DNA from: Exiguobacterium sp. s146 | Lineage (GTDB): Bacteria > Bacillota > Bacilli > Exiguobacteriales > Exiguobacteriaceae | Direction: 5' to 3' | Assembly: GCF_018618415.1 (NCBI RefSeq) | Contig: NZ_JACSMA010000002.1 | Span: 620,001-684,000, forward strand | DNA length: 64,000 nt | In this document: in pieces, positions 1 to 64,000 of the stretch | How positions within the stretch are numbered: the stretch's first letter is position 1 | Layout of the letters: every line of letters starts with the position of its first letter | Translations under genes and position numbers: made by a program | The notes under the pieces: generated by a model | What the model saw: the letters and a program-made list of their open reading frames with translations, nothing else | The model's database searches: none | Told to the model about the DNA's origin: nothing

Positions 1-1
1 C

Positions 2-448
2 GGCATCGCCGATTTGCGCAACTACTTACGGCACTTGGCCGACCATCGCGGCATCGCCATCCTCATCTCGAGTCACTTGTTGAGCGAGATGGAACTGATC
101 ACCGACCGGTTCGCCATCATCGACCAAGGACAAATCAAGTCGATTCAAGGTGACGGCGAAGCGAAGACGGAGAGCGTCATCCTCTGTAAAGTCGACCGCA
201 AACAGATGAACGAAGCGCTCGATGTCGTCGCGCTCGCGTTCGATGACGTGAAAATCATTCAAGAGTCGGCCGAGACGTTCATCGTCCCGCGTCCGGAAAC
301 GGATATCCCACACTTGTTGAAACACCTCGTCGACCGTGACATCGCCGTCTATCAAATCGGCATGAAGCACGAGACGCTCGAGGAACAGTTCTTGAAAGTG
401 ACGAAGAAAGAAGGAGGCACGAACAATGCGTTCATTACTAGCCAATGA
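2..448 (+). CDS. ABC transporter ATP-binding protein, C-terminal part (5' truncated by window edge)
   Basis: The reading frame is open from the first base, so only the last ~149 codons are present and the Walker A, signature and Walker B motifs lie outside the window. The visible start, GIADLRNYL, resembles the segment after Walker B and the D-loop in drug/bacitracin-type ABC ATPases. It is followed by the switch-histidine strand ILISSHLLSEME (His near residue 24 of the visible part) and DRFAIIDQGQI. The remaining ~90 residues form the variable C-terminal domain typical of ABC-2 exporters. The gene overlaps the downstream permease by 23 bp, so the two are probably co-translated as one exporter. 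The substrate cannot be told. Confidence 0.9.
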   Translation, partial: GIADLRNYLRHLADHRGIAILISSHLLSEMELITDRFAIIDQGQIKSIQGDGEAKTESVILCKVDRKQMNEALDVVALAFDDVKIIQESAETFIVPRPETDIPHLLKHLVDRDIAVYQIGMKHETLEEQFLKVTKKEGGTNNAFITSQ

Positions 449-1163
449 ATTTATGAAGTGGCGGCGCACGATCAAACCGTTGATCGCGCTCGGCATGTAT
501 ACCGGGATCATCGTCTTGACGTACTTTATCGTCCGGAGCGGCGACAATCCAGGTACCGCGGAAACATTCGTCAACTATGCGACGATGGCCGCCATGACGT
601 TCCTCGGGATTTTCACGATCGTGTTCACGGCCGAGATGATCGGGAATGAATTGAAATTTGATACGTTGAAGCATTTGCTCATGAGTCCATACTCCCGCGA
701 CCGCATTTTACTCTCAAAACTCGTCGCCGCGCTCTTGATCATGCTCGTCCAGTTCGTGTTCATCCTTGTCGTCACATACGGTTTCGCCTGGACACTCGAC
801 GGCGCGTTGACGTTCGAGCAGTTCCGCAACATCTTACTTAGTGTCTCGAGCGGCGTGTTCGTCATCTTCTTGACGCTCATGTTCTCGGTCGTCTTCAAGT
901 CCGTCGGGGTCGTCATCGGATTCACGGTGCTCGCGAACTTCCTCTCGACGATGATTGGTGGTCTTCTCATCACGTGGAAACCGGACATCGCCAAATGGAT
1001 TGTCTTCCTGCACACCGACCTGTCGATTTACTACCAAAGCCCTGGCTTCATGGAGACGATGGATGTCACGATTTGGTTCTCGGCGTTCTACGTACTGATT
1101 CATATCGTCGCGTTCTACGTCATCACGGCGTTCGTGTTCCGGAGCAAAACTTTTGCGGAATGA
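426..1163 (+). CDS. ABC-2 type transporter permease
   Basis: A 245-residue protein with about six hydrophobic segments (near 18-38, 57-75, 100-125, 140-165, 170-190 and 215-240), as expected for an ABC-2 exporter permease of the BcrB/NatB type. The motif EMIGNELKFDTLKHLLMSP at about 69-88 resembles the conserved cytoplasmic coupling region (E..  .GT.K.LL..P) of this family. An AAGGAGG ribosome site lies about 6 nt before the ATG, inside the end of the ATPase gene. With that ATPase it should form a homodimeric exporter in the cytoplasmic membrane. A role in antibiotic or peptide export is only a family-level guess. Confidence 0.88.
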   Translation: MRSLLANEFMKWRRTIKPLIALGMYTGIIVLTYFIVRSGDNPGTAETFVNYATMAAMTFLGIFTIVFTAEMIGNELKFDTLKHLLMSPYSRDRILLSKLVAALLIMLVQFVFILVVTYGFAWTLDGALTFEQFRNILLSVSSGVFVIFLTLMFSVVFKSVGVVIGFTVLANFLSTMIGGLLITWKPDIAKWIVFLHTDLSIYYQSPGFMETMDVTIWFSAFYVLIHIVAFYVITAFVFRSKTFAE

Positions 1164-1195
1164 CGATTAGCGCCGGCGACGGAGTGGTACCTCAT

Positions 1196-1212
1196 AAAGT
1201 GAGACTCACTTT
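1196..1212. promoter_or_regulatory. Perfect 8-1-8 palindrome upstream of the isochorismatase-family gene
   Basis: AAAGTGAG-A-CTCACTTT is a perfect inverted repeat with a one-base centre. It lies between the permease stop and the ribosome site (TGGAGGG) of the hydrolase gene. There is only a short T run after it, so an operator is at least as likely as a terminator. No regulator gene is adjacent. Confidence 0.4.
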
Positions 1213-1229
1213 TAAATGGAGGGACCACG

Positions 1230-1778
1230 ATGTCAAAGACGGCGTTACTCATCATCGACCTGTTCAATGATTTCGACTTTGTCGGCGGGGAGGACCTACT
1301 TCGAAACACGGTGCCGATTGTCGACCCGATTCTGAAACTGAAGCGTCATTTTAAGGCGAACGACTTGCCTGTCATCTATTGCAACGACAACTTCGGACAA
1401 TGGAAAGACAGCACCGAAGACATCATCCGTCACGTCGAGTCGTCGAAAGGCAGCGCCATTGCCAAACGGATCGCGCCGGAAGAGAAAGAATACTTCATCA
1501 TCAAGCCAAGGCATTCGACGTTTTACGGGACGCAGCTCGACATCTTGTTGCGACAACTTGACGTCACCTCGCTTGTCCTGACCGGCGTCGCCTCGGACAT
1601 CTGTATTTTGTTCTCAGCGAACGACGGGTATATGCGCGAGTATGAGCTCCACGTCCCGCGCGACTGTGTCGCAGCCGAGACAGATAAACGAAATGACAGC
1701 GCCTTAATCGTTATCCATGAGGCGCTCGGCATCCCGATTGACGATGCCGAGACGTACATCGATCAACAAAACGTGTGA
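1230..1778 (+). CDS. Isochorismatase-family cysteine hydrolase
   Basis: A 182-residue single-domain protein of the cysteine hydrolase family (isochorismatase, nicotinamidase, YecD-like). The catalytic triad is visible: Asp10 in LLIIDLFNDF, Lys92 in IIKPRHSTFYG and Cys125 in GVASDICILF. The non-proline cis-peptide context (GVASD before the Cys) is also present. The ATG has a TGGAGGGACCACG ribosome site. No metal-binding nicotinamidase signature or siderophore genes are nearby, so the substrate is unknown; a small amidase is as likely as a true isochorismatase. It is followed directly by a strong terminator and seems monocistronic. Confidence 0.9.
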   Translation: MSKTALLIIDLFNDFDFVGGEDLLRNTVPIVDPILKLKRHFKANDLPVIYCNDNFGQWKDSTEDIIRHVESSKGSAIAKRIAPEEKEYFIIKPRHSTFYGTQLDILLRQLDVTSLVLTGVASDICILFSANDGYMREYELHVPRDCVAAETDKRNDSALIVIHEALGIPIDDAETYIDQQNV

Positions 1779-1780
1779 TA

Positions 1781-1831
1781 AAAGCCTCTGATTGTTGGAC
1801 ACAGAATCCCAACATTTCAGAGGCTTTTTCG
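1781..1831 (+). terminator. Rho-independent terminator of the isochorismatase-family gene
   Basis: AAAGCCTCTGA (1781-1791) pairs with TCAGAGGCTTT (1817-1827), with further inner pairing of TTGTTGG with CCAACA, followed by TTTTT. Confidence 0.9.
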
Positions 1832-1884
1832 TTTCGTTTTCAGTTATGCTTAATCTATGAAGAAACAATGAAGGAAGTGACAAC

Positions 1885-2079
1885 ATGTATCTCATCATCG
1901 GATTATCATTGCTCGTTTGCTTGCTCGCCCTCATCTTTACGATCATGGTCGGGCTTGGTAAAGACAAATCGGATTACAGCCAGAAGAAAAGTTGGTCGAT
2001 GGTGTCGTGGACATATATCGTCCTGTTCCCGGTCTCATTTCTAGCGCTCGGCCTGTTATACTATTTCATTACCCGATGA
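1885..2079 (+). CDS. Small two-helix membrane protein, unknown function
   Basis: A 64-residue protein with a GAAGGAAGTGACAAC ribosome site. It has two hydrophobic segments (about 2-24 and 42-61) separated by a short polar stretch rich in Lys and Ser (GLGKDKSDYSQKKSWS). I do not recognise the family; small BshB3-like or other Bacillus membrane proteins of this size are common. Its last codons lie inside the terminator stem that follows, which leaves no untranslated trailer. The ribosome site, the compact topology and the dedicated terminator make it a real gene. Confidence 0.75.
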   Translation: MYLIIGLSLLVCLLALIFTIMVGLGKDKSDYSQKKSWSMVSWTYIVLFPVSFLALGLLYYFITR

Positions 2080-2106
2080 CCTCGTTCATCGGGATTTTTT
2101 TATTTG
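2072..2106 (+). terminator. Terminator that overlaps the stop codon of the small membrane protein gene
   Basis: CCCGATGA (2072-2079) pairs with TCATCGGG (2086-2093), followed by ATTTTTTTAT. The TGA stop (2077-2079) is part of the left stem. Confidence 0.85.
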
Positions 2107-2714
2107 ACCGCGACGGTGATGCCAATCGGATAATGACGCGTTCCCCGCCTCGGTTCGACGAGCACGCCACGCTGGTAATAGAACTCGGTCGATGTGAATG
2201 GTGTGAACAACGACGCGAACTCGGCCTCGGTGAACTGATGGGCATGGAACGGCTCATTCGTCGGTTGCCCAATCCCTTGACCGAACGGTGTCGATAAGAC
2301 CAAGACACCGCCTGGCTTGAGTAAATCCCATACATTCGCCATGAACGCTTCATAGTCGGTCACATGTTCAATCGTCTCGAAGCTGACGATGCAATCGAAC
2401 GTCCCAAGTTTGTCCGGTAACGTCCGGTCGACGACATCGCCGACGATATAATTGACGTTCGGATGGTGATAACGCCCCTTCGCATAGCGCGTCGCCTCTT
2501 CTGATAAGTCGACGGCGATGACCTCAGTCACCGTTCCCTTCAAGTTCTTGGCAATCAATTGACTGCCATACCCGCTCCCGCTCGCCAAATCGAGGACGCG
2601 CCCGTTCATATACAACAAGGCGAAATGATAACGTGCGATATGTTCGAGCAACAAGCCGTTCAGCGGGTCCATGCGATCTGGGATGACCCGTTCCCCCGTA
2701 TAGTCTAATGTCAT
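2100..2714 (-). CDS. Class I SAM-dependent methyltransferase
   Basis: A 204-residue Rossmann-fold methyltransferase. Motif I is VLDLASGSGYGSQL (about 41-54), the acidic residue of motif II is in EVIAVDLSEEA (about 66-76), and motif IV is FDCIVSFETIEHV (about 105-117). The protein has essentially no extra domain. A likely start with AAAAGGAGAATCCT before the ATG fits well. The substrate cannot be assigned; the fold resembles small-molecule or quinone-type methyltransferases (Methyltransf_11/25). It is convergent with the small membrane protein gene and its 3' end runs into that gene's terminator. Confidence 0.88.
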   Translation of the reverse strand: MTLDYTGERVIPDRMDPLNGLLLEHIARYHFALLYMNGRVLDLASGSGYGSQLIAKNLKGTVTEVIAVDLSEEATRYAKGRYHHPNVNYIVGDVVDRTLPDKLGTFDCIVSFETIEHVTDYEAFMANVWDLLKPGGVLVLSTPFGQGIGQPTNEPFHAHQFTEAEFASLFTPFTSTEFYYQRGVLVEPRRGTRHYPIGITVAVK

Positions 2715-2774
2715 AGGATTCTCCTTTTATGTGTACACTTCTTTCATCTTAGTCTTCCTCGGGCACGACGACCA

Positions 2775-2812
2775 CAAAAAAAGAGAAAAGATTGTCTCCA
2801 ATCTTTTCTCTT
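2775..2812 (-). terminator. Terminator of ltaS
   Basis: AAGAGAAAAGATTG (2781-2794) pairs perfectly with CAATCTTTTCTCTT (2799-2812). On the minus strand it is followed by a run of seven T. Confidence 0.9.
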
Positions 2813-2817
2813 CTCTG

Positions 2818-4725
2818 TTATTGGTCTTGTTTGAAGCGGAGTAAATCCGAATAGATGAGCTGATCGTTCATCTCGAGGATTTTGTTCGCTTCTTCTTCAA
2901 GTGGGCCACAGGCCTCACCATCTTCAGCGACCTCACCTGTCTTGGCATCGTAACACGTCGACTGCGTGAACAGATGGTCCTGCGTCACGACCGTCCCATC
3001 TCGGAAGATGGCGCGGTCATAATGCTCTTTAGAGAACAAGTCGTTCCCGAAGCCGACCTGCTCCGACGTGTCGATTCCGAGCAAGTGCTGAATCGTCGGG
3101 TTCATGTCGACATGACTTCCGATCGTCTCATGCACTTCACCCTTCTCTTGTCCCGGCAAATGAATCGCGAACGGGACCGCTTGGAGCTTGGCGACGTCGA
3201 ACGGTGTCAACTCGTCTTTCCCGAGCAAGTCAGCCATGGCGGCGTTGTGGTTCGTCGAGATGCCGTAATGGTCACCGTAGACGACGAAAATCGTGTCATC
3301 CCACATGCCATTCGCCTTCAACTCGTCGATGAACAAGCCGAGGGCATAGTCCTGATAGGCGAGCGCTTGCGGGAAGTTGTTGAGTGTCGTCGAGTTCGTC
3401 TCGAATTTCGGGACGAGTTCGTGCTTCTCACTCGGCATCGTGTATGGGAAGTGGTTCGTCAACGTGATGAATTTCGCGTAGAACGGTTCCGGTAGCTCTT
3501 CAAGCATCGGTACTGATTGGCGGAAGAACTCATCATCGAGGAGACCCCACTCCGTCATGTCCTCAGGATTTCCGAGGTCATAGCTGGCTTCGTCAAAGAA
3601 CTTATCGACGCCGATGTTTTGATACATCTGATCGCGGTTCCAGAACGATTTGTTGTTGGCGTGGAACACGGCCGAGTAATAATTATCTTCTTTAATTACT
3701 TCTGGGAGTGCATTGTACTCGTTGTCGGCGTTCGTGAAGTAGACGCCGCCACGCGAGAGACCGTACAGCGAGTTATCAAGTGCGAACTCAGCATCTGACG
3801 TCTTCCCTTGACCGGTCGTATGGTAATAGTTCGGCCAGTAATGCGACTCTTCAATCAGTTTGTTCAAGTTCGGCGTGATGTACTCGCCGTTCGATGCTTT
3901 CATGTTGTGCGTGAAGTTCTGGGCCGACTCGAACGAGACGACGACAACATTCTTGCCTTTATACTTCCCGAACATCTCTGGGTCCGGCGCTGCATAGTTC
4001 TGGCGCGTGAAGTTTTCGACTTCATCTAGTTCTGAACCGTCCGCGAGCGCCTTCTGAGCCGATGTCTTCGTTTGAAGCATGGCATCATAGACGTGGAAGT
4101 TGAACGTTCCTAAGTTTTTCACTAACAGTTCCCGGTCGAACGAACGCGTCAACAGTTCTGGACGCTCTGTCTCAGCGAGAACGAGGTTGAATCCGAACAT
4201 CGCCGCGGCTGCCGTGAACGTGATCAACACGCGGTGTTGTGACGCCTGGCTCGTCTCTTTCATCTTCCATAGAAGGAACGGAAGCACGACGAGGTCCCCT
4301 AACAACAGCAAGTCTTTCCATTCGAGAAGCGACAGGAATGACGACGAGAGCGTCTCCATGTTCGACGATTGGAATAAGACCGGTACAGTCAGGAAGTCTG
4401 TAAACTCACGGTAATACGTCGTATCCGCGAACAAGATGAGCGAGGAGACGAGGTACAGGCTGTATAATGCCCACTTCCGCTTATTCCCACCAAAGAAGAA
4501 GCTGAAGGCAAACAGGAACAACGTAAAGCTGAGCGGGTTGATGATGAGGATGAATGCCTGGACCGCGTTCTCGGCCGGCATGTTGAAGAAGAACTGATAC
4601 GCGATCAGTGACTTCGCCCACAACAAGATGGTGAACATCCAGAACAGACGGTGCGTCTTGAACGAGTCGAGCGCCGCCTGGCGGAATCGGTCCATCCTCC
4701 CTTTCGGTTGATTCGTGTGATTCAT
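2818..4725 (-). CDS. ltaS: Lipoteichoic acid synthase family protein (LtaS-like sulfatase-fold phosphoglycerol transferase)
   Basis: A 635-residue protein with five N-terminal membrane segments (about 25-45, 55-76, 84-105, 130-155 and 165-185) and an extracellular sulfatase-fold domain from about 250. The metal-binding Glu is in VVVVSFESAQNF (about 266) and the catalytic Thr in GQGKTSDAEF (about 309). The DHYG metal site follows in FVVYGDHYGIS. The family polymerises glycerol phosphate from phosphatidylglycerol into lipoteichoic acid on the outer face of the membrane. The start was chosen at 4725 because AAGGAGTG lies 8 nt upstream; a start at 4746 would precede this ribosome site. Synthase and primase paralogues cannot be separated here. 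Confidence 0.93.
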   Translation of the reverse strand: MNHTNQPKGRMDRFRQAALDSFKTHRLFWMFTILLWAKSLIAYQFFFNMPAENAVQAFILIINPLSFTLFLFAFSFFFGGNKRKWALYSLYLVSSLILFADTTYYREFTDFLTVPVLFQSSNMETLSSSFLSLLEWKDLLLLGDLVVLPFLLWKMKETSQASQHRVLITFTAAAAMFGFNLVLAETERPELLTRSFDRELLVKNLGTFNFHVYDAMLQTKTSAQKALADGSELDEVENFTRQNYAAPDPEMFGKYKGKNVVVVSFESAQNFTHNMKASNGEYITPNLNKLIEESHYWPNYYHTTGQGKTSDAEFALDNSLYGLSRGGVYFTNADNEYNALPEVIKEDNYYSAVFHANNKSFWNRDQMYQNIGVDKFFDEASYDLGNPEDMTEWGLLDDEFFRQSVPMLEELPEPFYAKFITLTNHFPYTMPSEKHELVPKFETNSTTLNNFPQALAYQDYALGLFIDELKANGMWDDTIFVVYGDHYGISTNHNAAMADLLGKDELTPFDVAKLQAVPFAIHLPGQEKGEVHETIGSHVDMNPTIQHLLGIDTSEQVGFGNDLFSKEHYDRAIFRDGTVVTQDHLFTQSTCYDAKTGEVAEDGEACGPLEEEANKILEMNDQLIYSDLLRFKQDQ

Positions 4726-4792
4726 GAAAACACTCCTTATATGCAATTCAATTCTAGTTAATGGTTCATTCTCTTTTAGACGTATACCCCAT

Positions 4793-4821
4793 ATTTTAAC
4801 GTTCCCTTGAACTCAATTCAA
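4793..4821 (-). promoter_or_regulatory. Predicted SigA promoter of ltaS
   Basis: On the minus strand, TTGAAT (4816-4821) and TAAAAT (4793-4798) are separated by 17 nt, about 70 nt upstream of the chosen start. Confidence 0.65.
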
Positions 4822-4883
4822 CCAATTGATGTTTACAACTATACACAAACTTAACAATCTCATAGCAAATTTTACGCAAAAAC

Positions 4884-4912
4884 GGCTACCTAGTCGCCTC
4901 GGTAGCCAGTTA
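4884..4912 (-). terminator. Weak terminator after the TauE-family gene
   Basis: GGCTACC (4884-4890) pairs with GGTAGCC (4901-4907). On the minus strand the stem is followed by GTTTTTGCG. Confidence 0.6.
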
Positions 4913-4924
4913 TGGGTGATTCGC

Positions 4925-5704
4925 TCATTCGATGATATCCATCCAAATTTTTACTGTACTCGCCAAGATGAGCAGTGCCAAAATGAGTTGCAGTGACTTC
5001 GTCTTCATATTCTTACCGACGTTCGCGCCGATTGGAGCCGCAATCAAACTGGCGATAATCATGATGACAGCAGGTTCCCAGACGATTTGATCGGTAATGA
5101 TTTTACCGGCCGTCGAGCCGATGGACGAGATGAACGTGATGGCAAGCGAACTCGCGATTGCCATCTTCGTCGGGATGCGGAGCACGACGAGCATGATCGG
5201 CATCAAGATGAACGCCCCTGCCGCCCCGACAATCCCTGCGGCCACCCCGACGATGAACGCCGAACCTGCCGCAATCACTTTATTGAATGTGACTTGATCA
5301 AGCGGGACGTCCTCGACGTTCTTTTTCGGTAAGAACATCATAATCGTCGCAATCGTCGCGAGCACGGCGTAGACGACGTTAATCAAGTTCTCAGACAAGA
5401 GCGTCGAGCCATAGCCGCCGATGAAACTTCCGATTAAGACGGCGACACCCATATATAGGATGAGCTGCTTATTCAAATAGCCACCTTTCCGGTACGCATA
5501 AATCCCGCCGATGGTCGCAAAGAAAACTTGAATCGCACTGATTCCTGACACTTCGTGGGCACTGAACGCCGCAAATCCGAGAAGCGGCGGAATGTACAAC
5601 AACATCGGATATTTAATGATCGATCCGCCAATCCCGACCATCCCTGAAATGAACGACCCGATGAAGCTAATCAAAAAGATGGTGATGATAAATCCAAATT
5701 CCAT
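4925..5704 (-). CDS. TauE/SafE-family membrane transporter (putative sulfite exporter)
   Basis: A 259-residue protein with about eight hydrophobic segments and the family's glycine-rich repeats, FISGMVGIGGSIIKYPML near 17-34 and the partner GVAAGIVGAAGAFILMP near 156-172. The family exports small sulfur oxyanions. It sits 41 bp downstream of a membrane-anchored rhodanese on the same strand, and divergently from a rhodanese and a CstB-like persulfide dioxygenase. That matches the tauE gene of the staphylococcal cst operon. Export of sulfite formed by persulfide oxidation is therefore a reasonable inference. A GGAGGAGTTAGT ribosome site precedes the ATG. Confidence 0.9.
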   Translation of the reverse strand: MEFGFIITIFLISFIGSFISGMVGIGGSIIKYPMLLYIPPLLGFAAFSAHEVSGISAIQVFFATIGGIYAYRKGGYLNKQLILYMGVAVLIGSFIGGYGSTLLSENLINVVYAVLATIATIMMFLPKKNVEDVPLDQVTFNKVIAAGSAFIVGVAAGIVGAAGAFILMPIMLVVLRIPTKMAIASSLAITFISSIGSTAGKIITDQIVWEPAVIMIIASLIAAPIGANVGKNMKTKSLQLILALLILASTVKIWMDIIE

Positions 5705-5745
5705 ACTAACTCCTCCAATTCCCTACCCTAATTAATAAGTAAGTT

Positions 5746-6117
5746 TTATTTTTGTTCCCAGGCAATCATGCCGCCTGAGACGTCATAGATTTCAGTGTAG
5801 CCACGTTCTTGCAACAGCTGGGCCGCTTGGGCACTCCGGTTCCCGCTCCGACAGATGACATAAATCGGATCGTCTTTCAGATAAGGCAATTCGATTTCAT
5901 CTAATGAAGAAAGTGGTGCGTTCACCGCTCCTTCGATATGCCCCCCATCGTATTCATCCAATTCTCGGACGTCTAATAAGGTTATTTCTTCGTTTTCCAA
6001 TCTGTTTTGTAGTGTTTCGACGTCGATTTTTGTAATTCCACTCTCATTTGACGTGAAAATGACGATTCCGACCGTCGACAGCACTAAAATCGATACAATT
6101 ATCATGATTTTCTTCAA
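5746..6117 (-). CDS. Membrane-anchored rhodanese-domain sulfurtransferase
   Basis: A 123-residue protein with an N-terminal signal-anchor (about 3-22) followed by one rhodanese domain. The active-site loop is ICRSGNRS with Cys89, and the CH2A-type motif LLDVRELDEYDGGHI lies near 48-62. The domain probably faces outside, where it could move sulfane sulfur between thiol carriers. It starts a short operon with the TauE-family transporter, from a promoter that overlaps a CsoR/CstR-like operator. The position and anchor differ from the cytoplasmic rhodanese encoded divergently, which suggests one enzyme on each side of the membrane. Confidence 0.88.
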   Translation of the reverse strand: MKKIMIIVSILVLSTVGIVIFTSNESGITKIDVETLQNRLENEEITLLDVRELDEYDGGHIEGAVNAPLSSLDEIELPYLKDDPIYVICRSGNRSAQAAQLLQERGYTEIYDVSGGMIAWEQK

Positions 6118-6140
6118 TTTTCGACCTCCGATTCTTTTTC

Positions 6141-6170
6141 TTGCACTCAGTATACCTCAGGGGGTATATT
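6141..6170. promoter_or_regulatory. Divergent promoters overlapping a CsoR/CstR-like operator
   Basis: The near-palindrome TATACCTCAGGGGGTATA (6151-6168) resembles CsoR-family operators (ATACCC...GGGTAT). On the plus strand TTGCAC (6141-6146) and TATATT (6165-6170) are 18 nt apart. On the minus strand TATACT (6149-6154) lies 18 nt from a TTGTTT box (6173-6178). Both promoters are thus covered by one operator. A repressor gene is not in the window. Confidence 0.65.
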
Positions 6171-6230
6171 GAAAACAACGAAAGAAACTCACTTTAAAAA
6201 TTCTTAAACGACAAAGGAGATTTATCACTC

Positions 6231-6527
6231 ATGAAAACCATTTCGACGACTGAACTAGAAACGTTGCTTCAAGCTGACGAGTCACTCAACTTGATTGATG
6301 TGCGCGAGACAGACGAGTATGCAGGCGGCCACATCAAGCAAGCGAAAAACGTCCCGCTCTCTGAATTCGGTGCGAAAGTCGATGAGCTCGATCGTTCGAA
6401 ACCGATTCACGTCATCTGTGCGGCAGGCGGACGGAGTATGAACGCTTCGGCGTACCTTGACTCACTCGGCTTCGATGTCATCAACGTCGATGGCGGCATG
6501 ATGAGCTGGACAGGCGAAACGGTCTAA
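6231..6527 (+). CDS. Single-domain rhodanese (sulfurtransferase)
   Basis: A 98-residue cytoplasmic rhodanese domain with LIDVRETDEYAGGHI (about 21-35) and the catalytic loop VICAAGGRS with Cys63. There is no signal or membrane segment. The ribosome site AAAGGAGATTTATCACTC precedes the ATG. It is the first gene of the unit leading to the CstB-like enzyme 69 bp downstream. It probably accepts sulfane sulfur from low-molecular-weight persulfides and passes it on. CstA in staphylococci is a larger multidomain protein, so this is at best a functional counterpart. Confidence 0.9.
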   Translation: MKTISTTELETLLQADESLNLIDVRETDEYAGGHIKQAKNVPLSEFGAKVDELDRSKPIHVICAAGGRSMNASAYLDSLGFDVINVDGGMMSWTGETV

Positions 6528-6596
6528 CAATCTTCTATATATACAGTTAAAAAACCAAAATCGTTCACAGTCAACTATTCTTAGGGGGTATTTCAC

Positions 6597-7997
6597 ATGT
6601 TATTACGTTATTTCTATGATCAAAAATTAGCACAAGCATCTTATATGGTCGGTTGCCAAATGACCGGCGAAGCCGTCGTCATCGACCCGGCCCGTAACAT
6701 CACACCGTATCTTCAAGAAGCTGAAAAAGAAGGCATGAAAATTGTCGCAACAGCTGAGACTCACATCCACGCCGACTTCGTATCTGGTTCACTCGAACTA
6801 GCGAATCGCACCGGTTCAACAGCTTACCTATCAGACGAAGGCGACGCGTCATGGAAATATGCGTTCGCGAAAGACATCGACTCGAAACTCGTCAAAGACG
6901 GTGACACGTTCAAAGTCGGTAACGTCACACTTGAAGTCATGCATACACCAGGTCACACGCCAGAACATATCTCGTTCTTGCTCTATGACCGCAACCAAAC
7001 ACAACCGATGGGGATCTTCACAGGCGACTTCGTCTTCGTCGGTGACATCGGTCGTCCTGACCTGCTTGAAGAAGCAGCCGGCGTAAAAGGCACGACAGCC
7101 ATCGGCGCCGAGCAAATGTTTGACTCGCTCAAGAAGTTCAAAGACCTTCCTGACTTCGTTCAAGTCTGGCCGGGCCATGGTGCCGGCAGTGCCTGTGGGA
7201 AAGCGCTCGGCGCCATCCCGACTTCGACGGTCGGTTACGAGAAAGCGACGAACTGGGCGCTCCAAATGACAGACAAAGACGCCTTCATCAAAGAATTGAC
7301 GACGGACCAACCAGAACCGCCGAACTACTTCGCAATGATGAAGAAAGTAAACAAAGAAGGCGTTCAAGTGACGAACATGATTGCTCGTCCAGAAGTCGTC
7401 GGCACGGACCGTCTCGACACGCTCGTCGACGAGACACAAGTCGTCGATACACGTAAAGGTGAAGAGTTTGCCAAAGGACACGTTCCGGGCACAATCAACA
7501 TCCCTTACAACACGAAGTTCGTCTCATGGGCCGGCTGGCTCGTCAACTTCGACAAAGACATCACGCTCATCGCGAGCGCGGAAGACGTCGAGCAAGTACA
7601 GACGGACCTTCAATCGATCGGTCTCGATCGTCTCCGCTTCGTCATCCCTGTCGAAGAGCTCGGTCAAGAGCTGTTGACGGAAACATACACGGACGTGACA
7701 GCCGAGCAAGCAATCGAGTCGGCTGAAAAAGGTGACGTCTTCGTCCTCGACGTCCGCAATGCGACGGAATGGAACGCGAGCCACTATGAAAAAGCCGAGC
7801 GTATCCTCCTCGGTAAGTTGGCACGTGACCATGCAGGTCTCCCGACCGACCAAACGATTGCCGTTCACTGTGCATCAGGCGTCCGTTCACGGATGGCCGC
7901 GAGCGTGCTTCAATCACTCGGCTACAAGGATATCCAAAACATCCTCGGTGGCTACGGTGCGATGAAAACTGTCCTCAATGCAGAACAAATCGGCTAA
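6597..7997 (+). CDS. cstB: CstB-like persulfide dioxygenase-rhodanese fusion
   Basis: A 466-residue protein with three domains. Residues 1-250 are a metallo-beta-lactamase persulfide dioxygenase with metal ligands in ETHIHADF (His56, His58, Asp60), HTPGHTPEH, FTGDFVFVGD and VWPGHGAG. Residues ~265-355 form a rhodanese-like fold that lacks the catalytic Cys (LIASAEDV at the loop). Residues ~365-466 form a rhodanese with AVHCASGVRS and Cys425. This is the known architecture of CstB, which oxidises persulfides and yields thiosulfate. It is the last gene of the plus-strand unit. A TTAGGGGGTAT sequence just before the ATG serves as ribosome site and also resembles half of the operator at 6151. Confidence 0.92.
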   Translation: MLLRYFYDQKLAQASYMVGCQMTGEAVVIDPARNITPYLQEAEKEGMKIVATAETHIHADFVSGSLELANRTGSTAYLSDEGDASWKYAFAKDIDSKLVKDGDTFKVGNVTLEVMHTPGHTPEHISFLLYDRNQTQPMGIFTGDFVFVGDIGRPDLLEEAAGVKGTTAIGAEQMFDSLKKFKDLPDFVQVWPGHGAGSACGKALGAIPTSTVGYEKATNWALQMTDKDAFIKELTTDQPEPPNYFAMMKKVNKEGVQVTNMIARPEVVGTDRLDTLVDETQVVDTRKGEEFAKGHVPGTINIPYNTKFVSWAGWLVNFDKDITLIASAEDVEQVQTDLQSIGLDRLRFVIPVEELGQELLTETYTDVTAEQAIESAEKGDVFVLDVRNATEWNASHYEKAERILLGKLARDHAGLPTDQTIAVHCASGVRSRMAASVLQSLGYKDIQNILGGYGAMKTVLNAEQIG

Positions 7998-8017
7998 TGC
8001 TATACTACAAACAAAGA

Positions 8018-8045
8018 AAGCGCCCACTCGTCTGGGCGCTTTTTC
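8018..8045 (+). terminator. Terminator after the CstB-like gene
   Basis: AGCGCCCA (8019-8026) pairs with TGGGCGCT (8033-8040), followed by TTTTT. Confidence 0.92.
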
Positions 8046-8060
8046 TCTAGGAGGGATTGT

Positions 8061-9182
8061 GTGATTGCGATCGGTCCATTGAACGTTCGACTCGATTTAC
8101 TGGCCATGATGGCCAGCCTGCTCATTCTCTACATCGGTTTAAAAAAAATCGGCTTGGCCGAAAAAGAACGAGACGCCGTCCTCGGTACATGGTTCGCCGG
8201 GTTCCTCGCTTGGAAAGGAAGCGCCATCGTCCTCGGGCTCGCCTCGACGGGCAGTCTCGCCTTGTCCCTCTATGCGACCAGAGGCACGTGGTCACTGCTC
8301 ATCGCCGCCGGTGTGATTGCATTCTTCGTGTTCCGGCTCGATGCTCACCTCCGTGGCTATTGGTTGTTTTCGGCCTTATCCCTTTGGTTTGCGACGACGG
8401 TCGTCGTTCCGAAATATGGGACGCTCCCGCTGCTTTCGTCACCGCAGCCGCTCCACATCTACATGGCCGTCCTCATCAGCTTGTTGCTCGTCGTGACGTG
8501 GCGCTGGATGCGGACACCGACGCTCGGGGCGTTGATTTGGACGGGAGTCGGTACTATCGCGATTTGGTTGATCGGGACTTATGTGACCGGCACGTTCGAA
8601 TGGTGGGGACTCATCCTATTCGTCGGGCTCTTCGCCATCGCCGTATATATGGCGCGGCCGTCTAAAAAGGCGGTCCAATACGGACTCGCCCTTCTCGTCC
8701 TGCTCGCCGTCATCAACGCCAGCCTGCCAGACGAGACGCCACGGCTCGAGGCGGACTCGTCTCAGACCGGGTTGAATATCGGTCAAATGCCGCCGAACTT
8801 CGAACTGAAGCGGACGGATGGGACGACGTTCAACTTGGAGGAGTTACGTGGACAGCGTGTCGTCGTCAACTTCTGGGCGTCATGGTGCCCGCCTTGCCGG
8901 GCCGAGATGCCGGACATGGCCAAGTTTGCCCGTGAACAAGACGATGTGACCATCGTCGCGGTCAATGCGACGACGAGCGAACGAGATGTCGCTGATGCCG
9001 AATCGTTTGTCGCCCCATATGAAGACGCGTTCGAGGTCGTCTATGACGAGAACGGGATTGTCGGGGATGCGTACCGGATTCAAGCGATGCCGACGACGTA
9101 CGTCCTCGATGAAGATGGCGTCATCGTTGCCAAGCAGTTCGGGGCGATTGACCACGCCTGGCTTAAAACCCATACCGATTAA
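8061..9182 (+). CDS. Polytopic membrane protein with C-terminal TlpA/ResA-like thioredoxin domain
   Basis: A 373-residue protein. The first ~220 residues contain six or seven hydrophobic segments that I do not assign to a family. Residues ~236-373 are a TlpA/ResA-type thioredoxin domain with VNFWASWCPPCRAEM (Cys276, Cys279) and the cis-proline loop AMPTTYVLD. The hydrophobic part would place the thioredoxin domain outside the membrane, where it could reduce disulfides in exported proteins or cytochrome c. The GTG start at 8061 follows an AGGAGGGATTGT ribosome site. The gene follows the sulfur locus but is separated from it by a terminator. Confidence 0.85.
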   Translation: MIAIGPLNVRLDLLAMMASLLILYIGLKKIGLAEKERDAVLGTWFAGFLAWKGSAIVLGLASTGSLALSLYATRGTWSLLIAAGVIAFFVFRLDAHLRGYWLFSALSLWFATTVVVPKYGTLPLLSSPQPLHIYMAVLISLLLVVTWRWMRTPTLGALIWTGVGTIAIWLIGTYVTGTFEWWGLILFVGLFAIAVYMARPSKKAVQYGLALLVLLAVINASLPDETPRLEADSSQTGLNIGQMPPNFELKRTDGTTFNLEELRGQRVVVNFWASWCPPCRAEMPDMAKFAREQDDVTIVAVNATTSERDVADAESFVAPYEDAFEVVYDENGIVGDAYRIQAMPTTYVLDEDGVIVAKQFGAIDHAWLKTHTD

Positions 9183-9229
9183 AAAAAGGATTGGCTTTTC
9201 TCAATCGAGAGAACGCCAACCCTTTTTTG
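9181..9229 (+). terminator. Terminator after the TlpA-like gene
   Basis: An AAAAAAAGGATTGGC arm pairs with GCCAACCCTTTTTT, with an inner TTCTC/GAGAA stem. Confidence 0.85.
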
Positions 9230-9276
9230 TATCGCCGTCATTCACTCAGCTTTTTTTTGTATGCTTCAAATGCTTT

Positions 9277-9687
9277 CTAGCCTCGTTTTGGAGGTGTCGG
9301 GTCCTGTTGAATGGATAACCAGCCGATTAGACCGGTGACAAGCGAGAACAAGAATATTCCTAGTTGTGAAATCGACACCGATGCCATCCAGCGGTCAATG
9401 ACGTGAAGGATGATATATGTACTCGCAATGTGTAGGAACAAGGCGAACACCCCTTTATGGGATTGGATAATTTCGAGCGTCTTCAACGCCTTCAAGCATG
9501 CAGATAGAAATAAGTTGGTCGGAATCTCTGAAATTCCATATATGAAGAAAAAGAGAAGCAGACTCCACAATGATTCATATTGTAGACCGAAAAGGTTCAA
9601 CATTAGAAATTCAAACGAAGTAAATACAATCAGTATGATTGAAACGATCAGCGTACAGATTAATATAGTTTTGATTCTTTTTATTAT
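9277..9687 (-). CDS. YrvL-like membrane protein with an apparent AUA start codon
   Basis: The frame encodes a protein with four hydrophobic segments. From the first in-frame ATG (9603) only 108 residues would be made, and that ATG has no ribosome site and falls inside a hydrophobic stretch. An AGGAGGGGG ribosome site (9693-9701) lies upstream of ATC-ATA-ATA-AAA-AGA, in frame, and adds a typical N-terminal anchor (IKRIKTILICTLIVSIILIV). The ATA at 9685-9687 has an 8 nt spacing and gives 136 residues. The length and the segment YGISEIPTNLF recall the YrvL family, but this is a weak recognition. No function can be inferred from its neighbours. Confidence 0.6.
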   Translation of the reverse strand: MIKRIKTILICTLIVSIILIVFTSFEFLMLNLFGLQYESLWSLLLFFFIYGISEIPTNLFLSACLKALKTLEIIQSHKGVFALFLHIASTYIILHVIDRWMASVSISQLGIFLFSLVTGLIGWLSIQQDPTPPKRG

Positions 9688-9723
9688 GATGGCCCCCTCC
9701 TGCTTAGATAGCGTGGCAAAACT

Positions 9724-9743
9724 AAAAACCGCCTAAGCGGTTC
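9724..9743 (-). terminator. Terminator of nfrA
   Basis: On the minus strand, AACCGC and GCGGTT form a stem with a TTAG loop, followed by TTTTAGTTTT. It starts directly after the stop codon. Confidence 0.75.
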
Positions 9744-10496
9744 TTAGTTTTGCTTTGAGTAACCTTGTGTCTTCAAAAAGTCTTTCACGTCGAGCCGGGT
9801 CGGTTTCGACAACATCCGTCCCATTTGTCCGGTCCACGTGTCGCTTCGTTGGTTCGACCCGCGTGCCGCATAGTAGTCGTGAATCGTCGCATCATACGCA
9901 TCGAGTTCTTGTTTCAATTGCTCGGTGTCGGCGACGTATGTGTTTTCGTGATAAATATGTTCGAGCGGGAGGCGCGGCTTCTGGCCTTCGACGTGCGCCG
10001 GAACACCGACGGCAAGTCCGAAGAGCGGTAATACCCGCTCCGGCAGACCGAGTACTTCCTTCGCGGCGAACATGTCATTACGAATCCCCCCGATATAGCA
10101 GATGCCGAGGCCCATCGACTCGGCGGCGACGACCGCGTTCTGTGAGGCGAGTGCGGCATCGATGACGGCGACGAGCAACTTCTCGTCCGTTTCGAGCGTC
10201 GCATTCACTTCGGCGTCCCGCAGTTCTCCAATCAACTCGTGTCGATACAAATCGGCGCAGAAGACGAAGAAGTGACCGTTGTCGATGACGTATTGCTGGT
10301 TACCAGCAATCTCGGCGAGTCGTGCTTTCTTCTCCGGATCACTTACCCCGATAATCGAATACGCTTGGATGAAGCTAGACGTCGATGCGCGCTGGGAACT
10401 CTCGACGATGAGTCGAATTTGTTCGTCGGTCAACGCCTCGTCCGTGAATGAACGGACGGAGCGGTGATTCAGTAATGTGTCGATGACTTGATTCAT
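9744..10496 (-). CDS. nfrA: NfrA-type NAD(P)H-dependent flavin oxidoreductase (nitroreductase family)
   Basis: A 250-residue nitroreductase-family protein, the usual length for NfrA. MNQVIDTLLNHRSVRSFTDE at the N-terminus contains the FMN phosphate-binding HRSVR. QRASTSSFIQAYSIIGV (about 35-51) and GLGICYIGGIRN (about 129-140) are further family motifs. These FMN enzymes reduce flavins, nitro compounds, quinones or disulfides with NAD(P)H. The start at 10496 is preceded by AAGGGGGATGCTTC; an upstream extension to 10604 is open but overlaps the next gene and has no ribosome site. Confidence 0.92.
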   Translation of the reverse strand: MNQVIDTLLNHRSVRSFTDEALTDEQIRLIVESSQRASTSSFIQAYSIIGVSDPEKKARLAEIAGNQQYVIDNGHFFVFCADLYRHELIGELRDAEVNATLETDEKLLVAVIDAALASQNAVVAAESMGLGICYIGGIRNDMFAAKEVLGLPERVLPLFGLAVGVPAHVEGQKPRLPLEHIYHENTYVADTEQLKQELDAYDATIHDYYAARGSNQRSDTWTGQMGRMLSKPTRLDVKDFLKTQGYSKQN

Positions 10497-10584
10497 GAAG
10501 CATCCCCCTTTTTTCTTATCTTGGCATAAAGGGAACGTTTCAGACAATGTTCGCGACTTCACTCCACTCGGCAACAAAGAACTT

Positions 10585-10797
10585 TCAATCAATCGGTTCG
10601 ACATTTGTTACAATCACTTCACTTTTTTCATTTAATAAAGGTGTGAGAGTACATCCTTGGGCAGACCAAGTATAGATATAGTTCACACCAGTTTGACGAT
10701 CCACCCATATAGAAATCATGCTTCCTTGTTCCGTAGTTTGAACCAATTTTTCGTCAAAGCGCTTATCTATTGGTTGTTTTGCCTTTTTATTAAACAT
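10585..10797 (-). CDS. DUF6440-family small protein
   Basis: A 70-residue soluble protein. The core ISIWVDRQTGVNYIYTW (about 28-44) followed by GCTLTPLLNEKSE matches the DUF6440 pattern (VD..TGV.Y.......G.TPL.....). An AAAAGGGAGCGATACGA ribosome site precedes the ATG. The function of the family is unknown. Its start overlaps the end of an apparently broken small gene by 31 bp, which suggests the two were once translationally coupled. The A+T content is higher than in the metabolic genes around it. Confidence 0.8.
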   Translation of the reverse strand: MFNKKAKQPIDKRFDEKLVQTTEQGSMISIWVDRQTGVNYIYTWSAQGCTLTPLLNEKSEVIVTNVEPID

Positions 10798-10947
10798 TCG
10801 TATCGCTCCCTTTTAAGTTTTTTGATAGCTGTCTCATCTGATTTTACTTTAGTCTTTATACGTAACGTATTTCCAATGGCTCTGACTGCTAAACTAGATA
10901 AAGCAACGGGCAACGACTTCAGCCTAAGTATAATCGGCTTATTCCAT
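10767..10947 (-). pseudogene. Small gene apparently frameshifted by one inserted base after its start codon
   Basis: An AGGAGGG ribosome site (10956-10962) lies 8 nt before an ATG (10945-10947) whose frame stops at the third codon (ATG GAA TAA). Removing a single G (10944) gives ATG AAT AAG CCG and opens a 59-residue frame that runs to the stop at 10767, starting MNKPIILRLKSLPVALSSL and ending in a basic tail. The frame overlaps the DUF6440 gene, as in coupled pairs. I do not recognise the protein. A sequencing error or a real inactivating insertion would look the same. Without the correction the only start in that frame is a TTG at 10913 with no ribosome site. Confidence 0.45.
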
Positions 10948-10976
10948 CAGAAAGTCCCTCCTCTCTCTAATATACG

Positions 10977-11010
10977 TAAAAAAAGCAGAGTGGCGTTCCC
11001 CACTCTGCTT
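10977..11010 (-). terminator. Terminator of katA
   Basis: AGCAGAGTGG (10984-10993) pairs with CCACTCTGCT (11000-11009). On the minus strand it is followed by seven T. Confidence 0.93.
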
Positions 11011-11016
11011 ACATAT

Positions 11017-12486
11017 TTATTCTGTGACTTGATTCAAGAACGGTGTGATATCGACGTTCAATTCTTTCGAGAGACGCGCGCCAAGGTCGCGGTCGGCCCG
11101 GTAGAAGTTGCAGATCAAGAGGAGCACCGTGTTCTCATGGCGAACTTCTTTAATGTGCGCCACCAAGTTGTTCACAAGTGTCGTCTTCTCTTCTTCCGAG
11201 TAGCGACGGTACACTTCTCCGGCTTGACCGAAGTCGTTCGTCTTCTCGATTTTCTGACGCCCGGCTACGCCTGTGAGCGGCTGCTCCGTCTCGATATAAG
11301 CCGCGTCCGGTTTCGGTGCGTCCTCGTAGCGGTTCGGCTCATAGTTGACCGTGCTCGTCTGTTGCTTGAACGGCATCGCGCCATCACGCTGGTTGTTCGA
11401 CACTTGTGCGAACGGGCAGTTGATCGGGAGTTGGAGATAGTTCGCACCGATGCGGTAGCGTTGCGTATCCGAATACGAGAACAAGCGGCCTTGGAGCATC
11501 TTGTCTTCAGACGGTTGAATCCCAGGTACGAGCACGCCCGGGTTGAAGCCGACCGATTCCGTCTCCGCAAAGTAGTTGTCGACGTTCTTGTTGAGTGTCA
11601 TCGTCCCGACGAGTTGATACGGGATGACATCCTCGAACCAATCTTTTGTCGCGTCGAGCGGATCGAAGTCGAAGTTGTCCATATCGGCCGGGTCGAGGAT
11701 TTGGACGTAAAGATCCCATTCTGGGAAGTCCCCTTCTTCGATGGCGTTGAACAAGTCGCGTGTCGCGTGGTTGAAGTCTTCGGCCTGTACTTTCGCCGCT
11801 TCTTCCATCGACAAGTTTTTAATACCTTGTTTCGGGACCCAACGGAGTTTTATGTACACCGTGTTTCCGTATTCGTTGACCCATTTGAATGAGTGGACCG
11901 ATGAACCGCGCATATGACGATACGAAGCTGGAATCCCTTCATCGCTGAACAAGTGGATGAGCATGCTCGTCGATTCCGGCGTGAGCGACATGAAGTCGAA
12001 GAAACGGTCCGGGTCTTGTAAGTTCGTGCGTGGGTCCGGTTTGAGCGAGTGGATCACGTCTGGGAATTTGATGGCGTCACGGATGAAGAAGACTGGCAAG
12101 TTGTTTCCGACGAAATCATAGTTCCCTTCTTCCGTGTAAAACTTGACCGAGAATCCACGTGGGTCACGAAGCGTCTCCGGTGAGCCGAGACCATGGATGA
12201 CGGTTGAGAAGCGAGCGAAAATTGGTGTCTCTTGTCCCTCTTCCTGCAAAAATTTGGCTTTTGTATATCGTTTCATGCTATTTTTAACTTTGAAGACACC
12301 GTGTGCTCCAGCACCACGGGCATGAACGACCCGCTCCGGCACGCGCTCACGGTCAAAGTGGGCGAGTTTTTCAATGAGTTGATAATCTTCGAGAAGTGTC
12401 GGGCCGCGGCGACCCGCTGTGATGGAGTTGGCGTTGTCCCCGATTGGGACGCCTTGGTTAGTAGTTAAACGACGATGTTGATCCAT
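11017..12486 (-). CDS. katA: Monofunctional haem catalase (small-subunit, clade 3)
   Basis: A 489-residue catalase of the length typical for clade 3. The distal active-site motif FDRERVPERVVHARGAGAHG contains the catalytic His55, followed by the distal Asn region FVGNNLPVFFIRDA. The proximal haem-ligand motif RLFSYSDTQRYRIG contains the Tyr ligand. It converts hydrogen peroxide to water and oxygen in the cytoplasm. GAGGAGGCAACAAT precedes the ATG. Two A+T-rich palindromic boxes upstream resemble PerR sites, which suggests peroxide induction. It is monocistronic with its own terminator. Confidence 0.97.
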   Translation of the reverse strand: MDQHRRLTTNQGVPIGDNANSITAGRRGPTLLEDYQLIEKLAHFDRERVPERVVHARGAGAHGVFKVKNSMKRYTKAKFLQEEGQETPIFARFSTVIHGLGSPETLRDPRGFSVKFYTEEGNYDFVGNNLPVFFIRDAIKFPDVIHSLKPDPRTNLQDPDRFFDFMSLTPESTSMLIHLFSDEGIPASYRHMRGSSVHSFKWVNEYGNTVYIKLRWVPKQGIKNLSMEEAAKVQAEDFNHATRDLFNAIEEGDFPEWDLYVQILDPADMDNFDFDPLDATKDWFEDVIPYQLVGTMTLNKNVDNYFAETESVGFNPGVLVPGIQPSEDKMLQGRLFSYSDTQRYRIGANYLQLPINCPFAQVSNNQRDGAMPFKQQTSTVNYEPNRYEDAPKPDAAYIETEQPLTGVAGRQKIEKTNDFGQAGEVYRRYSEEEKTTLVNNLVAHIKEVRHENTVLLLICNFYRADRDLGARLSKELNVDITPFLNQVTE

Positions 12487-12501
12487 ATTGTTGCCTCCTC
12501 T

Positions 12502-12553
12502 TTATAATCATTCTTACAAAATTAATGATATTAAAAGATAATAATTATTACAA
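12502..12553 (-). promoter_or_regulatory. Two PerR-like boxes upstream of katA
   Basis: TTATAAT-C-ATTCTTA (12502-12516) matches the Bacillus PerR box (TTATAATNATTATAA) at 13 of 15 positions counting the free centre. A second A+T-rich inverted repeat, ATAATAATTATTA, lies near 12539-12551. Katabolic catalases in Bacilli are classic PerR targets. Confidence 0.5.
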
Positions 12554-12593
12554 ATAAAACGCTCGAGCAATGCCCGGCGTTTTGCAACCGCTT

Positions 12594-13175
12594 TCAATCT
12601 TTACGTTTCTTGCGTTGTTCTTTGCGATGAATCTCCGTCACAAGCAAGGCTGCGATGATGCCCCCAAGCGATCCCGCGACGATGTCGACCATCGTGTCGT
12701 CATTCCCGTTCCCTTGCATCGTCGTGTTCAACACCAAATCCGATGTAAATTCATACATTTCCCATAGCGCCGCCCCCGCCATCGCGAAGACGACGATATA
12801 AACGAACACGAACCGCTTCGGCATTTCGAGCCGGACGTCCTCATCGAGTCGACTTAAAAAATCGAAGCCGAGAAACGCCAAGAAGACGCCGCTCAAGACG
12901 TGCAGAAACGTGTCCCACCATCCGTTCGAATACAGACCGACAATCGACCCCAAATACTGTGACGCGAACAAGAATAAGATATAGGCGACTTTCATTTTGG
13001 CGTCGAACTCGGTTTTGAACGTCTTCTCGAGGATGAACGGAATCAGGCCCGACACAATCCCCGCACCGGCGACGCTCGCGTCAAACCACGCTCCTTCGAT
13101 GATTGACGTGACGAGTATGACCGCCATGAACAACACGAACCCGAATTCCAGTAGACGTCCTCGTGTCCATTTCAT
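12594..13175 (-). CDS. Polytopic membrane protein (DUF2238/YjdF-like)
   Basis: A 193-residue protein with about six hydrophobic segments. The motifs WWDTFLHVLSGVFLAFLGF (about 86-104) and WEMYEFTSDLVLNTTMQG followed by NDDTMVDIVAGSLGGIIAAL (about 137-175) match the pattern of the YjdF/DUF2238 membrane family (D..LH..GG, E..EW, DT..D...), which has no firmly known function. The C-terminus is strongly basic (HRKEQRKKRKD). No ribosome site of usual quality was located before the ATG. It stands alone, with katA downstream. Confidence 0.75.
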   Translation of the reverse strand: MKWTRGRLLEFGFVLFMAVILVTSIIEGAWFDASVAGAGIVSGLIPFILEKTFKTEFDAKMKVAYILFLFASQYLGSIVGLYSNGWWDTFLHVLSGVFLAFLGFDFLSRLDEDVRLEMPKRFVFVYIVVFAMAGAALWEMYEFTSDLVLNTTMQGNGNDDTMVDIVAGSLGGIIAALLVTEIHRKEQRKKRKD

Positions 13176-13329
13176 CTCGTGCGCCTTCCTTCGTAAGAAT
13201 GTCTCATCTATCCCATTCCCGTTTCAACGACCGTTTCAACAACCCGGTCCGAAAATTCGTGCTTTTGTCGGATTCTTCCGTCATCCGTTTGTCCCATACT
13301 GAAAGAAACAAGTTGAGGAGGAACCACTC

Positions 13330-13743
13330 ATGCCAATTACCCCGTATCTCAATTTCAACGGCGACTGTCGCGACGCCGTCCTGTTCTATGCCGACGTCTT
13401 CGCCGAGCCCGCCCCAGACATCATGACGTTCGCGGCCAAGCCTGGACCGGACGGTGAACCGGTACCGGACGAGCTCGCCGACCTCGTCCTCCATGCCCGG
13501 CTGAGCGTCCACGGCACATCGCTCATGTTTTCGGACGCCATGCCGGACGGTCCGGTCACGTTCGGGCAGAACATCACGCTCGCCGTCGTGACCGACGACC
13601 TCGACGCCATCCGTCGCGAATTCGATGCCTTATCTGACGGCGGCCGTATCCTCATGCCGCTCCAAGAGACGTTTTGGAGCAAGGCGTACGGCATGGTCGA
13701 GGATCGATTCGGCGTCCAATGGCAATTCAGTCACGAGGCTTGA
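13330..13743 (+). CDS. VOC-superfamily protein, PhnB/YjdN-like
   Basis: A 137-residue glyoxalase/bleomycin-resistance-fold protein. It opens with PITPYLNFNGDCRDAVLFYADVF, typical of PhnB-like proteins, and has LMFSDAMPDGPVTFGQNI near 62-79 and a C-terminal FWSKAYGMVEDRFGVQWQFS, also typical. The PhnB-like group is usually annotated as demethylubiquinone-9-methyltransferase-related but has no known chemistry here. A TTGAGGAGGAACCACTC ribosome site precedes the ATG. It is followed by a strong terminator and an A+T-rich stretch that may be inserted DNA. Confidence 0.88.
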   Translation: MPITPYLNFNGDCRDAVLFYADVFAEPAPDIMTFAAKPGPDGEPVPDELADLVLHARLSVHGTSLMFSDAMPDGPVTFGQNITLAVVTDDLDAIRREFDALSDGGRILMPLQETFWSKAYGMVEDRFGVQWQFSHEA

Positions 13744-13750
13744 CCATGAC

Positions 13751-13783
13751 AAAGACCCCATGCTACTTGCGATGGGGTCTTTC
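13751..13783 (+). terminator. Terminator of the PhnB-like gene
   Basis: AAAGACCCCAT (13751-13761) pairs with ATGGGGTCTTT (13772-13782). It shares TTGCGATGGGGTCT with the hairpin at 14627. Confidence 0.88.
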
Positions 13784-13959
13784 GACTCTTTTTATGATTA
13801 GCAATATGATGGGGCCATGAATCAATGCTGAATTACTTGTGAACGGAGAAACAAGGCTGTAAGCAAAATGAGATAAAGATATTTGGTTCTCTATATCGCG
13901 TTATTAAACGAGGTATTGCGTATAAAGTGAAAAAACTTTCAGGGAGATGGGATAAACTC

Positions 13960-14508
13960 ATGAAAGAAGACAAACATGAACATTCAAATATTCCGATTTG
14001 GGCTTATGAGACTATTGAAATTGAAGATTCTAATGTACAGTGGGCACGATTAGGTCTACAAGAAACAAGAGAATTGTTCGACTTACTTTCAAAGTTTGAC
14101 ATCAAGGAGGCAGAACACATAGGTAGTACGTCCGTTCCTGGTCTACCCGCAAAACCGATTATAGATGTGATGATTAGTATCGAATCGTTTGAAAAAATCA
14201 ATGACATTGTTGAGACGTTAACGGTGCATGGTTGGCACTATGTACCACCTGAACTAGATGGACAATCCTGGCGCAGATTCTTTGTGAAAGTAAAAAATGA
14301 TAAGCGAGTTGCTCATTTACACATCATGAAAGTGACAGAAGGTCGTTGGGGAAAACAGATTGAGTTTCGAGATAAATTACGAGACAATCCTTCGCTTGTA
14401 AAAGAGTACGGACTTCTTAAAAAGCATTTAGCAAAAGAATTTCGTAATGACCGAGAAAAGTATACTCAGGCTAAAGCTGCCTTTATAAATCAAGTATTAA
14501 ACACCTGA
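13960..14508 (+). CDS. GrpB/UPF0157-family protein (nucleotidyltransferase-like fold)
   Basis: A 182-residue GrpB-family protein. EHIGSTSVPGLPAKPIIDVMI (split here as EHIGSTSVPGLPAKP and IIDVMI, about 47-67) is the family's nucleotidyltransferase-like signature (GS...D). RVAHLHIMKV (about 124-133) is a second conserved part. The reaction is not known; dephospho-CoA kinase fusions in other bacteria carry this domain. The start was set at 13960, 9 nt after GGGAGATGG, not at the upstream GTG. The gene is visibly richer in A+T than the genes on either side, and similar hairpins flank it, so recent acquisition is likely. Confidence 0.85.
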   Translation: MKEDKHEHSNIPIWAYETIEIEDSNVQWARLGLQETRELFDLLSKFDIKEAEHIGSTSVPGLPAKPIIDVMISIESFEKINDIVETLTVHGWHYVPPELDGQSWRRFFVKVKNDKRVAHLHIMKVTEGRWGKQIEFRDKLRDNPSLVKEYGLLKKHLAKEFRNDREKYTQAKAAFINQVLNT

Positions 14509-14583
14509 CTTTGGGGCACGGAAACACGAATTGGGCAAACATGCCTGCAGTAATGCTTCACTTTGAGCAGAGCCATCAATAAA

Positions 14584-14618
14584 AAAGAATCAGACCGCAT
14601 GTTGCGATTTGATTCTTT
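14584..14618. terminator. Hairpin downstream of the GrpB gene
   Basis: AAAGAATC (14584-14591) pairs with GATTCTTT (14611-14618). The T run is better on the minus strand (TTTTTTATTG), so it may act as a second stop for the leftward operon. Confidence 0.55.
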
Positions 14619-14626
14619 AACAGCTC

Positions 14627-14656
14627 GAGACCCCATCGCAATCGATGGGGTCTCAT
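14627..14656. terminator. Bidirectional terminator between GrpB and the yqeG operon
   Basis: GAGACCCCATCG (14627-14638) pairs perfectly with CGATGGGGTCTC (14643-14654), with a four-base loop. It ends the long leftward yqeG operon. Confidence 0.8.
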
Positions 14657-15382
14657 TTATTTCTGGGCGACAAAAAAGATTCGTTCTGCGTTCGGGCCCG
14701 GGGCCTGGTCCGTGAAGTCAGCGGTGACCGATTTCACATGGAAGCCGGCCCCGATGAGCCACTGCATATATTGCCCCGGCTCATACGTCCGCTGCTCATG
14801 TGTCTCCTCGACGCGCTCATACGTGCCATCCTCGAGGGCGACGAAGAACGTCAAGTCATGGACGACCGAGAGCGGTGCCTCGCCAGGGTCGGCGAACCAG
14901 ATATACGAGCAATCTTCTCCGTTCGAGGCGTACGTCTTCTGGTTGAAGAGCGTCTGCATCTTGTTCGGCGAGTGCACATCAAAGATGAACATGCCGCCCG
15001 GTTTCAATTGTTCGTACACCGCCTCGAACGTGTCGAAGACATCGGCCTCGTCCTCAAGATAGCAGAGCGAGTCACAGAGGATCGTCACGGCGTCGACCGG
15101 ATGTGGCAATTCAAGCTCTCGCATATCTTGTTGCCAGAGCGGGAGCGTGATGCCTGCCTCGAGCGCTTTCTCTTGGGCGACTTCGAGCATCGACTCGGAT
15201 AAGTCGAGCCCAATCGTCTCGTAATGCTCCGCCAAGCGAATCGTCGCCGAGCCCGTCCCGCATCCGACGTCAGCAAGCGATGCACCGTCTTCGACATGGC
15301 GACGCACGAAGGCGACCCAGTCCTCATACGGGGCATCTTTCATTAACTCATCGTAGACGTAGGCGAACCCTTCGTACGCCAT
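14657..15382 (-). CDS. yqeM: YqeM-like class I SAM-dependent methyltransferase
   Basis: A 241-residue methyltransferase starting MAYEGFAYVYDELMKDAPYE, the usual N-terminus of YqeM. Motif I is LADVGCGTGSATIRLAEH (about 41-58), motif II ends in GLDLSESM, and motif IV is VDAVTILCDSLCYL (about 100-113). The substrate is unknown. Its ATG overlaps the rsfS stop (TAATG), so translation is coupled. It is the last gene of the yqeG-type operon, as in Bacillus subtilis. The longer frame reaching 15421 is rejected because it would run further into rsfS. Confidence 0.9.
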   Translation of the reverse strand: MAYEGFAYVYDELMKDAPYEDWVAFVRRHVEDGASLADVGCGTGSATIRLAEHYETIGLDLSESMLEVAQEKALEAGITLPLWQQDMRELELPHPVDAVTILCDSLCYLEDEADVFDTFEAVYEQLKPGGMFIFDVHSPNKMQTLFNQKTYASNGEDCSYIWFADPGEAPLSVVHDLTFFVALEDGTYERVEETHEQRTYEPGQYMQWLIGAGFHVKSVTADFTDQAPGPNAERIFFVAQK

Positions 15383-15729
15383 TAGCCGACTTCTACTTCC
15401 ACGTGTGGCGCATCTGCCCACAATTTTTCAAGGTTGTAGTAGTCGCGGTCATCGCGATGGAAGATATGGACGACAACGTTCTCAAGGTCAGCGAGTACCC
15501 AACGTGCCGAGTCCATACCTTCGAATTTGTGGAGCGGGAGCTCATGCTCGCCGGCCACGTCTTTGATTTCGCGCGCGATCGCTTGGACTTGCTTCTCTGA
15601 GTTACCGTGGCAGATGACGAAATAATCTGCGACCGGTGAGATGCCTTCCATGTCGAGGACGACGATATCTTCGGCACGCTTATCGTCAGCGGCCTTCACG
15701 ATCAATTCTAATTCTTCTTTTACAGTCAT
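15382..15729 (-). CDS. rsfS: Ribosomal silencing factor RsfS
   Basis: A 115-residue protein of the RsfS/YqeL/Iojap family, full length. The conserved parts are DIVVLDMEGISPVADYFVI (about 21-39), followed by CHGNSEKQVQAIAREI, and ARWVLADLENVVVHIF near the C-terminus. RsfS binds ribosomal protein uL14 on the large subunit and blocks subunit joining when nutrients are scarce. The ribosome site TAGGAGGTACAGT precedes the ATG. It lies 10 bp after yqeK and overlaps yqeM by one base. Confidence 0.96.
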   Translation of the reverse strand: MTVKEELELIVKAADDKRAEDIVVLDMEGISPVADYFVICHGNSEKQVQAIAREIKDVAGEHELPLHKFEGMDSARWVLADLENVVVHIFHRDDRDYYNLEKLWADAPHVEVEVG

Positions 15730-15739
15730 ACTGTACCTC

Positions 15740-16297
15740 CTAGGGTGTTTTCACAAAATGGTTATACGTCTCAATCGTCAGCGGGAAAATCCGCACCGAC
15801 TTGTTCAATAAATAAGCAATCGTCTGGCGCAACGTCGCGACGACGGCCGCTTCGAGCGAACGGTCCGCGAGGTCACGCAAGTCGTCGACGCCTGGATACG
15901 ACCGATTCGGTTCGATGGCGTCCGCAACGAATAAAATCTGGTCGAGCCGGGACATGCCCGGTTCTCCGGTCGTATGGTTCTTGATGGCGGACACGACAGC
16001 CGGGTCGAGGTCATACGCTCGGTCTAACAGGATGGCCCCGACCGGCGCATGCAACAGTTCGTCATCGAACGCAAGCAAACTCGGATTGAGATTCTCCTCT
16101 ACCACGACTTGTCGCATCATGTCGGCGTCCAAATATTTCGCATAGTCGTGCAACATGGCCGCCAGTCGCGCCGCTTCCACATCGGCCCCGTACAAGCGGG
16201 CCAACCGTTCGGCCGTCTCGACGACACCGAGCGTGTGGATATAGCGTTTCTCGGGCAGCGTCGCCTCAATCAATGATTGTGCTTCCTCATACGTCAT
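15740..16297 (-). CDS. yqeK: YqeK-type HD-domain diadenosine tetraphosphatase
   Basis: A 185-residue HD-domain protein. The metal motif is HTLGVVETAERLARL (His ~20), AAMLHDYAKYLD (HD at about 48-49) and LLHAPVGAILL with a later Asp. YqeK proteins hydrolyse Ap4A symmetrically to ADP. It overlaps the end of nadD by 11 bp, so the start was set at 16297 (MTYEEAQ); the longer frame to 16429 would lie inside nadD. NadD and YqeK are neighbours in many Firmicutes and are fused in some bacteria. Confidence 0.93.
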   Translation of the reverse strand: MTYEEAQSLIEATLPEKRYIHTLGVVETAERLARLYGADVEAARLAAMLHDYAKYLDADMMRQVVVEENLNPSLLAFDDELLHAPVGAILLDRAYDLDPAVVSAIKNHTTGEPGMSRLDQILFVADAIEPNRSYPGVDDLRDLADRSLEAAVVATLRQTIAYLLNKSVRIFPLTIETYNHFVKTP

Positions 16298-16856
16298 ACA
16301 AGTCGCGCTCCTTGATATAAGTTTCGACATCGACCGGGACGAGATACTTGATGGACTTGTCCCGTCGCGCCCGTTCCCGGATATCGGTCGACGAGATCTC
16401 GAGTTGCGGCATATCGATCGCGCGCACATCTGCCTGTTTCGGGATGCGGTAGCGGCTGCCCGGACGCGCGACGGCCCCGAACGTGACGAGGGTGACGAGC
16501 GTCTCGTAATCGTACCACTTCTCGAGAGATTCGAGCGAGTCCGCCCCGATCAAGAAATAGAACGTGTCGTCCGGGTACACGTCCCGCAACCGTCTCATCG
16601 TCTCGACCGTATACGACGGCTCGTCACGTTCAAACTCAATTAAGTTCAGCTTGAACGCGGGGTGGTCCGCAATCGCCCGCCGGGTCATTTCGATTCGGTC
16701 TTTGGCCGGGCTGAAACCCGCCTTGTGGGGCGGAATCGCCGCCGGCAGAAACCAGACCTCATCGAGCTCCAACTGTTCGCGCGCCTGCTCGGCAATCAAC
16801 AGATGACCGAGATGCGGCGGGTCGAACGTGCCTCCCATCAGGCCGATGCGGCTCAT
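16287..16856 (-). CDS. nadD: Nicotinate-nucleotide adenylyltransferase
   Basis: A 189-residue NadD of usual length. The nucleotidyltransferase signature GLMGGTFDPPHLGHLLIAE (about 5-23, with the HxGH motif) is at the N-terminus. YFLIGADSLESLEKWYDYE (about 99-117) and the C-terminal ISSTDIRERARRDKSIKYLVP with the ISSTxIR motif are present. It forms nicotinate adenine dinucleotide from NaMN and ATP in NAD synthesis. Its ATG overlaps the stop of the RNA-binding protein gene by four bases. Confidence 0.97.
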   Translation of the reverse strand: MSRIGLMGGTFDPPHLGHLLIAEQAREQLELDEVWFLPAAIPPHKAGFSPAKDRIEMTRRAIADHPAFKLNLIEFERDEPSYTVETMRRLRDVYPDDTFYFLIGADSLESLEKWYDYETLVTLVTFGAVARPGSRYRIPKQADVRAIDMPQLEISSTDIRERARRDKSIKYLVPVDVETYIKERDLYDV

Positions 16857-17149
16857 GGGAGTTTGATTTGGCGATTTTCTTTCTCAGTCGCCTGTTTGTA
16901 CAAGACGATGACTTTTCCGATGACTTGAACGACTTCGGCTTTCGTGCCTTCAGCCAATTCTCCGGCTACGTCTTTCGGCGTATCGGCACAGTTTTGTAGC
17001 ACTTGCACTTTCAAGAGCTCACGTTTCTCGAGCGCGTCGCTGATGTCTTTGCACATCGCTTCGCTGACCCCATTTTTTCCGACTTGATAAATCGGCGAGA
17101 GGTGGTGTGCCTCGGCACGTAAAAAGCGTTTTTGTTTACCTGATAACAT
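16853..17149 (-). CDS. yhbY: YhbY/YqeI-family RNA-binding protein (CRM domain)
   Basis: A 98-residue CRM-domain protein. The start MLSGKQKRFLRAEAHHLSP is followed by IYQVGKNGVSEAM, the GxxG-type RNA-binding loop, and KREELLKVQ-like and LAEGTKAEVVQVIGKVIVLYK segments follow. The family binds pre-50S ribosomal particles. It lies 5 bp after aroE and overlaps nadD by four bases within the yqeG operon, whose other members include two more ribosome assembly or silencing factors. Confidence 0.95.
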   Translation of the reverse strand: MLSGKQKRFLRAEAHHLSPIYQVGKNGVSEAMCKDISDALEKRELLKVQVLQNCADTPKDVAGELAEGTKAEVVQVIGKVIVLYKQATEKENRQIKLP

Positions 17150-17154
17150 ACTAT

Positions 17155-17940
17155 TTATTCCTCCAATAAGTCTTCAATTAACTTCATTCCGACAAGTTGA
17201 TCCGGTCTCACACCTGTCCAATATTCAAACGCCAAAGCGCCTTGTCCGACGAACATGGCAGTTCCGTTGACGATTTTCGCGTCTGCTTCGGCGGCTTCCT
17301 TTAAAAACGGTGTGACGAGTGGACGATATATGATATCACAAACGACGGTATTTTGTCGTAAACCTTTTAACGATCGTGGCGAATCGACGCCGTCCATGCC
17401 GACCGATGTCGTCTGGATGATGACGTCGTACCGTGCGATATCGACATCCGACAGCGCCAGCGCTTCGATGCCGAACGCGTCCGCGAGACGCTCCGCCCGC
17501 TCTAAGGTGCGATTCGTGACCGTGACGGCACGGGTCGGCAAGGCGCTGATGATGCCACGCGCTGCCCCGCCTGCTCCGATGACGAGCACACGGCCCGTCC
17601 AATCGGTCCAACGGTCGAGGGCGGCGACAAGGCCGGCACCGTCCGTGTTCGTCCCAATCAGCTTCCCGTCTCGCTTATACACCGTGTTGACGGCTCCGGC
17701 AGCTTCGGCCGCCGGATCGAGCGCGTCCAAGTACGGGATGACGGCCTCTTTATACGGGATGGTGACGTTGAATCCGTCCCAGACGCCGTCACGCATCTGT
17801 TGAAACATGTCAGCGAGTTCTTCCGGGGCGACGTCGAGCGCCTCATAGCGCCCGAAAAGCCCAGACGCTCTCAGCCACTGCTCGTGCAGGACGGGAGAGA
17901 GCGAATGAGCAATCGGGTGACCGATGACGGCCAGTCTCAT
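17155..17940 (-). CDS. aroE: Shikimate dehydrogenase
   Basis: A 261-residue AroE. The shikimate-binding region is GHPIAHSLSPVLHEQWL (about 7-23), with the catalytic Lys in NVTIPYKEAVIPYL (about 58-71) and Asp in GTNTDGAGLVAAL (about 96-108). The NADP-binding loop VLVIGAGGAARGI (about 117-129) and the Arg of VTNRTLERA follow. It reduces 3-dehydroshikimate with NADPH in the aromatic amino acid pathway. Its ATG overlaps the yqeH stop by four bases. Confidence 0.97.
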   Translation of the reverse strand: MRLAVIGHPIAHSLSPVLHEQWLRASGLFGRYEALDVAPEELADMFQQMRDGVWDGFNVTIPYKEAVIPYLDALDPAAEAAGAVNTVYKRDGKLIGTNTDGAGLVAALDRWTDWTGRVLVIGAGGAARGIISALPTRAVTVTNRTLERAERLADAFGIEALALSDVDIARYDVIIQTTSVGMDGVDSPRSLKGLRQNTVVCDIIYRPLVTPFLKEAAEADAKIVNGTAMFVGQGALAFEYWTGVRPDQLVGMKLIEDLLEE

Positions 17941-19067
17941 ACGAGCGCCTCACGCAATGTGACGGCAACTCCTTTTGGTGCCCACGCGGCGATGCGTCCA
18001 CCTTTTCCGTGAATCGCGACCCAACCGAGTCCGCTGAAGACGATGTCTGTCTTGACACCGTCACGGAGACTGAACTCGTGACGCACGAGCGGTGGCAACA
18101 GTTGCAACGTCTTCTCGTTCGGCGGGTTGAGCATCTTACCGATATGGTTTTCGTATAGTTCATCTGCTTTGTCGAGCTTGGTCCGGTGTGTCTTCAACTC
18201 GTTCGACATGTAGACAACGAACGAGCGTTTGTTGCCCTCCATGTAATCGAGACGGGCGAGTCCACCGAAGAAGAGTGTCTGCTGCGGGTTCAATTGGAAC
18301 ACGTGCGGCTTAATCTCTTTTTTCGGCGTGATCGTCTTCAAATCTTTCGCATCGACATAATGCGCCATTTGATGACGGTTGATGATTCCCGGTGTGTCAT
18401 ACAAGTTCGCATCATCGTCGAGCGGGACGTCAATCAAATCGAGTGTCGTTCCCGGGAAATGACTGACCGTGATGATGGCCTCGTCCTCTGCCCCAAAACG
18501 CTTGATGATTTGGTTGATGAGCGTCGACTTCCCGACGTTCGTACAACCGACGACATAGACGTCCTTGCCTTTACGATAATATTCGATTTTTTCTGCGAGC
18601 TCGTCGATGCCATGCCCTTTTTTCGCACTGATCAAGTGCACATCGACCGGGTTCAAGCCGAGTTCTTTCGCCTCAGACTTCATCCAGTTGGCCATCCGGT
18701 TCGGGTTGACTGACTTCGGCAACAAATCGACTTTGTTCCCGACCAAAAAAACGGGGTTCGTGCCGACCGAGCGTTGAAGCCCTGGCAACCAGCTGCCATT
18801 GAAGTCGAAGATATCGACGATTTTGATGACGAGCGCTTCCTTGGCGCTGATGCCGTTCAAGATGCGCAAGAAGTCGTCATCTGTCAATTCGACGTCTTGG
18901 ATTTGATTGTAGTGCTTCAATTTGAAGCAGCGTTGGCAAATGACGATCTCGCGATCGAGTGCCGATTTCGGTGCATAACCGGCACCGGTCGGGTCTTCCG
19001 TTTGAATGGCGACACCGCAACCGGCGCAATAACGTGTTGTTTCTTCCATAATGTTGTCTGCTGTCAT
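17937..19067 (-). CDS. yqeH: Ribosome biogenesis GTPase YqeH (circularly permuted)
   Basis: A 376-residue protein. An N-terminal zinc finger is formed by Cys14, Cys17, Cys44 and Cys47 (YCAGCG and ICQRCF). The GTPase motifs are in permuted order: G4 LVGNKVDLLPKS (about 108-119), then G1 VGCTNVGKSTLINQ (about 171-184), then G3 YDTPGI. YqeH is needed for assembly of the 30S subunit in Bacillus. It follows yqeG by 116 bp and overlaps aroE by four bases. Confidence 0.97.
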   Translation of the reverse strand: MTADNIMEETTRYCAGCGVAIQTEDPTGAGYAPKSALDREIVICQRCFKLKHYNQIQDVELTDDDFLRILNGISAKEALVIKIVDIFDFNGSWLPGLQRSVGTNPVFLVGNKVDLLPKSVNPNRMANWMKSEAKELGLNPVDVHLISAKKGHGIDELAEKIEYYRKGKDVYVVGCTNVGKSTLINQIIKRFGAEDEAIITVSHFPGTTLDLIDVPLDDDANLYDTPGIINRHQMAHYVDAKDLKTITPKKEIKPHVFQLNPQQTLFFGGLARLDYMEGNKRSFVVYMSNELKTHRTKLDKADELYENHIGKMLNPPNEKTLQLLPPLVRHEFSLRDGVKTDIVFSGLGWVAIHGKGGRIAAWAPKGVAVTLREALV

Positions 19068-19183
19068 TTAAGTTGCCTCTTCTTCATTCACTGTAGCGCC
19101 TCGCCGCTACTCCTGAAGCGTTAATTCCGACGCCTTACGCGCCGTACATGGACAGCCTCCTTCTTCCTGTGCGTTCGAGGTCC

Positions 19184-19810
19184 TTATTCATCTTTTTTAT
19201 GTGAATCTTCGGAACGTGAGTGCATCGCTTCCCCGATTTTTTCAGCGACCGCCACTTTGGCGCGCTTCGCATCGACGGCGAGCTCCTCAACTTTTTTCGT
19301 GATTAACACGTACTTCCCGCGGCGTTTCATATGGGCGAACACGACTTTTTCAAGCATGCGATTGAACTTCGTGACGAGTCCGTCCGTCTTGACGACCGGT
19401 TGCACGTGGATGACGTGAATCCCGGCCATGTTGGCGCCGAGTACGTCCGTGAACAATTGATCGCCTAAGAAGATGGCTTCTTTCGTCGAATAGCCATATT
19501 TCGCGAGCGCCTGTTTGAATCCAGACGGCAGCGGCTTTTTCGCACGTGCCACATAGTGAAGGCCGAGCGGTTCCGTGAACGTACGTACGCGGTTCTCGTT
19601 GTTATTCGAGACGACGATGACATCGAGTCCGTGTGACTTCACTTTTTCAAGCCATAGCAAAAGAAGCTCTGGTGCGTGCGGGACGTCCCAGGCCACGAGT
19701 GTATTATCAAGGTCCGTCAAAATGACGCGTACCCCACGGTCTTTCAATTCTTCAAGGTCGATGTCAAATACTGACGCGACGAACTGTTTCGGATAAAGTC
19801 GATTAAACAC
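19184..19810 (-). CDS. yqeG: YqeG-family HAD phosphatase
   Basis: A 208-residue HAD-superfamily subclass IIIA protein. Motif I is VRVILTDLDNTLVAWD (nucleophile in DLDNT near 32-36), motif II DVIVVSNNNE, and motif III/IV are KKPLPSGF (Lys) and AIFLGDQLFTDVLGAN. The usual YqeG length is about 170; here ~35 extra charged residues are present at the C-terminus (VDAKRAKVAVAEKIGEAMHS). The substrate is not certain; related proteins act on phosphatidylglycerophosphate. It is the first gene of the yqeG operon. Confidence 0.92.
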   Translation of the reverse strand: MFNRLYPKQFVASVFDIDLEELKDRGVRVILTDLDNTLVAWDVPHAPELLLLWLEKVKSHGLDVIVVSNNNENRVRTFTEPLGLHYVARAKKPLPSGFKQALAKYGYSTKEAIFLGDQLFTDVLGANMAGIHVIHVQPVVKTDGLVTKFNRMLEKVVFAHMKRRGKYVLITKKVEELAVDAKRAKVAVAEKIGEAMHSRSEDSHKKDE

Positions 19811-19882
19811 GGTTAAATTCCTCCAATTAGCTAAAGCGATTCAACTACTATACATGTAGTGATATCCCTTCTATGGTAAACG

Positions 19883-19918
19883 AAAACCGACCAAACGACT
19901 AGTGTATCGTTCGGTCGG
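19883..19918 (-). terminator. Terminator of psd
   Basis: CCGACC-A-AACGA (19887-19898) pairs with TCGTT-C-GGTCGG (19907-19918). On the minus strand it is followed by TTTTCGTTT. Confidence 0.8.
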
Positions 19919-19938
19919 CCTGAAAAAGTTTTAAAAAA

Positions 19939-20721
19939 TCAACCGTTTTGCATCGTTCCGATGACTTCTCCAAGTCGGACCGAGCCGATTTTGGCTGGAT
20001 CGATGAAGACGCGGCCTTTCTCAAAACAGAGGATGACGGTCGAACCGAACGAGAAATAACCGACCTCGTCGCCCTTGCAGGCATGGTCACCTTCAAGCGT
20101 CCATTCGATCGTATTGACGTTCAACGCACCGACCATGATATGTTCATATCGTCCGGCCGCCGTCTCGAAGCGTGTGACGCGTCGGTAGTTGCGTGAGAGC
20201 GGACGAACCGTCTCCGTCAACCCGATGTCATTCACCGGGGCCGAACGGTCGCCGAGTTCATAATGGCTGAGCACTCGCCCGGCGAGCGGGACGTGGACGC
20301 GATGATAGTCACGCGGGCTCAAGTAAAGGACGCAGACCGTACCGCCGGCGTAACGTCTCGCTTCTTGTTGCGAGCCGAGCAGCTCAGCGAGCGTGTACGA
20401 CTGACCCTTGACCTCGAAGCGGCTGTCGTCCGTGATATCGGCCACGATGGACAGCTTTCCGTCACACGGCGCGACGACCGAGCTCGGGTCGGCGTCAATC
20501 GGCCGGGCATCCTCTTTCAAATGACGCGTAAAAAAGGCGTGCAGGCTTGGATACGCCTCAATCGGTTCCGCCGCTTCATCAACGTTGATTTGATACGTTT
20601 TCGCAAACGACGGAATGAAGGCCCGACTCGCTGTTGATTCAGCGAAGGCACGGAGTCGCTTGGCGATGACCGGGGTCGCGTTCAACTCAAACAAAGTCTG
20701 ATATAAGCGGCGTTTGATCAC
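19939..20721 (-). CDS. psd: Phosphatidylserine decarboxylase proenzyme
   Basis: A 260-residue Psd. The conserved charge-relay region is SVVAPCDGKLSIVADI (about 83-98) and YLSPRDYHRVHVPLAGRV (about 132-149, with the catalytic His). The self-cleavage site FSFGSTVIL (about 221-229) has Gly-Ser, where the pyruvoyl group forms. It decarboxylates phosphatidylserine to phosphatidylethanolamine. The substrate would come from PssA, encoded 20 kb away at 40460. It overlaps the upstream thioredoxin-like gene by four bases. Confidence 0.95.
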   Translation of the reverse strand: MIKRRLYQTLFELNATPVIAKRLRAFAESTASRAFIPSFAKTYQINVDEAAEPIEAYPSLHAFFTRHLKEDARPIDADPSSVVAPCDGKLSIVADITDDSRFEVKGQSYTLAELLGSQQEARRYAGGTVCVLYLSPRDYHRVHVPLAGRVLSHYELGDRSAPVNDIGLTETVRPLSRNYRRVTRFETAAGRYEHIMVGALNVNTIEWTLEGDHACKGDEVGYFSFGSTVILCFEKGRVFIDPAKIGSVRLGEVIGTMQNG

Positions 20722-21143
20722 TGTGTGCCCTCCTCGTTTTTAAAGAACGTCTCGTACTGTTGCTCGGAGACGGCGCCTTCGACACGTCCGACTTCTTTTC
20801 CATCTTGGAAACGAATCATCGTCGGTGTCCCGTTGATGCCGTAAGTCGTCCAGACGTTGTGGTCGGCCAAGTTGATTGACACGGCGTCATACTCTTCGAT
20901 GAGCGGTTCGACGTACGGTTTGACTTGCTCACAGTATTCGCAGCCGGTCTGCCAGAAATAGACGACAACTTCCTCTTCTTCTGAAATCTTCGTCTCGAGC
21001 TCGTCCGGTGTGACCGCGTTGACGCCTGTCTCCTCGTTCGCATTGTTCAAGAAGAACAACAAGCCGAGTCCGATGACGATGATCACTCCGATGATGGCGA
21101 ACGTGATAAAGTTCGCCCGTTTGGCACTGTTTTTCATGGTCAA
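20718..21143 (-). CDS. Membrane-anchored thioredoxin-family protein
   Basis: A 141-residue protein with a signal-anchor (about 12-32, ITFAIIGVIIVIGLGLLFFL) and a thioredoxin fold. The redox motif is YFWQTGCEYCEQVKPY with CEYC near 68-71, and the cis-proline loop is YGINGTPTMIRF. It resembles the BdbA/StoA-like or YneN-like extracytoplasmic thioredoxins of Bacilli. It is co-transcribed with psd, which is unlikely to reveal its role. A GAGGAGGAATTGACC ribosome site precedes the ATG. Confidence 0.87.
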   Translation of the reverse strand: MTMKNSAKRANFITFAIIGVIIVIGLGLLFFLNNANEETGVNAVTPDELETKISEEEEVVVYFWQTGCEYCEQVKPYVEPLIEEYDAVSINLADHNVWTTYGINGTPTMIRFQDGKEVGRVEGAVSEQQYETFFKNEEGTQ

Positions 21144-21203
21144 TTCCTCCTCTTAATATAAAAAGAACTGACTCGGATATGAGTCAGCTTGGTTGTAGAC
21201 GTC

Positions 21204-21398
21204 TTACTTCTCTTGTGCGACGTCGCTAATCCCCATATCTTGGTTAAGCGTGTCTAAGAGTACAATAAAGATTGTGATGACGACGCCAAAGAATGTCGCG
21301 AGCATCGCGTTGAACGTCACGCCATCGACAGCAGAAATGATAAAGATTGCTGTATTCGAAAGCAAGATCGCCCAGAACAATGTGACTAAGTAACGCAT
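21204..21398 (-). CDS. DUF2929 (YjzD-like) small membrane protein
   Basis: A 64-residue protein with two membrane segments (about 4-22 and 28-50). The opening MRYLVTLFWAILLSNTAIFI is typical of the DUF2929 family found in Bacilli. The start at 21398 has GGAGGGGACTATCG before it; a start at 21419 would precede this ribosome site. The function is unknown. It lies 60 bp upstream of the thioredoxin-like gene on the same strand and may share its transcript. Confidence 0.85.
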   Translation of the reverse strand: MRYLVTLFWAILLSNTAIFIISAVDGVTFNAMLATFFGVVITIFIVLLDTLNQDMGISDVAQEK

Positions 21399-21562
21399 CG
21401 ATAGTCCCCTCCATCTCACAGATGATTCATGAAAAATTCATACGACCTTAGTATAGCATTGTTACCGTAAAATGTGCGACCTCGATTGTATATTCTTTCC
21501 GTCGAAACGGGAAATATGATACGGTTTGAGAAATAAGCAACTCGGAGAAAAGAGGAAACCCT

Positions 21563-22375
21563 ATGTCACGTTATTTAATCACAGTCGATTTAGATGGAAC
21601 GTTGTTGCGCGACGACAAGACGATCAGTGAGCGCAACGTGCGCGCGCTTCAAGCCGCCCGTGAGGCGGGTCATGAAGTCATGATCGCGACCGGACGCCCA
21701 CAACGCCATTCAATCATGTATTACGAAGAACTCGGTTTGACGACACCGCTCATCAACTTCAACGGCGCGCTCGTCCATCATCCGAAAGACCCGTCATACG
21801 AAGTGACGCACCGGCCGATCCCGCTCAAGACGGCCCACGAGATTATCGAAGAAGTGTCGGACACGAAAGCGCACAATATCGTCGTCGAAGTGACCGATCA
21901 CGTCTACTTCCATAAAGACCCGCAAGAGTTTTACAGCCCGTACGCCGAGCGTGCGCTCAGCGTCACATCGGGTAACTTGCTCAAGCACTTGCAGGAAGAG
22001 CCGACATCACTGCTCATCCATGCGACGAAAGAGCACGTCGACAACGTCCGCGCTCGTTTGAACAAAGTCCATGCCGAAGCCGTGTTGAACCGCCAATGGC
22101 GCATGCCGGAGCACATGATCGAAGTCATGAGCCAGAACACGTCGAAGGCGCTCGGGTTGCGTGAAGTGTCGAAGCATCTCGGCATCAACCGTAAAAACAT
22201 CATCGCGTTCGGTGACGAGGAGAACGACCTCGAGATGCTCGACTACGTCGGTACCGGCGTCGCGATGGGCAACGCCATCAGCCAGTTGAAAGCCGTCGCG
22301 GACGAAGTGACCGCGTCGAACATGGAAGACGGCATCGCCATCTACCTTGAAGAGAAACTCGGCATCAAAGCATAA
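21563..22375 (+). CDS. Cof-type HAD-IIB family hydrolase
   Basis: A 270-residue HAD phosphatase. Motif I is YLITVDLDGTLLRDD (nucleophile near residue 9), motif II is MIATGRPQRHSI with Thr, and motifs III/IV are SKALGLREVSKHLGI (Lys) and IIAFGDEENDLEMLDYVGTGVAMGNA, split here for length. The type IIB cap lies between about 85 and 190. These enzymes dephosphorylate sugar phosphates, flavin or other small phosphoesters; the substrate is not evident. AGAGGAAACCCT precedes the ATG. Confidence 0.93.
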   Translation: MSRYLITVDLDGTLLRDDKTISERNVRALQAAREAGHEVMIATGRPQRHSIMYYEELGLTTPLINFNGALVHHPKDPSYEVTHRPIPLKTAHEIIEEVSDTKAHNIVVEVTDHVYFHKDPQEFYSPYAERALSVTSGNLLKHLQEEPTSLLIHATKEHVDNVRARLNKVHAEAVLNRQWRMPEHMIEVMSQNTSKALGLREVSKHLGINRKNIIAFGDEENDLEMLDYVGTGVAMGNAISQLKAVADEVTASNMEDGIAIYLEEKLGIKA

Positions 22376-22378
22376 TCC

Positions 22379-22411
22379 ACACACCGACTGTTCATACAGT
22401 CGGTGTGTTTT
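22379..22411 (+). terminator. Terminator of the HAD hydrolase gene
   Basis: CACACCGACTG pairs with CAGTCGGTGTG around a TTCATA loop, followed by TTTT. Confidence 0.9.
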
Positions 22412-22420
22412 GCGATTTGC

Positions 22421-23092
22421 CTAAAGAAAGCGCATCAAATAGTCGTCAAAAATCTTCGTCATCACTTTCGGGGTATTGGCCAAATACACATTGATTTGCT
22501 CCGCATTCGAGGCAACGGCGTCACCTTGTCTCTCGTCTGTCGGAAAGTCAGAGATGCCTTTGATGATGACGCATTCGACGTCATTTTTCTGACAGATATA
22601 CGCGATGGCACCCGCTTCCGTATCCGCGATCGTGATGTCGTGTTCCTTCAGTTCCAGGTAGTCGTTCCACATCACGACCGCTCGATCCGCCGTCGCGATC
22701 GTCCCCGTCAAAAAATCATCCCCATAGTGCGCCAGCGGAATCTCGACGATGAACGATGGCTTGATCAGCGGCTCCACTTTTTTGACCGTGCAGTCGTATT
22801 GGACGGCGCGATGGGGCACAAACACATCCAACTTGCCGAACGTGTCATCGATGCCGGCACATGTCCCGACGACAATCACTTTCTGTAACTCAAAGCGGGA
22901 TAGCATATACTGATTGGCCCCGACCCCGTTCGCTTTCCGCACACCCGTGCTGTAGAACACGAGTTCGACGTCGTCCAGCGTCCGCATGAACCACTCGCCA
23001 TACGGGTAGCTGAACCGCTCCTCCGTTTCGACGTCATAATACGCCAATGCCGCTTCGTATTCCCATCTCGTCGCAATGCTGACTCCAACCAT
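22421..23092 (-). CDS. Phosphorylase-superfamily nucleosidase-like protein
   Basis: A 223-residue protein of the PNP/UDP phosphorylase superfamily, closest in shape to 5'-methylthioadenosine/S-adenosylhomocysteine nucleosidases. FYSTGVRKANGVGANQYML (about 51-69), IVVGTCAGIDDTFGKLDVFV (split by function as the family's GTCG-like turn) and CVIIKGISDFPTDE (about 177-190, GISD catalytic Asp) are the recognisable parts. The Met-Glu-rich purine site of MtnN (VEMEGAA) is replaced by DTEAGAIAYIC. The sequence is therefore divergent and the substrate is uncertain. The ribosome site is GAGGGGGACGCCTG. Confidence 0.75.
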   Translation of the reverse strand: MVGVSIATRWEYEAALAYYDVETEERFSYPYGEWFMRTLDDVELVFYSTGVRKANGVGANQYMLSRFELQKVIVVGTCAGIDDTFGKLDVFVPHRAVQYDCTVKKVEPLIKPSFIVEIPLAHYGDDFLTGTIATADRAVVMWNDYLELKEHDITIADTEAGAIAYICQKNDVECVIIKGISDFPTDERQGDAVASNAEQINVYLANTPKVMTKIFDDYLMRFL

Positions 23093-23130
23093 CAGGCGTC
23101 CCCCTCACATTTAATCTCTATCTATAGAAT

Positions 23131-23160
23131 AACCCCCGCTGAGCGTTCAGCGGGGGTTTA
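23131..23160. terminator. Hairpin terminator after the YitT-family gene
   Basis: AACCCCCGCTGA (23131-23142) pairs perfectly with TCAGCGGGGGTT (23147-23158). The T runs on both sides are short. Confidence 0.7.
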
Positions 23161-23162
23161 TT

Positions 23163-24011
23163 TTAGCGTCGGAACGCACCTTCGACATCTTCAGTCGGGA
23201 CCATGTTGATGAAGACGCTCGGATCGGCATCTTTACAGATGCGCGTGATTTCACGCACTTCGTGGCGTTGGGCGACCATCATGAGCGTCGCCTTCTCGAC
23301 TTTCGAGTACGTTCCGATCGCCGGCATGAGCGTGATGCCGCGGAAGACGTGCTGATGCAGCTCTTTCGTCACTTCGTCCGGATGGCTCGTGACGATGAAG
23401 AGCGTCTGGCGCTGCGTATTCGTATAAATCTCATCGATGACTTTCGACGTCACATATAAAAAGACGATTGTATAGAGCGCGGTCTGCCAACCGAACAACG
23501 CACCGGCCCAAAGCGCGATCATCATGTTCATGAGGAACAGATAGACGCCGACCGAGTTGTTCGTGAACTTTGCTAAGATGAGGGCGACGATATCGAATCC
23601 GCCGGTCGAGGCACCGAAGCGAATCGTAATCCCCGAACCGATGGCGAGCAAAACCCCGCCGAACACGGCGTTCAACAGCGGGTCGTCCGAGATGATTGAC
23701 GACTGCGGAAGCACGCGAATGAACACGGTGACCGCCGCGACGCTGATCAACGTATGAATCATCATGTTCTTGCCGAGCATGAAATAACTGACGATCAACA
23801 GCGGCACGTTCAGGACGAAGAACCAAATTCCTTCCCCGAGCTCAAACGGCGTCCCCGCAAACAGTTGCGTAAAGATTTGGGCAAGCCCCGTAAATCCGGT
23901 CGAGTATACCCCCGCCGGGATTAAAAATAATGTCATAGATAATGCAACGAACACTCCCCCGATAATCGAAACGATTCCGATGCGAGCGTGTTCTTTAACG
24001 GCTTCCGTCAA
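23163..24011 (-). CDS. YitT-family membrane protein (DUF161 with C-terminal DUF2179)
   Basis: A 282-residue protein. Five to six membrane segments fill residues ~10-185, with the family motif RFGASTGGFDIVALIL near 131-146. A soluble DUF2179 domain is at ~200-282 (LFIVTSHPDEVTKELHQHV, then ATLMMVAQRHEVREI). The family is widespread in Firmicutes and its transport role is not settled. The start is a TTG at 24011 with AAAGGAGAGACAAAAC before it; no ATG gives a full-length protein. It seems monocistronic. Confidence 0.9.
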   Translation of the reverse strand: MTEAVKEHARIGIVSIIGGVFVALSMTLFLIPAGVYSTGFTGLAQIFTQLFAGTPFELGEGIWFFVLNVPLLIVSYFMLGKNMMIHTLISVAAVTVFIRVLPQSSIISDDPLLNAVFGGVLLAIGSGITIRFGASTGGFDIVALILAKFTNNSVGVYLFLMNMMIALWAGALFGWQTALYTIVFLYVTSKVIDEIYTNTQRQTLFIVTSHPDEVTKELHQHVFRGITLMPAIGTYSKVEKATLMMVAQRHEVREITRICKDADPSVFINMVPTEDVEGAFRR

Positions 24012-24107
24012 GTTTTGTCTCTCCTTTCAAAAATGGCTAAGAATCAAGATAACATAGTTTTCTGGTGCTGCCTACCATAAAAATAATGGGATGTGTCCGC
24101 GCTTCCC

Positions 24108-24140
24108 ATAAAAAAACAAGCCGGCCGGGGCCGACTTGTT
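24108..24140 (-). terminator. Terminator of the maltose phosphorylase gene
   Basis: AACAAGCCGGCC (24115-24126) pairs with GGCCGACTTGTT (24129-24140), with one mismatch. On the minus strand it is followed by seven T. Confidence 0.85.
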
Positions 24141-24156
24141 GAGCTGATGCGTTTGG

Positions 24157-26454
24157 TCACGCTTTCACTGTCTCGATTGTCACAGCATCATTTGCCGGGA
24201 CCGTGACGACGTTTCCGTACACGCGGATGTTCACGTCCGTGCCACCCGTCTGTTTGATCGTCACTTGTTCACGCGTCGACGTGACCGTCAAGTGATGATC
24301 GCGCCAGAGCATATTGAACGAGTATCCGTTCCAGTCCTTAGGAATCATCGGACTGAACGTGAGCTCCGAATCGAGGGCACGCATGCCGGCGAAACCATGA
24401 ACAATCGACATCCATGAACCGACCATCGACGTGATGTGAAGCCCGTCTTCCGTGTCGTTGTTATAGTTGTCGAGATCAAGTCGGGCCGAACGTTGGTACA
24501 ACTCGACCGCCTTATCTTCATAGCCGACTTCGGCCGCAATGATCGAGTAGACGCAAGGCGACAAGCTCGACTCATGGACCGTGCGAGGCTCATAGAAGTC
24601 GAAGTTGGCACGCTTCTGTTCGACCGTGAAGCGGTCACTGAACGTATACAGTCCTTGGAGCACGTCCGCTTGCTTGATGAAGTTCGAGCGAAGGATACGG
24701 TCCCACGACCAGTTTTGGTTGAGCGGCAAATGTTTCGGGTCGAGGTCTTTCACCAAAATCTGTTCTTTATCCATGAAGCCATCCTGTTGCATGAACACGT
24801 CCGGAACGAGGTCATCTTTCGGATAATACATCTTCGTCTGGATATCGTTCCACTTCGCGAGCTCTTCATCTGAAAGACCGAGTGTCGCGATCAGTTCTTC
24901 AAGACGCGCCGGTTCTGCTTCTTTCAAGTAGTTGTACACGTCTTGGGTGTATTCGAGCGTCCACGCGGCAATCAAGTTCGTATACCAGTTGTTGTTGACA
25001 TTGTTGTCGTATTCGTTCGGACCTGTGACGCCTAGAATCATATACACGTCTTTGTGCGGGACAAAGTTGACGCGGCTAGCCCAGTAACGCGAGATCTCGA
25101 CCAATACTTCAAGTCCGTATTGACCTAGGTACGACTTGTCGCCGGTGAAGTTCGTATAGTTGAAGATGGCGTGCGCGATCGCACCGTTGCGGTGAATCTC
25201 TTCATGCGTGATTTCCCACTCGTTGTGGCACTCTTCCCCGTTCATCGTCACCATCGGGTAGAGGGCGCCTTCCATGCCGACGTTCTTGACCGAGTTCTCT
25301 TTTGCTTGCGGCAATTGGTTGTGACGATATTTGAGCAAGTTCCACGACACTTCCGGCTTTGTCGTCGCCAAGTAGAAGTGGAGGCAGTATGCTTCCGTGT
25401 CCCAATATGTGGCGCCGCCGTATTTCTCACCGGTGAACCCTTTCGGTCCGATGTTGAGGCGTGAGTCCTCACCTGTGTAGGTTTGATACATATTGAAGAT
25501 GTTGAAGCGAATCCCTTGTTGGGCCTCGACGTCACCGTCGATGCGGACGTCCGCGTCTTCCCAACGCGCGAGCCACGCTTCTGTCTGCTCGGCGAGAAGT
25601 GTTTCAAAGCCTTTTTCGAACGCCATCTCGACACGTTGCATCCCGATCGGCTGCAATTCCTCGATTTCATAATCACGGTTCGTGACAACAGAGACGTACT
25701 TGTACGCCGTCACTGTCTTGCCGACTGGCGCAGTAACTGTGAACTTGTTGGCGACGTAAAGGTCCGTCGCGTCGAGCACTTCACAGCGTGCCCCTTCGAC
25801 GTCAGCGATCATCGATGCCGTGACGTGCCAGTCGAGTTTCTTCGTTTTCGTTGTCACGAACCCGAAACGCTCTTCGACGCCGTGTTCGACCGGCAGCCAG
25901 AACTTCTCGTCATAGTTCGAGTCTTCGTTGACGACATCGCCGTCCAAGTAAGGTGTGAACTCGACTTTCGCTTCATAGTTGACGGGAGTGACGTTATAAC
26001 GAATCGCCAAAATTTCTTTGTCGACGATGGAGAAGAAACGGACGACTTCGACGTTCGTCTCTTCCGTCCCGTTCACGAGTGTGAACGTCCGTGTCAAGAC
26101 ACCGCGTTGCATATCGAGTTCACGCGTAAAGTCTTTCACTTCCCACTTCGCCAAGTCGACCGGCGTCCCGTTGATGGCGACACGAAGCCCGACGACGTTC
26201 GTCGCGTTCAACACTTTAGCGAAGTATTCCGGGTAACCGTTCTTCCACCAACCGACACGTGTCTTATCTGGATAATAGACACCGGCCACATAAAAGCCTT
26301 GGTGTGTATCGTTTGAATATTCTTCCTCAAAGTTGCCGCGCATCCCCATATGACCGTTCCCGAGCGAGGTGATCGATTCCGCCAGGCGGTTTTCTTCCGG
26401 ATGTAGGCCTTTCTCCGTTACTTTCCATTCGTCGACTGCAAACAATCGTTTCAT
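24157..26454 (-). CDS. Glycoside hydrolase family 65 maltose phosphorylase (likely)
   Basis: A 765-residue GH65 protein of usual length. The N-terminal beta-sandwich starts near ENRLAESITSLGNGHMGMRG. The (alpha/alpha)6 catalytic domain contains GATYWDTEAYCLHFYLAT (about 340-357) and the catalytic-acid region NGEECHNEWEITHEEIHRNGA with Glu in the EEIHRNG context. The C-terminal jelly roll begins near LTFSPMIPKDWNGYSF. GH65 enzymes phosphorolyse alpha-glucobioses. The maltodextrin genes downstream point to maltose, giving glucose and beta-glucose 1-phosphate, but trehalose or kojibiose phosphorylases share these motifs. The ribosome site is AAAGGAGTGGCAGACAG. Confidence 0.88.
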   Translation of the reverse strand: MKRLFAVDEWKVTEKGLHPEENRLAESITSLGNGHMGMRGNFEEEYSNDTHQGFYVAGVYYPDKTRVGWWKNGYPEYFAKVLNATNVVGLRVAINGTPVDLAKWEVKDFTRELDMQRGVLTRTFTLVNGTEETNVEVVRFFSIVDKEILAIRYNVTPVNYEAKVEFTPYLDGDVVNEDSNYDEKFWLPVEHGVEERFGFVTTKTKKLDWHVTASMIADVEGARCEVLDATDLYVANKFTVTAPVGKTVTAYKYVSVVTNRDYEIEELQPIGMQRVEMAFEKGFETLLAEQTEAWLARWEDADVRIDGDVEAQQGIRFNIFNMYQTYTGEDSRLNIGPKGFTGEKYGGATYWDTEAYCLHFYLATTKPEVSWNLLKYRHNQLPQAKENSVKNVGMEGALYPMVTMNGEECHNEWEITHEEIHRNGAIAHAIFNYTNFTGDKSYLGQYGLEVLVEISRYWASRVNFVPHKDVYMILGVTGPNEYDNNVNNNWYTNLIAAWTLEYTQDVYNYLKEAEPARLEELIATLGLSDEELAKWNDIQTKMYYPKDDLVPDVFMQQDGFMDKEQILVKDLDPKHLPLNQNWSWDRILRSNFIKQADVLQGLYTFSDRFTVEQKRANFDFYEPRTVHESSLSPCVYSIIAAEVGYEDKAVELYQRSARLDLDNYNNDTEDGLHITSMVGSWMSIVHGFAGMRALDSELTFSPMIPKDWNGYSFNMLWRDHHLTVTSTREQVTIKQTGGTDVNIRVYGNVVTVPANDAVTIETVKA

Positions 26455-26508
26455 CTGTCTGCCACTCCTTTTTCTCTACAAGGCTACTTGTCATCAGACA
26501 AACGAATC

Positions 26509-26593
26509 ATGCAACCGTTTGTCTATGAAAGCGCTGTATTTCAATCTCACCTCTCATTTTACACGACTCGCACGAGAATGCAATCGTTTGCAT
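26509..26593 (-). promoter_or_regulatory. Promoter, two LacI-type operators and a cre site of the maltose phosphorylase gene
   Basis: On the minus strand TTGCAT (26578-26583) and TAAAAT (26556-26561) are 16 nt apart. The perfect operator ATGCAA-TCGT-TTGCAT (26578-26593) overlaps the -35 box. A second site, ATGCAA-CCGT-TTGTCT (26509-26524), lies downstream of the start point. TGAAAGCGCTGTAT (26526-26539) resembles a catabolite-responsive element. Confidence 0.7.
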
Positions 26594-26622
26594 AAAATTT
26601 TTTCTTTCTTTTTAGAGCAAAC

Positions 26623-26659
26623 AAAAAAACCTATCACCCTTTTCAGTAAGGGTGTAGGT
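26623..26659 (-). terminator. Terminator of the two-gene stress operon
   Basis: ACCTA-T-CACCCTT pairs with AAGGGTGTAGGT (26648-26659). On the minus strand it is followed by TTTTTTTG. Confidence 0.85.
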
Positions 26660-26666
26660 CTTCTCG

Positions 26667-27074
26667 TCACTTGTCTTGGTCGCGTCCGAACGTCGCGTTC
26701 GCCTCGTGCCCCTCGAACGCCGGGTTGTTCCCGTCATTAAATCCCGTGTCCGGCTCATCGAGAATCAAGGCGTAGCCGCCTTTCAAAATATCGCCGTACG
26801 CCCGGTTGACGTCGTCGTCAGCGAGACCGAGGTCGAGCAACGCCCGTTTCACTTCCTGCTCACCTTCGGCTACACCCGCAAACTTTTGCATCCAGTTCGC
26901 GCTCGCTTCTTCCACTTTCGCATCGGTGTCCCGTTTGACGAGCGAAACGTCTTCTTTGTCCCGCGTGACGACATACAAGTCACTCTCGTTATATCCTTCC
27001 TCGGTCAGTTGATTGATTTTGGCGACGAGGGCCGCCTCGTCTTGATACGTGTCTACAAATTGTCGTCTGCTCAT
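26667..27074 (-). CDS. General stress protein 17M-like (YflT-domain) protein
   Basis: A 135-residue soluble protein consisting of one YflT/GSP17M domain. Its N-terminus RRQFVDTYQDEAALVAKINQ, then LTEEGYNESDLYVVTRDKE, is closely similar to the start of the 327-residue protein encoded upstream. The C-terminal quarter is acidic and low in complexity (DEPDTGFNDGNNPAFEG). YflT of Bacillus is a SigB-dependent general stress protein of unknown activity. It overlaps the upstream gene by four bases (ATGA) and ends at a terminator. Confidence 0.82.
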   Translation of the reverse strand: MSRRQFVDTYQDEAALVAKINQLTEEGYNESDLYVVTRDKEDVSLVKRDTDAKVEEASANWMQKFAGVAEGEQEVKRALLDLGLADDDVNRAYGDILKGGYALILDEPDTGFNDGNNPAFEGHEANATFGRDQDK

Positions 27075-27880
27075 CGTGTCTCATCCTTTCGGGTTGTCTG
27101 GTCATGAATCGTGACGTCGGCCTGGCCGACCTCGGTCACTTCGATTTCTTCTTTACGGATCGTCTCCGTCATCGTCTTGACGTCTTCGGTCACTTGTTTC
27201 CGGACGATAATCTCTTCGACGACGACAGGACGTTTGACGATGAACGCCCGCTCCTCGATGACTTGAATCCGGAGATGGTCCCCTTCGTCAATCGTACGAA
27301 TACCGGGCTGATTAAAGTCATAGTCCTCGAGCACATCTTCCGACCCTGATGTCCGCTCCACATGAACCTGTTCCCTGCGGACCGGGACTTCAATCTCTTC
27401 AACTGTCTCCACGACTTGTCGATTGATGACGACCTCACCCGTTTGAACGGCTTGTTTCTCAACGCTCAACCGTTCCTCATGCAAGGCGAGCGTCTGTTCT
27501 TCCGTCCCTGCTTCTCGTTTCACCTTCGGACGCCCGGGGTTTACACGCTGTTCGGAACGGTCAGCATCGACATAAAGGAAGAGCCTTCCTTGCTCGACCT
27601 CGCGGGCGAAGCGATCTTGTTGTTCCGGCGTCAAGCGCATGCTGCCGAGCCAGCGCTCAATCGGTCGTTCGCTCGACGTGACGAGTGAGGCGACCGTACC
27701 CGGTTCATCGGTGACGAGCACATATAGCTTCGACTGACGTCGAATCGCGTCCGCGACGTCGGCGCGCTTAACGAGGACGTACATATCCTCTTCGGCATAG
27801 CCTTCTCGTTTCAAATCGACGGTTCGATTGAGCAGTGCCTCCGGTTGGTCAAATACTTCAGAGATAATCGCATGTTTCAT
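27071..27880 (-). CDS. YflT-like N-terminus with YsnF/AvaK (DUF2382) domain
   Basis: A 269-residue protein. The first ~100 residues resemble the YflT domain (EVFDQPEALLNRTVDLKREG, then YAEEDMYVLVKR). From ~130 a YsnF/AvaK-type DUF2382 domain follows, with the pattern LALHEERLSVEKQAVQTGEV and VNRQVVETVEEIEVPVRREQ. It consists of highly charged beta-repeats with alternating VxV segments. Such proteins are induced by stress in Bacillus and cyanobacteria; the activity is unknown. The ribosome site is TAGGAGGAACGAATGCC. Confidence 0.82.
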   Translation of the reverse strand: MKHAIISEVFDQPEALLNRTVDLKREGYAEEDMYVLVKRADVADAIRRQSKLYVLVTDEPGTVASLVTSSERPIERWLGSMRLTPEQQDRFAREVEQGRLFLYVDADRSEQRVNPGRPKVKREAGTEEQTLALHEERLSVEKQAVQTGEVVINRQVVETVEEIEVPVRREQVHVERTSGSEDVLEDYDFNQPGIRTIDEGDHLRIQVIEERAFIVKRPVVVEEIIVRKQVTEDVKTMTETIRKEEIEVTEVGQADVTIHDQTTRKDETR

Positions 27881-27910
27881 GGCATTCGTTCCTCCTATGG
27901 TTACTTGGCG

Positions 27911-27945
27911 AAAAAAAGGATGGTCCCTCAGAGAGAGCCATCCTT
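27911..27945 (-). terminator. Terminator of the 327-residue YsnF-like gene
   Basis: AAGGATGG (27917-27924) pairs with CCATCCTT (27938-27945). On the minus strand it is followed by seven T. Confidence 0.88.
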
Positions 27946-27967
27946 GTCGAGGTGCTTGGTCAATCGA

Positions 27968-28951
27968 TCACAGGCGGTCACGCTCATCGCGACGTGTGCG
28001 GTCGAAATCATGGTCGCGATCACGATGGCGAAGGTCGTCTTCGCCTTCAATGTGCGCTTCTTCTTTACGCAACGTCTCACGTACCGTTTCTGTATCTTTC
28101 ACCTTCTCTTTGCCGACGACAATCTCTTCGGCGACGACGTCTTTCTTCGTCACATCGACACGCTCTTCCGTGACTGGCACGCGAATTTCATCGCGGTCCG
28201 TCGTCGCATCGAACGAATGTCCTGTCGCTTCACGGTCTTCGTCGACACGGCGACGCTCAACGTACACTTCATCGTGCTCGACTTCGACATCAACGCGTTC
28301 CTCGCGTTCGACGACATCTTTCTCGACGCGAACTTCACCGGTTTGCACGCGTTCCTTGTTTACAAGGAGACGCTCTTCATGCAACTCGAGTTTCTGTTCG
28401 TCTGTCAAGTCTGTCCGGTTGCGAATGTCTTCATCCATGTCATTGAAGCGGTTCGAGTCGACACCTGCGCCTGTTGCACCGATGCCAGCACCTGTCACGC
28501 CAGTCCCCGCTCCTGTTCCGAAATCACGTGCGGTCATATTGCCCGCCTCGTTGCCTTCTGATCCGTAACCGGCTGATGTACGGCCGCCTTCAAACGTATC
28601 GTTACGTCCGTCGTCAAACACGCCGTCATTCTTGTCGACCAATAGGACCATGCCGCCGTTCTCGATGTCTTGATGATGACGTGCCGTCTCTTCTTCTGAG
28701 AAGCCGAGTTTATCGAACGTGTGACGAACTTCGTCTCCGCCGTCTGCGACTCCAAAGAAACGATCGAGCCATGACGCTTTCGTTTCTTTTACTTCTGCAT
28801 CCGTTTCGCCGCGAACCATCGAAAGGTTCGATTTATCTTTCACAATGACGTACAAATCATCTTCGCGATGCCCCTCGGCGCGAAGTTGATCAATTTTTGA
28901 CACGAGTTCTGATTCCTGATAGTAAGTGCCTACATAACGTTTGTTATCCAT
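27968..28951 (-). CDS. YflT-YsnF (DUF2382) stress protein, long paralogue
   Basis: A 327-residue protein. Residues ~1-105 are a YflT domain (MDNKRYVGTYYQESELVSKI). A Gly/Thr/Ala-rich linker at ~135-165 contains repeats of the form GTGAGTGVTGAGIGATGAG. Residues ~185-310 are a DUF2382/YsnF domain (LELHEERLLVNKERVQTGEV). The end is strongly charged (HRDRDHDFDRTRRDERDR). It is a paralogue of the two genes downstream but has its own terminator. The function is unknown; dehydration or oxidative stress tolerance is a family-level guess. Confidence 0.85.
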   Translation of the reverse strand: MDNKRYVGTYYQESELVSKIDQLRAEGHREDDLYVIVKDKSNLSMVRGETDAEVKETKASWLDRFFGVADGGDEVRHTFDKLGFSEEETARHHQDIENGGMVLLVDKNDGVFDDGRNDTFEGGRTSAGYGSEGNEAGNMTARDFGTGAGTGVTGAGIGATGAGVDSNRFNDMDEDIRNRTDLTDEQKLELHEERLLVNKERVQTGEVRVEKDVVEREERVDVEVEHDEVYVERRRVDEDREATGHSFDATTDRDEIRVPVTEERVDVTKKDVVAEEIVVGKEKVKDTETVRETLRKEEAHIEGEDDLRHRDRDHDFDRTRRDERDRL

Positions 28952-29148
28952 GATTGTATCTCCCTTTCAAAATCTTTATTTTTTTGGTTCTAGGCTGGGC
29001 GGATTCGTAATGATCTGCCATTCGGCCGGTAATCTAGATGTTCCCTTGCAACTCCGTTTCATGCATTTCTTTCACAATTGTAATCTTTTTGTAACGATAT
29101 GACTTTTGGCTGATTGCTTTTGCTTTTACTATATGTATCTGAATCGCA

Positions 29149-29179
29149 CAAAAAAACCTTCCGCTTTTGACAGAAGGTT
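29149..29179 (-). terminator. Terminator of the maltodextrin operon
   Basis: AACCTTC (29155-29161) pairs with GAAGGTT (29173-29179). On the minus strand it is followed by seven T. The 230 bp between here and the stress gene start hold no further gene that I can support. Confidence 0.85.
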
Positions 29180-29184
29180 TCATC

Positions 29185-30228
29185 TCATTCAACGATTTCA
29201 GTTTTCTTTTTCTGACCGCATGACTGGCGAACGACCAAATAATGCGGGACGATGACGCGTTTGCCGTAAGGTGGCGCGCTATCTCCAATCTGTTCAATCA
29301 GACAGTTTGTCGCCTCGAAACCGAGGCCGAAGATGTTGATTTCGACCGACGTGAGCGGCGGATTCGAGTGCTCGGCGATATAGACGTTGTTGAAGCTGAC
29401 GACGGCGACGTCCTCAGGTATTTTAAGCCCCATCTCGCTGAGCGTGCTGATGACACCGAGCGCCATCATATCATCACTGACGACGACCGCGGTCGGCGGT
29501 TCTTCTAATTGGAGCAACTCCCGCACGGCTTTGGCGCCTCCCTTGGTCATGAACTCGGCACGGGCGATATAGTCTTCCCGAACCGGGATGCCCGCTTCCA
29601 TCAACGCTGTCGCGTACCCGTTGCGACGATCTTGTGTGACGGCGAGTTTATCTGATCCCCCGATGAAGGCGATGCAGCGATGGCCGAGATTATATAGATG
29701 TTTCGTTACTTCGCGCCCTGCCAAATAGTTGTCCGTGTCGACATACGTGATCGACGAGGCATCGCCGAACGGTTTCCCGACGACGACGAACGGGAATTTC
29801 GTCTGGCGTAAATATTGGACGACTTTGTCATCTTCACGCGAGTACAAGACGATGACACCGTCGACGCGACGGCCTTGGACCATCTCGATGACACCCGACA
29901 ACACCTCTTCTTCGGTCACGCCCGTCGTCATGTAGAGCGAATAACCGTTTTGATGGGCTTTCGTGCTGATCCCACGCATTACTTCAGGAAAAAATGGATT
30001 TTGTAGCGTCTTCGTCGCTGCGCTCGGCATGACGAGCCCGATCGACTGCGTCGAGCGGTTGGCGAGGCTTCGCGCGTGAATGTTCGGATGGTACCCGAGT
30101 TCTTCCATCGAACTGCGTACACGCTCTTTTGTTTTCTGACTGATACGCGGACTGTTGGCGATGACGCGAGACACGGTCGACGGTGCGACATTGGCGTGTT
30201 TGGCGACATCTTTAATCGTGATTTGCAT
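29185..30228 (-). CDS. LacI-family transcriptional regulator of maltodextrin genes (MalR-like)
   Basis: A 347-residue LacI-family repressor. The helix-turn-helix is TIKDVAKHANVAPSTVSRVI (about 3-22), with the hinge helix HARSLANRSTQSIGLVMP near 50-67. A periplasmic-binding-protein-like effector domain fills the rest, with the C-terminal REGxxP-like ends. The start at 30228 has AAGGGGGAGCATC before it. It is the last gene of the malE-malF-malG-amylase unit, so it is likely to control that unit. The LacI-type sites near 26509-26593, 34038 and 35469-35674 are its probable targets. The effector is probably maltose or a maltodextrin. Confidence 0.9.
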   Translation of the reverse strand: MQITIKDVAKHANVAPSTVSRVIANSPRISQKTKERVRSSMEELGYHPNIHARSLANRSTQSIGLVMPSAATKTLQNPFFPEVMRGISTKAHQNGYSLYMTTGVTEEEVLSGVIEMVQGRRVDGVIVLYSREDDKVVQYLRQTKFPFVVVGKPFGDASSITYVDTDNYLAGREVTKHLYNLGHRCIAFIGGSDKLAVTQDRRNGYATALMEAGIPVREDYIARAEFMTKGGAKAVRELLQLEEPPTAVVVSDDMMALGVISTLSEMGLKIPEDVAVVSFNNVYIAEHSNPPLTSVEINIFGLGFEATNCLIEQIGDSAPPYGKRVIVPHYLVVRQSCGQKKKTEIVE

Positions 30229-30279
30229 GATGCTCCCCCTTGCTTCCGTTAGTTCAAAGTTCCCTATCACAGGGTATCG

Positions 30280-31791
30280 TCAACTCGCGCTCTTGCGACG
30301 CTTCCACATGACCAATCCAGTCAAGAAAATCGGGATGGCGATGACAAGCAGACCGATCGTCCACATGTTCACTTCCGACTCCTCGACAATGTAGGCGTTC
30401 GCGCTTTCTCCTGCGAGCTTGATGGTGAACGTGTCACGTTTGTCGGTGACAAGTTGTGAGAACAAGAGACCACGAAGGCGTGTATCTTCTCCGACTTCGC
30501 TTACCTCGAATTCAATCTCTCTGTCCTCGGCGTTCATATTGATGGCATACAAGGCGACATCGTCGCCGTCACGACGCTCGAACACGGCCATACCGTCTTT
30601 CGAGGCGATCATACGTTGTTCCCCGGTCGCGAAGACGGGATATTCCTCTCGCATCCGGTTCATCATCGTGACGTATTCATGGAGTTCTTCATTTCCAGGG
30701 AAATCGGTCATGGCCCGGTTCGCCGGATCAGCGCCGCCGGATTGAGCGTTCTCCGTCCCTTGGAAGACGATAGGCATCCCTGGTGATGCATACAGGGCAA
30801 ACAATCCGAGGCGTAGGCGACGCTCGGCCGACTCGGCCCCGCCGAGTTCCGCGACGTGCATGAATCGCTCCACGTCATGGTTATCGAGGAACGTCGCCAT
30901 TTGGTTCGGGTCATTGAAGAACGTCTCGGCATAACTCGCGGCCACGTCGATTTCATCCACGTTCGCCGTCTTTTGCGTCATCGTCTTCGACACGCGGTCA
31001 TAAAATGTGAAGTTCGTGATGCTATTGAAGCCTAGGTCGTCATATTCCGCGACGTACTGTGGATCCGGATCGAATACTTCGGCCAACAAATAAAAGTCGG
31101 GATCAACGGCGCGCACCGCTTTGACGAAGTCTTCCCAAAACGGTTTGTCGACGTGACGTACCGTATCGAGACGATACCCGTCAATACCGGTCTCTTCAAT
31201 CCAATGCGTGGCCGCCTCGAGTAAGTAGTCTTTCACTTCCGGGTCTTCCGTTTTGAAGTCCGGCAAATCGAACAGCCAGTGCGTCTCGACTTGTTCTTGG
31301 TCGTTCCAGAGCACGATTGGCAACTCGTCATGGAACCAGTCCGGGCGTTCTTCGACCCATGGGTGTTTCGGTCCGACGTGGTTGACGACGAAGTCGAGGA
31401 TGACTTTCATGTCACGCTTATGGGCCTCATCGACGAGCTCTTGCAAATCTTCTTTCGTCCCGAACTGGGGATCGATGTTATAAAAATCTTTAATCCAATA
31501 TCCGTGATAACCGTCCGGCATGTTTTCAAACACCGGTGTCAACCAGACGGACGTGAATCCGAGCGACTCGATATAATCGAGTTTTTCGATCACGCCGCGG
31601 ATATCGCCCCCGTGAAAGGCTTTCGGATCCTCTTTGTCGACCTGGGCGTTGTTGTCCGGATTCCCGTCAACAAACCGGTCGACCATGATAAAGTACATGC
31701 GTTCCTTTTCCCATGATGCTGCTTCTTTCGCTCCGACGATTGTTGGAAACAAAAGAAGCGACAGAAGAACGAGCACGACGCCTCGCCTCAT
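30280..31791 (-). CDS. Secreted, membrane-anchored GH13 alpha-amylase
   Basis: A 503-residue protein with an N-terminal signal peptide (about 1-21, cleavage near VGA-KEA) and a C-terminal anchor (MWTIGLLVIAIPIFLTGLVM followed by WKRRKSAS). The GH13 regions are VILDFVVNHVG (I), GIDGYRLDTVRHV (II, nucleophile Asp), LLAEVFDPDPQY (III, Glu) and FLDNHDVERFM (IV). It probably cuts starch or long dextrins at the outer face of the membrane and passes the products to the ABC importer encoded upstream. The start has AAGGGGGAAGCGAT as ribosome site. Confidence 0.93.
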   Translation of the reverse strand: MRRGVVLVLLSLLLFPTIVGAKEAASWEKERMYFIMVDRFVDGNPDNNAQVDKEDPKAFHGGDIRGVIEKLDYIESLGFTSVWLTPVFENMPDGYHGYWIKDFYNIDPQFGTKEDLQELVDEAHKRDMKVILDFVVNHVGPKHPWVEERPDWFHDELPIVLWNDQEQVETHWLFDLPDFKTEDPEVKDYLLEAATHWIEETGIDGYRLDTVRHVDKPFWEDFVKAVRAVDPDFYLLAEVFDPDPQYVAEYDDLGFNSITNFTFYDRVSKTMTQKTANVDEIDVAASYAETFFNDPNQMATFLDNHDVERFMHVAELGGAESAERRLRLGLFALYASPGMPIVFQGTENAQSGGADPANRAMTDFPGNEELHEYVTMMNRMREEYPVFATGEQRMIASKDGMAVFERRDGDDVALYAINMNAEDREIEFEVSEVGEDTRLRGLLFSQLVTDKRDTFTIKLAGESANAYIVEESEVNMWTIGLLVIAIPIFLTGLVMWKRRKSAS

Positions 31792-31814
31792 ATCGCTTCC
31801 CCCTTAAGTGAGTA

Positions 31815-32648
31815 TTATCCTTTCGTACCACCGGCAGTGAGACCCGAGACGAAGTAGCGTTGGAACATGAAGAACAAGAGGACGATTGGGAGGGCCGAAA
31901 GGACGGCGCCTGCCGCGAACAACGTGAAGTTGTTGTCGAACTGTCGAGAGATCATGTTGTAAAGACCAACCGCGAGCGTCTGTTTCTCTGGTGAACGAAG
32001 GACGAGCGATGCCAAGATGAAGTCGTTGAACGGGCCCATGAAGTTGAACAAGGCGATCGTTGCGACAATTGGCTTCGCGAGCGGCAAAATGATTTGCCAG
32101 AAGATACGAAGGTGACCGGCACCATCCATCCGAGCGGCTTCATCGAGCTCTTTCGGAATCGTATCGAAATAACCTTTTGCCAAATACGTGTTCATCGGGA
32201 TCGCGCCTCCGGCATACAGCAAAATGAGGGCTGTGTGCGTATCGAGAAGGTTGAGCATGTTCAAGAGCACGTAGATGGCGATGATGGCAACGAATTGCGG
32301 GACCATTTGTAAGACGAGGAACATGACGAGCGAGTTCTTACGTCCGACGAAACGATAACGCGAGAAGACATAACCTGTAATCGTTACCAAAATGACTGAG
32401 AGCAACATTGTGATGACGGCAATTTTTAATGTGTTCACATACCATAAACTATAATCCGAAATCGATAGATCAAACAAGTTTTTATAGTGAATAAATGTCG
32501 GATTCGACGGAATGATGGTCGATGTGATCGTACGACCCGGGTTGAATGACGTCCCGACCACCCACAGCATTGGATAGAGAATGATGATCGACGCAAGCGT
32601 CAAGATGACATAAGAGAACGCCAAATTGATTCGTTTTTGTTTTTTCAT
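31815..32648 (-). CDS. malG: MalG-type maltodextrin ABC transporter permease
   Basis: A 277-residue carbohydrate ABC permease with six membrane segments. The EAA loop, ELDEAARMDGAGHLRIFWQIILPLAKP (given here in parts: EAARMDGAG at about 171-179 and IFWQIILPLAKP after it), couples it to the ATPase. The C-terminus RYFVSGLTAGGTKG is the usual end of MalG-type proteins. It lies 1 bp after malF. It forms the membrane channel with MalF. Confidence 0.94.
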   Translation of the reverse strand: MKKQKRINLAFSYVILTLASIIILYPMLWVVGTSFNPGRTITSTIIPSNPTFIHYKNLFDLSISDYSLWYVNTLKIAVITMLLSVILVTITGYVFSRYRFVGRKNSLVMFLVLQMVPQFVAIIAIYVLLNMLNLLDTHTALILLYAGGAIPMNTYLAKGYFDTIPKELDEAARMDGAGHLRIFWQIILPLAKPIVATIALFNFMGPFNDFILASLVLRSPEKQTLAVGLYNMISRQFDNNFTLFAAGAVLSALPIVLLFFMFQRYFVSGLTAGGTKG

Positions 32649-32649
32649 A

Positions 32650-34002
32650 TCAGATCATATCCTCGTCTTTGAAAGATTTTGTCCGACGGAACTGGATGAC
32701 GGCAAGTGTCATGATGAAGAATGACAAGATGAGCGTGATCGCAGCCGCAAGTCCGTATTGCGGGTTGGCCCCGAGAGACAATTTGTAAATCCAAGAAATC
32801 AAGATGTCGGTACCGCCGGCCGTTTGGCCCGGTACAGCTGGTCCACCACCGTTGAAGAGATAGATGATGTTGAAGTTGTTGAAGTTGAACGTGAACTGCG
32901 TGATGAGAATCGGTGCTGTTGCGAACAAGAGCATCGGCAATGTGATCAAACGGAACTTATCAAAGATGGTCGCACCGTCAATCGTTGCCGCTTCATACAA
33001 GTCACCCGGGATCGATTGCAAGACCCCAGTCATGAGCGTCATGATGAACGGGAAGCCGAGCCACCATTGAATCAAGATGAGCGCGCTGCGCGTCGCCGTC
33101 GGGTCGGTCATCCAGTTGATCGGATCAAGCCCGAACGCTGGAAGAATCGTCGTATTGAACACCCCGAACGATTCGTTGAACATCGAACGGAAGATCAAAA
33201 TCGTGATGAAAGCCGGTACGGCCCAAGACAAAATCAAGATCGAGCGGAACAAGCGACGGAAACGAAGACCTTCTTGGTTCAATAGAACCGCAAGGAAAAT
33301 CCCGATCGCGATGACCCCGACCGTCGAAGCGACCGTCCAGACGAGTGTCCAGCCGAGAACGCCGACGAACGTGTCACGGAAAATGTCAATTTCAAAGATA
33401 CGTGTGAAGTTTTCGATTCCGACCCATTCCACGAGCTTCGCTGGCGGTGCGTTGTTGTAACGATAGTTCGTGAAGGCAATCAAGAATGTAAAGATCAATG
33501 GAAGAATAACCGTGAAGACGAGCAAGATGAGCGACGGAATTAACATCAAGTACGGGAATCCGTGGTCGCGCAAGTTGCGAAGTTGCACTTGGAACGTTGC
33601 AACGTTTAGGTGCTGATCACGAATGCGACCGACTCGGTAAGCGTCACGAATGTTCCAGACATAAAATGCGATACCGAAGAAAAGTAAGATTAACGCGACA
33701 ATACCTTCTACCATCAAGAAGATGGAATGGTCGTTACGAGGTCCTGCCACTTCGCCAAGCGTGATCAATCCCCAAAGACCTCCACGGTCACCAGGTCCAG
33801 CGCCCGCTCCTTTGAAAAAGAGATCGTAGTTTACTGCAAAATAAGACATGATGATAATAAAGAAAGCAATCGCCTTCGCTTTTTGGTTGTTATAGAATTG
33901 GCCGGCCCCCGGAATGATCGAGAGTAATGCAGCGTTCCGAGCATGATTGGTCGGTTTGTCCGGACGTTGTTCCGGCGTATTCGGTTTCGGAATTGAAGCC
34001 AT
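32650..34002 (-). CDS. malF: MalF-type maltodextrin ABC transporter permease
   Basis: A 450-residue permease, long because of an N-terminal extension with extra membrane segments (ALLSIIPGAGQFYNNQKAKA, then AFFIIIMSYFAV) before the usual MalF core. The EAA loop is DLYEAATIDGATIFDKFRLI (about 345-364). SIIPGAGQFYNNQ matches the extra N-terminal segment of Gram-positive MalC/MdxF proteins. The start at 34002 has AAAGGAGAAATTGAGG before it. A LacI-type operator and a hairpin sit in the 105 bp between malE and this gene. Confidence 0.94.
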   Translation of the reverse strand: MASIPKPNTPEQRPDKPTNHARNAALLSIIPGAGQFYNNQKAKAIAFFIIIMSYFAVNYDLFFKGAGAGPGDRGGLWGLITLGEVAGPRNDHSIFLMVEGIVALILLFFGIAFYVWNIRDAYRVGRIRDQHLNVATFQVQLRNLRDHGFPYLMLIPSLILLVFTVILPLIFTFLIAFTNYRYNNAPPAKLVEWVGIENFTRIFEIDIFRDTFVGVLGWTLVWTVASTVGVIAIGIFLAVLLNQEGLRFRRLFRSILILSWAVPAFITILIFRSMFNESFGVFNTTILPAFGLDPINWMTDPTATRSALILIQWWLGFPFIMTLMTGVLQSIPGDLYEAATIDGATIFDKFRLITLPMLLFATAPILITQFTFNFNNFNIIYLFNGGGPAVPGQTAGGTDILISWIYKLSLGANPQYGLAAAITLILSFFIMTLAVIQFRRTKSFKDEDMI

Positions 34003-34037
34003 CCTCAATTTCTCCTTTCAATTTGAGCAAATCAATC

Positions 34038-34053
34038 GAGCAAGCGTTTGCTC
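34038..34053. promoter_or_regulatory. LacI-type operator between malE and malF
   Basis: GAGCAA-GCGT-TTGCTC is a perfect 6-4-6 inverted repeat with the same core as the sites upstream of maltose phosphorylase, malE and the cyclomaltodextrinase. No clear promoter was found next to it. Confidence 0.6.
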
Positions 34054-34069
34054 AATTCTAGAAAATGAG

Positions 34070-34093
34070 GGGGAACGCCAGTCGGCGTACCCC
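34070..34093 (-). terminator. Hairpin between malE and malF, possible partial terminator or mRNA stabiliser
   Basis: GGGGAACGCC (34070-34079) pairs with GGCGTACCCC (34084-34093) with one mismatch and an AGTC loop. The T run on the minus strand is weak (CTCATTTTCT), so partial termination or 3'-end protection of malE mRNA is likely. Confidence 0.6.
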
Positions 34094-34107
34094 ATCATCT
34101 CTTGTCC

Positions 34108-35373
34108 TTATTGGTTGTTTGCTTGGATTTGTTGCTCGATGACTTTAACAGCATCGTCAGCTGATTTTTGTCCATCTTGCTTGCCAGTCGCTACGAGCTG
34201 AAGTGCTTGTGCCATTGGCTCCCAAACTTGTCCCATTTCAGGAATGTTAGGCATTGGGATCGCGTTCGTTGCTTGATCGAATACCGCTTTCGCAACTTCG
34301 TTCGACGTGATTGCCTCGTTCGACTCGAGTGCTGCTACTGGTGGGATCTCGTTGTATGCTTCGAACATTTTCAATGCGTTCTCTTCGTTCGTGAGTTCTG
34401 CGAGGAACATTTCAGCCCACTCTTGGTTCTCCGTGTAAGCAGAGAGTGCGTATGTCTTCACGCCCATGAACGTTTTGATTGGCTCACCGTTTGGAAGAGT
34501 CGGCAATGCAGACGCTCCGAGGTCGACACCCGCATCTTGATAACCCGCTACGGCCCATGGTCCGTTCATGACAGTGTGTGCTTTCTTCTCAGTGAAGAGT
34601 TGGTCCATCGCTTGGCCACCAGACTCGCCGATCAATCCTTTAGGGAAGAGGCCTTCTTGGTACCATTTGCCGATGTAGTCGAAGCCTTCAACTGCGCCTT
34701 CGTTGTTCAAACCGATGTCTGATGGGTCGAGGGCGCCGCCGTCTTCTTTGAAGACGTAGCCACCGAAGCCGGCTACTACACCGTGAGCGAAGTAGAAGTT
34801 ATCCCAAAGACCGAGGAATCCGTACTCGCCTTTGTCTTTAAGATCTGTAGACAACTTGTACAAGTCGTCCATTGAAGTAGGAGCTTCTGATACCAAATCC
34901 TTGTTGTACATGAGGACTGGTGTTTCAACTGATTTCGGGTAGCCGTATGCTTGTCCGTCGAACATGACAGCCGATTTCGAAGCGTCAGTGAACGCGTCAA
35001 GTGCGCCTTCGTCAGTAAGCGGAGCCAAGTGACCTTGGTCAGCGATTGTTCCGATTTGGTCATGTGGTACGAGAACGATATCTGGACCTTTACCAGCTGG
35101 GCCATCAAGCGCCAACTTGTCTTTTTGATCCGTCATTTGGACTTCAACGACTTCAACTGCGACGCCGTGTTCTTCTTCAAACGCCTTCGCAACTTCTTTC
35201 GTCGTTTCCGACTTTTCAATATCTTCCCAAATTACGATTTTTTCTGGCTTGTTCTCGTTAGTAGAACCGCCTTCGTTAGTAGAACCGTTGTCTGTACCGC
35301 CACCACATGCAGCAAGTGCACCGAAAGCGAATACTGCCGTTGATAGTCCTGCTACCATTTTTTTCATCTTCAT
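34108..35373 (-). CDS. malE: Maltose/maltodextrin-binding lipoprotein (MalE/MdxE-like)
   Basis: A 421-residue extracellular solute-binding protein (family 1). The signal peptide ends in a lipobox, GALAAC (Cys near 22), so the mature protein is lipid-anchored. A Gly/Ser/Asn linker follows (GGGTDNGSTNEGGSTNE). VEVQMTDQKDKLALDGPAGKGP and GPDIVLVPHDQIG are typical of maltodextrin-binding proteins. The start at 35373 has TTGGGGAGG at 8-9 nt. It is the first gene of the importer unit, behind a promoter with two operator-like sites and a leader hairpin. Confidence 0.95.
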   Translation of the reverse strand: MKMKKMVAGLSTAVFAFGALAACGGGTDNGSTNEGGSTNENKPEKIVIWEDIEKSETTKEVAKAFEEEHGVAVEVVEVQMTDQKDKLALDGPAGKGPDIVLVPHDQIGTIADQGHLAPLTDEGALDAFTDASKSAVMFDGQAYGYPKSVETPVLMYNKDLVSEAPTSMDDLYKLSTDLKDKGEYGFLGLWDNFYFAHGVVAGFGGYVFKEDGGALDPSDIGLNNEGAVEGFDYIGKWYQEGLFPKGLIGESGGQAMDQLFTEKKAHTVMNGPWAVAGYQDAGVDLGASALPTLPNGEPIKTFMGVKTYALSAYTENQEWAEMFLAELTNEENALKMFEAYNEIPPVAALESNEAITSNEVAKAVFDQATNAIPMPNIPEMGQVWEPMAQALQLVATGKQDGQKSADDAVKVIEQQIQANNQ

Positions 35374-35426
35374 GATGAAAAACCTCCCCAAGGAATAGTA
35401 TGGTCAGATTTGCGCAATCGCACCGA

Positions 35427-35465
35427 CCTACTGATTTTAAACAACTCCGCTACAGAATCAGTAGG
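35427..35465 (-). promoter_or_regulatory. Leader hairpin in the malE 5' untranslated region
   Basis: CCTACTGATT (35427-35436) pairs perfectly with AATCAGTAGG (35456-35465) around a 19-base loop. It lies between the predicted malE start point and the ribosome site, so it would be part of the mRNA leader. Confidence 0.55.
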
Positions 35466-35468
35466 TTA

Positions 35469-35528
35469 GTGAAAACGTTTGCATCCTCACCTCAATTTTT
35501 ATTATACAGTTGTGTAAGCGTTTTACAA
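35469..35528 (-). promoter_or_regulatory. malE promoter with LacI/CcpA-type operators
   Basis: On the minus strand TTGTAA (35523-35528) and TATAAT (35501-35506) are 16 nt apart. The palindrome TGTAAGCGTTTTACA (35513-35527) covers the spacer and -35 box. GTGAAA-ACGT-TTGCAT (35469-35484) lies just downstream of the start point; it also resembles a cre site. Confidence 0.72.
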
Positions 35529-35623
35529 GACTTTTTTTTTAGGAATTTTTCCTGCGGTTGTCCCGTTTATCTCTTTTTGAAGTTTTTATAGGTGTTTTTC
35601 TTATAAAATGAGGAATCGGACGA

Positions 35624-35674
35624 TTGACAAAATGTAAACGCTTTATTAACCTTTGTTTGAGCAAACGTTTTCAC
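35624..35674 (+). promoter_or_regulatory. Cyclomaltodextrinase promoter region with two operator-like sites
   Basis: TTGACA (35624-35629) with a weak -10 box near 35647 overlaps TGTAAACGCTTTAT (35633-35646, cre-like). GAGCAA-ACGT-TTTCAC (35659-35674) follows. The 373 bp between malE and this gene otherwise hold only this divergent control region. Confidence 0.55.
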
Positions 35675-35745
35675 AACTGTTGTTTCTTTTCTGAACATAC
35701 AGTGTAAAATGGTAACAACCCTAAGAGAGAAAGGAACGATTTCAT

Positions 35746-37530
35746 TTGATTAAAGAAGCTATTTATCATCGCGCCATGTCGCCTTTCGTGTACAAGTATG
35801 ACCGAGAAACGATACATATTCGATTCCATACGAAAAGAAATGATATCCAATCTGTTGACTTAATTTGGAATGATCCGTACGACTGGCACTCAGAAGATCC
35901 GGCCATGTGGAACTTCGACCCGGATAAACCGAGCTTCTGGCGCACGTTCGAGACGCCGATGGAGAAAATTGGTCACGACGACCAATACGACTATTGGTTT
36001 ATCGCCATCAAGCCGCCATTCCGTCGGCTACGCTATGGCTTCCGTCTCCATGACGGTAACGAGACGGCCGTCTATACAGAAAAAGGATGGTTTGAAGATA
36101 AGCCACTCGATGACACGGGCTACTATTTCTGCGTCCCGTTCATCAATCCAATCGATATCTTCCACGCCCCGTCATGGGTGAAGGATACGGTCTGGTATCA
36201 AATCTTCCCGGATCGGTTCGCAAACGGCGACTCGTCACTCGATCCCGAAGGTACGTTGCCGTGGAATAGTACCGAGCCGACGGTCACCAACTTCTTTGGC
36301 GGCGACTTCCAAGGAATCATCGATCATATTGACCACATCGTCGACCTCGGCATCACCGGCATTTACTTTTGCCCGATCTTCAAGGCAACGACGAACCATA
36401 AATATGATACGCTCGATTATATGGAAATCGATCCACAATTCGGGACGAAGGAGCAGTTCAAACAACTCGTCGACCTTCTCCATGAGAACGGGATTAAAGT
36501 CATGCTCGACGCAGTGTTCAACCATGTCGGTTACAACCACCCGTGGTTCCTCGACGTCGTCGAGAACGGACCACAGTCCGAGTACCGGGACTGGTTCTAT
36601 CTTCGCGACTTCCCGATCGAGACGACACCGAAGCCGAACTATGATACATTCGCGTTCGAGAAGAACATGCCTAAAATCAATACGGAGCATCCGGCGTTGA
36701 AAGCTTATCTATTAGAAGTGGCCCGCTATTGGGTGGAAGAGTTCGGCATCGATGGCTGGCGCTTAGACGTCGCGAACGAAGTCGACCACGCGTTCTGGCG
36801 CGACTTCCGAAAAGTCGTGAAACAAGCGAACCCTGAGGCATATATCCTCGGTGAAATTTGGCATGACGCGCAGCCATGGCTTAACGGCGACCAGTTTGAT
36901 GCGGTCATGAACTACCCGTTCACGAACGCGAGCCTCAACTATTTCGCGCTCGATCGGACGTCTGCTTCCGAGTTCCGTGACGAATTGACGCGCGTTGAAA
37001 TGATGAACACGATGAACGTGAACGAAGTGACGTTCAACTTGATTGATTCACACGATACGCCGCGTGCCCTCACCCGGGCGAAAGGGCATAAAGGCAAGCT
37101 CAAGTTGCTCATTACGTCGATGCTCACGTACACGGGTAGTCCGTGTATTTATTACGGGGATGAAATCGGTCTCGAAGGTGAGCAGGACCCTGGCTGCCGC
37201 CGCTGCATGCCGTGGGATGAGACACAGGAAGACCGTGAGCTGTTCCGCTATGTCCAAAAATTGATTCGACTTCGCAAAGAGCACCCGGTACTCGCGAACG
37301 CCGGATCGTATCGTTTCAACCTCGTCGACGACGAGTCGAACGCGCTCATCGTCGAACGTTGCACGAAAGACGAGACGTATTTGATATACTTCAATAACTC
37401 AGAGACGGTATCGAAACTGAACCCGCTCTGGCATACGGGAAGCGCTTACGATTTGCTTCACGACCGCGATGTAGACTCTCTTGAAGTCGAGCTCGCACCG
37501 TTCAGCGCCACGATTTTGAAAATGAAATAA
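35746..37530 (+). CDS. GH13_20 cyclomaltodextrinase / neopullulanase / maltogenic amylase
   Basis: A 594-residue protein. An N-terminal CBM34-like domain fills ~1-125. The GH13 regions are VMLDAVFNHVG (I), GIDGWRLDVANEV (II, nucleophile Asp), AYILGEIWHDAQPWL (III, Glu) and NLIDSHDTPRAL (IV). WYQIFPDRFANGD near 150-162 is typical of the GH13_20 group. There is no signal peptide, so it acts in the cytoplasm on imported cyclic or linear maltodextrins. The start is a TTG with AAAGGAACGATTTCAT before it. Confidence 0.93.
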   Translation: MIKEAIYHRAMSPFVYKYDRETIHIRFHTKRNDIQSVDLIWNDPYDWHSEDPAMWNFDPDKPSFWRTFETPMEKIGHDDQYDYWFIAIKPPFRRLRYGFRLHDGNETAVYTEKGWFEDKPLDDTGYYFCVPFINPIDIFHAPSWVKDTVWYQIFPDRFANGDSSLDPEGTLPWNSTEPTVTNFFGGDFQGIIDHIDHIVDLGITGIYFCPIFKATTNHKYDTLDYMEIDPQFGTKEQFKQLVDLLHENGIKVMLDAVFNHVGYNHPWFLDVVENGPQSEYRDWFYLRDFPIETTPKPNYDTFAFEKNMPKINTEHPALKAYLLEVARYWVEEFGIDGWRLDVANEVDHAFWRDFRKVVKQANPEAYILGEIWHDAQPWLNGDQFDAVMNYPFTNASLNYFALDRTSASEFRDELTRVEMMNTMNVNEVTFNLIDSHDTPRALTRAKGHKGKLKLLITSMLTYTGSPCIYYGDEIGLEGEQDPGCRRCMPWDETQEDRELFRYVQKLIRLRKEHPVLANAGSYRFNLVDDESNALIVERCTKDETYLIYFNNSETVSKLNPLWHTGSAYDLLHDRDVDSLEVELAPFSATILKMK

Positions 37531-37540
37531 ATTCGGTTTT

Positions 37541-37568
37541 GCACCCGTTTCAGCGGGTGTTTTTTTTG
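37541..37568 (+). terminator. Terminator of the cyclomaltodextrinase gene
   Basis: CACCCG (37542-37547) pairs with CGGGTG (37554-37559), followed by eight T. Confidence 0.9.
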
Positions 37569-37686
37569 TTGAAAATAATTTGCCAAATCCCTTTCTTTTT
37601 CATTTCAAAAGGAGTAACATGACCCTTGTGATTTTGACAACGTAAATATTTTATAGAGAGAATTGTAGAAACAAGGGAGAATACAC

Positions 37687-39045
37687 ATGCCGAATAAAAA
37701 CACCGAACAGCTCAGTCTATTTAAAATATCGTGGCCGATCTTCATCGAGCTCGCGCTCCATATGGGGACCGGGATTATCGCCACGCTCATGCTTGCCCAT
37801 TACTCCGATGCCGCCGCTTCTGCCGTCGGCGTCGCCAACCAAATTTTGAACGTCTTCTTAATCGTCTTTAGCGTCACCTCGGTCGGTGCGACCATCTTGA
37901 TTGGTCAAGCGATCGGCGCCAACCGGATGAAGAAGAGCCGCGACTTCGCCCGTTCTGCCGTCAGCTTGAACATGTGGCTCGGCGTGATCATGGTCGCCGT
38001 CGTGTTCTTGTTCGGCGAGACGTTCCTCCGCCTGTTCGGTCTATCGGATGAGCTGTTCGACCACGGTCTCTTGTTTTTACAAATCGTCGGGTTGTCGCTC
38101 TTTACCGAGGCGCTCATCATGGCGCTCAGCTCCGTCCTCCGGAGTCACGGGATGACGAAGCATGCGATGCTCGCGACGCTTCTCATCGATATCATCACGG
38201 CTATCGGGGCCATGATTGCTGTCATGGGTTGGTTCGGGCTTCCGGTCACAGGTGTCGCCGGCGTCGCCTGGGCCATCGTCATCGCCCGATTCTCGGCGAT
38301 GGTGCTCTTGTTCTGGATCGTCAAGAAGCGCCTCATGCTCCGCTTCCCGCTCAAAAAATTGATTAAGCCGCAGCGCGACGACATCCGCGCCTTGCTCCAA
38401 ATCGGGGTACCGTCGGCCGGAGAGAACTTGTCGTATCAGTTCTCGCAAATCATCATCACGGGATTCATCGCCACAATGGGCGAGGCGTCCCTCGCCGCCC
38501 GTGTCTACGTCATGAACTTGTCGATGCTCGCTTTCTTGTTCACTGTCGCCGTCGCGCAAGGGACACAGCTGTTGATTGCCCGTGACATCGGCGGGAAACG
38601 ATTCAAAGAGGCGTATACACGCGCCGTCAAGACGTTGAAGCTCGCCATGTTCGCGTCGCTCGTGGCCTCACTCGGACTCGCCGTCTTCGGCAAGTCGTTG
38701 CTCGGCCTGTTCACGTCGAACCCGGACATCATCGCCGTCGGCGTACCGATTTTATGGGCGACGCTCATCTTGGAGCCAGGTCGTGCCATGAACATCGTCT
38801 TGATGGGGTCGCTCAAGTCGGTCGGTGACGTCCGCTTCCCGGTCATGATCGGAATCGCCTCAATGTGGGGCGTCGCCGTCGTCTTCAGTTATTTGTTCGG
38901 ACTCCAGATGGGGCTCGGCGTGCTCGGGATTTGGCTCGCCTTCTCACTCGACGAGTGGTTCCGCGGTTTCTTCGCCTTCCGGCGCTGGAAATATGGGACG
39001 TGGCAACAAAAAGGCTTCCAATTCGAAGCAAAACCAACTTCATAA
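37687..39045 (+). CDS. MATE-family multidrug or toxin efflux protein
   Basis: A 452-residue MATE transporter with about twelve membrane segments. The first half has FKISWPIFIELALHMGTGII and the typical VGVANQILNVFLIVFS (about 39-54). The second half repeats the fold, with IGVPSAGENLSYQFSQIIIT near 239-258. MATE proteins exchange cations for drugs or other compounds. The closest shape is the NorM/DinF group. An ACAAGGGAGAATACAC ribosome site precedes the ATG. There is no adjacent regulator, so the substrate is open. Confidence 0.92.
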   Translation: MPNKNTEQLSLFKISWPIFIELALHMGTGIIATLMLAHYSDAAASAVGVANQILNVFLIVFSVTSVGATILIGQAIGANRMKKSRDFARSAVSLNMWLGVIMVAVVFLFGETFLRLFGLSDELFDHGLLFLQIVGLSLFTEALIMALSSVLRSHGMTKHAMLATLLIDIITAIGAMIAVMGWFGLPVTGVAGVAWAIVIARFSAMVLLFWIVKKRLMLRFPLKKLIKPQRDDIRALLQIGVPSAGENLSYQFSQIIITGFIATMGEASLAARVYVMNLSMLAFLFTVAVAQGTQLLIARDIGGKRFKEAYTRAVKTLKLAMFASLVASLGLAVFGKSLLGLFTSNPDIIAVGVPILWATLILEPGRAMNIVLMGSLKSVGDVRFPVMIGIASMWGVAVVFSYLFGLQMGLGVLGIWLAFSLDEWFRGFFAFRRWKYGTWQQKGFQFEAKPTS

Positions 39046-39053
39046 CCAACCAA

Positions 39054-39086
39054 AAAGAAGCGGTCGCTGTGACCGCTTCTTTTTTC
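39054..39086. terminator. Bidirectional terminator between the MATE and enoyl-CoA hydratase-like genes
   Basis: AGAAGCGGTC (39056-39065) pairs with GACCGCTTCT (39071-39080), followed by six T. Its right edge touches the stop codon of the minus-strand gene. Confidence 0.88.
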
Positions 39087-39819
39087 ATCGATTTAGGAAC
39101 GCCTGCATCGCCTGGCGATGAACGTCCGTCTGCCCACACTTCCGTTGCCAGACAATCTCTTGTTCGAGCCCGTCCTCGAATGAGTCCGCACGGAATAGCG
39201 CCTTCATGCCTTGTACCGCCGTCGGTGACTTGGCTGCGAGCGTCTCGGCATATGTCGTCAACCGCTCCAAGTACGCCTCATCCTCGACGAGTTCGGTGAC
39301 GAGACCGAACGTTTGGGCCTGTTCGGCGTCAATCGTGCTGCCGCTCCACATCCAAGCAAGTGCGAGATCGGACCGCATCAAGCGTCGTAAATGGTAAGGT
39401 CCCCCGGCATCAGCGACCAGTCCGATTTTGATGAACGCCGAACTGAACTTCGTCGACCGGGCGACGAGGCGGACGTCCGCAGCGAGTGCCAGACTGAGCC
39501 CCGCCCCTGCGACGACTCCGTGAATGCCGGCGATGATCGGTTTCGGACAATCGGCGAGCGCTCGCACGAGCGGATGATACACCTCTTCTAAATACACCCC
39601 ATAGTCGGCGTCACTCTCAATCGTCAAATCCTGTCCCGACGAGAAGGCACGCCCTTGACCGACGAGCACGATGACGTGAACAGTCTCATCTGCCACGAGC
39701 TGCTCCATCGCTTCCCTCGCCTCACGAAGCAACGTTTCGTTTAACGCGTTCAATTTTTCCGGCCGGTCCCATTTCAGCCACCCGACGCCGTTCCGCTGTT
39801 CCAGTTGAATCGTTTCCAT
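39085..39819 (-). CDS. Enoyl-CoA hydratase/isomerase-family protein
   Basis: A 244-residue crotonase-fold protein. The oxyanion-hole segments are GRAFSSGQDLTIE (about 57-69) and GIHGVVAGAGLSLALAADVR (about 97-116). The Glu residues of classical hydratases (near 114 and 134) are not obvious: the second position region reads AFIKIGLVADAGG, with Asp in the position of PaaG/PaaB-like isomerases. It may thus act as an isomerase rather than a hydratase. The start at 39819 has GAAGGGGGAAATCAGG. It stands alone, without other beta-oxidation genes. Confidence 0.88.
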   Translation of the reverse strand: METIQLEQRNGVGWLKWDRPEKLNALNETLLREAREAMEQLVADETVHVIVLVGQGRAFSSGQDLTIESDADYGVYLEEVYHPLVRALADCPKPIIAGIHGVVAGAGLSLALAADVRLVARSTKFSSAFIKIGLVADAGGPYHLRRLMRSDLALAWMWSGSTIDAEQAQTFGLVTELVEDEAYLERLTTYAETLAAKSPTAVQGMKALFRADSFEDGLEQEIVWQRKCGQTDVHRQAMQAFLNR

Positions 39820-39974
39820 CCTGATTTCCCCCTTCATAATAAAATGAATCACTATTCATTTCTCTATCATGGATTCTGTTTCCTTCTTGTCATGAAAACT
39901 TTCCGAGTTCGATTGCCCGACGCTACCACTATTTGCTATTCTTAAAAGAGTCGTTCAACGAAAGGGTGGTCCCG

Positions 39975-40439
39975 ATGCAACTGACAAACGCCGCAAGACA
40001 ACTGAAACAACGGAACGTCCCGTTCACGTATCACACGTACGAAGTGGACGAGTCCGACCTCTCGGCCAAACATGTCGCTGCAACACTCGGTAAACCGCTC
40101 GACCAACTGTATAAAACGATTTGTCTCGAGAACGAGCAACGCCGATTCGCCTTCTTTTTGATTTCAGGAGAACTCGATATCGACTTAAAGGCGGCCGCAA
40201 AGGCCTGGGGTGTCAAAAAGGCTTCGCCCGTACCGGTGAAAGAGCTCGAGGCGCTGACCGGGTACATCCGCGGTGGGGTCTCGCCGATCGGTGCGAAGAA
40301 GCGCTTCCCCGTGTTCCTTCACGACAGCGCCAAACAAAAAGACACGATCATCATCTCGGCCGGAAAGCGCGGCTATCAACTCGAACTCACACCGGCCGAT
40401 TTGCTCCGGTTCACGGACGGCCGCTGGTTCACTCAATAA
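39975..40439 (+). CDS. YbaK/EbsC-type Cys-tRNA(Pro) deacylase
   Basis: A 154-residue YbaK-family protein. The core reads LSAKHVAATLGKPLDQLYKTICL (in parts, about 29-51), the catalytic Lys in QLYKTICLEN, LDIDLKAAAKAWGVKKASPV and the GGVSPIGAKKRFPVFL turn (GxxSPxG). The family hydrolyses Cys-tRNA(Pro) and related misacylated tRNAs. The start at 39975 follows GAAAGGGTGGTCCCG. pssA follows 20 bp downstream, so the two are probably one transcript. Confidence 0.92.
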   Translation: MQLTNAARQLKQRNVPFTYHTYEVDESDLSAKHVAATLGKPLDQLYKTICLENEQRRFAFFLISGELDIDLKAAAKAWGVKKASPVPVKELEALTGYIRGGVSPIGAKKRFPVFLHDSAKQKDTIIISAGKRGYQLELTPADLLRFTDGRWFTQ

Positions 40440-40459
40440 AAAAGATGGAGGCAATATCT

Positions 40460-41158
40460 ATGTGGAAAGAACGAATCCGCTCGTGGATTCCTAACTCATT
40501 TACGTTCGGCAACTTGTTCTGTGGCGTCTTGGCCATCGTTTATGCGGCGCGTGGCGACTATTCGAACGCGACGTTATTGATTATCATCGCCATGATGCTC
40601 GACAGTCTCGATGGACGGCTGGCCCGTATGCTCGGTGTGGCCGGTGATTTCGGGAAAGAACTCGACTCGCTCGCCGATGTAGTCACGTTCGGGGTCGCCC
40701 CGGCATTACTCGCCTACTATACGTTTTTTATCGACTACGGCAACTACGGTCTTTTCTTCGCCGCCTTATTCCCATTGTTTGGCGCCTACCGCTTGGCCCG
40801 CTTCAACTTATCGGCGACGAACGTCTCGGCCAGCTACTTCTCAGGTGTCCCAATCACTGCGGCCGGCGGATTGCTCGCCGTCGTGACGACGTTCGGGGAT
40901 CGTATCAGCGAGTTGCTCACCCCAATCTTTTTCACGGGGCTCGCATTGCTCATGGTCAGCCGCGTCCGCATCCCGAGTTTCAAAGATGTACCGCTCCCGC
41001 GCCATTCATTTATCATCACGGTCAGTCTCGTCTACTTGACGTACATGATTCTGGCCCGCTGGAAAGAATGGCCGTCGTTCTGGTTCATCGCGGTCACGTT
41101 CTATGTCTTATTCATCGCTTTCTCGTTCGTCAAGAAACGAAAACGGATGGCGAATTGA
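40460..41158 (+). CDS. pssA: CDP-diacylglycerol-serine O-phosphatidyltransferase
   Basis: A 232-residue CDP-alcohol phosphatidyltransferase. The family motif D(G)..AR........G...D...D is complete in DGRLARMLGVAGDFGKELD followed by SLAD (about 46-68). The protein has about seven membrane segments. PNSFTFGNLFCGVLAIVYA at the N-terminus is typical of PssA. It makes phosphatidylserine, the substrate of Psd encoded at 19939. ATGGAGGCAATATCT gives the ribosome site; the ATG within it (40445) is less well placed. Confidence 0.94.
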   Translation: MWKERIRSWIPNSFTFGNLFCGVLAIVYAARGDYSNATLLIIIAMMLDSLDGRLARMLGVAGDFGKELDSLADVVTFGVAPALLAYYTFFIDYGNYGLFFAALFPLFGAYRLARFNLSATNVSASYFSGVPITAAGGLLAVVTTFGDRISELLTPIFFTGLALLMVSRVRIPSFKDVPLPRHSFIITVSLVYLTYMILARWKEWPSFWFIAVTFYVLFIAFSFVKKRKRMAN

Positions 41159-41159
41159 T

Positions 41160-41188
41160 GAGTCCCTCTCGACGAGGGGCTCTTTTTT
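41160..41188 (+). terminator. Terminator of pssA
   Basis: GAGTCCCTC (41160-41168) pairs with GAGGGGCTC (41174-41182) with one wobble, followed by six T. Confidence 0.82.
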
Positions 41189-41199
41189 GCATGCATTTA

Positions 41200-41229
41200 T
41201 TAGACGGTAACGAAAAACCTCTCTAGAAT
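41200..41229 (+). promoter_or_regulatory. Candidate promoter of the plus-strand carotenoid operon
   Basis: TTAGAC (41200-41205) and TAGAAT (41224-41229) are 18 nt apart, about 20 nt upstream of the first gene. Confidence 0.45.
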
Positions 41230-41247
41230 GGTAAGTGAGGTGATGAA

Positions 41248-42000
41248 ATGAAAGTGTACCCATGGATTTGGAAATGGTTTTTGGTTTGGTATGTCATCGG
41301 GGTCATCCTCGTTGGCTTTGATTTGTTGCCGAGTTGGCTCGAATGGGCGAACCCGGTGTTCTTATGGCTTGCTGGGACCATCGGCGGGTGGGTGATTGCG
41401 GACGGCGTCCGACATGCCCGTTTGATTGTCCCGTTCATCTTCTTCGGCTCGATCGCCGTCGAGACGCTCGGTGTCAAAACCGGGTTCCCGTTCAGCGAGT
41501 ATATTTACGCCGAGGCGTTCGGTCCGACCGTCTTCGGAGTGCCGGTCACAATCGGCGCGGCGTGGCTCGCCGTCATCGGTTCGAGCTTTGCCGTCGCCCG
41601 CTTGTTCTCGTTCAAGAACCGCACGCTCTGGCTCGTCCCGTTCCTCGCCGTTTGGCTCGACATGGCGATCGATCCGGTCGCCGCGAACGTGAAAGGCTAT
41701 TGGGAATGGGCCAATGACGGTCTCTATTACGATATCCCGACGCAAAACTTCGTCGGTTGGTTCGGTCTGTCGCTCATCTTCTCGTGGCTCCTCGACCGGT
41801 TTGAAGTCGAGGCGGAACCGATGTTGCTCGGGCATGGTCGTTATTTGTTCGTCATGCTTCACGCCTTGTTCGGTGTCACGGCCGTCAACGCCGGCCTATA
41901 CGGGATCGGTGTGCTCAGTATCGTGACCGCCGCATGTCTCATCTTGATAGAACGGAGGAGCCGTCATGATCAAAGCGAGCAAAAAGAAATGGTTCAATAA
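41248..42000 (+). CDS. CruF/DUF422-family carotenoid biosynthesis membrane protein
   Basis: A 250-residue protein with seven hydrophobic segments. The conserved parts of the DUF422/CruF family are ETLGVKTGFPFSEYIYAEAF (about 73-92), WLDMAIDPVAANVKGYWEW (about 140-158) and NFVGWFGLSL (about 171-180). Members hydrate terminal double bonds of carotenoids (1',2'-hydratase, or bisanhydrobacterioruberin hydratase in archaea). This suggests hydroxylation of a C30 end group here. It starts the plus-strand carotenoid operon and overlaps the acyltransferase gene by 35 bp. Confidence 0.88.
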   Translation: MKVYPWIWKWFLVWYVIGVILVGFDLLPSWLEWANPVFLWLAGTIGGWVIADGVRHARLIVPFIFFGSIAVETLGVKTGFPFSEYIYAEAFGPTVFGVPVTIGAAWLAVIGSSFAVARLFSFKNRTLWLVPFLAVWLDMAIDPVAANVKGYWEWANDGLYYDIPTQNFVGWFGLSLIFSWLLDRFEVEAEPMLLGHGRYLFVMLHALFGVTAVNAGLYGIGVLSIVTAACLILIERRSRHDQSEQKEMVQ

Positions 42001-42664
42001 CCTGTTCTCGACGTTCGTCAAAGAGCGTCAAATCCGTCCATTTTTCCATACGATTCACGTCCGGGCCGATGACGTGCCGACACCCGGCCTGTTTTTGAGC
42101 ACCCACAGCTCTTGGTGGGACGGGATGATTTTGCTCATGTTGAATGAATATTATTTGCGCCACGATGTCCACGTCTTGATGGATGAGGACGGGTTGCGCC
42201 GCTTCCCGTTCTTCCGGCATTTAGGTGCGTTCTCCATCAAAAAAGGCAAACTGTCGGACGTGCGCGCCTCGCTCGACTATGCCAATCGGTTGTTAGTCGC
42301 AGGCAAGTCCGTCTGGGTGTTCCCGCAAGGACGTGAATATCCGCAGGAACAGCGCCCGCTCGAGATTGGTTCCGGTGCGACGATGTTGCTTCATCAACCG
42401 GAAGTCCGGCTGTGCGCCATCTATTACACGTTCGCGTCCCACGCTGCCCCGCTCGTCTATGTGCGATTCCGCAACCATACGGTCGTCTCCAAAACCCGGC
42501 GCGACCAAAAACACGAGCTCGCCGCAGCGCTCGAACGTCTCTATGACGACACGCGCGACGATGTGATCGCGCAATCCGACCGCTATATCGAATTATTCCC
42601 GCCGAAGCGCAGTTTGGCGGATTGGACGGAACACGTGCTCCAAATCGGAAGAGGTCGCTCATGA
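41966..42664 (+). CDS. Lysophospholipid-acyltransferase-type acyltransferase of the carotenoid cluster
   Basis: A 232-residue PlsC-family acyltransferase. The HX4D catalytic motif is LSTHSSWWDGMIL (His, Asp near 46-51), followed by FRHLGAFSIKKGKLSDVR, the block II Gly region and VWVFPQGREYP (block III, FPxGxR). It probably esterifies a carotenoid or its sugar with a fatty acid, as CrtO does in staphyloxanthin synthesis, though CrtO itself belongs to another fold. A CGGAGGAGCCGTC ribosome site precedes the ATG. Its stop overlaps the glycosyltransferase start by four bases. Confidence 0.87.
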   Translation: MIKASKKKWFNNLFSTFVKERQIRPFFHTIHVRADDVPTPGLFLSTHSSWWDGMILLMLNEYYLRHDVHVLMDEDGLRRFPFFRHLGAFSIKKGKLSDVRASLDYANRLLVAGKSVWVFPQGREYPQEQRPLEIGSGATMLLHQPEVRLCAIYYTFASHAAPLVYVRFRNHTVVSKTRRDQKHELAAALERLYDDTRDDVIAQSDRYIELFPPKRSLADWTEHVLQIGRGRS

Positions 42665-43728
42665 TTCTGTTCGTCATCACGGCCATGATGCTCGTCTTCA
42701 CGTTGGTAAACTTGCTGTTCCTCCGCCCGCTCACGGCGCCGGTACCGGCCCCGCCGACCGCGATTTGTATCCCGCTTCGGAACGAGGAGCGGAACGTGCC
42801 GAAGCTCATCACGAGTTTAAAGGCCGCCTTGACAGATGAATGCCACGTCTATTTATATGAGGACCGGTCCGATGACGGTACATACGAGGCGCTCATTCGA
42901 GCAATTGAAGACGATGCCCGCTTCACCATCTTCCGCGGGGTGCCGCTCCCGGACGGCTGGGCGGGCAAGGTCCACGCGTGCCATCAGTTGGCGACTCGGA
43001 CGAACGAGCCGTACATCTTGTTCCTCGATGCTGATGTGACGATCGATCCGACGTTCATCGGACGGTTGCACGGTACGCTCGAACGGGAAGGAGCCGTCTT
43101 CTTGTCCGGCTTCCCCCGTTTCCCGACACCGACCTGGCTCGGAAAGCTGTTGATTCCGATGCAGCACGTCCTGATTGCCCAACACTTGCCGCTGTTTTGG
43201 CGCAAAGTCCGCCATCCCGCCTTCGCTGCGGCCAACGGGATGAACGTGCTCGTCGAACGGGCGAGCTATGAGGATGTCGGCGGCCACGCCTCGATTCACG
43301 ATTCCTTGATTGACGACATCGATCTCTGTCGCGAGTTCAAACGACGTAAGAAAATCACGTCTCTCGTCAATGTCTCGCCGTATATCACGTGCGACATGTA
43401 TGCGACGAATGAAGAAGTCTGGAATGGGTTTTCAAAGAACGTATTCAAGGGAATGAATGAAGCAGTGGGCATTGCCCTTTATTTCTTTTTCTACTACGGC
43501 ATCCAGCTGTCTGCTTTCGTCGCCTTTCTCGTCCGCATGGACTGGATTTCATTCTTGGCGTGTGCGTCCGTCTTGCTCGCGCGCCTCGCCATCGACATCA
43601 AATCGGGAGGACGCCATTTTTGGCTCCATCCGTTCAGTCTCATCGCGTACTTGCTCCTCTTATCGAGCGCGGTCGTGCGTAAATGGCGACGAAAGCCGAT
43701 TTCATGGAAAGGCCGTACGTATCAATAA
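42661..43728 (+). CDS. Family 2 glycosyltransferase (CrtQ-like)
   Basis: A 355-residue membrane-associated GT2 protein with an N-terminal anchor (about 2-21) and two or three C-terminal segments. The GT-A motifs are AICIPLRNEERNVPKLI (about 34-50), LYEDRSDDGTYE, ILFLDADVTIDP (DXD-like near 120-131) and IDDIDLCREFKRR (ED/xxRR-like). It is similar in design to CrtQ, which attaches glucose to 4,4'-diaponeurosporenoate. The neighbours strongly support a carotenoid sugar transfer. The start was set at the ATG overlapping the upstream stop (ATGA). Confidence 0.9.
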   Translation: MILFVITAMMLVFTLVNLLFLRPLTAPVPAPPTAICIPLRNEERNVPKLITSLKAALTDECHVYLYEDRSDDGTYEALIRAIEDDARFTIFRGVPLPDGWAGKVHACHQLATRTNEPYILFLDADVTIDPTFIGRLHGTLEREGAVFLSGFPRFPTPTWLGKLLIPMQHVLIAQHLPLFWRKVRHPAFAAANGMNVLVERASYEDVGGHASIHDSLIDDIDLCREFKRRKKITSLVNVSPYITCDMYATNEEVWNGFSKNVFKGMNEAVGIALYFFFYYGIQLSAFVAFLVRMDWISFLACASVLLARLAIDIKSGGRHFWLHPFSLIAYLLLLSSAVVRKWRRKPISWKGRTYQ

Positions 43729-43742
43729 TTAGGAGGCATAAC

Positions 43743-45209
43743 ATGAAACATATCGCCATTATCGGCGCCGGGCTCGGCGGCTTGAGTGCCGCCGTCACCT
43801 TGGCGGCCCGCGGTTACGACGTGACCGTCATTGAAAAGAATGAACATGTCGGCGGGAAGCTCATGCCGATCATCACCGACGGACACCGCTTCGACTTCGG
43901 ACCGAATACGATCACGATGCCGGACGTGTTCCGTTCCGTCATCCGCAACAGCGGTGCCAACCCAGATGACTATTTCGAGCTCGTCAAACTCGAGTCACAC
44001 ACGGTCAACCATTTCTCGGACGGTTCGACCTTCACATTCGATTCGGACCGCGAAAAAATGGAAGCCGAGGTGCGCCGTCTGACCGGCGACAAGGCCGATA
44101 AAAACCAATTGGCCGCTTACTTAGACAAGGCGGAGAAACTGTTCGAGATTGCCAACAACCGCTTCTTCACACGGATGGACTCGAAAATCGACACCGGTCT
44201 TTGGGCCGACATGATGAAAGTACATCCGCTCAAGAGCCTGCATGCGCTCCATAAGAAGTACTTCAAGGACCCGCGCATCATCCAAGCGCTCGACCGGTAT
44301 GCCACGTATATCGGCAGCAGCCCATACGTCACACCGGGCACGTTCGCGCTCATCTCGCATCTCGAGCTGAATGATGGTGTCTATTTCGCCAAGGACGGGA
44401 ACTGGACGATTGCGAAAGGGTTCGCGAAACGGGCGAGCGAGCTCGGCGTCGAGTTCCGGCTCGGCCATGAGGTCACGAAAATCGAAGTGACGAACGGCAA
44501 GGCCCATGCGGTCGTCATCGACCATGAAGAGGTCGTGTCGTGCGACGCCGTCCTGTTGAACGGGGAATTGCTCACTCAATATCCACGTCTCGTCGACGCA
44601 ACGGACCGTCCTTCGTTCCCGGTGCCGACACGCGACACGATTGAACCGTCCGTGTCCGCTTTCGTCATCATGGTCGGCTTGAACAAACGATTGAACCTCG
44701 CCCATCACAACGTCTATTTCTCAGACGACTACGAGGCCGAATTCCGAGCCTTGTTCGAAGAGGAACGCTACGCCGACGAGCCGACGATTTATATCTCGAA
44801 CTCGGCCCATACCGATCCGTCCATGGGGGAAGCTGGCGATAACTTATTCATCCTTGTCAACGCGCCGGCCCATATGACCGATATCGATGCCGAGACGTAC
44901 GAGCATTTGATTCGTCGACGGCTCCGTACGTTCGGTGTCGATTGGGAAGACAGTGACGTCCTGTTCCACCGTCGCGTCACTCCGCTCGACTTGACCCGTG
45001 ATTTTTACGCCTACTACGGTGCTCTCTACGGCACATCAGCCAATTCGAAAAAAGGTGCGTTCTTCCGACCGTCGGCCCGCTCCGAAGACGTCTCGAACAT
45101 CTGGTTCGCAGGCGGTTCGACGCATCCTGGCGGCGGCAGCCCGATGGTGACGCTTTCAGGACAATTCGCGGCCCGGTCAATGTTAGAGGACATACCTCTG
45201 ACAATTTGA
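43743..45209 (+). CDS. CrtN-family carotenoid desaturase/oxidase (CrtNb/CrtP-like)
   Basis: A 488-residue FAD-dependent phytoene-desaturase-family protein. The dinucleotide fold is HIAIIGAGLGGLSAAVTLA (about 3-21) and GGKLMPIITDGHRFDFGP (about 37-54), and the C-terminal FAD motif is NIWFAGGSTHPGGGSPMV (about 452-469). Its position in the operon with an acyl- and a glycosyltransferase suits the oxidase that forms a terminal aldehyde or acid on a C30 carotenoid, rather than the desaturase. That assignment is by context. A TAGGAGGCATAAC ribosome site precedes the ATG. A 430 bp gap with an apparent small RNA follows. Confidence 0.88.
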   Translation: MKHIAIIGAGLGGLSAAVTLAARGYDVTVIEKNEHVGGKLMPIITDGHRFDFGPNTITMPDVFRSVIRNSGANPDDYFELVKLESHTVNHFSDGSTFTFDSDREKMEAEVRRLTGDKADKNQLAAYLDKAEKLFEIANNRFFTRMDSKIDTGLWADMMKVHPLKSLHALHKKYFKDPRIIQALDRYATYIGSSPYVTPGTFALISHLELNDGVYFAKDGNWTIAKGFAKRASELGVEFRLGHEVTKIEVTNGKAHAVVIDHEEVVSCDAVLLNGELLTQYPRLVDATDRPSFPVPTRDTIEPSVSAFVIMVGLNKRLNLAHHNVYFSDDYEAEFRALFEEERYADEPTIYISNSAHTDPSMGEAGDNLFILVNAPAHMTDIDAETYEHLIRRRLRTFGVDWEDSDVLFHRRVTPLDLTRDFYAYYGALYGTSANSKKGAFFRPSARSEDVSNIWFAGGSTHPGGGSPMVTLSGQFAARSMLEDIPLTI

Positions 45210-45236
45210 ACATTTTGTGAACAGAGGATTCGACAC

Positions 45237-45265
45237 TTGTCGACACGGGACAGACATGATAATAT
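45237..45265 (+). promoter_or_regulatory. Promoter of the C-rich-loop small RNA
   Basis: TTGTCG (45237-45242) and TAATAT (45260-45265) are exactly 17 nt apart, 28 nt after the upstream stop codon. Transcription should start near 45272. Confidence 0.72.
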
Positions 45266-45271
45266 CATAAT

Positions 45272-45599
45272 CGAGTTCAAGCAGTTTCGTAACGTTGGTT
45301 ACACCTGTAGCGATCGAATGGCTTCCCCGAGCCTATCGCGTTTTGAACTTGTCACACCCGAGAAAAAAAGTGATGAGCGAGTTTCCCCACTCGTATCCCG
45401 CAGCTGGAACAGCATGCATCTGATGTTCCCCCTTAGTCCATCAAGCATCCTGCTTCAGCGAAGATGCCCCATCGTTTCATTCCCCATGAGACGAGGCACA
45501 TCTTTAGGGTTTCATCACGTCCGATTCGTTCGTTTCCCCGATGAACGAATCACATAACGCTTACACCACTTTTGGTCCCCCGCCAAAAGTGGTTTTTTT
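45272..45599 (+). ncRNA. Apparent structured small RNA of about 330 nt with repeated UCCCC hairpin loops
   Basis: The segment has a promoter, no convincing coding frame, a chain of hairpins and a terminator. Stems and loops seen: GGCT (45320-45323)/AGCC inside GCGAT/ATCGC, loop TCCCCG; CGAGT (45378-45382)/ACTCG, loop TTCCCC; TGATG (45421-45425)/CATCA, loop with TTCCCCC; TCGTTTCAT (45472-45480)/ATGAGACGA, loop TCCCC; GATTCGTTC (45523-45531)/GAACGAATC, loop with TTTCCCC; and the terminator stem, loop TCCCCCG. An outer stem AGTTCAA/TTGAACT (45274-45280/45343-45349) closes the first part. I do not recognise it as 6S, SRP, RNase P, tmRNA or a known riboswitch. The loops suggest pairing with Shine-Dalgarno sequences. 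Confidence 0.72.
45565..45599 (+). terminator. Terminator of the small RNA, with a UCCCCC loop
   Basis: CCACTTTTGG (45566-45575) pairs perfectly with CCAAAAGTGG (45583-45592) around TCCCCCG, followed by seven T. Confidence 0.95.
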
Positions 45600-45603
45600 G
45601 TGC

Positions 45604-45638
45604 ACAAAAAAGGCAGCCGTCTCGAGACGGCTGCCTTT
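45604..45638 (-). terminator. Terminator of crtM, a perfect 30-bp palindrome
   Basis: AAAGGCAGCCGTCTC (45609-45623) is followed by its exact reverse complement (45624-45638). On the minus strand it continues into a run of T. Confidence 0.9.
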
Positions 45639-45640
45639 GC

Positions 45641-46480
45641 TTATAGTCGGGCCAACAACTTGCCTTTTTGAATCGTCGAGACGTACGCCCGCTTTGTGAA
45701 GACGTCATGCCCGTTCTGCCGGGCGGCGTCTAAAATCCCTTCATAGAGGAGCGCTGCCGCCGCGACCGGCTTCCGGCTCGTCACGGGATACAAGTGATGC
45801 GTCTCCCGAGCGCTCGTATATAATGCTTCCGCACGCCGGGCCATCGTCTCCCAGACGTCGATGAACGCCGGGGTCACTTGCCGTGCGAACAAATCGGCTT
45901 CTGCGACATCGAACTCGGTGAGCAACGACTGCGGCACATAAATCCGGTCGCGGTCTAAGTCTTCCCCGACGTCGCGCAAGATGTTCGTCAACTGCATGGC
46001 AATCCCTAAATCGATGGCGCCTTGTTTCAACTGCTGGCGTCCGGCCGCATCGGCGTCCGGCGCGAGAATCGGCAACAGCATCAATCCGACGGTGCTGGCC
46101 GCATAATAGCCATACTGCTCCGTCTCCTCGATCGTCGCATAGCGCGTCTTATGTAAGTCCCATTTCATGCCTTCGGCCAACTCGAAGAACGGTTCGACGT
46201 CCATGTCGTATCGCTTCCAGACGTCCTCGAGCGCCACCCAGAGCGCGTCCGACAACGGTTCACCCGCCAAGAAACGATCGAACTCGGCCAAAAATTGCGT
46301 CAAACTTTCTTCTGGCCGGTCCGATTCATCGACCGCGTCATCGAGCGTCCGACAAAACGTATAGACCGCAGCCACGGCTTGGCGGTCAGGTTTAGAGAGC
46401 AGGGAAAAGGCCCGATAGAACGTGAGCGAGCCTTTTTTCATTACGTCTTCACATTGACGATACGCTTCTTGTGTCGTCAT
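45641..46480 (-). CDS. crtM: Dehydrosqualene synthase (squalene/phytoene synthase family)
   Basis: A 279-residue trans-isoprenyl head-to-head synthase of CrtM length. The two aspartate-rich motifs are RTLDDAVDES (DDAVD at 47-51) and NILRDVGEDLDRDRIYVP (about 164-181). FYRAFSLLSKPDRQAV and AVYTFCR fit the family. It joins two farnesyl diphosphates into C30 dehydrosqualene, the first step of the pathway. A C40 phytoene synthase is less likely given the CrtN-type enzymes alongside. It overlaps the upstream gene by 32 bp and is last in the minus-strand operon. Confidence 0.92.
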   Translation of the reverse strand: MTTQEAYRQCEDVMKKGSLTFYRAFSLLSKPDRQAVAAVYTFCRTLDDAVDESDRPEESLTQFLAEFDRFLAGEPLSDALWVALEDVWKRYDMDVEPFFELAEGMKWDLHKTRYATIEETEQYGYYAASTVGLMLLPILAPDADAAGRQQLKQGAIDLGIAMQLTNILRDVGEDLDRDRIYVPQSLLTEFDVAEADLFARQVTPAFIDVWETMARRAEALYTSARETHHLYPVTSRKPVAAAALLYEGILDAARQNGHDVFTKRAYVSTIQKGKLLARL

Positions 46481-47927
46481 GGTACAATGCCCCCATTTCT
46501 TCTTCCATTCTTTTCACTAATAGTTGCGAGCCGATCATGACGATTGGGACGCCTCCGCATGGGTGGACCGATGCCCCGACCGCATAGAGACGGTCGATAT
46601 GGGGATACGGACGGGCCTGCGGTTTGAACGCGGCCGACTGGGTCAATTTCGGGGCGATGCCAAAGCTTCCGCCCTCGAACAAACCGAATCGTTCCGCGTC
46701 CATCGGCGTCCGGACCTTCATCTCGATGACCCGGTCTCTGAAATCGGGCACCATCCGTTCGATGCGGCCCATCAAATGCTCGATGGCACCGCTCGCTTCG
46801 AAGTCTTCCCGTTCTAATTTACGCGGCACCGGCACGAGCACGTAGAGCACACTCGTCCCCGTCGGCGCGAGCGAGTCATCGATGATGGACGGATTGAACG
46901 TATACATCGCTGGATACTTGCTCAGTTTACCATCTTCGAAGATGGTCTGCATCGACCCGGCGAAATCATTCGGTAAATCGAATTGGTGGACCGGCAAGTC
47001 GATGTCCCCATCCACGGTGAAATACAGTAACAGCGTGCCGCTCGACGGTTCATACGACTTAAGTTTGACACCATCAATCAGCCGCTCCATGAGCGGGAAA
47101 TCGCCGTTCACGACGACCGCATCGTACGGATGGACGCCCCCATCGACGACGACCGCATCGGCCCGTCCATCGGCGACGCGGACGCGTTCGACGTTCGCTT
47201 CTAACTTGAACGTGACGCCCCGCCGCTTCAACTCTTTTTCTATTTTCGTCGCGAGCGAGAAATATCCTCCTTTGACGTACCAAATCCCTTCTTCTTGCTC
47301 CCGATACGGAATCAAGCCGTAAAGGGATGGGGTATCGTACGGGTTGCCGCCGATATAGAGCGTTTGCAGGCTATAGGCGATGCGGAGACGCTCGTCTTTA
47401 AAGAAGCGTTTCATGTTCTCATGCGCCGTCTCAAACGCCTTCAAGCGCATGAGGAGCATCAACAGCTTCGGCTCGAACAAATCCGTCTTGCTCTTATAGC
47501 CCCGGTCCAAGAACGCATCGAAGCCGAGTCGGTACTCTTCTCGTTTTTGCGCCATATATTTTTTGAATCCGGCACCCTCGTTGAAGAGACGGTCGATTTC
47601 GGCCGCCTGGCGCTCGATGTCACGATATTTATAGAACGTCGTTCCGTCCTCATAACGCAGACGATAGAGCGGGTCGACTTCAAGCAGCTCGAGCTCACGC
47701 TCCGGGAAGCCGGCTTCTAACAGCTGACTTTTCAGTTTCCCGGGTAATAAGACGATGGTCGGCCCTTCATCGACGCGGGCGCCGTTCTCGAACTCGACGT
47801 AATTGAGGCGTCCCCCGACACGGGATTCTTTCTCATAAATGGTCACGTGCAATGACGGATATTTATGGGTCAGGAGCAAGGCCGCGTATAGCGACCCGAT
47901 TCCGGCACCGACGAAGCTGATGTTCAT
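46449..47927 (-). CDS. crtN: Diapophytoene/dehydrosqualene desaturase-type CrtN-family protein
   Basis: A 492-residue FAD-dependent desaturase. ISFVGAGIGSLYAALLL (about 3-19), RVGGRLNYVEFENGARVDEG (about 37-56) and LYAVGASVHPCGGVPIVM (about 450-467) are the FAD motifs. The segment SLQTLYIGGNPYDTPSLYGL resembles the equivalent part of staphylococcal CrtN, so this is the best candidate for dehydrosqualene desaturase. The other CrtN-family members cannot be excluded for that step. It overlaps the 47924 gene by four bases (ATGA) and crtM by 32. Confidence 0.87.
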   Translation of the reverse strand: MNISFVGAGIGSLYAALLLTHKYPSLHVTIYEKESRVGGRLNYVEFENGARVDEGPTIVLLPGKLKSQLLEAGFPERELELLEVDPLYRLRYEDGTTFYKYRDIERQAAEIDRLFNEGAGFKKYMAQKREEYRLGFDAFLDRGYKSKTDLFEPKLLMLLMRLKAFETAHENMKRFFKDERLRIAYSLQTLYIGGNPYDTPSLYGLIPYREQEEGIWYVKGGYFSLATKIEKELKRRGVTFKLEANVERVRVADGRADAVVVDGGVHPYDAVVVNGDFPLMERLIDGVKLKSYEPSSGTLLLYFTVDGDIDLPVHQFDLPNDFAGSMQTIFEDGKLSKYPAMYTFNPSIIDDSLAPTGTSVLYVLVPVPRKLEREDFEASGAIEHLMGRIERMVPDFRDRVIEMKVRTPMDAERFGLFEGGSFGIAPKLTQSAAFKPQARPYPHIDRLYAVGASVHPCGGVPIVMIGSQLLVKRMEEEMGALYHDDTRSVSSM

Positions 47928-49417
47928 TGGCCGACACCTGCCCGGTCACGCAATAAGTTTGCCGTAATCCGTGCCGATTCGAAAATCGTCGGAAGTCCGC
48001 TGCCTGGATGGGTACCCCCGCCGACGAGCCAGACGTGATCGAGTTCCTCGAACTGGTTATGCGGACGGAAATACATCATCTGCGACAAGTTGTGCCCGAG
48101 GTTGAACGTGGCCCCTTCGTACACACCGAACGCTTCCCAGTCGTTTGGCGTGAGCGGCTGCATGACCTCGATGTGCTGGCGAATGTCGCGATAAGGCGAA
48201 CGGGTCTCGAGCGCATCGAGGACGCGTTCCGTCATCGTCGCCTCGAGTTTCTCCCAAGGCAAGTTCGACAAATTGTTCGGGACCGGCACGAGGACGTAAA
48301 GTGATGATTTACCGGCCGGTGCGAGCGTCGGATCAAGATTGGACGCGTTTTGTACGTAGAAGGAGAAGTCCTCGCTCAGCTTCAAATCTTGCGTCATCTC
48401 TTTCACGTTCCGCTCGTAGTCGTCGGCGAAATGAATCGAGTGATGGGCGACGTCGTCATAGACGCGATCGAGCCCGAGATAGAGCATGAACGTCGAGCAC
48501 GAGTAACGCTTCTTCTTCAACTGTTTCGGACTCCAGCGCGTGAGCGCATCACTCGGGACGAGCGTCGTCATCGCATGGGCGAAATCGGCCCCGACGATGA
48601 CTTCATCGAAGGCGTAATGGACGTTGTTTGACACGAGTCCGTTGACCGTCTTGCCGTCGAGCAAGAGACGGTCGACGCCTTCTCCGAGACGAATCTCTCC
48701 GCCCTCTTCTTCGATGACGCGCGCCATCGCCGTACAGAGTTGGTTCACGCCGCCAATCGGGTGATGGACGCCGTAAGCATGTTCCATGTACGACAAAATC
48801 GAGAAGCCGCCGGGGCAATCCCACGCCGACATCCCTAAATATTTGGCTTGGAACGTGAAGGCGTACTTCAGCTCTTCGCTCGTGAAATATTCCGATAACA
48901 CGTCATATAACGATTTCCCAATCGACAAGAACGGTAACGCCTTCAAGACGCGCGTGGCCACGTAGTCCGTCAGCTTGTCATGTGCCGTCTGCAAGACCGG
49001 CATCAATTTCGACAGCTTGATCGCTTGTTCGGCCATGAAGCGCTCATAGCCCTCTCCGTTCCCGGGGAATTGCTCTTCAATCGCTTGATGCATTTGATCG
49101 CGGTCAGTCGTCATCGACAGAACCCGGTTCCCTCGGTCGAAATAAAGGTCGTACATCGGTTCGAGTCGTTTCATCTCGACATAGTCATGTAAATCCCGAC
49201 CCGTCTCTTCGAAAATCTCTTCTAAAATATACGGCATATTTAAAAAAGTCGGGCCACGATCGAACGCGAATTCTCCGACTTGAAGACGAGACGTCCGTCC
49301 ACCGACGAACGCCTGCTTCTCAAATACTGTTACCTTCACACCACGGCTTGCGAGCAGCATCGCGGCCGCAAGTCCTCCTGGTCCGGCACCGATCACGGCG
49401 ACTCTTTTTTCCGACAC
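47924..49417 (-). CDS. Third CrtN/CrtI-family desaturase or oxidase
   Basis: A 497-residue phytoene-desaturase-family protein. RVAVIGAGPGGLAAAMLLAS (about 5-24), FVGGRTSRLQVGEFAFDRGP (about 36-55) and VWLVGGGTHPGSGLPTIF (about 464-481) are the FAD motifs. It is more CrtI-like than its neighbour. It is the first gene of the minus-strand operon. The start was set at a GTG (49417), 9 nt after AGGGAG; the TTG three codons upstream abuts the ribosome site. In Halobacillus-type pathways three CrtN homologues share desaturation and end-group oxidation, a plausible model here. Confidence 0.87.
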   Translation of the reverse strand: MSEKRVAVIGAGPGGLAAAMLLASRGVKVTVFEKQAFVGGRTSRLQVGEFAFDRGPTFLNMPYILEEIFEETGRDLHDYVEMKRLEPMYDLYFDRGNRVLSMTTDRDQMHQAIEEQFPGNGEGYERFMAEQAIKLSKLMPVLQTAHDKLTDYVATRVLKALPFLSIGKSLYDVLSEYFTSEELKYAFTFQAKYLGMSAWDCPGGFSILSYMEHAYGVHHPIGGVNQLCTAMARVIEEEGGEIRLGEGVDRLLLDGKTVNGLVSNNVHYAFDEVIVGADFAHAMTTLVPSDALTRWSPKQLKKKRYSCSTFMLYLGLDRVYDDVAHHSIHFADDYERNVKEMTQDLKLSEDFSFYVQNASNLDPTLAPAGKSSLYVLVPVPNNLSNLPWEKLEATMTERVLDALETRSPYRDIRQHIEVMQPLTPNDWEAFGVYEGATFNLGHNLSQMMYFRPHNQFEELDHVWLVGGGTHPGSGLPTIFESARITANLLRDRAGVGQ

Positions 49418-49461
49418 GTTGAACAACTCCCTATGTGAATAGTCTCTTATGCTTCTATCTC

Positions 49462-49490
49462 ATTATAGAAATGACTGGAGACAAGTTCAA
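49462..49490 (-). promoter_or_regulatory. Promoter of the minus-strand carotenoid operon
   Basis: On the minus strand TTGAAC (49485-49490) and TATAAT (49462-49467) are 17 nt apart, a near-consensus SigA promoter. Confidence 0.78.
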
Positions 49491-49523
49491 ATTTGAATCG
49501 GCTCGTCGTGTGTCCGCCATGTG

Positions 49524-50525
49524 TCAATTGCCGCGCTCGGCAATGACGATATACCATGATCCTTCCGGGATGAATGGGATAAAGCGAATATTTTCAAAGC
49601 CGACTTGTTGCATTTGACGGCGCAACTCTCGAATCGTTGGTAACGGGTGTAAGTTGTCGTGGAGGGTCATGAACGCATTGAACGCCGAGGCGAACCGTGA
49701 GCCTAGTGGCGTCTCTGCGAGCGGAGTGACGAGGACGGCGACACCGGACGCCTCGAGGTTCTCGAGCATCCGTTCGAGCAATTCGATTCGTTTTTCAGGC
49801 GAGAAATAATAGAGCATGTTGTTCATCATGACGGCATCAAACCGGTCCTCATGATCCCATTCCATGAAATCGGCCACTTCGTACCGAATGTCGCCCGATT
49901 CGTCCTGCTCTCGGGCCTGGGCGATGACGTCTTCTTCTAGGTCGATGCCGGTCAATTTCCACTCCGGTTCAAGACCATGCAGTTTTCGTAAGTAACCACC
50001 GTGCCCACATCCGATATCGAGCATCGTCTTGACGTCAGCCTGGCGCAACAATTGTTGAACGACCGGGAAAGCGACCGTCTCGACGAGCGTCGACGTCTGC
50101 GCGACGACTTGTCCATGCGTCGCCCCATCGAACGTCTTCTGCTTGCCCGACTCTAAAAAGTCAGGGTATGCGATGAGTGCCGGGATGTGTAGCTCCATCA
50201 TCTCTTGGAGCATGAACCCGATGCTGCGCTCATCCTCGTGCGACAATTGATATTTCAAACTACGTGTCGGGAAATAGCGCCAGCCTCTCTTCTTCAAATG
50301 ACGAACCGCGACCCCTACTTCAAGCCAACGTTCCAGCGCGAGCTTCGTCAACGGTTGCTTCAGACGAAGCGTCATCTCCGCAAAGCTGGCCCCACCTTGG
50401 AGCGCATCGAACAATCCATATTTATAGCCGATATATCCGTGCCAAAGCGGCAGGAATGATTCCGTTTGTTTCATCCATCTTCGCGCGTGCAAGACGCGTG
50501 ACCATTCATTCATTTGTTGTTCCAT
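49524..50525 (-). CDS. Class I SAM-dependent methyltransferase next to the carotenoid operon
   Basis: A 333-residue protein. An N-terminal helical part of ~150 residues (LPLWHGYIGYKYGLFDAL, resembling the dimerisation domain of O-methyltransferases) precedes a Rossmann domain. Motif I is TMLDIGCGHGGYLRKLHG (about 167-184), motif II is LTGIDLEEDVI, and motif IV is DAVMMNNMLYYFSPEKRI. It is on the same strand as the carotenoid genes and directly upstream, but separated by the promoter. Carotenoid or glycoside methylation is possible; a link is not proven. Ribosome site GAGGTGAAACG. Confidence 0.83.
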   Translation of the reverse strand: MEQQMNEWSRVLHARRWMKQTESFLPLWHGYIGYKYGLFDALQGGASFAEMTLRLKQPLTKLALERWLEVGVAVRHLKKRGWRYFPTRSLKYQLSHEDERSIGFMLQEMMELHIPALIAYPDFLESGKQKTFDGATHGQVVAQTSTLVETVAFPVVQQLLRQADVKTMLDIGCGHGGYLRKLHGLEPEWKLTGIDLEEDVIAQAREQDESGDIRYEVADFMEWDHEDRFDAVMMNNMLYYFSPEKRIELLERMLENLEASGVAVLVTPLAETPLGSRFASAFNAFMTLHDNLHPLPTIRELRRQMQQVGFENIRFIPFIPEGSWYIVIAERGN

Positions 50526-50587
50526 CGTTTCACCTCATCGTCGTTATCACTGATTTTTTTATTTTCCCCTAATAATTTACGGACAAA

Positions 50588-50620
50588 CAAAAAAATCCCA
50601 CTCCGATGTGCGGAATGGGA
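50588..50620 (-). terminator. Terminator of the YisL-like gene
   Basis: TCCCA-C-TCCG pairs with CGGA-A-TGGGA around ATGTG (50596-50620). On the minus strand it is followed by seven T. Confidence 0.82.
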
Positions 50621-50627
50621 AGCAACG

Positions 50628-51008
50628 TTAAATAAAGTTGCTGAAGAACGACTGTCCGTATGGCAACGCATAGCCGATGAAGATGGTCACGAGTGCAAGA
50701 ACGACGAAACCGCCGAACATCGCGTTCGCTGGTTTTTTCTTCTTCACACGGATGAGCGTCATCTCACCGAAGATGAGCGTGAGCAGTCCGACCGTGATTT
50801 TCACGTGGTAGAACATGCCGCCACCGTTCAATTGTAAATACAAATAAAGTCCAGTGCCGAACGCGACGAGCAACATGAGTCGAAACACCATGTGGGCAAT
50901 TTTCCCGCTCTTGTTCGCGTTCTTATAGCCGACATAGGCGACAGCGAACAAGACGAGTAATACAATCCAGCTCGTGACGTGCGTGTGTAGGAATGCAGTC
51001 AATGGCAT
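50628..51008 (-). CDS. YisL/DUF1516-family membrane protein
   Basis: A 126-residue protein with four membrane segments (about 10-28, 42-58, 66-83 and 96-114). The pattern HTHVTSWIVLLVLFAVAY at the N-terminus and FYHVKITVGLLTLIFGEMTL in the middle matches the DUF1516/YisL family, of unknown function. An AAAGGGGGACTTTGGATGCC region supplies the ribosome site. It is a single-gene unit with a terminator behind it. Confidence 0.85.
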   Translation of the reverse strand: MPLTAFLHTHVTSWIVLLVLFAVAYVGYKNANKSGKIAHMVFRLMLLVAFGTGLYLYLQLNGGGMFYHVKITVGLLTLIFGEMTLIRVKKKKPANAMFGGFVVLALVTIFIGYALPYGQSFFSNFI

Positions 51009-51102
51009 CCAAAGTCCCCCTTTCCATTATGTACAACCTCTATTGTACACGAGTCGTTCGCATTTCGGTCAAGCAGGTGACTGAAAAATCTTTGCTTATA
51101 CC

Positions 51103-51129
51103 AAAAAGGCGCCCATGGATGGGGCGCCT
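51103..51129 (-). terminator. Terminator of the histidine kinase gene
   Basis: AGGCGCCC (51107-51114) pairs with GGGCGCCT (51122-51129). On the minus strand it is followed by TTTTTGG. Confidence 0.88.
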
Positions 51130-51134
51130 CATGA

Positions 51135-53693
51135 TTAAGCTGTCGTCGTTTCTTGTTCACGTACGGCGTATTCGTAACTCGGAATGACGACCGTGAACGT
51201 CGAGCCTTGGTGTTGCACCGACTCGACATGAATCTGACCGGCGTGACCGCGGACGATTTCCTGACAAATCGGGAGCCCGAGTCCGGTCCCGCCGATTTCA
51301 CGGCTGTCCGAGTTGTCGACGCGATAGAACTTGTCGAAGAGTCGGTCGAGCGCATCGCTCGGGATCCCGATTCCTTGGTCTTTCACTTTAATCGAAATCG
51401 ATTGATCGTGATGGGCCAGCTCGACGGTGATTTTCCCGCCGTGCGGCGAATATTTCACCGCGTTTGAGAGCAGGTTGCTCATCAACTGTTTGAACTTCTG
51501 ACAGTCGGCGAACAGTTCGTACGGGCGATCATCGGCCGTGACGAGCTCGAACTGGTGTTTCAACGACGACGCCTCATAGAACGTCATCATATCGCGAATG
51601 ACTGGCTCGACATCGAGCTGTTCGCGATCATACATTTGACTGCCAGCTTCCATGCGTTGGACGTCGAGGAAGTCGTTGACGAGATGCGTCAAGCGCTCCG
51701 TCTCGGCATGAATCGTCTCCAAGTATTTCGCTTGCTTCTCGTTCGGTAACTGTTTCTTGACCATGAGTTCCGTGAACCCATAAATCGACGAGAGCGGCGT
51801 GCGCAACTCGTGCGAGATGGTCGAGATGAACTCGCTCTTCAAGCGTTCCGCCTCGGTCTCGCTCGTGATGTCACGGAAGACGAGCAACGTCCCTTTCGAG
51901 ATGCCGCCGACGACGATGCGTTCCGCGTACATCTGTAAGTTCATCTCTCCTTTACGGATCGAGAAGCTGACACTGTCGTGCGGGAAGTCATCGGTAAAGA
52001 GCTGATCCGTGTACTTCAAGAAGTCGTCATTTTGGTCGACCGTCGTCGCAATCGTCTCGCGCCATTCGTTCCATGATAATTCGGCAAGCTCGTTCGATGT
52101 GATATCGTCGAGTTCTGGGAACATCTCATAGAGCGGACGGTTGACGAAGATGTCATCGGTCGAATGCTCGACGTAGATGACCGCCTCGCGAATCGAGTCG
52201 AGAATCCGTTCCGTCTTCCCTTTCTCGCGGGTCATCTCTTCAAACAGACGCATCCGGAGAAGCGAGAGCGACAATTGACGAGCGAACGACATGATGTCAC
52301 CCATCTGCGTCTGCGTGAAGCGATCCTTATACCGGACGAGATAGATGAACGCGATAATCGAATCATCCGTCGGGTCATGGACCGGCACGGCCGTCTCATA
52401 CATATAGTATGGATACGGGAGCGGATGGTCGCTCGCGACTTGTTTCGATGAGTGAACCGTCGTCCGGAGCGTCATCGCCCGCGTCAAGACAGAATTCTCA
52501 CTATCGAGCAACTGACGGGTGAGCGTCTCGTTCAACCCGTGGCTCGTAATCGAGAATGAACCGGTCGCGTCGAGGAAGACGAGCGCCCCGACTTCCGAGT
52601 CGGTGATGGCGACGAGCTTCTCGATAATCTCTGGATACGCCGTCAACGAATCACGGGCCGCGAGCGTCTCGGTCAACTCGTTGCGGTATGCCAAGTGTTG
52701 TTCGTTCTGTTGCGTCTGCTCCAAGATTTCTTCAAGCTCTTGCTGTTGGGCTTGAAGCTCTTCTTGTTGCGCAATCAACTCTTCTTGTTGCGCTTGCAAC
52801 TCGTGGTTCTTCTCAATCAAGTGACGTTCATTGTCACGCAGCGTCTCGGCCATCTTGTTGAACGACCGTGACATCGTGCCAATCTCATCTTCCCGTCCCA
52901 TTTGATCGCTCAAATCGACAATCTCACCTTTGAGCAAGCGGTCCGAAGCGATTGAGAGACGCGAAATCAAGCGCGTTTGACGACGCAAGAACGGTTGGAT
53001 GAACAGTAAAATCAAAGCCGCGAACGATAGGATGCTTGCAATCCAAAGGAACTGAAGAATATCGTTGTTCAATTTCCAAGTGTCATACACTTTTTGTTTC
53101 TCGCTATTCATCAAATCTTTATAATCGGATAAGGCCGTTTCAATCTGTTCAATCGGGCCGAGCGTATCGATGCCGCGCTCTGGGCTGTATGGGACGACGC
53201 CTTGCTCAATCAAACGCTGAGCGGTTGGTAACCCTAACACCGTCTCCGGGTCGATGGTCGTCTCGGTGATTTCCCCTTCTGCGCGCAACTGTCCGTATTC
53301 CGTCGTCACCGGTAGGATGACACCGAAATAGAAGTCATGGAACTCTTGCAAGTCCTCTGCAAAAATCTCACCTTGTTTCGTCTGGACGACGCTCTTGAAC
53401 CAGTTGATTTCTTGTTGGAACTCGTTCTCTTTCGCTTTGGCCCGCTCGAGCGCCTCGGTGTCACCGAAGACGAGGTAGCCTCGGGCCTCATATTGGACCC
53501 CTTGCCAGTCGTCCCACAGCGTGTTCAAGCGCTCAATGCGTTGATCGACATCTTGTAGCCGTCGTTCGTTCTCCGCAACACGTTCTTCCATGTACATGTA
53601 CATGAAAATCGAGCCGACGAGCGCGACCGCGAGGAACGAATAAAGGACGACCATGAGATCCCGTCCGAGTTTTTGTTTAAACCATCTGTTCAA
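51135..53693 (-). CDS. Hybrid-input sensor histidine kinase (CHASE3-HAMP-GAF-PAS-HisKA-HATPase)
   Basis: An 852-residue membrane kinase. TM1 is ~15-33 and TM2 ~214-234, with a CHASE3-like helical sensor (about 35-205) between. A HAMP domain (235-290) leads to a Gln/Glu coiled coil (QQEELIAQQEELQAQQQELE, about 300-325), a GAF-like region (345-490) and a PAS region (500-610). The phosphoacceptor His is in ISTISHELRTPLSSIYGF, and the ATP-binding domain ends with GGTGLGLPICQEIVRGHAG. The start is a TTG that overlaps the stop of the receiver gene (TTGA), following GGAGGCATCGTGAA. The ligand is unknown. Confidence 0.93.
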   Translation of the reverse strand: MNRWFKQKLGRDLMVVLYSFLAVALVGSIFMYMYMEERVAENERRLQDVDQRIERLNTLWDDWQGVQYEARGYLVFGDTEALERAKAKENEFQQEINWFKSVVQTKQGEIFAEDLQEFHDFYFGVILPVTTEYGQLRAEGEITETTIDPETVLGLPTAQRLIEQGVVPYSPERGIDTLGPIEQIETALSDYKDLMNSEKQKVYDTWKLNNDILQFLWIASILSFAALILLFIQPFLRRQTRLISRLSIASDRLLKGEIVDLSDQMGREDEIGTMSRSFNKMAETLRDNERHLIEKNHELQAQQEELIAQQEELQAQQQELEEILEQTQQNEQHLAYRNELTETLAARDSLTAYPEIIEKLVAITDSEVGALVFLDATGSFSITSHGLNETLTRQLLDSENSVLTRAMTLRTTVHSSKQVASDHPLPYPYYMYETAVPVHDPTDDSIIAFIYLVRYKDRFTQTQMGDIMSFARQLSLSLLRMRLFEEMTREKGKTERILDSIREAVIYVEHSTDDIFVNRPLYEMFPELDDITSNELAELSWNEWRETIATTVDQNDDFLKYTDQLFTDDFPHDSVSFSIRKGEMNLQMYAERIVVGGISKGTLLVFRDITSETEAERLKSEFISTISHELRTPLSSIYGFTELMVKKQLPNEKQAKYLETIHAETERLTHLVNDFLDVQRMEAGSQMYDREQLDVEPVIRDMMTFYEASSLKHQFELVTADDRPYELFADCQKFKQLMSNLLSNAVKYSPHGGKITVELAHHDQSISIKVKDQGIGIPSDALDRLFDKFYRVDNSDSREIGGTGLGLPICQEIVRGHAGQIHVESVQHQGSTFTVVIPSYEYAVREQETTTA

Positions 53694-54052
53694 TTCACGA
53701 TGCCTCCTATAATCTTCACCAATTCCAGGGGACTGAACGGCTTCGAAATAAAGTAGTCGACTCCAATCTCATTCGCGCAATCACGATCAGATTGTTGGCT
53801 CTTCGCCGTGAGCATCATCACTTTCGTATGTTGACGTCCTGGCAGTTTTCGTACTTTCTCAATGACCTCAAGACCGGTCATGCCTGGCATCATATGGTCG
53901 ACAATCACGAGGTCGTACTCGTTCTGTTCGATTAGCCGGTAGGCCTCAAGGCCGTCTGGCGCTTCATCAATGTCATATCCTTCATCTTCTAATGTATCTA
54001 AAACGAGCATGCGCAATACTTCTTCATCTTCTGCTAGTAAAATTTTTACCAT
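53690..54052 (-). CDS. Receiver-only response regulator (CheY-like)
   Basis: A 120-residue single receiver domain with no output domain. The acidic pocket is LLAEDEE (about 5-11), the phosphoacceptor is Asp52 in LVIVDHMMPGMTG, Thr82 is in MMLTAKSQ and Lys104 in FISKPFSPLE. Such proteins act through protein contacts or phosphorelays. It precedes the histidine kinase and overlaps it by four bases, so it is the kinase's likely partner. No downstream output protein is coded nearby, so the final target is unknown. A GGAGGAATCGTC ribosome site precedes the ATG. Confidence 0.93.
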   Translation of the reverse strand: MVKILLAEDEEVLRMLVLDTLEDEGYDIDEAPDGLEAYRLIEQNEYDLVIVDHMMPGMTGLEVIEKVRKLPGRQHTKVMMLTAKSQQSDRDCANEIGVDYFISKPFSPLELVKIIGGIVN

Positions 54053-54111
54053 GACGATTCCTCCATTTTTTATCCCATTCCATTATTTTAACGGATTCAG
54101 TTCGTAATCAC

Positions 54112-54152
54112 AAAAAATAAGGGTGTACGGTGTATAACCGTACCCCTTTTTC
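54112..54152 (-). terminator. Terminator of addBA
   Basis: AAGGG-T-GTACGG (54119-54130) pairs with CCGTAC-CCCTT (54138-54148) with one bulge. T runs are present on both strands. Confidence 0.8.
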
Positions 54153-54167
54153 TTCACAACGTCTACA

Positions 54168-57100
54168 TTATAATACAACAATTTCCTGCAATTCGAGCGA
54201 ATAAATGAGCATCTGTCCGACCGTGATTCCCCAAATCGCCTCAATCGCCTCACGATAGAGCGAGAGTTGGACGTGATAGCGGTCACGCAACATGTGTTTG
54301 GCCGCTTCACGGGAATCACTCGAGAAGAGGACGGAGTCCGATTTGTAGTCGAGGAGCACATAGGTCTCCTCGTCATAAAACAGACAATCGATAATCCCTT
54401 GGATGAGCACGTGCTCGTCGATGAAAGTCCCCGCCGGATTGACCCGCTCGGCCGGGACGGTGTACGTGAACGGAAGCTCGCGCCAGCCTGTCCCGGTTTG
54501 AAGTGCTGCCGTCAACGCGCGGCCCGTATCCGAGGCAAAGAACGTCTCGATTTCAGGAATCGCGAGCCGTGCCGTCTCCGCCTCGATCGGACTGAGCATG
54601 CTTTCCGCTTCCCAGCGGTCGATTTGGACGTCGAGCGGCTCGGACGGGTCGATCAATTGGAAGACGAGATGCAACGTCGTTCCCCGTTCGGCCCCCGTCT
54701 GTTGGGATTGCTTCCATTTCGGTTCTCGATACGGTGTGTCTGTCGCCCGATACGTCTCTTCGAACGCGGCCTGCTCGAGTTGGAGCGCCCGCTTCAGCTC
54801 GGTCACCGTTTGTTTGGCCGCCGTCTCTGTCGCAGCCTGCCCCGGATAGGCGTAGGCGAACGCCCTGCGGACGAAATCGCTGACGTTCGCTTCGTCTTTG
54901 ACCGGGAAATCGATCGCCTCGAACCGTTTGACGTGATGGAGTTGCGCCATCATCTCTTGGAGCGTGGCGACTTCCGCCAAATCATCCTCACCGATGATAC
55001 GGTACGTCCACGATGTCGCTTCCTGTTGCGGCGCGATGACCGGCAAGCCTTGTTGTTCGAGGAACGGGGCCGCCCCTTCAAGCTTCAAGAGCGCCGGTGC
55101 GACCCAATCGAGATACGTCTTCGCGTCACGACGCGCATCGGCCGATAACGTCGTCCCAGTCTGCTCGACATGCAGCCACTGCTGAATCTGTTTGCCTGGT
55201 TCTTTAATCGTCCCGACCAAAATCAACTTCTCTTTCGCCCGGGTGAGCGCGACATACAGGACGCGCATCTCCTCGGCCTTCATCGTGGCATCGAGATCGC
55301 GGCGAATCATCTCTTTGACGAACGTCTCGGTTTTCGTCCGTGTGACGACATCGATGGCGTCGAGCGAGATGCCGTACCGTTTATGGAAGATGACGCGCTG
55401 CATTTGATCACGTTTATTGAACTGCTTTCCGAGCTGGGCGACGATGGTGACCGGGAATTCAAGTCCTTTTGACTTGTGGACCGTCATGATGCGGACGACG
55501 TTCTCTTCCTCGCCGAGCGAACGTGCCTCGGACAAATCCTCGCCGTTGTCTTGAAGCCGATCCATGACACGGAGGAAGCGATACAAACCGCGGTATCCGC
55601 TCCGCTCGTAAGACAATGCCCGGTCATAGAGCGCCTTCAAGTTTTCTTGGCGCCCTTTCCCACCTGGCAAGCCACCGGCGAAATCATAGAAGCCGGTGTC
55701 GTTGAACACTTGTTGAATCAGTTCCGACAAACTATGGTTCCGGGCGAACGTACGCCACGCCGACAAGGCATCGAGCACATCGCCGCATTTCAGACCGAGG
55801 TCATCCTCATCGTCCGCTTTCGCCTTGAGCGCCTCGAAGAACGAGTCCTCTGATTCAAGGCGAATCTTGGCCAGTTCTTGGTCGCTGAAGCCGAACATCG
55901 GCGAACGGAGCGCCCCCGCGAGCGGGATATCTTGGAGCGGGTTGTCAATCAATTTCAGCACGGCGAGCATCATCCGAATCTCGGTCGCTTGGAAATAGCC
56001 ACCGTCCGAATCGGTATAGGCCGGGATGTTGTACTGCGTCAAAATATCCATCAACTGTTCGACACGCTCTTTTTTGGAGCGGACCAAGATGACGATATCG
56101 CGATATTCGCACGACCGTAGTAAACCGGTCGCCTCATCGGTCACCTTGAACGGCTCTTCGCCCGAGACGAGCTCTAAAATCCGGGTCGCGATGGCACGGC
56201 CCTCGAGCTCTTGTTTCGAGAGGTCACGGCTCTCACCGTTGACGAGGATGAGCTCCGGGGTAGCCTCGAGCTCTTCATAGTCTCGACCTGGTACGAGCCG
56301 GGCCGCCTCATCGTACTCGATTTCACTCACTTCCTCGTCCATCAACCGGACGAACAAGTCGTTGATGCCATGGAGCACTTCGGCCCGGCTCCTAAAGTTT
56401 TGGGATAGGTCGATTCGTTGTCCTGACCCGCCTTGTCTGAAGCGGGTCGCCTTCTCGATGAACAGACGGGGCTCGGCATGGCGGAACCGGTAAATCGATT
56501 GCTTGATATCGCCGACCATGAACAAGTTGCCGACCTGTTCGGCCTCATGGCTGACGAGTCCGATAATCGTCTCTTGAATCTCGTTCGTATCTTGATACTC
56601 ATCAATCAACACTTCGGCGAAGCGCTGTTTATAGAGCGACGCGACCGAGGAGGGTCCGTCTCCGTCCCGCAAAATCGCGAGCGCATAATGTTCCAGGTCG
56701 CTGAAGTCGACGAAGGCACGGTCCCGCTTCGCCTGCTCATAGGCGGCACCGAACGTCCGGACGGTCTTGACGAGCGTCTCGACGAGTGGCCGTTGCGTCA
56801 TCAAGACATCCAAATAGTCCGCCCCGCTCGTGCCGGCCTGGGCGATCGCCTCGCTCAACTTCTTCTTCGCCTGGTCATAAGCCGGTTTCAACACCGTGTG
56901 ATAGACGTGGTGTTCGTCTTTCTTCTGGACGGATTTCATCGTCCCGAATTTGACGGCGCGAGCGGCCGTCTCGAGTTCGCTCCACTTGAACGAGGCCGGA
57001 TCAAGGTTCGCGAACGGCAAAATCGCCTGTTGCACGTTCTCGGATTGCGCCTCGTACCCGGCGAGCCGAAGCTCGATGGCGACGCGCCGAAGTTGGCGTA

Positions 57101-57770
57101 ACGCTTTCTCGATGTCTACCCAGAGCAGGTGTCCGAATTCGATTAACAGCTGCTCATCATCCGGGTCCCCGTCAAACTGATACAACGAGACGAGCTCGTC
57201 CAAATAAGCTTCCGGGTCCGGCAGCGTGCGCGCATAGTGATAGAGTCCGAGAATCAACTCCTCGATTTCACTGTCGCCGCGGTCGGACGTGTAGGCGTCA
57301 ATCAAGGCGAAGAAGGCATGGTCTTGTTCGCCATAGGCGTCTTCGAGCACGTCTTCGAGCACATCGTCCTGCAAGAGCACTAAATCACGCTCTTCGGCGA
57401 TTTTGAACGCCGGGTCGAGGTCGAGCAAATAGTAATTCTCTCGAATCACCTCGAGACAGAACGAGTGAATCGTCGTAATGAGCGCTCGGTTGAGCATTTG
57501 GCGCTGTTTCCGAATATAGGCGTTCTCCGGATCGTCACGTAGCGCTTGATCGAGCGCCTTGGCGATGCGCCGCTTCATCTCGGCTGCCGCCGCGTTCGTG
57601 AATGTGACCACGAGCATGCGGTCGGCCGTCAATTCGTCCGCCTCATCCAAGAGACGGCTCGCGAGCCGTTCCACGAGGACGGCCGTCTTACCGGAACCGG
57701 CCGCCGCCGAGACGAGCACGTGCGATCCTCTGGCATCGATGGCCGCTTGTTGGTCATTCGTCCACTTCAT
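54168..57770 (-). CDS. addA: ATP-dependent helicase/nuclease subunit A
   Basis: A 1200-residue UvrD-type helicase with a C-terminal nuclease domain, of AddA size. Walker A is VLVSAAAGSGKTAVLVERL (about 18-36). Other motifs are DFSDLEHYAL, VLIDEYQDTNEIQ (Walker B/DEYQDTN) and VRIMTVHKSKGLEFPV (motif V-like). The RecB-type nuclease motif is IQGIIDCLFYDEETYVLLDYKSD (in parts: GIIDCLFYD and LLDYKSD, near 1130-1155). With AddB it resects DNA ends for recombination. The start at 57770 follows TAGGAGGTGACGCCG and lies 17 bp inside the end of addB. Confidence 0.97.
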   Translation of the reverse strand: MKWTNDQQAAIDARGSHVLVSAAAGSGKTAVLVERLASRLLDEADELTADRMLVVTFTNAAAAEMKRRIAKALDQALRDDPENAYIRKQRQMLNRALITTIHSFCLEVIRENYYLLDLDPAFKIAEERDLVLLQDDVLEDVLEDAYGEQDHAFFALIDAYTSDRGDSEIEELILGLYHYARTLPDPEAYLDELVSLYQFDGDPDDEQLLIEFGHLLWVDIEKALRQLRRVAIELRLAGYEAQSENVQQAILPFANLDPASFKWSELETAARAVKFGTMKSVQKKDEHHVYHTVLKPAYDQAKKKLSEAIAQAGTSGADYLDVLMTQRPLVETLVKTVRTFGAAYEQAKRDRAFVDFSDLEHYALAILRDGDGPSSVASLYKQRFAEVLIDEYQDTNEIQETIIGLVSHEAEQVGNLFMVGDIKQSIYRFRHAEPRLFIEKATRFRQGGSGQRIDLSQNFRSRAEVLHGINDLFVRLMDEEVSEIEYDEAARLVPGRDYEELEATPELILVNGESRDLSKQELEGRAIATRILELVSGEEPFKVTDEATGLLRSCEYRDIVILVRSKKERVEQLMDILTQYNIPAYTDSDGGYFQATEIRMMLAVLKLIDNPLQDIPLAGALRSPMFGFSDQELAKIRLESEDSFFEALKAKADDEDDLGLKCGDVLDALSAWRTFARNHSLSELIQQVFNDTGFYDFAGGLPGGKGRQENLKALYDRALSYERSGYRGLYRFLRVMDRLQDNGEDLSEARSLGEEENVVRIMTVHKSKGLEFPVTIVAQLGKQFNKRDQMQRVIFHKRYGISLDAIDVVTRTKTETFVKEMIRRDLDATMKAEEMRVLYVALTRAKEKLILVGTIKEPGKQIQQWLHVEQTGTTLSADARRDAKTYLDWVAPALLKLEGAAPFLEQQGLPVIAPQQEATSWTYRIIGEDDLAEVATLQEMMAQLHHVKRFEAIDFPVKDEANVSDFVRRAFAYAYPGQAATETAAKQTVTELKRALQLEQAAFEETYRATDTPYREPKWKQSQQTGAERGTTLHLVFQLIDPSEPLDVQIDRWEAESMLSPIEAETARLAIPEIETFFASDTGRALTAALQTGTGWRELPFTYTVPAERVNPAGTFIDEHVLIQGIIDCLFYDEETYVLLDYKSDSVLFSSDSREAAKHMLRDRYHVQLSLYREAIEAIWGITVGQMLIYSLELQEIVVL

Positions 57771-60700
57771 CGGCGTCACCTCCTAATCTTGACAAGACGT
57801 CATCTTTTTCTAGCTTTTTCAACTGCCGCGCCTCGTTGGACAACGCCTCATCAAAGTGACAGACACTTTGGAACGGGCACGTCTGGCAGGGCCGGCGTTC
57901 TTTATATTCATATGGTTCGACCCCGATGTCACCGTCATACATCGCTTCGGCGCTCGACTGGGCCAGGTCGATGGCATGGTCCATCAACTGCTCGAGTTGC
58001 GGTGGCGAGACGACCTTTTTCGTCGTGTTCGCATCGAGCGTCCCGTCTTTCTTGTACTTGACCGGGATGACGATCGATTTTTTCTGGTCGTGTTTCGCCG
58101 TCCGGTCCATCATCTCTAAAATGGCCGGGTCATCGACGAGCAACCCTTGCATCTGATACGACTCGAGCACCTTGCGCTCGGTGTCAGCGTCCGTCTCGGC
58201 CGGAGCGACGAGCGGACGATGGACATGGAAATAGAGCGCGGCCGCCGGGGCGACGTTCTCTTGCGTCCAGGCGTTCGCCTGCTCAATCAACACCTTCAAA
58301 TAGATGAGCATCTGCATCGCGAGCCCGTAATAAATCTCGGCGAAGTCAATCTCTCGTTTGCTCGACTTGTAGTCAACGATTCGGACGTACAATTGGTCGT
58401 GAATCGAGGCCGTATCGACCCGGTCAATCCGACCGACGAGTTCGCACGTCGCCCCGTTGCTGAGCGTGAACGACACCGGCGGGAAATTACCGCTGCCGAA
58501 CGCGAGCTCAAAGGCGACCGGGTCGAATCCATCTCGTTTCGACTGCTCGATTAACACTTCCGCCGTCTTGCTGACGACGTCGGTCAGTTTCTTCTTCAAA
58601 TAGCCATATCGGTTCGAACTCATCAAAATCGCGTTTTGAATCTCAGGTGTGACGAGCTCGACGGCCGCCTCGGCGAGAGACGAACATTCCTCTCGGCTCA
58701 CATCGCGCCATTCCTTTCCTTCCATCTGCACGGTCTGGGACATGTGCTCGATGGTGCGATGATACAAGTTGCCGATATCCGGCGCCTCTAAGCGATACAA
58801 GCGGCGCTCTTTTAACCGGAGACCGTAACTCGCGAAGTGACGGTACGGACAGGCTTGGAACGTCTCGAGCCGTGAGACGCTCGCGCGAATCGAGTTCGTA
58901 TACAGCGACTTGGCAACGTCTTCTGGTAACGGCTGGGGCACGTTTTGATAGAAGAGCGCGCTCGTCAACAACCGGATCCGCTCGCGGCCTTCGGGATGTT
59001 TCAACAGCTCGTTATATACGGTGAACCACGTGTCTTGAATCGGATAATGGCGACTGAGCCGTTGCAGTTCGAGCGCCGTGACCGCCGCCGTCTGATTCAC
59101 GTTCGTGATGAACGACAACTGGTCGCTCGGACGATGTTCCCCGGCTTCTGCGAAGTGGGTCGTCACGACTTTCCCGCCGCCAAGACGTGCTTTCAGGTCC
59201 GCGATGAAGCTGGCTGGCTGAATCGCTTTCCCCGAGCGGTCGACGAGCGCGTAGCTGACGAATAGGCGATGGCTCGGTGCGGTGAGCGCCTTATACAAAT
59301 AATACGTCTCATCGTCAAACAAGTGCTCGGTCGCTTTGCCGGCCCGGACGCCGTTCTCGTGCATGAAGTCGAGGTCCTGGTCGGTCAATAGTTTCGACTG
59401 GGTCGAGACGAGCGGGATTTGATCTTCGTTCGCCCCGAGCAAGAAGACGACTTTTTTATCCAGCAAGCGGCCCCGGACATAATCGGTGACCGTCAATTGA
59501 TCCAGTGAAGGCGGGACGAGCGCATAGCGCAGGCTATCGAGCCCGGTGTCCATCATCTGGAGGAACAACTCGGTCGAGAGCGTCTCGTCCGGCGCGGCCG
59601 CCTCCAGCTGTTCGAGCAAGTGCAACACGGCATCCCACACTTGCGTATGTTCGCGCGCCTCGAGCAAACGTGCCTCTTCGAGCGCCTCATCTCGCCAATG
59701 GGCAAGACAGGATGCCACGCCGACTCGTTCCAAGAACGCGTAGATGGCATGCGTATACGCCTGCATCGTCTTCGCCGCTTTCAAGTCATCCAACAGCGGG
59801 TCGAACGTGTCGACGACGGTTTGACGATAGCGATTGAGTGCCGTCTCCGCGTCGAGTTCTTCGCCGGTCAATCGCGCCTCTTCTTCGGCGCGACGTTTCA
59901 AGTACCACGCATCGTGCCAATGGTAATGTTTGATGCCTCGTTCAATCACGAACGCCTCGAGCCGGTCGACCGACGTGCGCCGATGCTCCGCATCGAGCAG
60001 AATGAGTTCCGTCTTCAGCGCGCGAAATACGGGCTCTTCCCGATAGCCGCGCAAAGCGACTTCAATCGTCGCCTTCAACAGTTCGACGACCGGGTGATCG
60101 AGCATCGGCTGCCGTTCGTCGAGGAAGAACGGTAAGTTCATTTTTTGGAGCGCCTGCGTCGCCAAATCGCCGTACGCTTCAAGCGAACGGGACACGAAGG
60201 CGATATCGCGGTACCGGAACCCTTCCTCGCGGACGAGCCGCACGACTTCACGGACGGCGGCCTCGACTTCTACCGAACGGTCGACGGCCGCGTGTAGCAC
60301 GACGTGCGAATCGGGACGTGTATACGGCGCTGCCGACACTTGACCGAACGTGGCCTCGAGATAGGCCAGGCTCGGATGTTGGAAGCGAGGTGCGCCCGTG
60401 TGAGGTGTGTCGGTCGACGAGATCCCGCGTTCCGATAACAGCTCTTTGAAACGCATGAGTGTGCGTTGTGTCGGCCCGAACGACGGATGCGGCCGATAGA
60501 GCGAATCTGGGTCAATCGTCAATAGGACGTCGAGCGGCGCCTTCTCTGCCAAGGCGCCCAGCACCGCCAGCTCCTGCTCCGAAAATTCATTGAACCCGTC
60601 GACGTAAAACCGGGTCCCGGTCAAATCGATGTCCGGTAACAATTGCAACAGCACGTTAAAGTAATCTTCGGCGTGAAGCGATTTTCCTTCTGTCATCGTC

Positions 60701-61194
60701 AAGAAGCCTTCATATAGGATGGACAGGTCTTGCAGCTTGAGCGACCGGTGTTGGTCTTGCTCGCTCAGACGGAGCAATTGCTCCGGATCAACGAGTCCCC
60801 GTTTGAGGAGCGTGATCAACGCATTCAATTCTTCATAAAACCCGAATTGGTTCATCGTCCGGCGAAACAGCGTCAAGCGCTCCTCATTCATCTCGACGAC
60901 ACGGCGCAACAGCAAATGCGTCCCGGTCTGGTCCAAAAACTGTTCGGTCGAGACGCCACGGTCGCGCATCATCAAAAAGGCGAGACGGCGCATCGACAGG
61001 ACTTGAATCCGGGTCGACCCGTTCAAGCCATCGGTCATCGCCATCTTTCGTTCCATTTCAAACGACATCTGGTCTGGGACGAGCATGTAGATGGTCGGTC
61101 CGCTCGGGTCACGCTTCAGCTCTTCGATGACATGTTTCGTCATCCATTCGCTTTTTCCGCTCCCGGAACGCCCGACATGAAAAGTGACCGTCAT
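57754..61194 (-). CDS. addB: ATP-dependent helicase/nuclease subunit B
   Basis: A 1146-residue AddB. The N-terminal ATP-binding loop is FHVGRSGSGKSEWMTKHVI (about 5-23). The C-terminal RecB-like nuclease has VRIVDYKSSKREIDFAEIYY (catalytic Asp/Lys). The four Cys of the expected iron-sulfur cluster are split as in the family: one in LETFQACPYRHFASYGLRL, and three in RPCQTCPFQSVCHFD near the C-terminus. AddB supplies Chi recognition and one nuclease active site. It is the first gene of the addBA unit. Confidence 0.97.
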   Translation of the reverse strand: MTVTFHVGRSGSGKSEWMTKHVIEELKRDPSGPTIYMLVPDQMSFEMERKMAMTDGLNGSTRIQVLSMRRLAFLMMRDRGVSTEQFLDQTGTHLLLRRVVEMNEERLTLFRRTMNQFGFYEELNALITLLKRGLVDPEQLLRLSEQDQHRSLKLQDLSILYEGFLTMTEGKSLHAEDYFNVLLQLLPDIDLTGTRFYVDGFNEFSEQELAVLGALAEKAPLDVLLTIDPDSLYRPHPSFGPTQRTLMRFKELLSERGISSTDTPHTGAPRFQHPSLAYLEATFGQVSAAPYTRPDSHVVLHAAVDRSVEVEAAVREVVRLVREEGFRYRDIAFVSRSLEAYGDLATQALQKMNLPFFLDERQPMLDHPVVELLKATIEVALRGYREEPVFRALKTELILLDAEHRRTSVDRLEAFVIERGIKHYHWHDAWYLKRRAEEEARLTGEELDAETALNRYRQTVVDTFDPLLDDLKAAKTMQAYTHAIYAFLERVGVASCLAHWRDEALEEARLLEAREHTQVWDAVLHLLEQLEAAAPDETLSTELFLQMMDTGLDSLRYALVPPSLDQLTVTDYVRGRLLDKKVVFLLGANEDQIPLVSTQSKLLTDQDLDFMHENGVRAGKATEHLFDDETYYLYKALTAPSHRLFVSYALVDRSGKAIQPASFIADLKARLGGGKVVTTHFAEAGEHRPSDQLSFITNVNQTAAVTALELQRLSRHYPIQDTWFTVYNELLKHPEGRERIRLLTSALFYQNVPQPLPEDVAKSLYTNSIRASVSRLETFQACPYRHFASYGLRLKERRLYRLEAPDIGNLYHRTIEHMSQTVQMEGKEWRDVSREECSSLAEAAVELVTPEIQNAILMSSNRYGYLKKKLTDVVSKTAEVLIEQSKRDGFDPVAFELAFGSGNFPPVSFTLSNGATCELVGRIDRVDTASIHDQLYVRIVDYKSSKREIDFAEIYYGLAMQMLIYLKVLIEQANAWTQENVAPAAALYFHVHRPLVAPAETDADTERKVLESYQMQGLLVDDPAILEMMDRTAKHDQKKSIVIPVKYKKDGTLDANTTKKVVSPPQLEQLMDHAIDLAQSSAEAMYDGDIGVEPYEYKERRPCQTCPFQSVCHFDEALSNEARQLKKLEKDDVLSRLGGDADEVDE

Positions 61195-61353
61195 TTAGGC
61201 GAACACCCCTTCCCTTTTTTCTTTATTATGACCCATTCCGGACCGTTTGTAGAGGGAAATCCATTGAGACCCCGATAAGAAAATTGACCAGCCCGCATCG
61301 TTCCCATTTTCGACGAAAATCGATTAGACTGGACGTATGAGGGGGAAATGAAC

Positions 61354-61734
61354 ATGAGTGCATATGAACAATTCGGCGGCGAGCGCGGTGTGCAGCAACT
61401 CGTAGACGCCTTTTATGATCTCGTCTATGCCGATCCGGTGTTATTACCGCTGTTCCCGGACGACAAAGACCGGGTCAAAGCGCATCAATTCGAGTTTTTA
61501 ACACAGTTGCTCGGGGGACCGAAACTGTATACGGAACGTCGCGGTGGCGGCAACCTGGCGATGATTCACCGGGACCACCCGATCTCTGAGACGCATGCCG
61601 GGCATTGGCTCGGGTGCATGGAGCAAGCGCTCAAAACGGTCGATGCACCCGAGTCGATCAAGCAACAGTTGTTCCACCGCTTGATCATGTCATCCTCGAA
61701 CGTCGTCCGCGTCTGCTCGCACCATTTTGAGTAG
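61354..61734 (+). CDS. Truncated haemoglobin (group II, YjbI-like)
   Basis: A 126-residue globin of the truncated 2/2 fold. The start AYEQFGGERGVQQLVDAFYD is typical of group II. HQFEFLTQLLGGPKLYTERRG contains the TyrCD1-like and distal region, and MIHRDHPISETHAGHWLGCM includes the proximal His region (HxxxxWL). Such proteins bind oxygen and nitric oxide and may detoxify the latter. The start at 61354 is 8 nt after AGGGGG; an ATG two codons earlier is too close to it. Confidence 0.92.
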   Translation: MSAYEQFGGERGVQQLVDAFYDLVYADPVLLPLFPDDKDRVKAHQFEFLTQLLGGPKLYTERRGGGNLAMIHRDHPISETHAGHWLGCMEQALKTVDAPESIKQQLFHRLIMSSSNVVRVCSHHFE

Positions 61735-61789
61735 TCAGCCTTTCGAAAAGCGGGTATGATAAGAAAGTAAGTAAAGGAGGTCGTTTTTC

Positions 61790-62146
61790 ATGACAGAAGA
61801 AGAAAAGAAAGAGGCCGTTTCGTCTGAAGAAGAAACGGAAGAAGTAGAACCGACGGCAGTCCTCGCCGACGCCCTCGAAGAGGACGAAGAGGAAGAGGAC
61901 CAGCCCGAAGAAAAGAACATGGACCACATTAAAGGTGTGTTCAACTATATGCACGAGAACGGACGCGAGTACCGCGTCGTCTTTTATCAAGACCGGAAAA
62001 ACCTCGTGTTCCGTGAACTCGGCAACGGGAAAGTCGAATTCGTCGGACGTTTCACAGACGAGGCATATGATGAAGAGAACGAAGCAGAGATGCGCGAACT
62101 TGGCGAGCAACAGCTCGAACGCATTCTTGCGGATCGTCTCAAATAA
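61790..62146 (+). CDS. Acidic protein of unknown function
   Basis: A 118-residue soluble protein. The first ~44 residues are strongly acidic and low in complexity (TEEEKKEAVSSEEETEEVE, then LEEDEEEEDQPEEK). The remaining part is a small fold that reads FNYMHENGREYRVVFYQDRK and ELGNGKVEFVGRFTDEAYDE. It may relate to DUF1292-like proteins, but that is not certain. An AAAGGAGGTCGTTTTTC ribosome site precedes the ATG. It lies after the globin gene and before a bidirectional terminator. No function is proposed. Confidence 0.8.
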   Translation: MTEEEKKEAVSSEEETEEVEPTAVLADALEEDEEEEDQPEEKNMDHIKGVFNYMHENGREYRVVFYQDRKNLVFRELGNGKVEFVGRFTDEAYDEENEAEMRELGEQQLERILADRLK

Positions 62147-62175
62147 AAAAATCGCCCGATTTGGGCGATTTTTTT
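62147..62175. terminator. Bidirectional terminator after the acidic protein gene
   Basis: AAATCGCCC (62149-62157) pairs with GGGCGATTT (62163-62171), flanked by A and T runs. Its right end overlaps the stop of the convergent gene. Confidence 0.88.
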
Positions 62176-62584
62176 ATTTTCCTTTGTTGCGCTTTTTCTT
62201 GCGGAGTGCATAAATGACCCCGGCAATCCCACCAGCGACGGCAATCCCGGCCATGGCCGGCACGAGGATTTTCTTCGTCGGAATCATCTCTTTGACCCGC
62301 TCGTACGGTGTCGGCACCGACAACTCGAGTTGAACGGCCGACTCACCATGACCGTTGGCCCGCGCTTTGCGTGCCGCATCGGTGATGACGACGCGTCCTG
62401 TCGTATAGCGTCGAACGCCATGCTCATCTGTATATGGACGTCGGACACGTTTGACACCACGAACCGTCTTCCCGCGGGCTGCATCCGGACGGACGACACG
62501 TTCGCTCGTCCACGCTCGGCCTCCTGTCGCACTGTAAGCCGGGCGAATCGTCCGGCGATTTAACCATGTGTATGAATCATTCAT
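62174..62584 (-). CDS. Basic protein with a single C-terminal membrane segment, unknown function
   Basis: A 136-residue protein. The N-terminal ~90 residues are rich in Arg, Gly and Thr (ATGGRAWTSERVVRPDAARG, then VKRVRRPYTDEHGVRRYTTG). One membrane segment lies near 109-128 (ILVPAMAGIAVAGGIAGVIY), followed by a RKKKRNKGK tail. I do not recognise the family. The start at 62584 follows GGAGGGAATCAACG; the upstream extension to 62659 precedes that site. It is convergent with the acidic protein gene. Confidence 0.72.
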   Translation of the reverse strand: MNDSYTWLNRRTIRPAYSATGGRAWTSERVVRPDAARGKTVRGVKRVRRPYTDEHGVRRYTTGRVVITDAARKARANGHGESAVQLELSVPTPYERVKEMIPTKKILVPAMAGIAVAGGIAGVIYALRKKKRNKGK

Positions 62585-62681
62585 CGTTGATTCCCTCCAA
62601 TATTGTGAATTCCTTCTCTTATTATACCCATAGAGCATCTCACAAAAACATACGTTCACTTGCCAGTCGGACCGACGACAT

Positions 62682-62712
62682 GAAAAAAGACCGGCACGAT
62701 TGGCCGGTCTTT
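62682..62712 (-). terminator. Terminator of the RND transporter gene
   Basis: AAAGACCGGC (62686-62695) pairs with GCCGGTCTTT (62703-62712). On the minus strand it is followed by six T with one interruption. Confidence 0.87.
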
Positions 62713-62715
62713 CCC

Positions 62716-63999
62716 TTACTCTGTGAACGGTTTATCCCGGTGGCGACGTTTCGCCAAAATCAAATAGTAAGCCGGGACGAGCACGAGCGTCAGTACCGTC
62801 GAGAACAAAATCCCAGATACGATACAGATGGCAAGTGGTTTGAAGAGCGGGTCTTGTCCGAACGCGACTGGCAAGAGGGCGACGACAGCGGTCAAGGCCG
62901 TCAATAGAATCGGACGAATCCGAGCCCGGCCCGCCTCATAGACGGCAGTCGTGACAGCTATGCCGTCCCGAATCCCTTGCTCGATGAACTCGAACAAGAC
63001 GACGGCGTTCCGCACGACGATTCCGGCGAGCGAGACGATCCCCATCGAAGCCATGAAGCTAAATGGCGTCTGCGTGACGAACAGTCCGACGACCGCTCCG
63101 GCAATTGCCAAGTAAATCGTGAACAAAACGAGCATCGGCAAAGACAATGAATTGAACTGGAACGCGATAATCAAGAAGATTAAGAACAAGACGACGACAA
63201 ACAATGTGGCGAGTTCTAGGAAGAACTCGTTTTGTGTGTCACTTGCCCCTGATTGATCAAAGGCGATCCCGTCATCGGTCAATGCAGACTCTGCATCGGC
63301 GAGCACGCGGTCGACGTCTTGTTTGAACGCCTCCTCGTCCATGCCTTCGCTCGCATAGATTTGGAGCGTCACAGTCCGTTCCCCGTTCTCACGCGGAATC
63401 TGTTGAATCTGTTCCGTCGTCGTCTCGGTGACGAACGTGCTGAGTGGTGCGACCGGAGGACCAGCTTCCGTGTCGACCGGGACGAGAATCTCGTCCAAGG
63501 CGAGCGCTTCACGGTTCGCTTCCGCATCGACGACGATTTTCACATCGCGCTGTTCGACACCATCATCGAACGTACCGATTGGAATTCCGTCCGTGACGAG
63601 GCGAATCTGGTCACTGATTTCTTTCGCCGTCACACCGGCAGCCGCCATCACGTCACGGTCGAGCTCGTACGTGAGCGTCTGGAACGGCTCTTTAATGTTG
63701 TCGAGGACGAGCGCACCGTCAATCTCCTCGAGGTCCGCTTTTACGGTATCACGTGCCGCCACGAGCTCGTCGATCGTCTCGCCGCGCATCGTGAACTCGA
63801 CAGGTGCCGACGTCGGCGGTCCTTGTTGTTGGGTATCCAAGAAGATTTCAGCATCCGGGTTGTTTTCCCGGATTTGCGTCGTATACTCATCAATCAATTG
63901 AATGGCATCGATTGTCTCGTTATCGACGCGGACGACGACTTGGCCGGTGTTGTCACCGGTTTGGTCGAGTCCGCCCGTGAATAGGCTTGGTAGCCCGCC
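62716..63999 (-). CDS. RND-family efflux transporter permease, 3' part (truncated by window edge)
   Basis: The open frame enters from the right edge (first complete codon at 63997-63999), so only the last ~427 residues are present. A porter-type domain (IDAIQLIDEYTTQIRENNPD, then DRDVMAAAGVTAKEISDQI) is followed by six membrane segments. IAFQFNSLSLPMLVLFTIYL and SLAGIVVRNAVVLFEFIEQG are classic AcrB/CusA-like RND features. The C-terminus FSTVLTLVLVPAYYLIL is also typical. The substrate is unknown. Confidence 0.92.
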   Translation of the reverse strand, partial: GGLPSLFTGGLDQTGDNTGQVVVRVDNETIDAIQLIDEYTTQIRENNPDAEIFLDTQQQGPPTSAPVEFTMRGETIDELVAARDTVKADLEEIDGALVLDNIKEPFQTLTYELDRDVMAAAGVTAKEISDQIRLVTDGIPIGTFDDGVEQRDVKIVVDAEANREALALDEILVPVDTEAGPPVAPLSTFVTETTTEQIQQIPRENGERTVTLQIYASEGMDEEAFKQDVDRVLADAESALTDDGIAFDQSGASDTQNEFFLELATLFVVVLFLIFLIIAFQFNSLSLPMLVLFTIYLAIAGAVVGLFVTQTPFSFMASMGIVSLAGIVVRNAVVLFEFIEQGIRDGIAVTTAVYEAGRARIRPILLTALTAVVALLPVAFGQDPLFKPLAICIVSGILFSTVLTLVLVPAYYLILAKRRHRDKPFTE

Positions 64000-64000
64000 C

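Follow-up and report, generated by a model that had tools for sequence, protein, structure and literature searches.

Between the two carotenoid operons of Exiguobacterium sp. s146 lies a stretch of about 330 nt for which a preliminary description, drawn from the letters of a 64,000-nt stretch of DNA (hereafter the window), had proposed a structured small RNA with C-rich loops on six or more hairpins. This raises the question of whether an RNA gene is really present at this locus, from which strand it would be read, and with what its loops might pair. In this study, we find an RNA gene whose structure and loops are conserved and whose third loop is complementary to the Shine-Dalgarno (SD) sites of sucC and sucD. 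Our preferred reading, to which we assign a probability of roughly 0.6, is that of a trans-acting small RNA that would block SD sequences, be regulated together with RoxS, and repress oxidative metabolism.

RESULTS

The features of the locus are collected in Table 1. With its upstream repeat, the plus-strand stretch runs from 45207 to 45599 and is flanked by genes for crtI-family proteins on one side and for a phytoene-synthase-like (crtB-like) protein on the other. The promoter named in the preliminary description is present, and both of its hexamers and their spacing are conserved across homologues around a spacer of variable sequence. The terminator is as perfect as had been claimed, with a stem of 12 pairs (45565 to 45593) followed by a T run. 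We took the T run as the 3' end of the RNA and inferred the 5' end from the promoter together with the conserved CGAGUUCAAG.

Table 1. Features of the small RNA locus (window coordinates)
Feature	Position	Strand	C run	Remarks
Upstream box, direct repeat TGAACA-N5-TGAACA (11-bp spacing)	45207-45223	+		Putative ResD-like response-regulator site
Promoter, TTGTCG-17-TAATAT	45237-45265	+		Sigma-A-type; read from the sequence
Small RNA	45272-45599	+		About 328 nt; z -8.2 against dinucleotide shuffles; 38/38 genomes
5' multibranch domain closed by GAGUUCAA/UUGAACUU	45272-45351	+		From the fold; found in the sister genus too
Hairpin 1, GGCUUCCCCGAGCC	45320-45333	+	45325-45328	Sister-genus form GACUUCCCCGAGUC
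Hairpin 2, CGAGUUUCCCCACUCG	45378-45393	+	45385-45388	Sister-genus stem entirely different, loop ACCCA or CCCCA
Hairpin 3, GAUGUUCCCCCUUAGUCCAUC, with invariant GUUCCCCCUUAG	45422-45442	+	45428-45432	12-mer identical in 38/38; complements UAAGGGGGA SDs
Hairpin 4, CGUUUCAUUCCCCAUGAGACG	45473-45493	+	45482-45485	Two-sided changes at 3 pairs; sister-genus stem replaced
Hairpin 5, GAUUCGUUCGUUUCCCCGAUGAACGAAUC	45523-45551	+	45536-45539	Two-sided changes at 2 pairs; sister-genus stem replaced
Hairpin 6, intrinsic terminator, UCCCCC loop	45565-45599	+	45577-45581	UCCCC loop invariant; sister-genus stem replaced

The RNA folds with a minimum free energy of -113.1 kcal/mol. It contains seven runs of at least four C (shuffle mean, 2.6), six of which fall in hairpin loops (mean, 0.37), and none of 300 shuffles reached these counts. 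Five of the six are hairpin loops that are unpaired throughout, while the third caps an irregular stem and has a single C-G pair drawn inside. The six C runs had been placed correctly to within one base, with one further CCCC (45467 to 45470) overlooked; this seventh run is half paired, lies in an internal loop, and is absent from some relatives. Together with its conservation (see below), we regard it as nearly certain that the locus specifies a real structured small RNA.

Two other uses of the same DNA were considered. The minus strand folds well too (z -4.1) and would display GGGGA loops, so that the transcript might be a CsrB/RsmZ-like sponge for CsrA read from that strand. It is the plus strand, however, that carries the promoter and terminator, and the crtB-like gene has a minus-strand terminator of its own at 45606 to 45635, as read from the sequence. 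Furthermore, at the pairs that vary among the 19 closest homologues, G-U is used by 18 on the plus strand and would be used by 2 on the minus strand. RNAs of the CsrB/RsmZ type carry GGA loops on the transcribed strand, and here GGGGA loops occur on the minus strand only. A minus-strand CsrA sponge was rejected on the grounds of promoter, terminator, and G-U bias, and we give it hardly any credence. The same holds for the idea that the locus encodes one or more small proteins: mechanically delimited open frames of 26 to 106 codons do exist, but none is conserved among homologues, close relatives differ by indels, and the 106-codon frame begins within the -35 box. A protein-coding gene was rejected because the reading frames are not conserved, in agreement with the earlier opinion that the segment holds no convincing gene.

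Each of the 38 Exiguobacteriaceae genomes analyzed, 19 from the GTDB genus of the window (own genus) and 19 from its sister GTDB genus, has a single homologue at the same position. The own-genus copies are 87 to 98% identical to their relatives, and at the far end of the genus the 87% DNA identity of the RNA exceeds the protein identity of the crtB-like neighbor (76%). The sister genus carries a diverged version 3' of the crtB-like gene in 19/19 genomes, which was recognized by reading, the DNA search having initially been negative. A pattern common to both forms, scanned through 84,980 species, returned 24 loci, all named Exiguobacterium (E. sibiricum, E. antarcticum, E. undae, E. aurantiacum, and E. 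profundum among them); since the scan took exact matches only, diverged relatives outside the genus are possible. Neither a DNA search nor a covariance model found a paralogue in the own genome. The RNA family is old within Exiguobacterium.

Alignment of the homologous intergenic regions revealed two-sided stem changes around invariant UCCCC loops. Within the own genus, nine pairs have changed on both sides, versus 4.4 in shuffles (0/500 as high), and 99.5% of alignment cells remain paired. Comparison of the two genera shows rewritten stems in hairpins 2 to 6 and partial alteration of hairpin 1, while the loops of hairpins 1 to 6 were retained as UUCCCCGA, CCCA or CCCCA, GUUCCCCCUUAG, UCCCC, UCCCC, and UCCCC(C), respectively. 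The most conserved unpaired stretch is that of hairpin 3. Most stems change and the loops stay, which bears out the original argument that selection acts on the loop.

A repeated, conserved loop on stems that vary is also the layout of a protein sponge, and the RNA might be a platform that titrates a protein binding C-rich loops, as CsrB titrates CsrA, with mRNA pairing being secondary. The 12 conserved nucleotides of hairpin 3, however, exceed what a repeated protein site would need and match SD sequences. We know of no bacterial protein with specificity for C-rich loops, which we count against this possibility as well, and we consider it distinctly unlikely.

Pairing with SD sequences fits these data better in our estimation, as GUUCCCCCUUAG complements UAAGGGGGA SD sites and its entire complement, CUAAGGGGGAAC, holds a strong SD. 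In a sample of 350 genes from 464 kb of the own genome, with a simple choice of start codon, the SD region contained GGGG in 80 cases and GGAGG in 118. The AGGGGGA ribosome sites that the preliminary description had suggested as partners are therefore real and common, and the amylase and LacI genes that it listed fit; the most conserved candidates, however, are different ones, namely the sucCD, proline, fatty-acid, and electron transfer flavoprotein (ETF) genes. A UCCCC loop fits about one-fifth of all SDs, so that a loop match alone leaves specificity unaccounted for. All in all, the complementarity makes it likely that the UCCCC loops pair with SDs. Of the two roles once proposed, a multitarget regulator or a sponge, the former is supported insofar as the regulator is directed at SDs, and the latter found no support at all.

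The own genome holds 17 instances of TAAGGGGGAA ahead of a start codon, versus 3 of the reversed pattern; among the 17, a single site with two start codons was counted twice, and another instance is the minus strand of the RNA gene. Fifteen genes with a frame of at least 60 codons follow such a site, and seven of them function in oxidative catabolism: sucC, sucD, a 2-oxoacid dehydrogenase E2 gene (odhB, a name that rests on its N terminus), fadE, etfB, and the genes for proline and P5C dehydrogenases. Among annotated control genes with TAAGGAGGAA, one of 20 did so (an E1 dehydrogenase component; Fisher P = 0.006), an enrichment that is a lead and not a test, since the categories were picked after the list was seen. 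These annotations cover the exact 10-mer class. The same search in one sister-genus genome returned etfA, thiolase, another E2, a Leu-type dehydrogenase, cytochrome oxidase subunit I, a c-type cytochrome, and catalase, along with unrelated genes. AGGGGGA precedes the proline dehydrogenase gene in 29/29 readable genomes. Conservation between the genera extends to GGAGG-type SDs, for which three ortholog pairs have the exact 10-mer in common, so that a conserved GGGGG SD does not by itself imply targeting.

In all 30 genomes read, from both genera, UAAGGGGGA precedes sucC as well as sucD. The own-genus sucC leader, GGACUAAGGGGGAA, is a perfect 14-nt complement of hairpin 3 with a duplex energy of -28.4 kcal/mol, exceeded by one of the 350 sampled leaders. 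With the leaders of E. sibiricum, representing the sister genus, sucD reaches -23.2 kcal/mol (top 1%); the duplexes of sucC and proline dehydrogenase are not among the strongest. RoxS of Bacillus subtilis targets sucCD directly (PMC4409812). We somewhat favor the view, based on complementarity, that sucCD is a real target of the RNA.

The leader with the single stronger duplex belongs to a LacI-type gene at position 30228 (minus strand) of the window; AAGCAAGGGGGAGCAUCAUG gives -28.6 kcal/mol. It was also noted that the sucC leader (45 nt upstream, loci L263 to L292) carries tandem G runs, AAAGGGGAC-UAAGGGGGA in the own genus and AAAGGGG-UUAAGGGGGA in the sister genus, so that two UCCCC loops could engage at once.

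The constant location between crtI-family and crtB-like genes in the homologues might be taken to mean that the RNA, while pairing with SDs, has its effect locally or on a different set of genes, such as the neighboring ones for carotenoid synthesis, or that it is the 3' end of a crtI-family mRNA. The crt leaders, however, are without a strong UAAGGGGGA: the upstream gene has AGGAGG, and GGGG occurs only in crtB (AUGGGGGCA). Moreover, the RNA has its own promoter, and in one genome (G002) an IS30-like transposase gene (L004, ~1840 to 2890) has inserted directly 3' of the terminator, before the crtB-like gene, parting the two and leaving the RNA intact. We consider such local roles rather unlikely.

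The upstream box overlaps the crtI-family stop codon and, counted from the inferred 5' end of the RNA, spans roughly -65 to -49. Its motif, TGAACnTTnTGTGA, starts 30 nt before the -35 hexamer in 37/38 homologues, within TTTGAACATTTTGTGAAC in the own genus and TGTGAACGTTATGTGAA in the sister genus, and no further occurrence was found in the 464 kb sampled of the own genome or in 400 kb of a sister-genus genome. The same box stands upstream of the promoter of a RoxS homologue (CGTGAACATTATGTGAC), where the motif starts 31 nt before -35 in 18 of the 19 own-genus genomes. A search for RsaE/RoxS gave weak matches of 36 to 39 bits (cutoff, 79) in four Exiguobacterium genomes, and homology was judged by eye from CAAACCCCUUUAUUGACCGUAAACUUUCUCCCAUC against CAAACAUUACCCCUUUGUUUGACCGUGAAAAAUUUCUCCCAUC of a genome above the cutoff. 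The homologue is present in 19/19 own-genus genomes, with extra UCCCC sequences downstream. Because the same box is found at nearly equal spacing, joint induction of the two RNAs is probable, and on balance we incline to the view that they answer to the same regulator. In B. subtilis, ResD activates roxS via a conserved site near -65 (PMC4409812), and by analogy the shared regulator is probably a redox regulator of the ResD type. The RoxS promoters of other Bacilli in our set carry TTTTGTGAC, GTTTGTGAC, or similar sequences; no open-access publication was found that spells out the consensus sequence for ResD.

In the own genome, the RoxS homologue is located outside the window at C2:423603-423800 (L338; L323 to L341 across the 19 genomes) and starts with a Rex-like palindrome, GTGAAATCAATCAC. 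Examples of its extra UCCCC sequences are CUUGUCCCCGCUUGAG and, in the terminator, GGCUCCCCGGCC. It is apparently unlisted in Rfam for Exiguobacterium.

DISCUSSION

No Rfam family reached its gathering score in the window, and RF01820 (RoxS/RsaE) was absent among window matches with E values up to 10. The only noteworthy subthreshold match, EF3314_EF3315 (28.5 bits; cutoff, 100), covers two unrelated terminator hairpins and was rejected. The RNA was therefore rightly called undescribed, and we consider it a family of its own that resembles RoxS and RNAIII in its presumed working and belongs to neither. For the genus itself, an RNA-seq study of E. antarcticum B7 set noncoding reads aside (PMC4247613), and a genomics study gave small RNA predictions in bulk only (PMC10837837).

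Like RoxS/RsaE, the RNA has C-rich motifs able to pair with SDs, here six unpaired C runs; sucCD, a target of RoxS, is a candidate here, and the upstream box may correspond to the ResD site near -65 of roxS (PMC4409812). In contrast, RoxS is ~110 nt long, the RNA described here is ~328 nt long with another architecture and sequence, and the own-genus genomes possess a separate RoxS homologue. RNAIII of Staphylococcus aureus is likewise a long RNA with several C-rich hairpin loops, which bind the SDs of many mRNAs (PMC2837412). It is, however, longer, encodes delta-haemolysin, and lies beside agrBDCA, whereas the present RNA has no conserved frame, carotenoid neighbors, and no Rfam match. The LhrC1-5 RNAs of Listeria monocytogenes offer redundant UCCC sites in a loop, a linker, and the terminator loop, and their induction by a two-component system involves a responsive element at about -53 to -75, a position comparable to that of the candidate box (PMC4132741). 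LhrC differs in comprising five short copies with three sites each, as opposed to a single long copy with six loops that has no match in Rfam. FsrA of B. subtilis, ~84 nt long and Fur controlled, represses TCA and respiratory enzymes and thereby spares iron; its size and control set it apart from the present RNA, which again has no Rfam match. Both are C-rich, and FsrA has been named as an SD-directed RNA (PMC4132741), which the present one probably is as well.

We envisage that the RNA would act in trans by blocking translation initiation, with six hairpins exposing UCCCC loops to G-rich SDs. The loop of hairpin 3 would serve as the main docking site, forming 9 to 14 nt of pairing with UAAGGGGGA SDs, and the remaining loops may add contacts or engage other mRNAs. 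The regulon would probably comprise sucCD, the 2-oxoglutarate dehydrogenase E2 gene, and the genes for proline and P5C dehydrogenases, acyl-CoA dehydrogenase, and electron transfer flavoprotein. A ResD-type redox regulator would induce the RNA alongside RoxS, and mRNAs of the TCA cycle and other oxidative catabolism would then be translated less. Judging from the candidate sites, energy-metabolism genes are probably switched off in this way upon a change in oxygen or redox state.

More tentatively, and with considerable reservation, we suggest that the RNA is a genus-wide multivalent SD blocker and a partner of RoxS, its six loops engaging several oxidative-metabolism mRNAs, or several G-rich sites of one, and that the SDs of the genome fall into a controlled GGGGA class and an escaping GGAGG class. 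To our knowledge, no other small RNA has as many SD-directed loops, and few trans-acting small RNAs have been described in Firmicutes other than Bacillus, Listeria, and Staphylococcus. If the proposed mechanism is true, the RNA ties central metabolism to redox sensing and RoxS in an environmental genus that is widespread. It would also offer a natural system in which to examine loop valency and to ask whether the type of SD, GGGGG versus GGAGG, decides which genes a small RNA can control.

A minor observation concerns the terminator. Its T run is confined to one side in the own genus; the sister-genus form (loci L057 to L074) is flanked by A and T runs on both sides, so that it may stop transcription both ways and serve the convergent crtB-like operon too.
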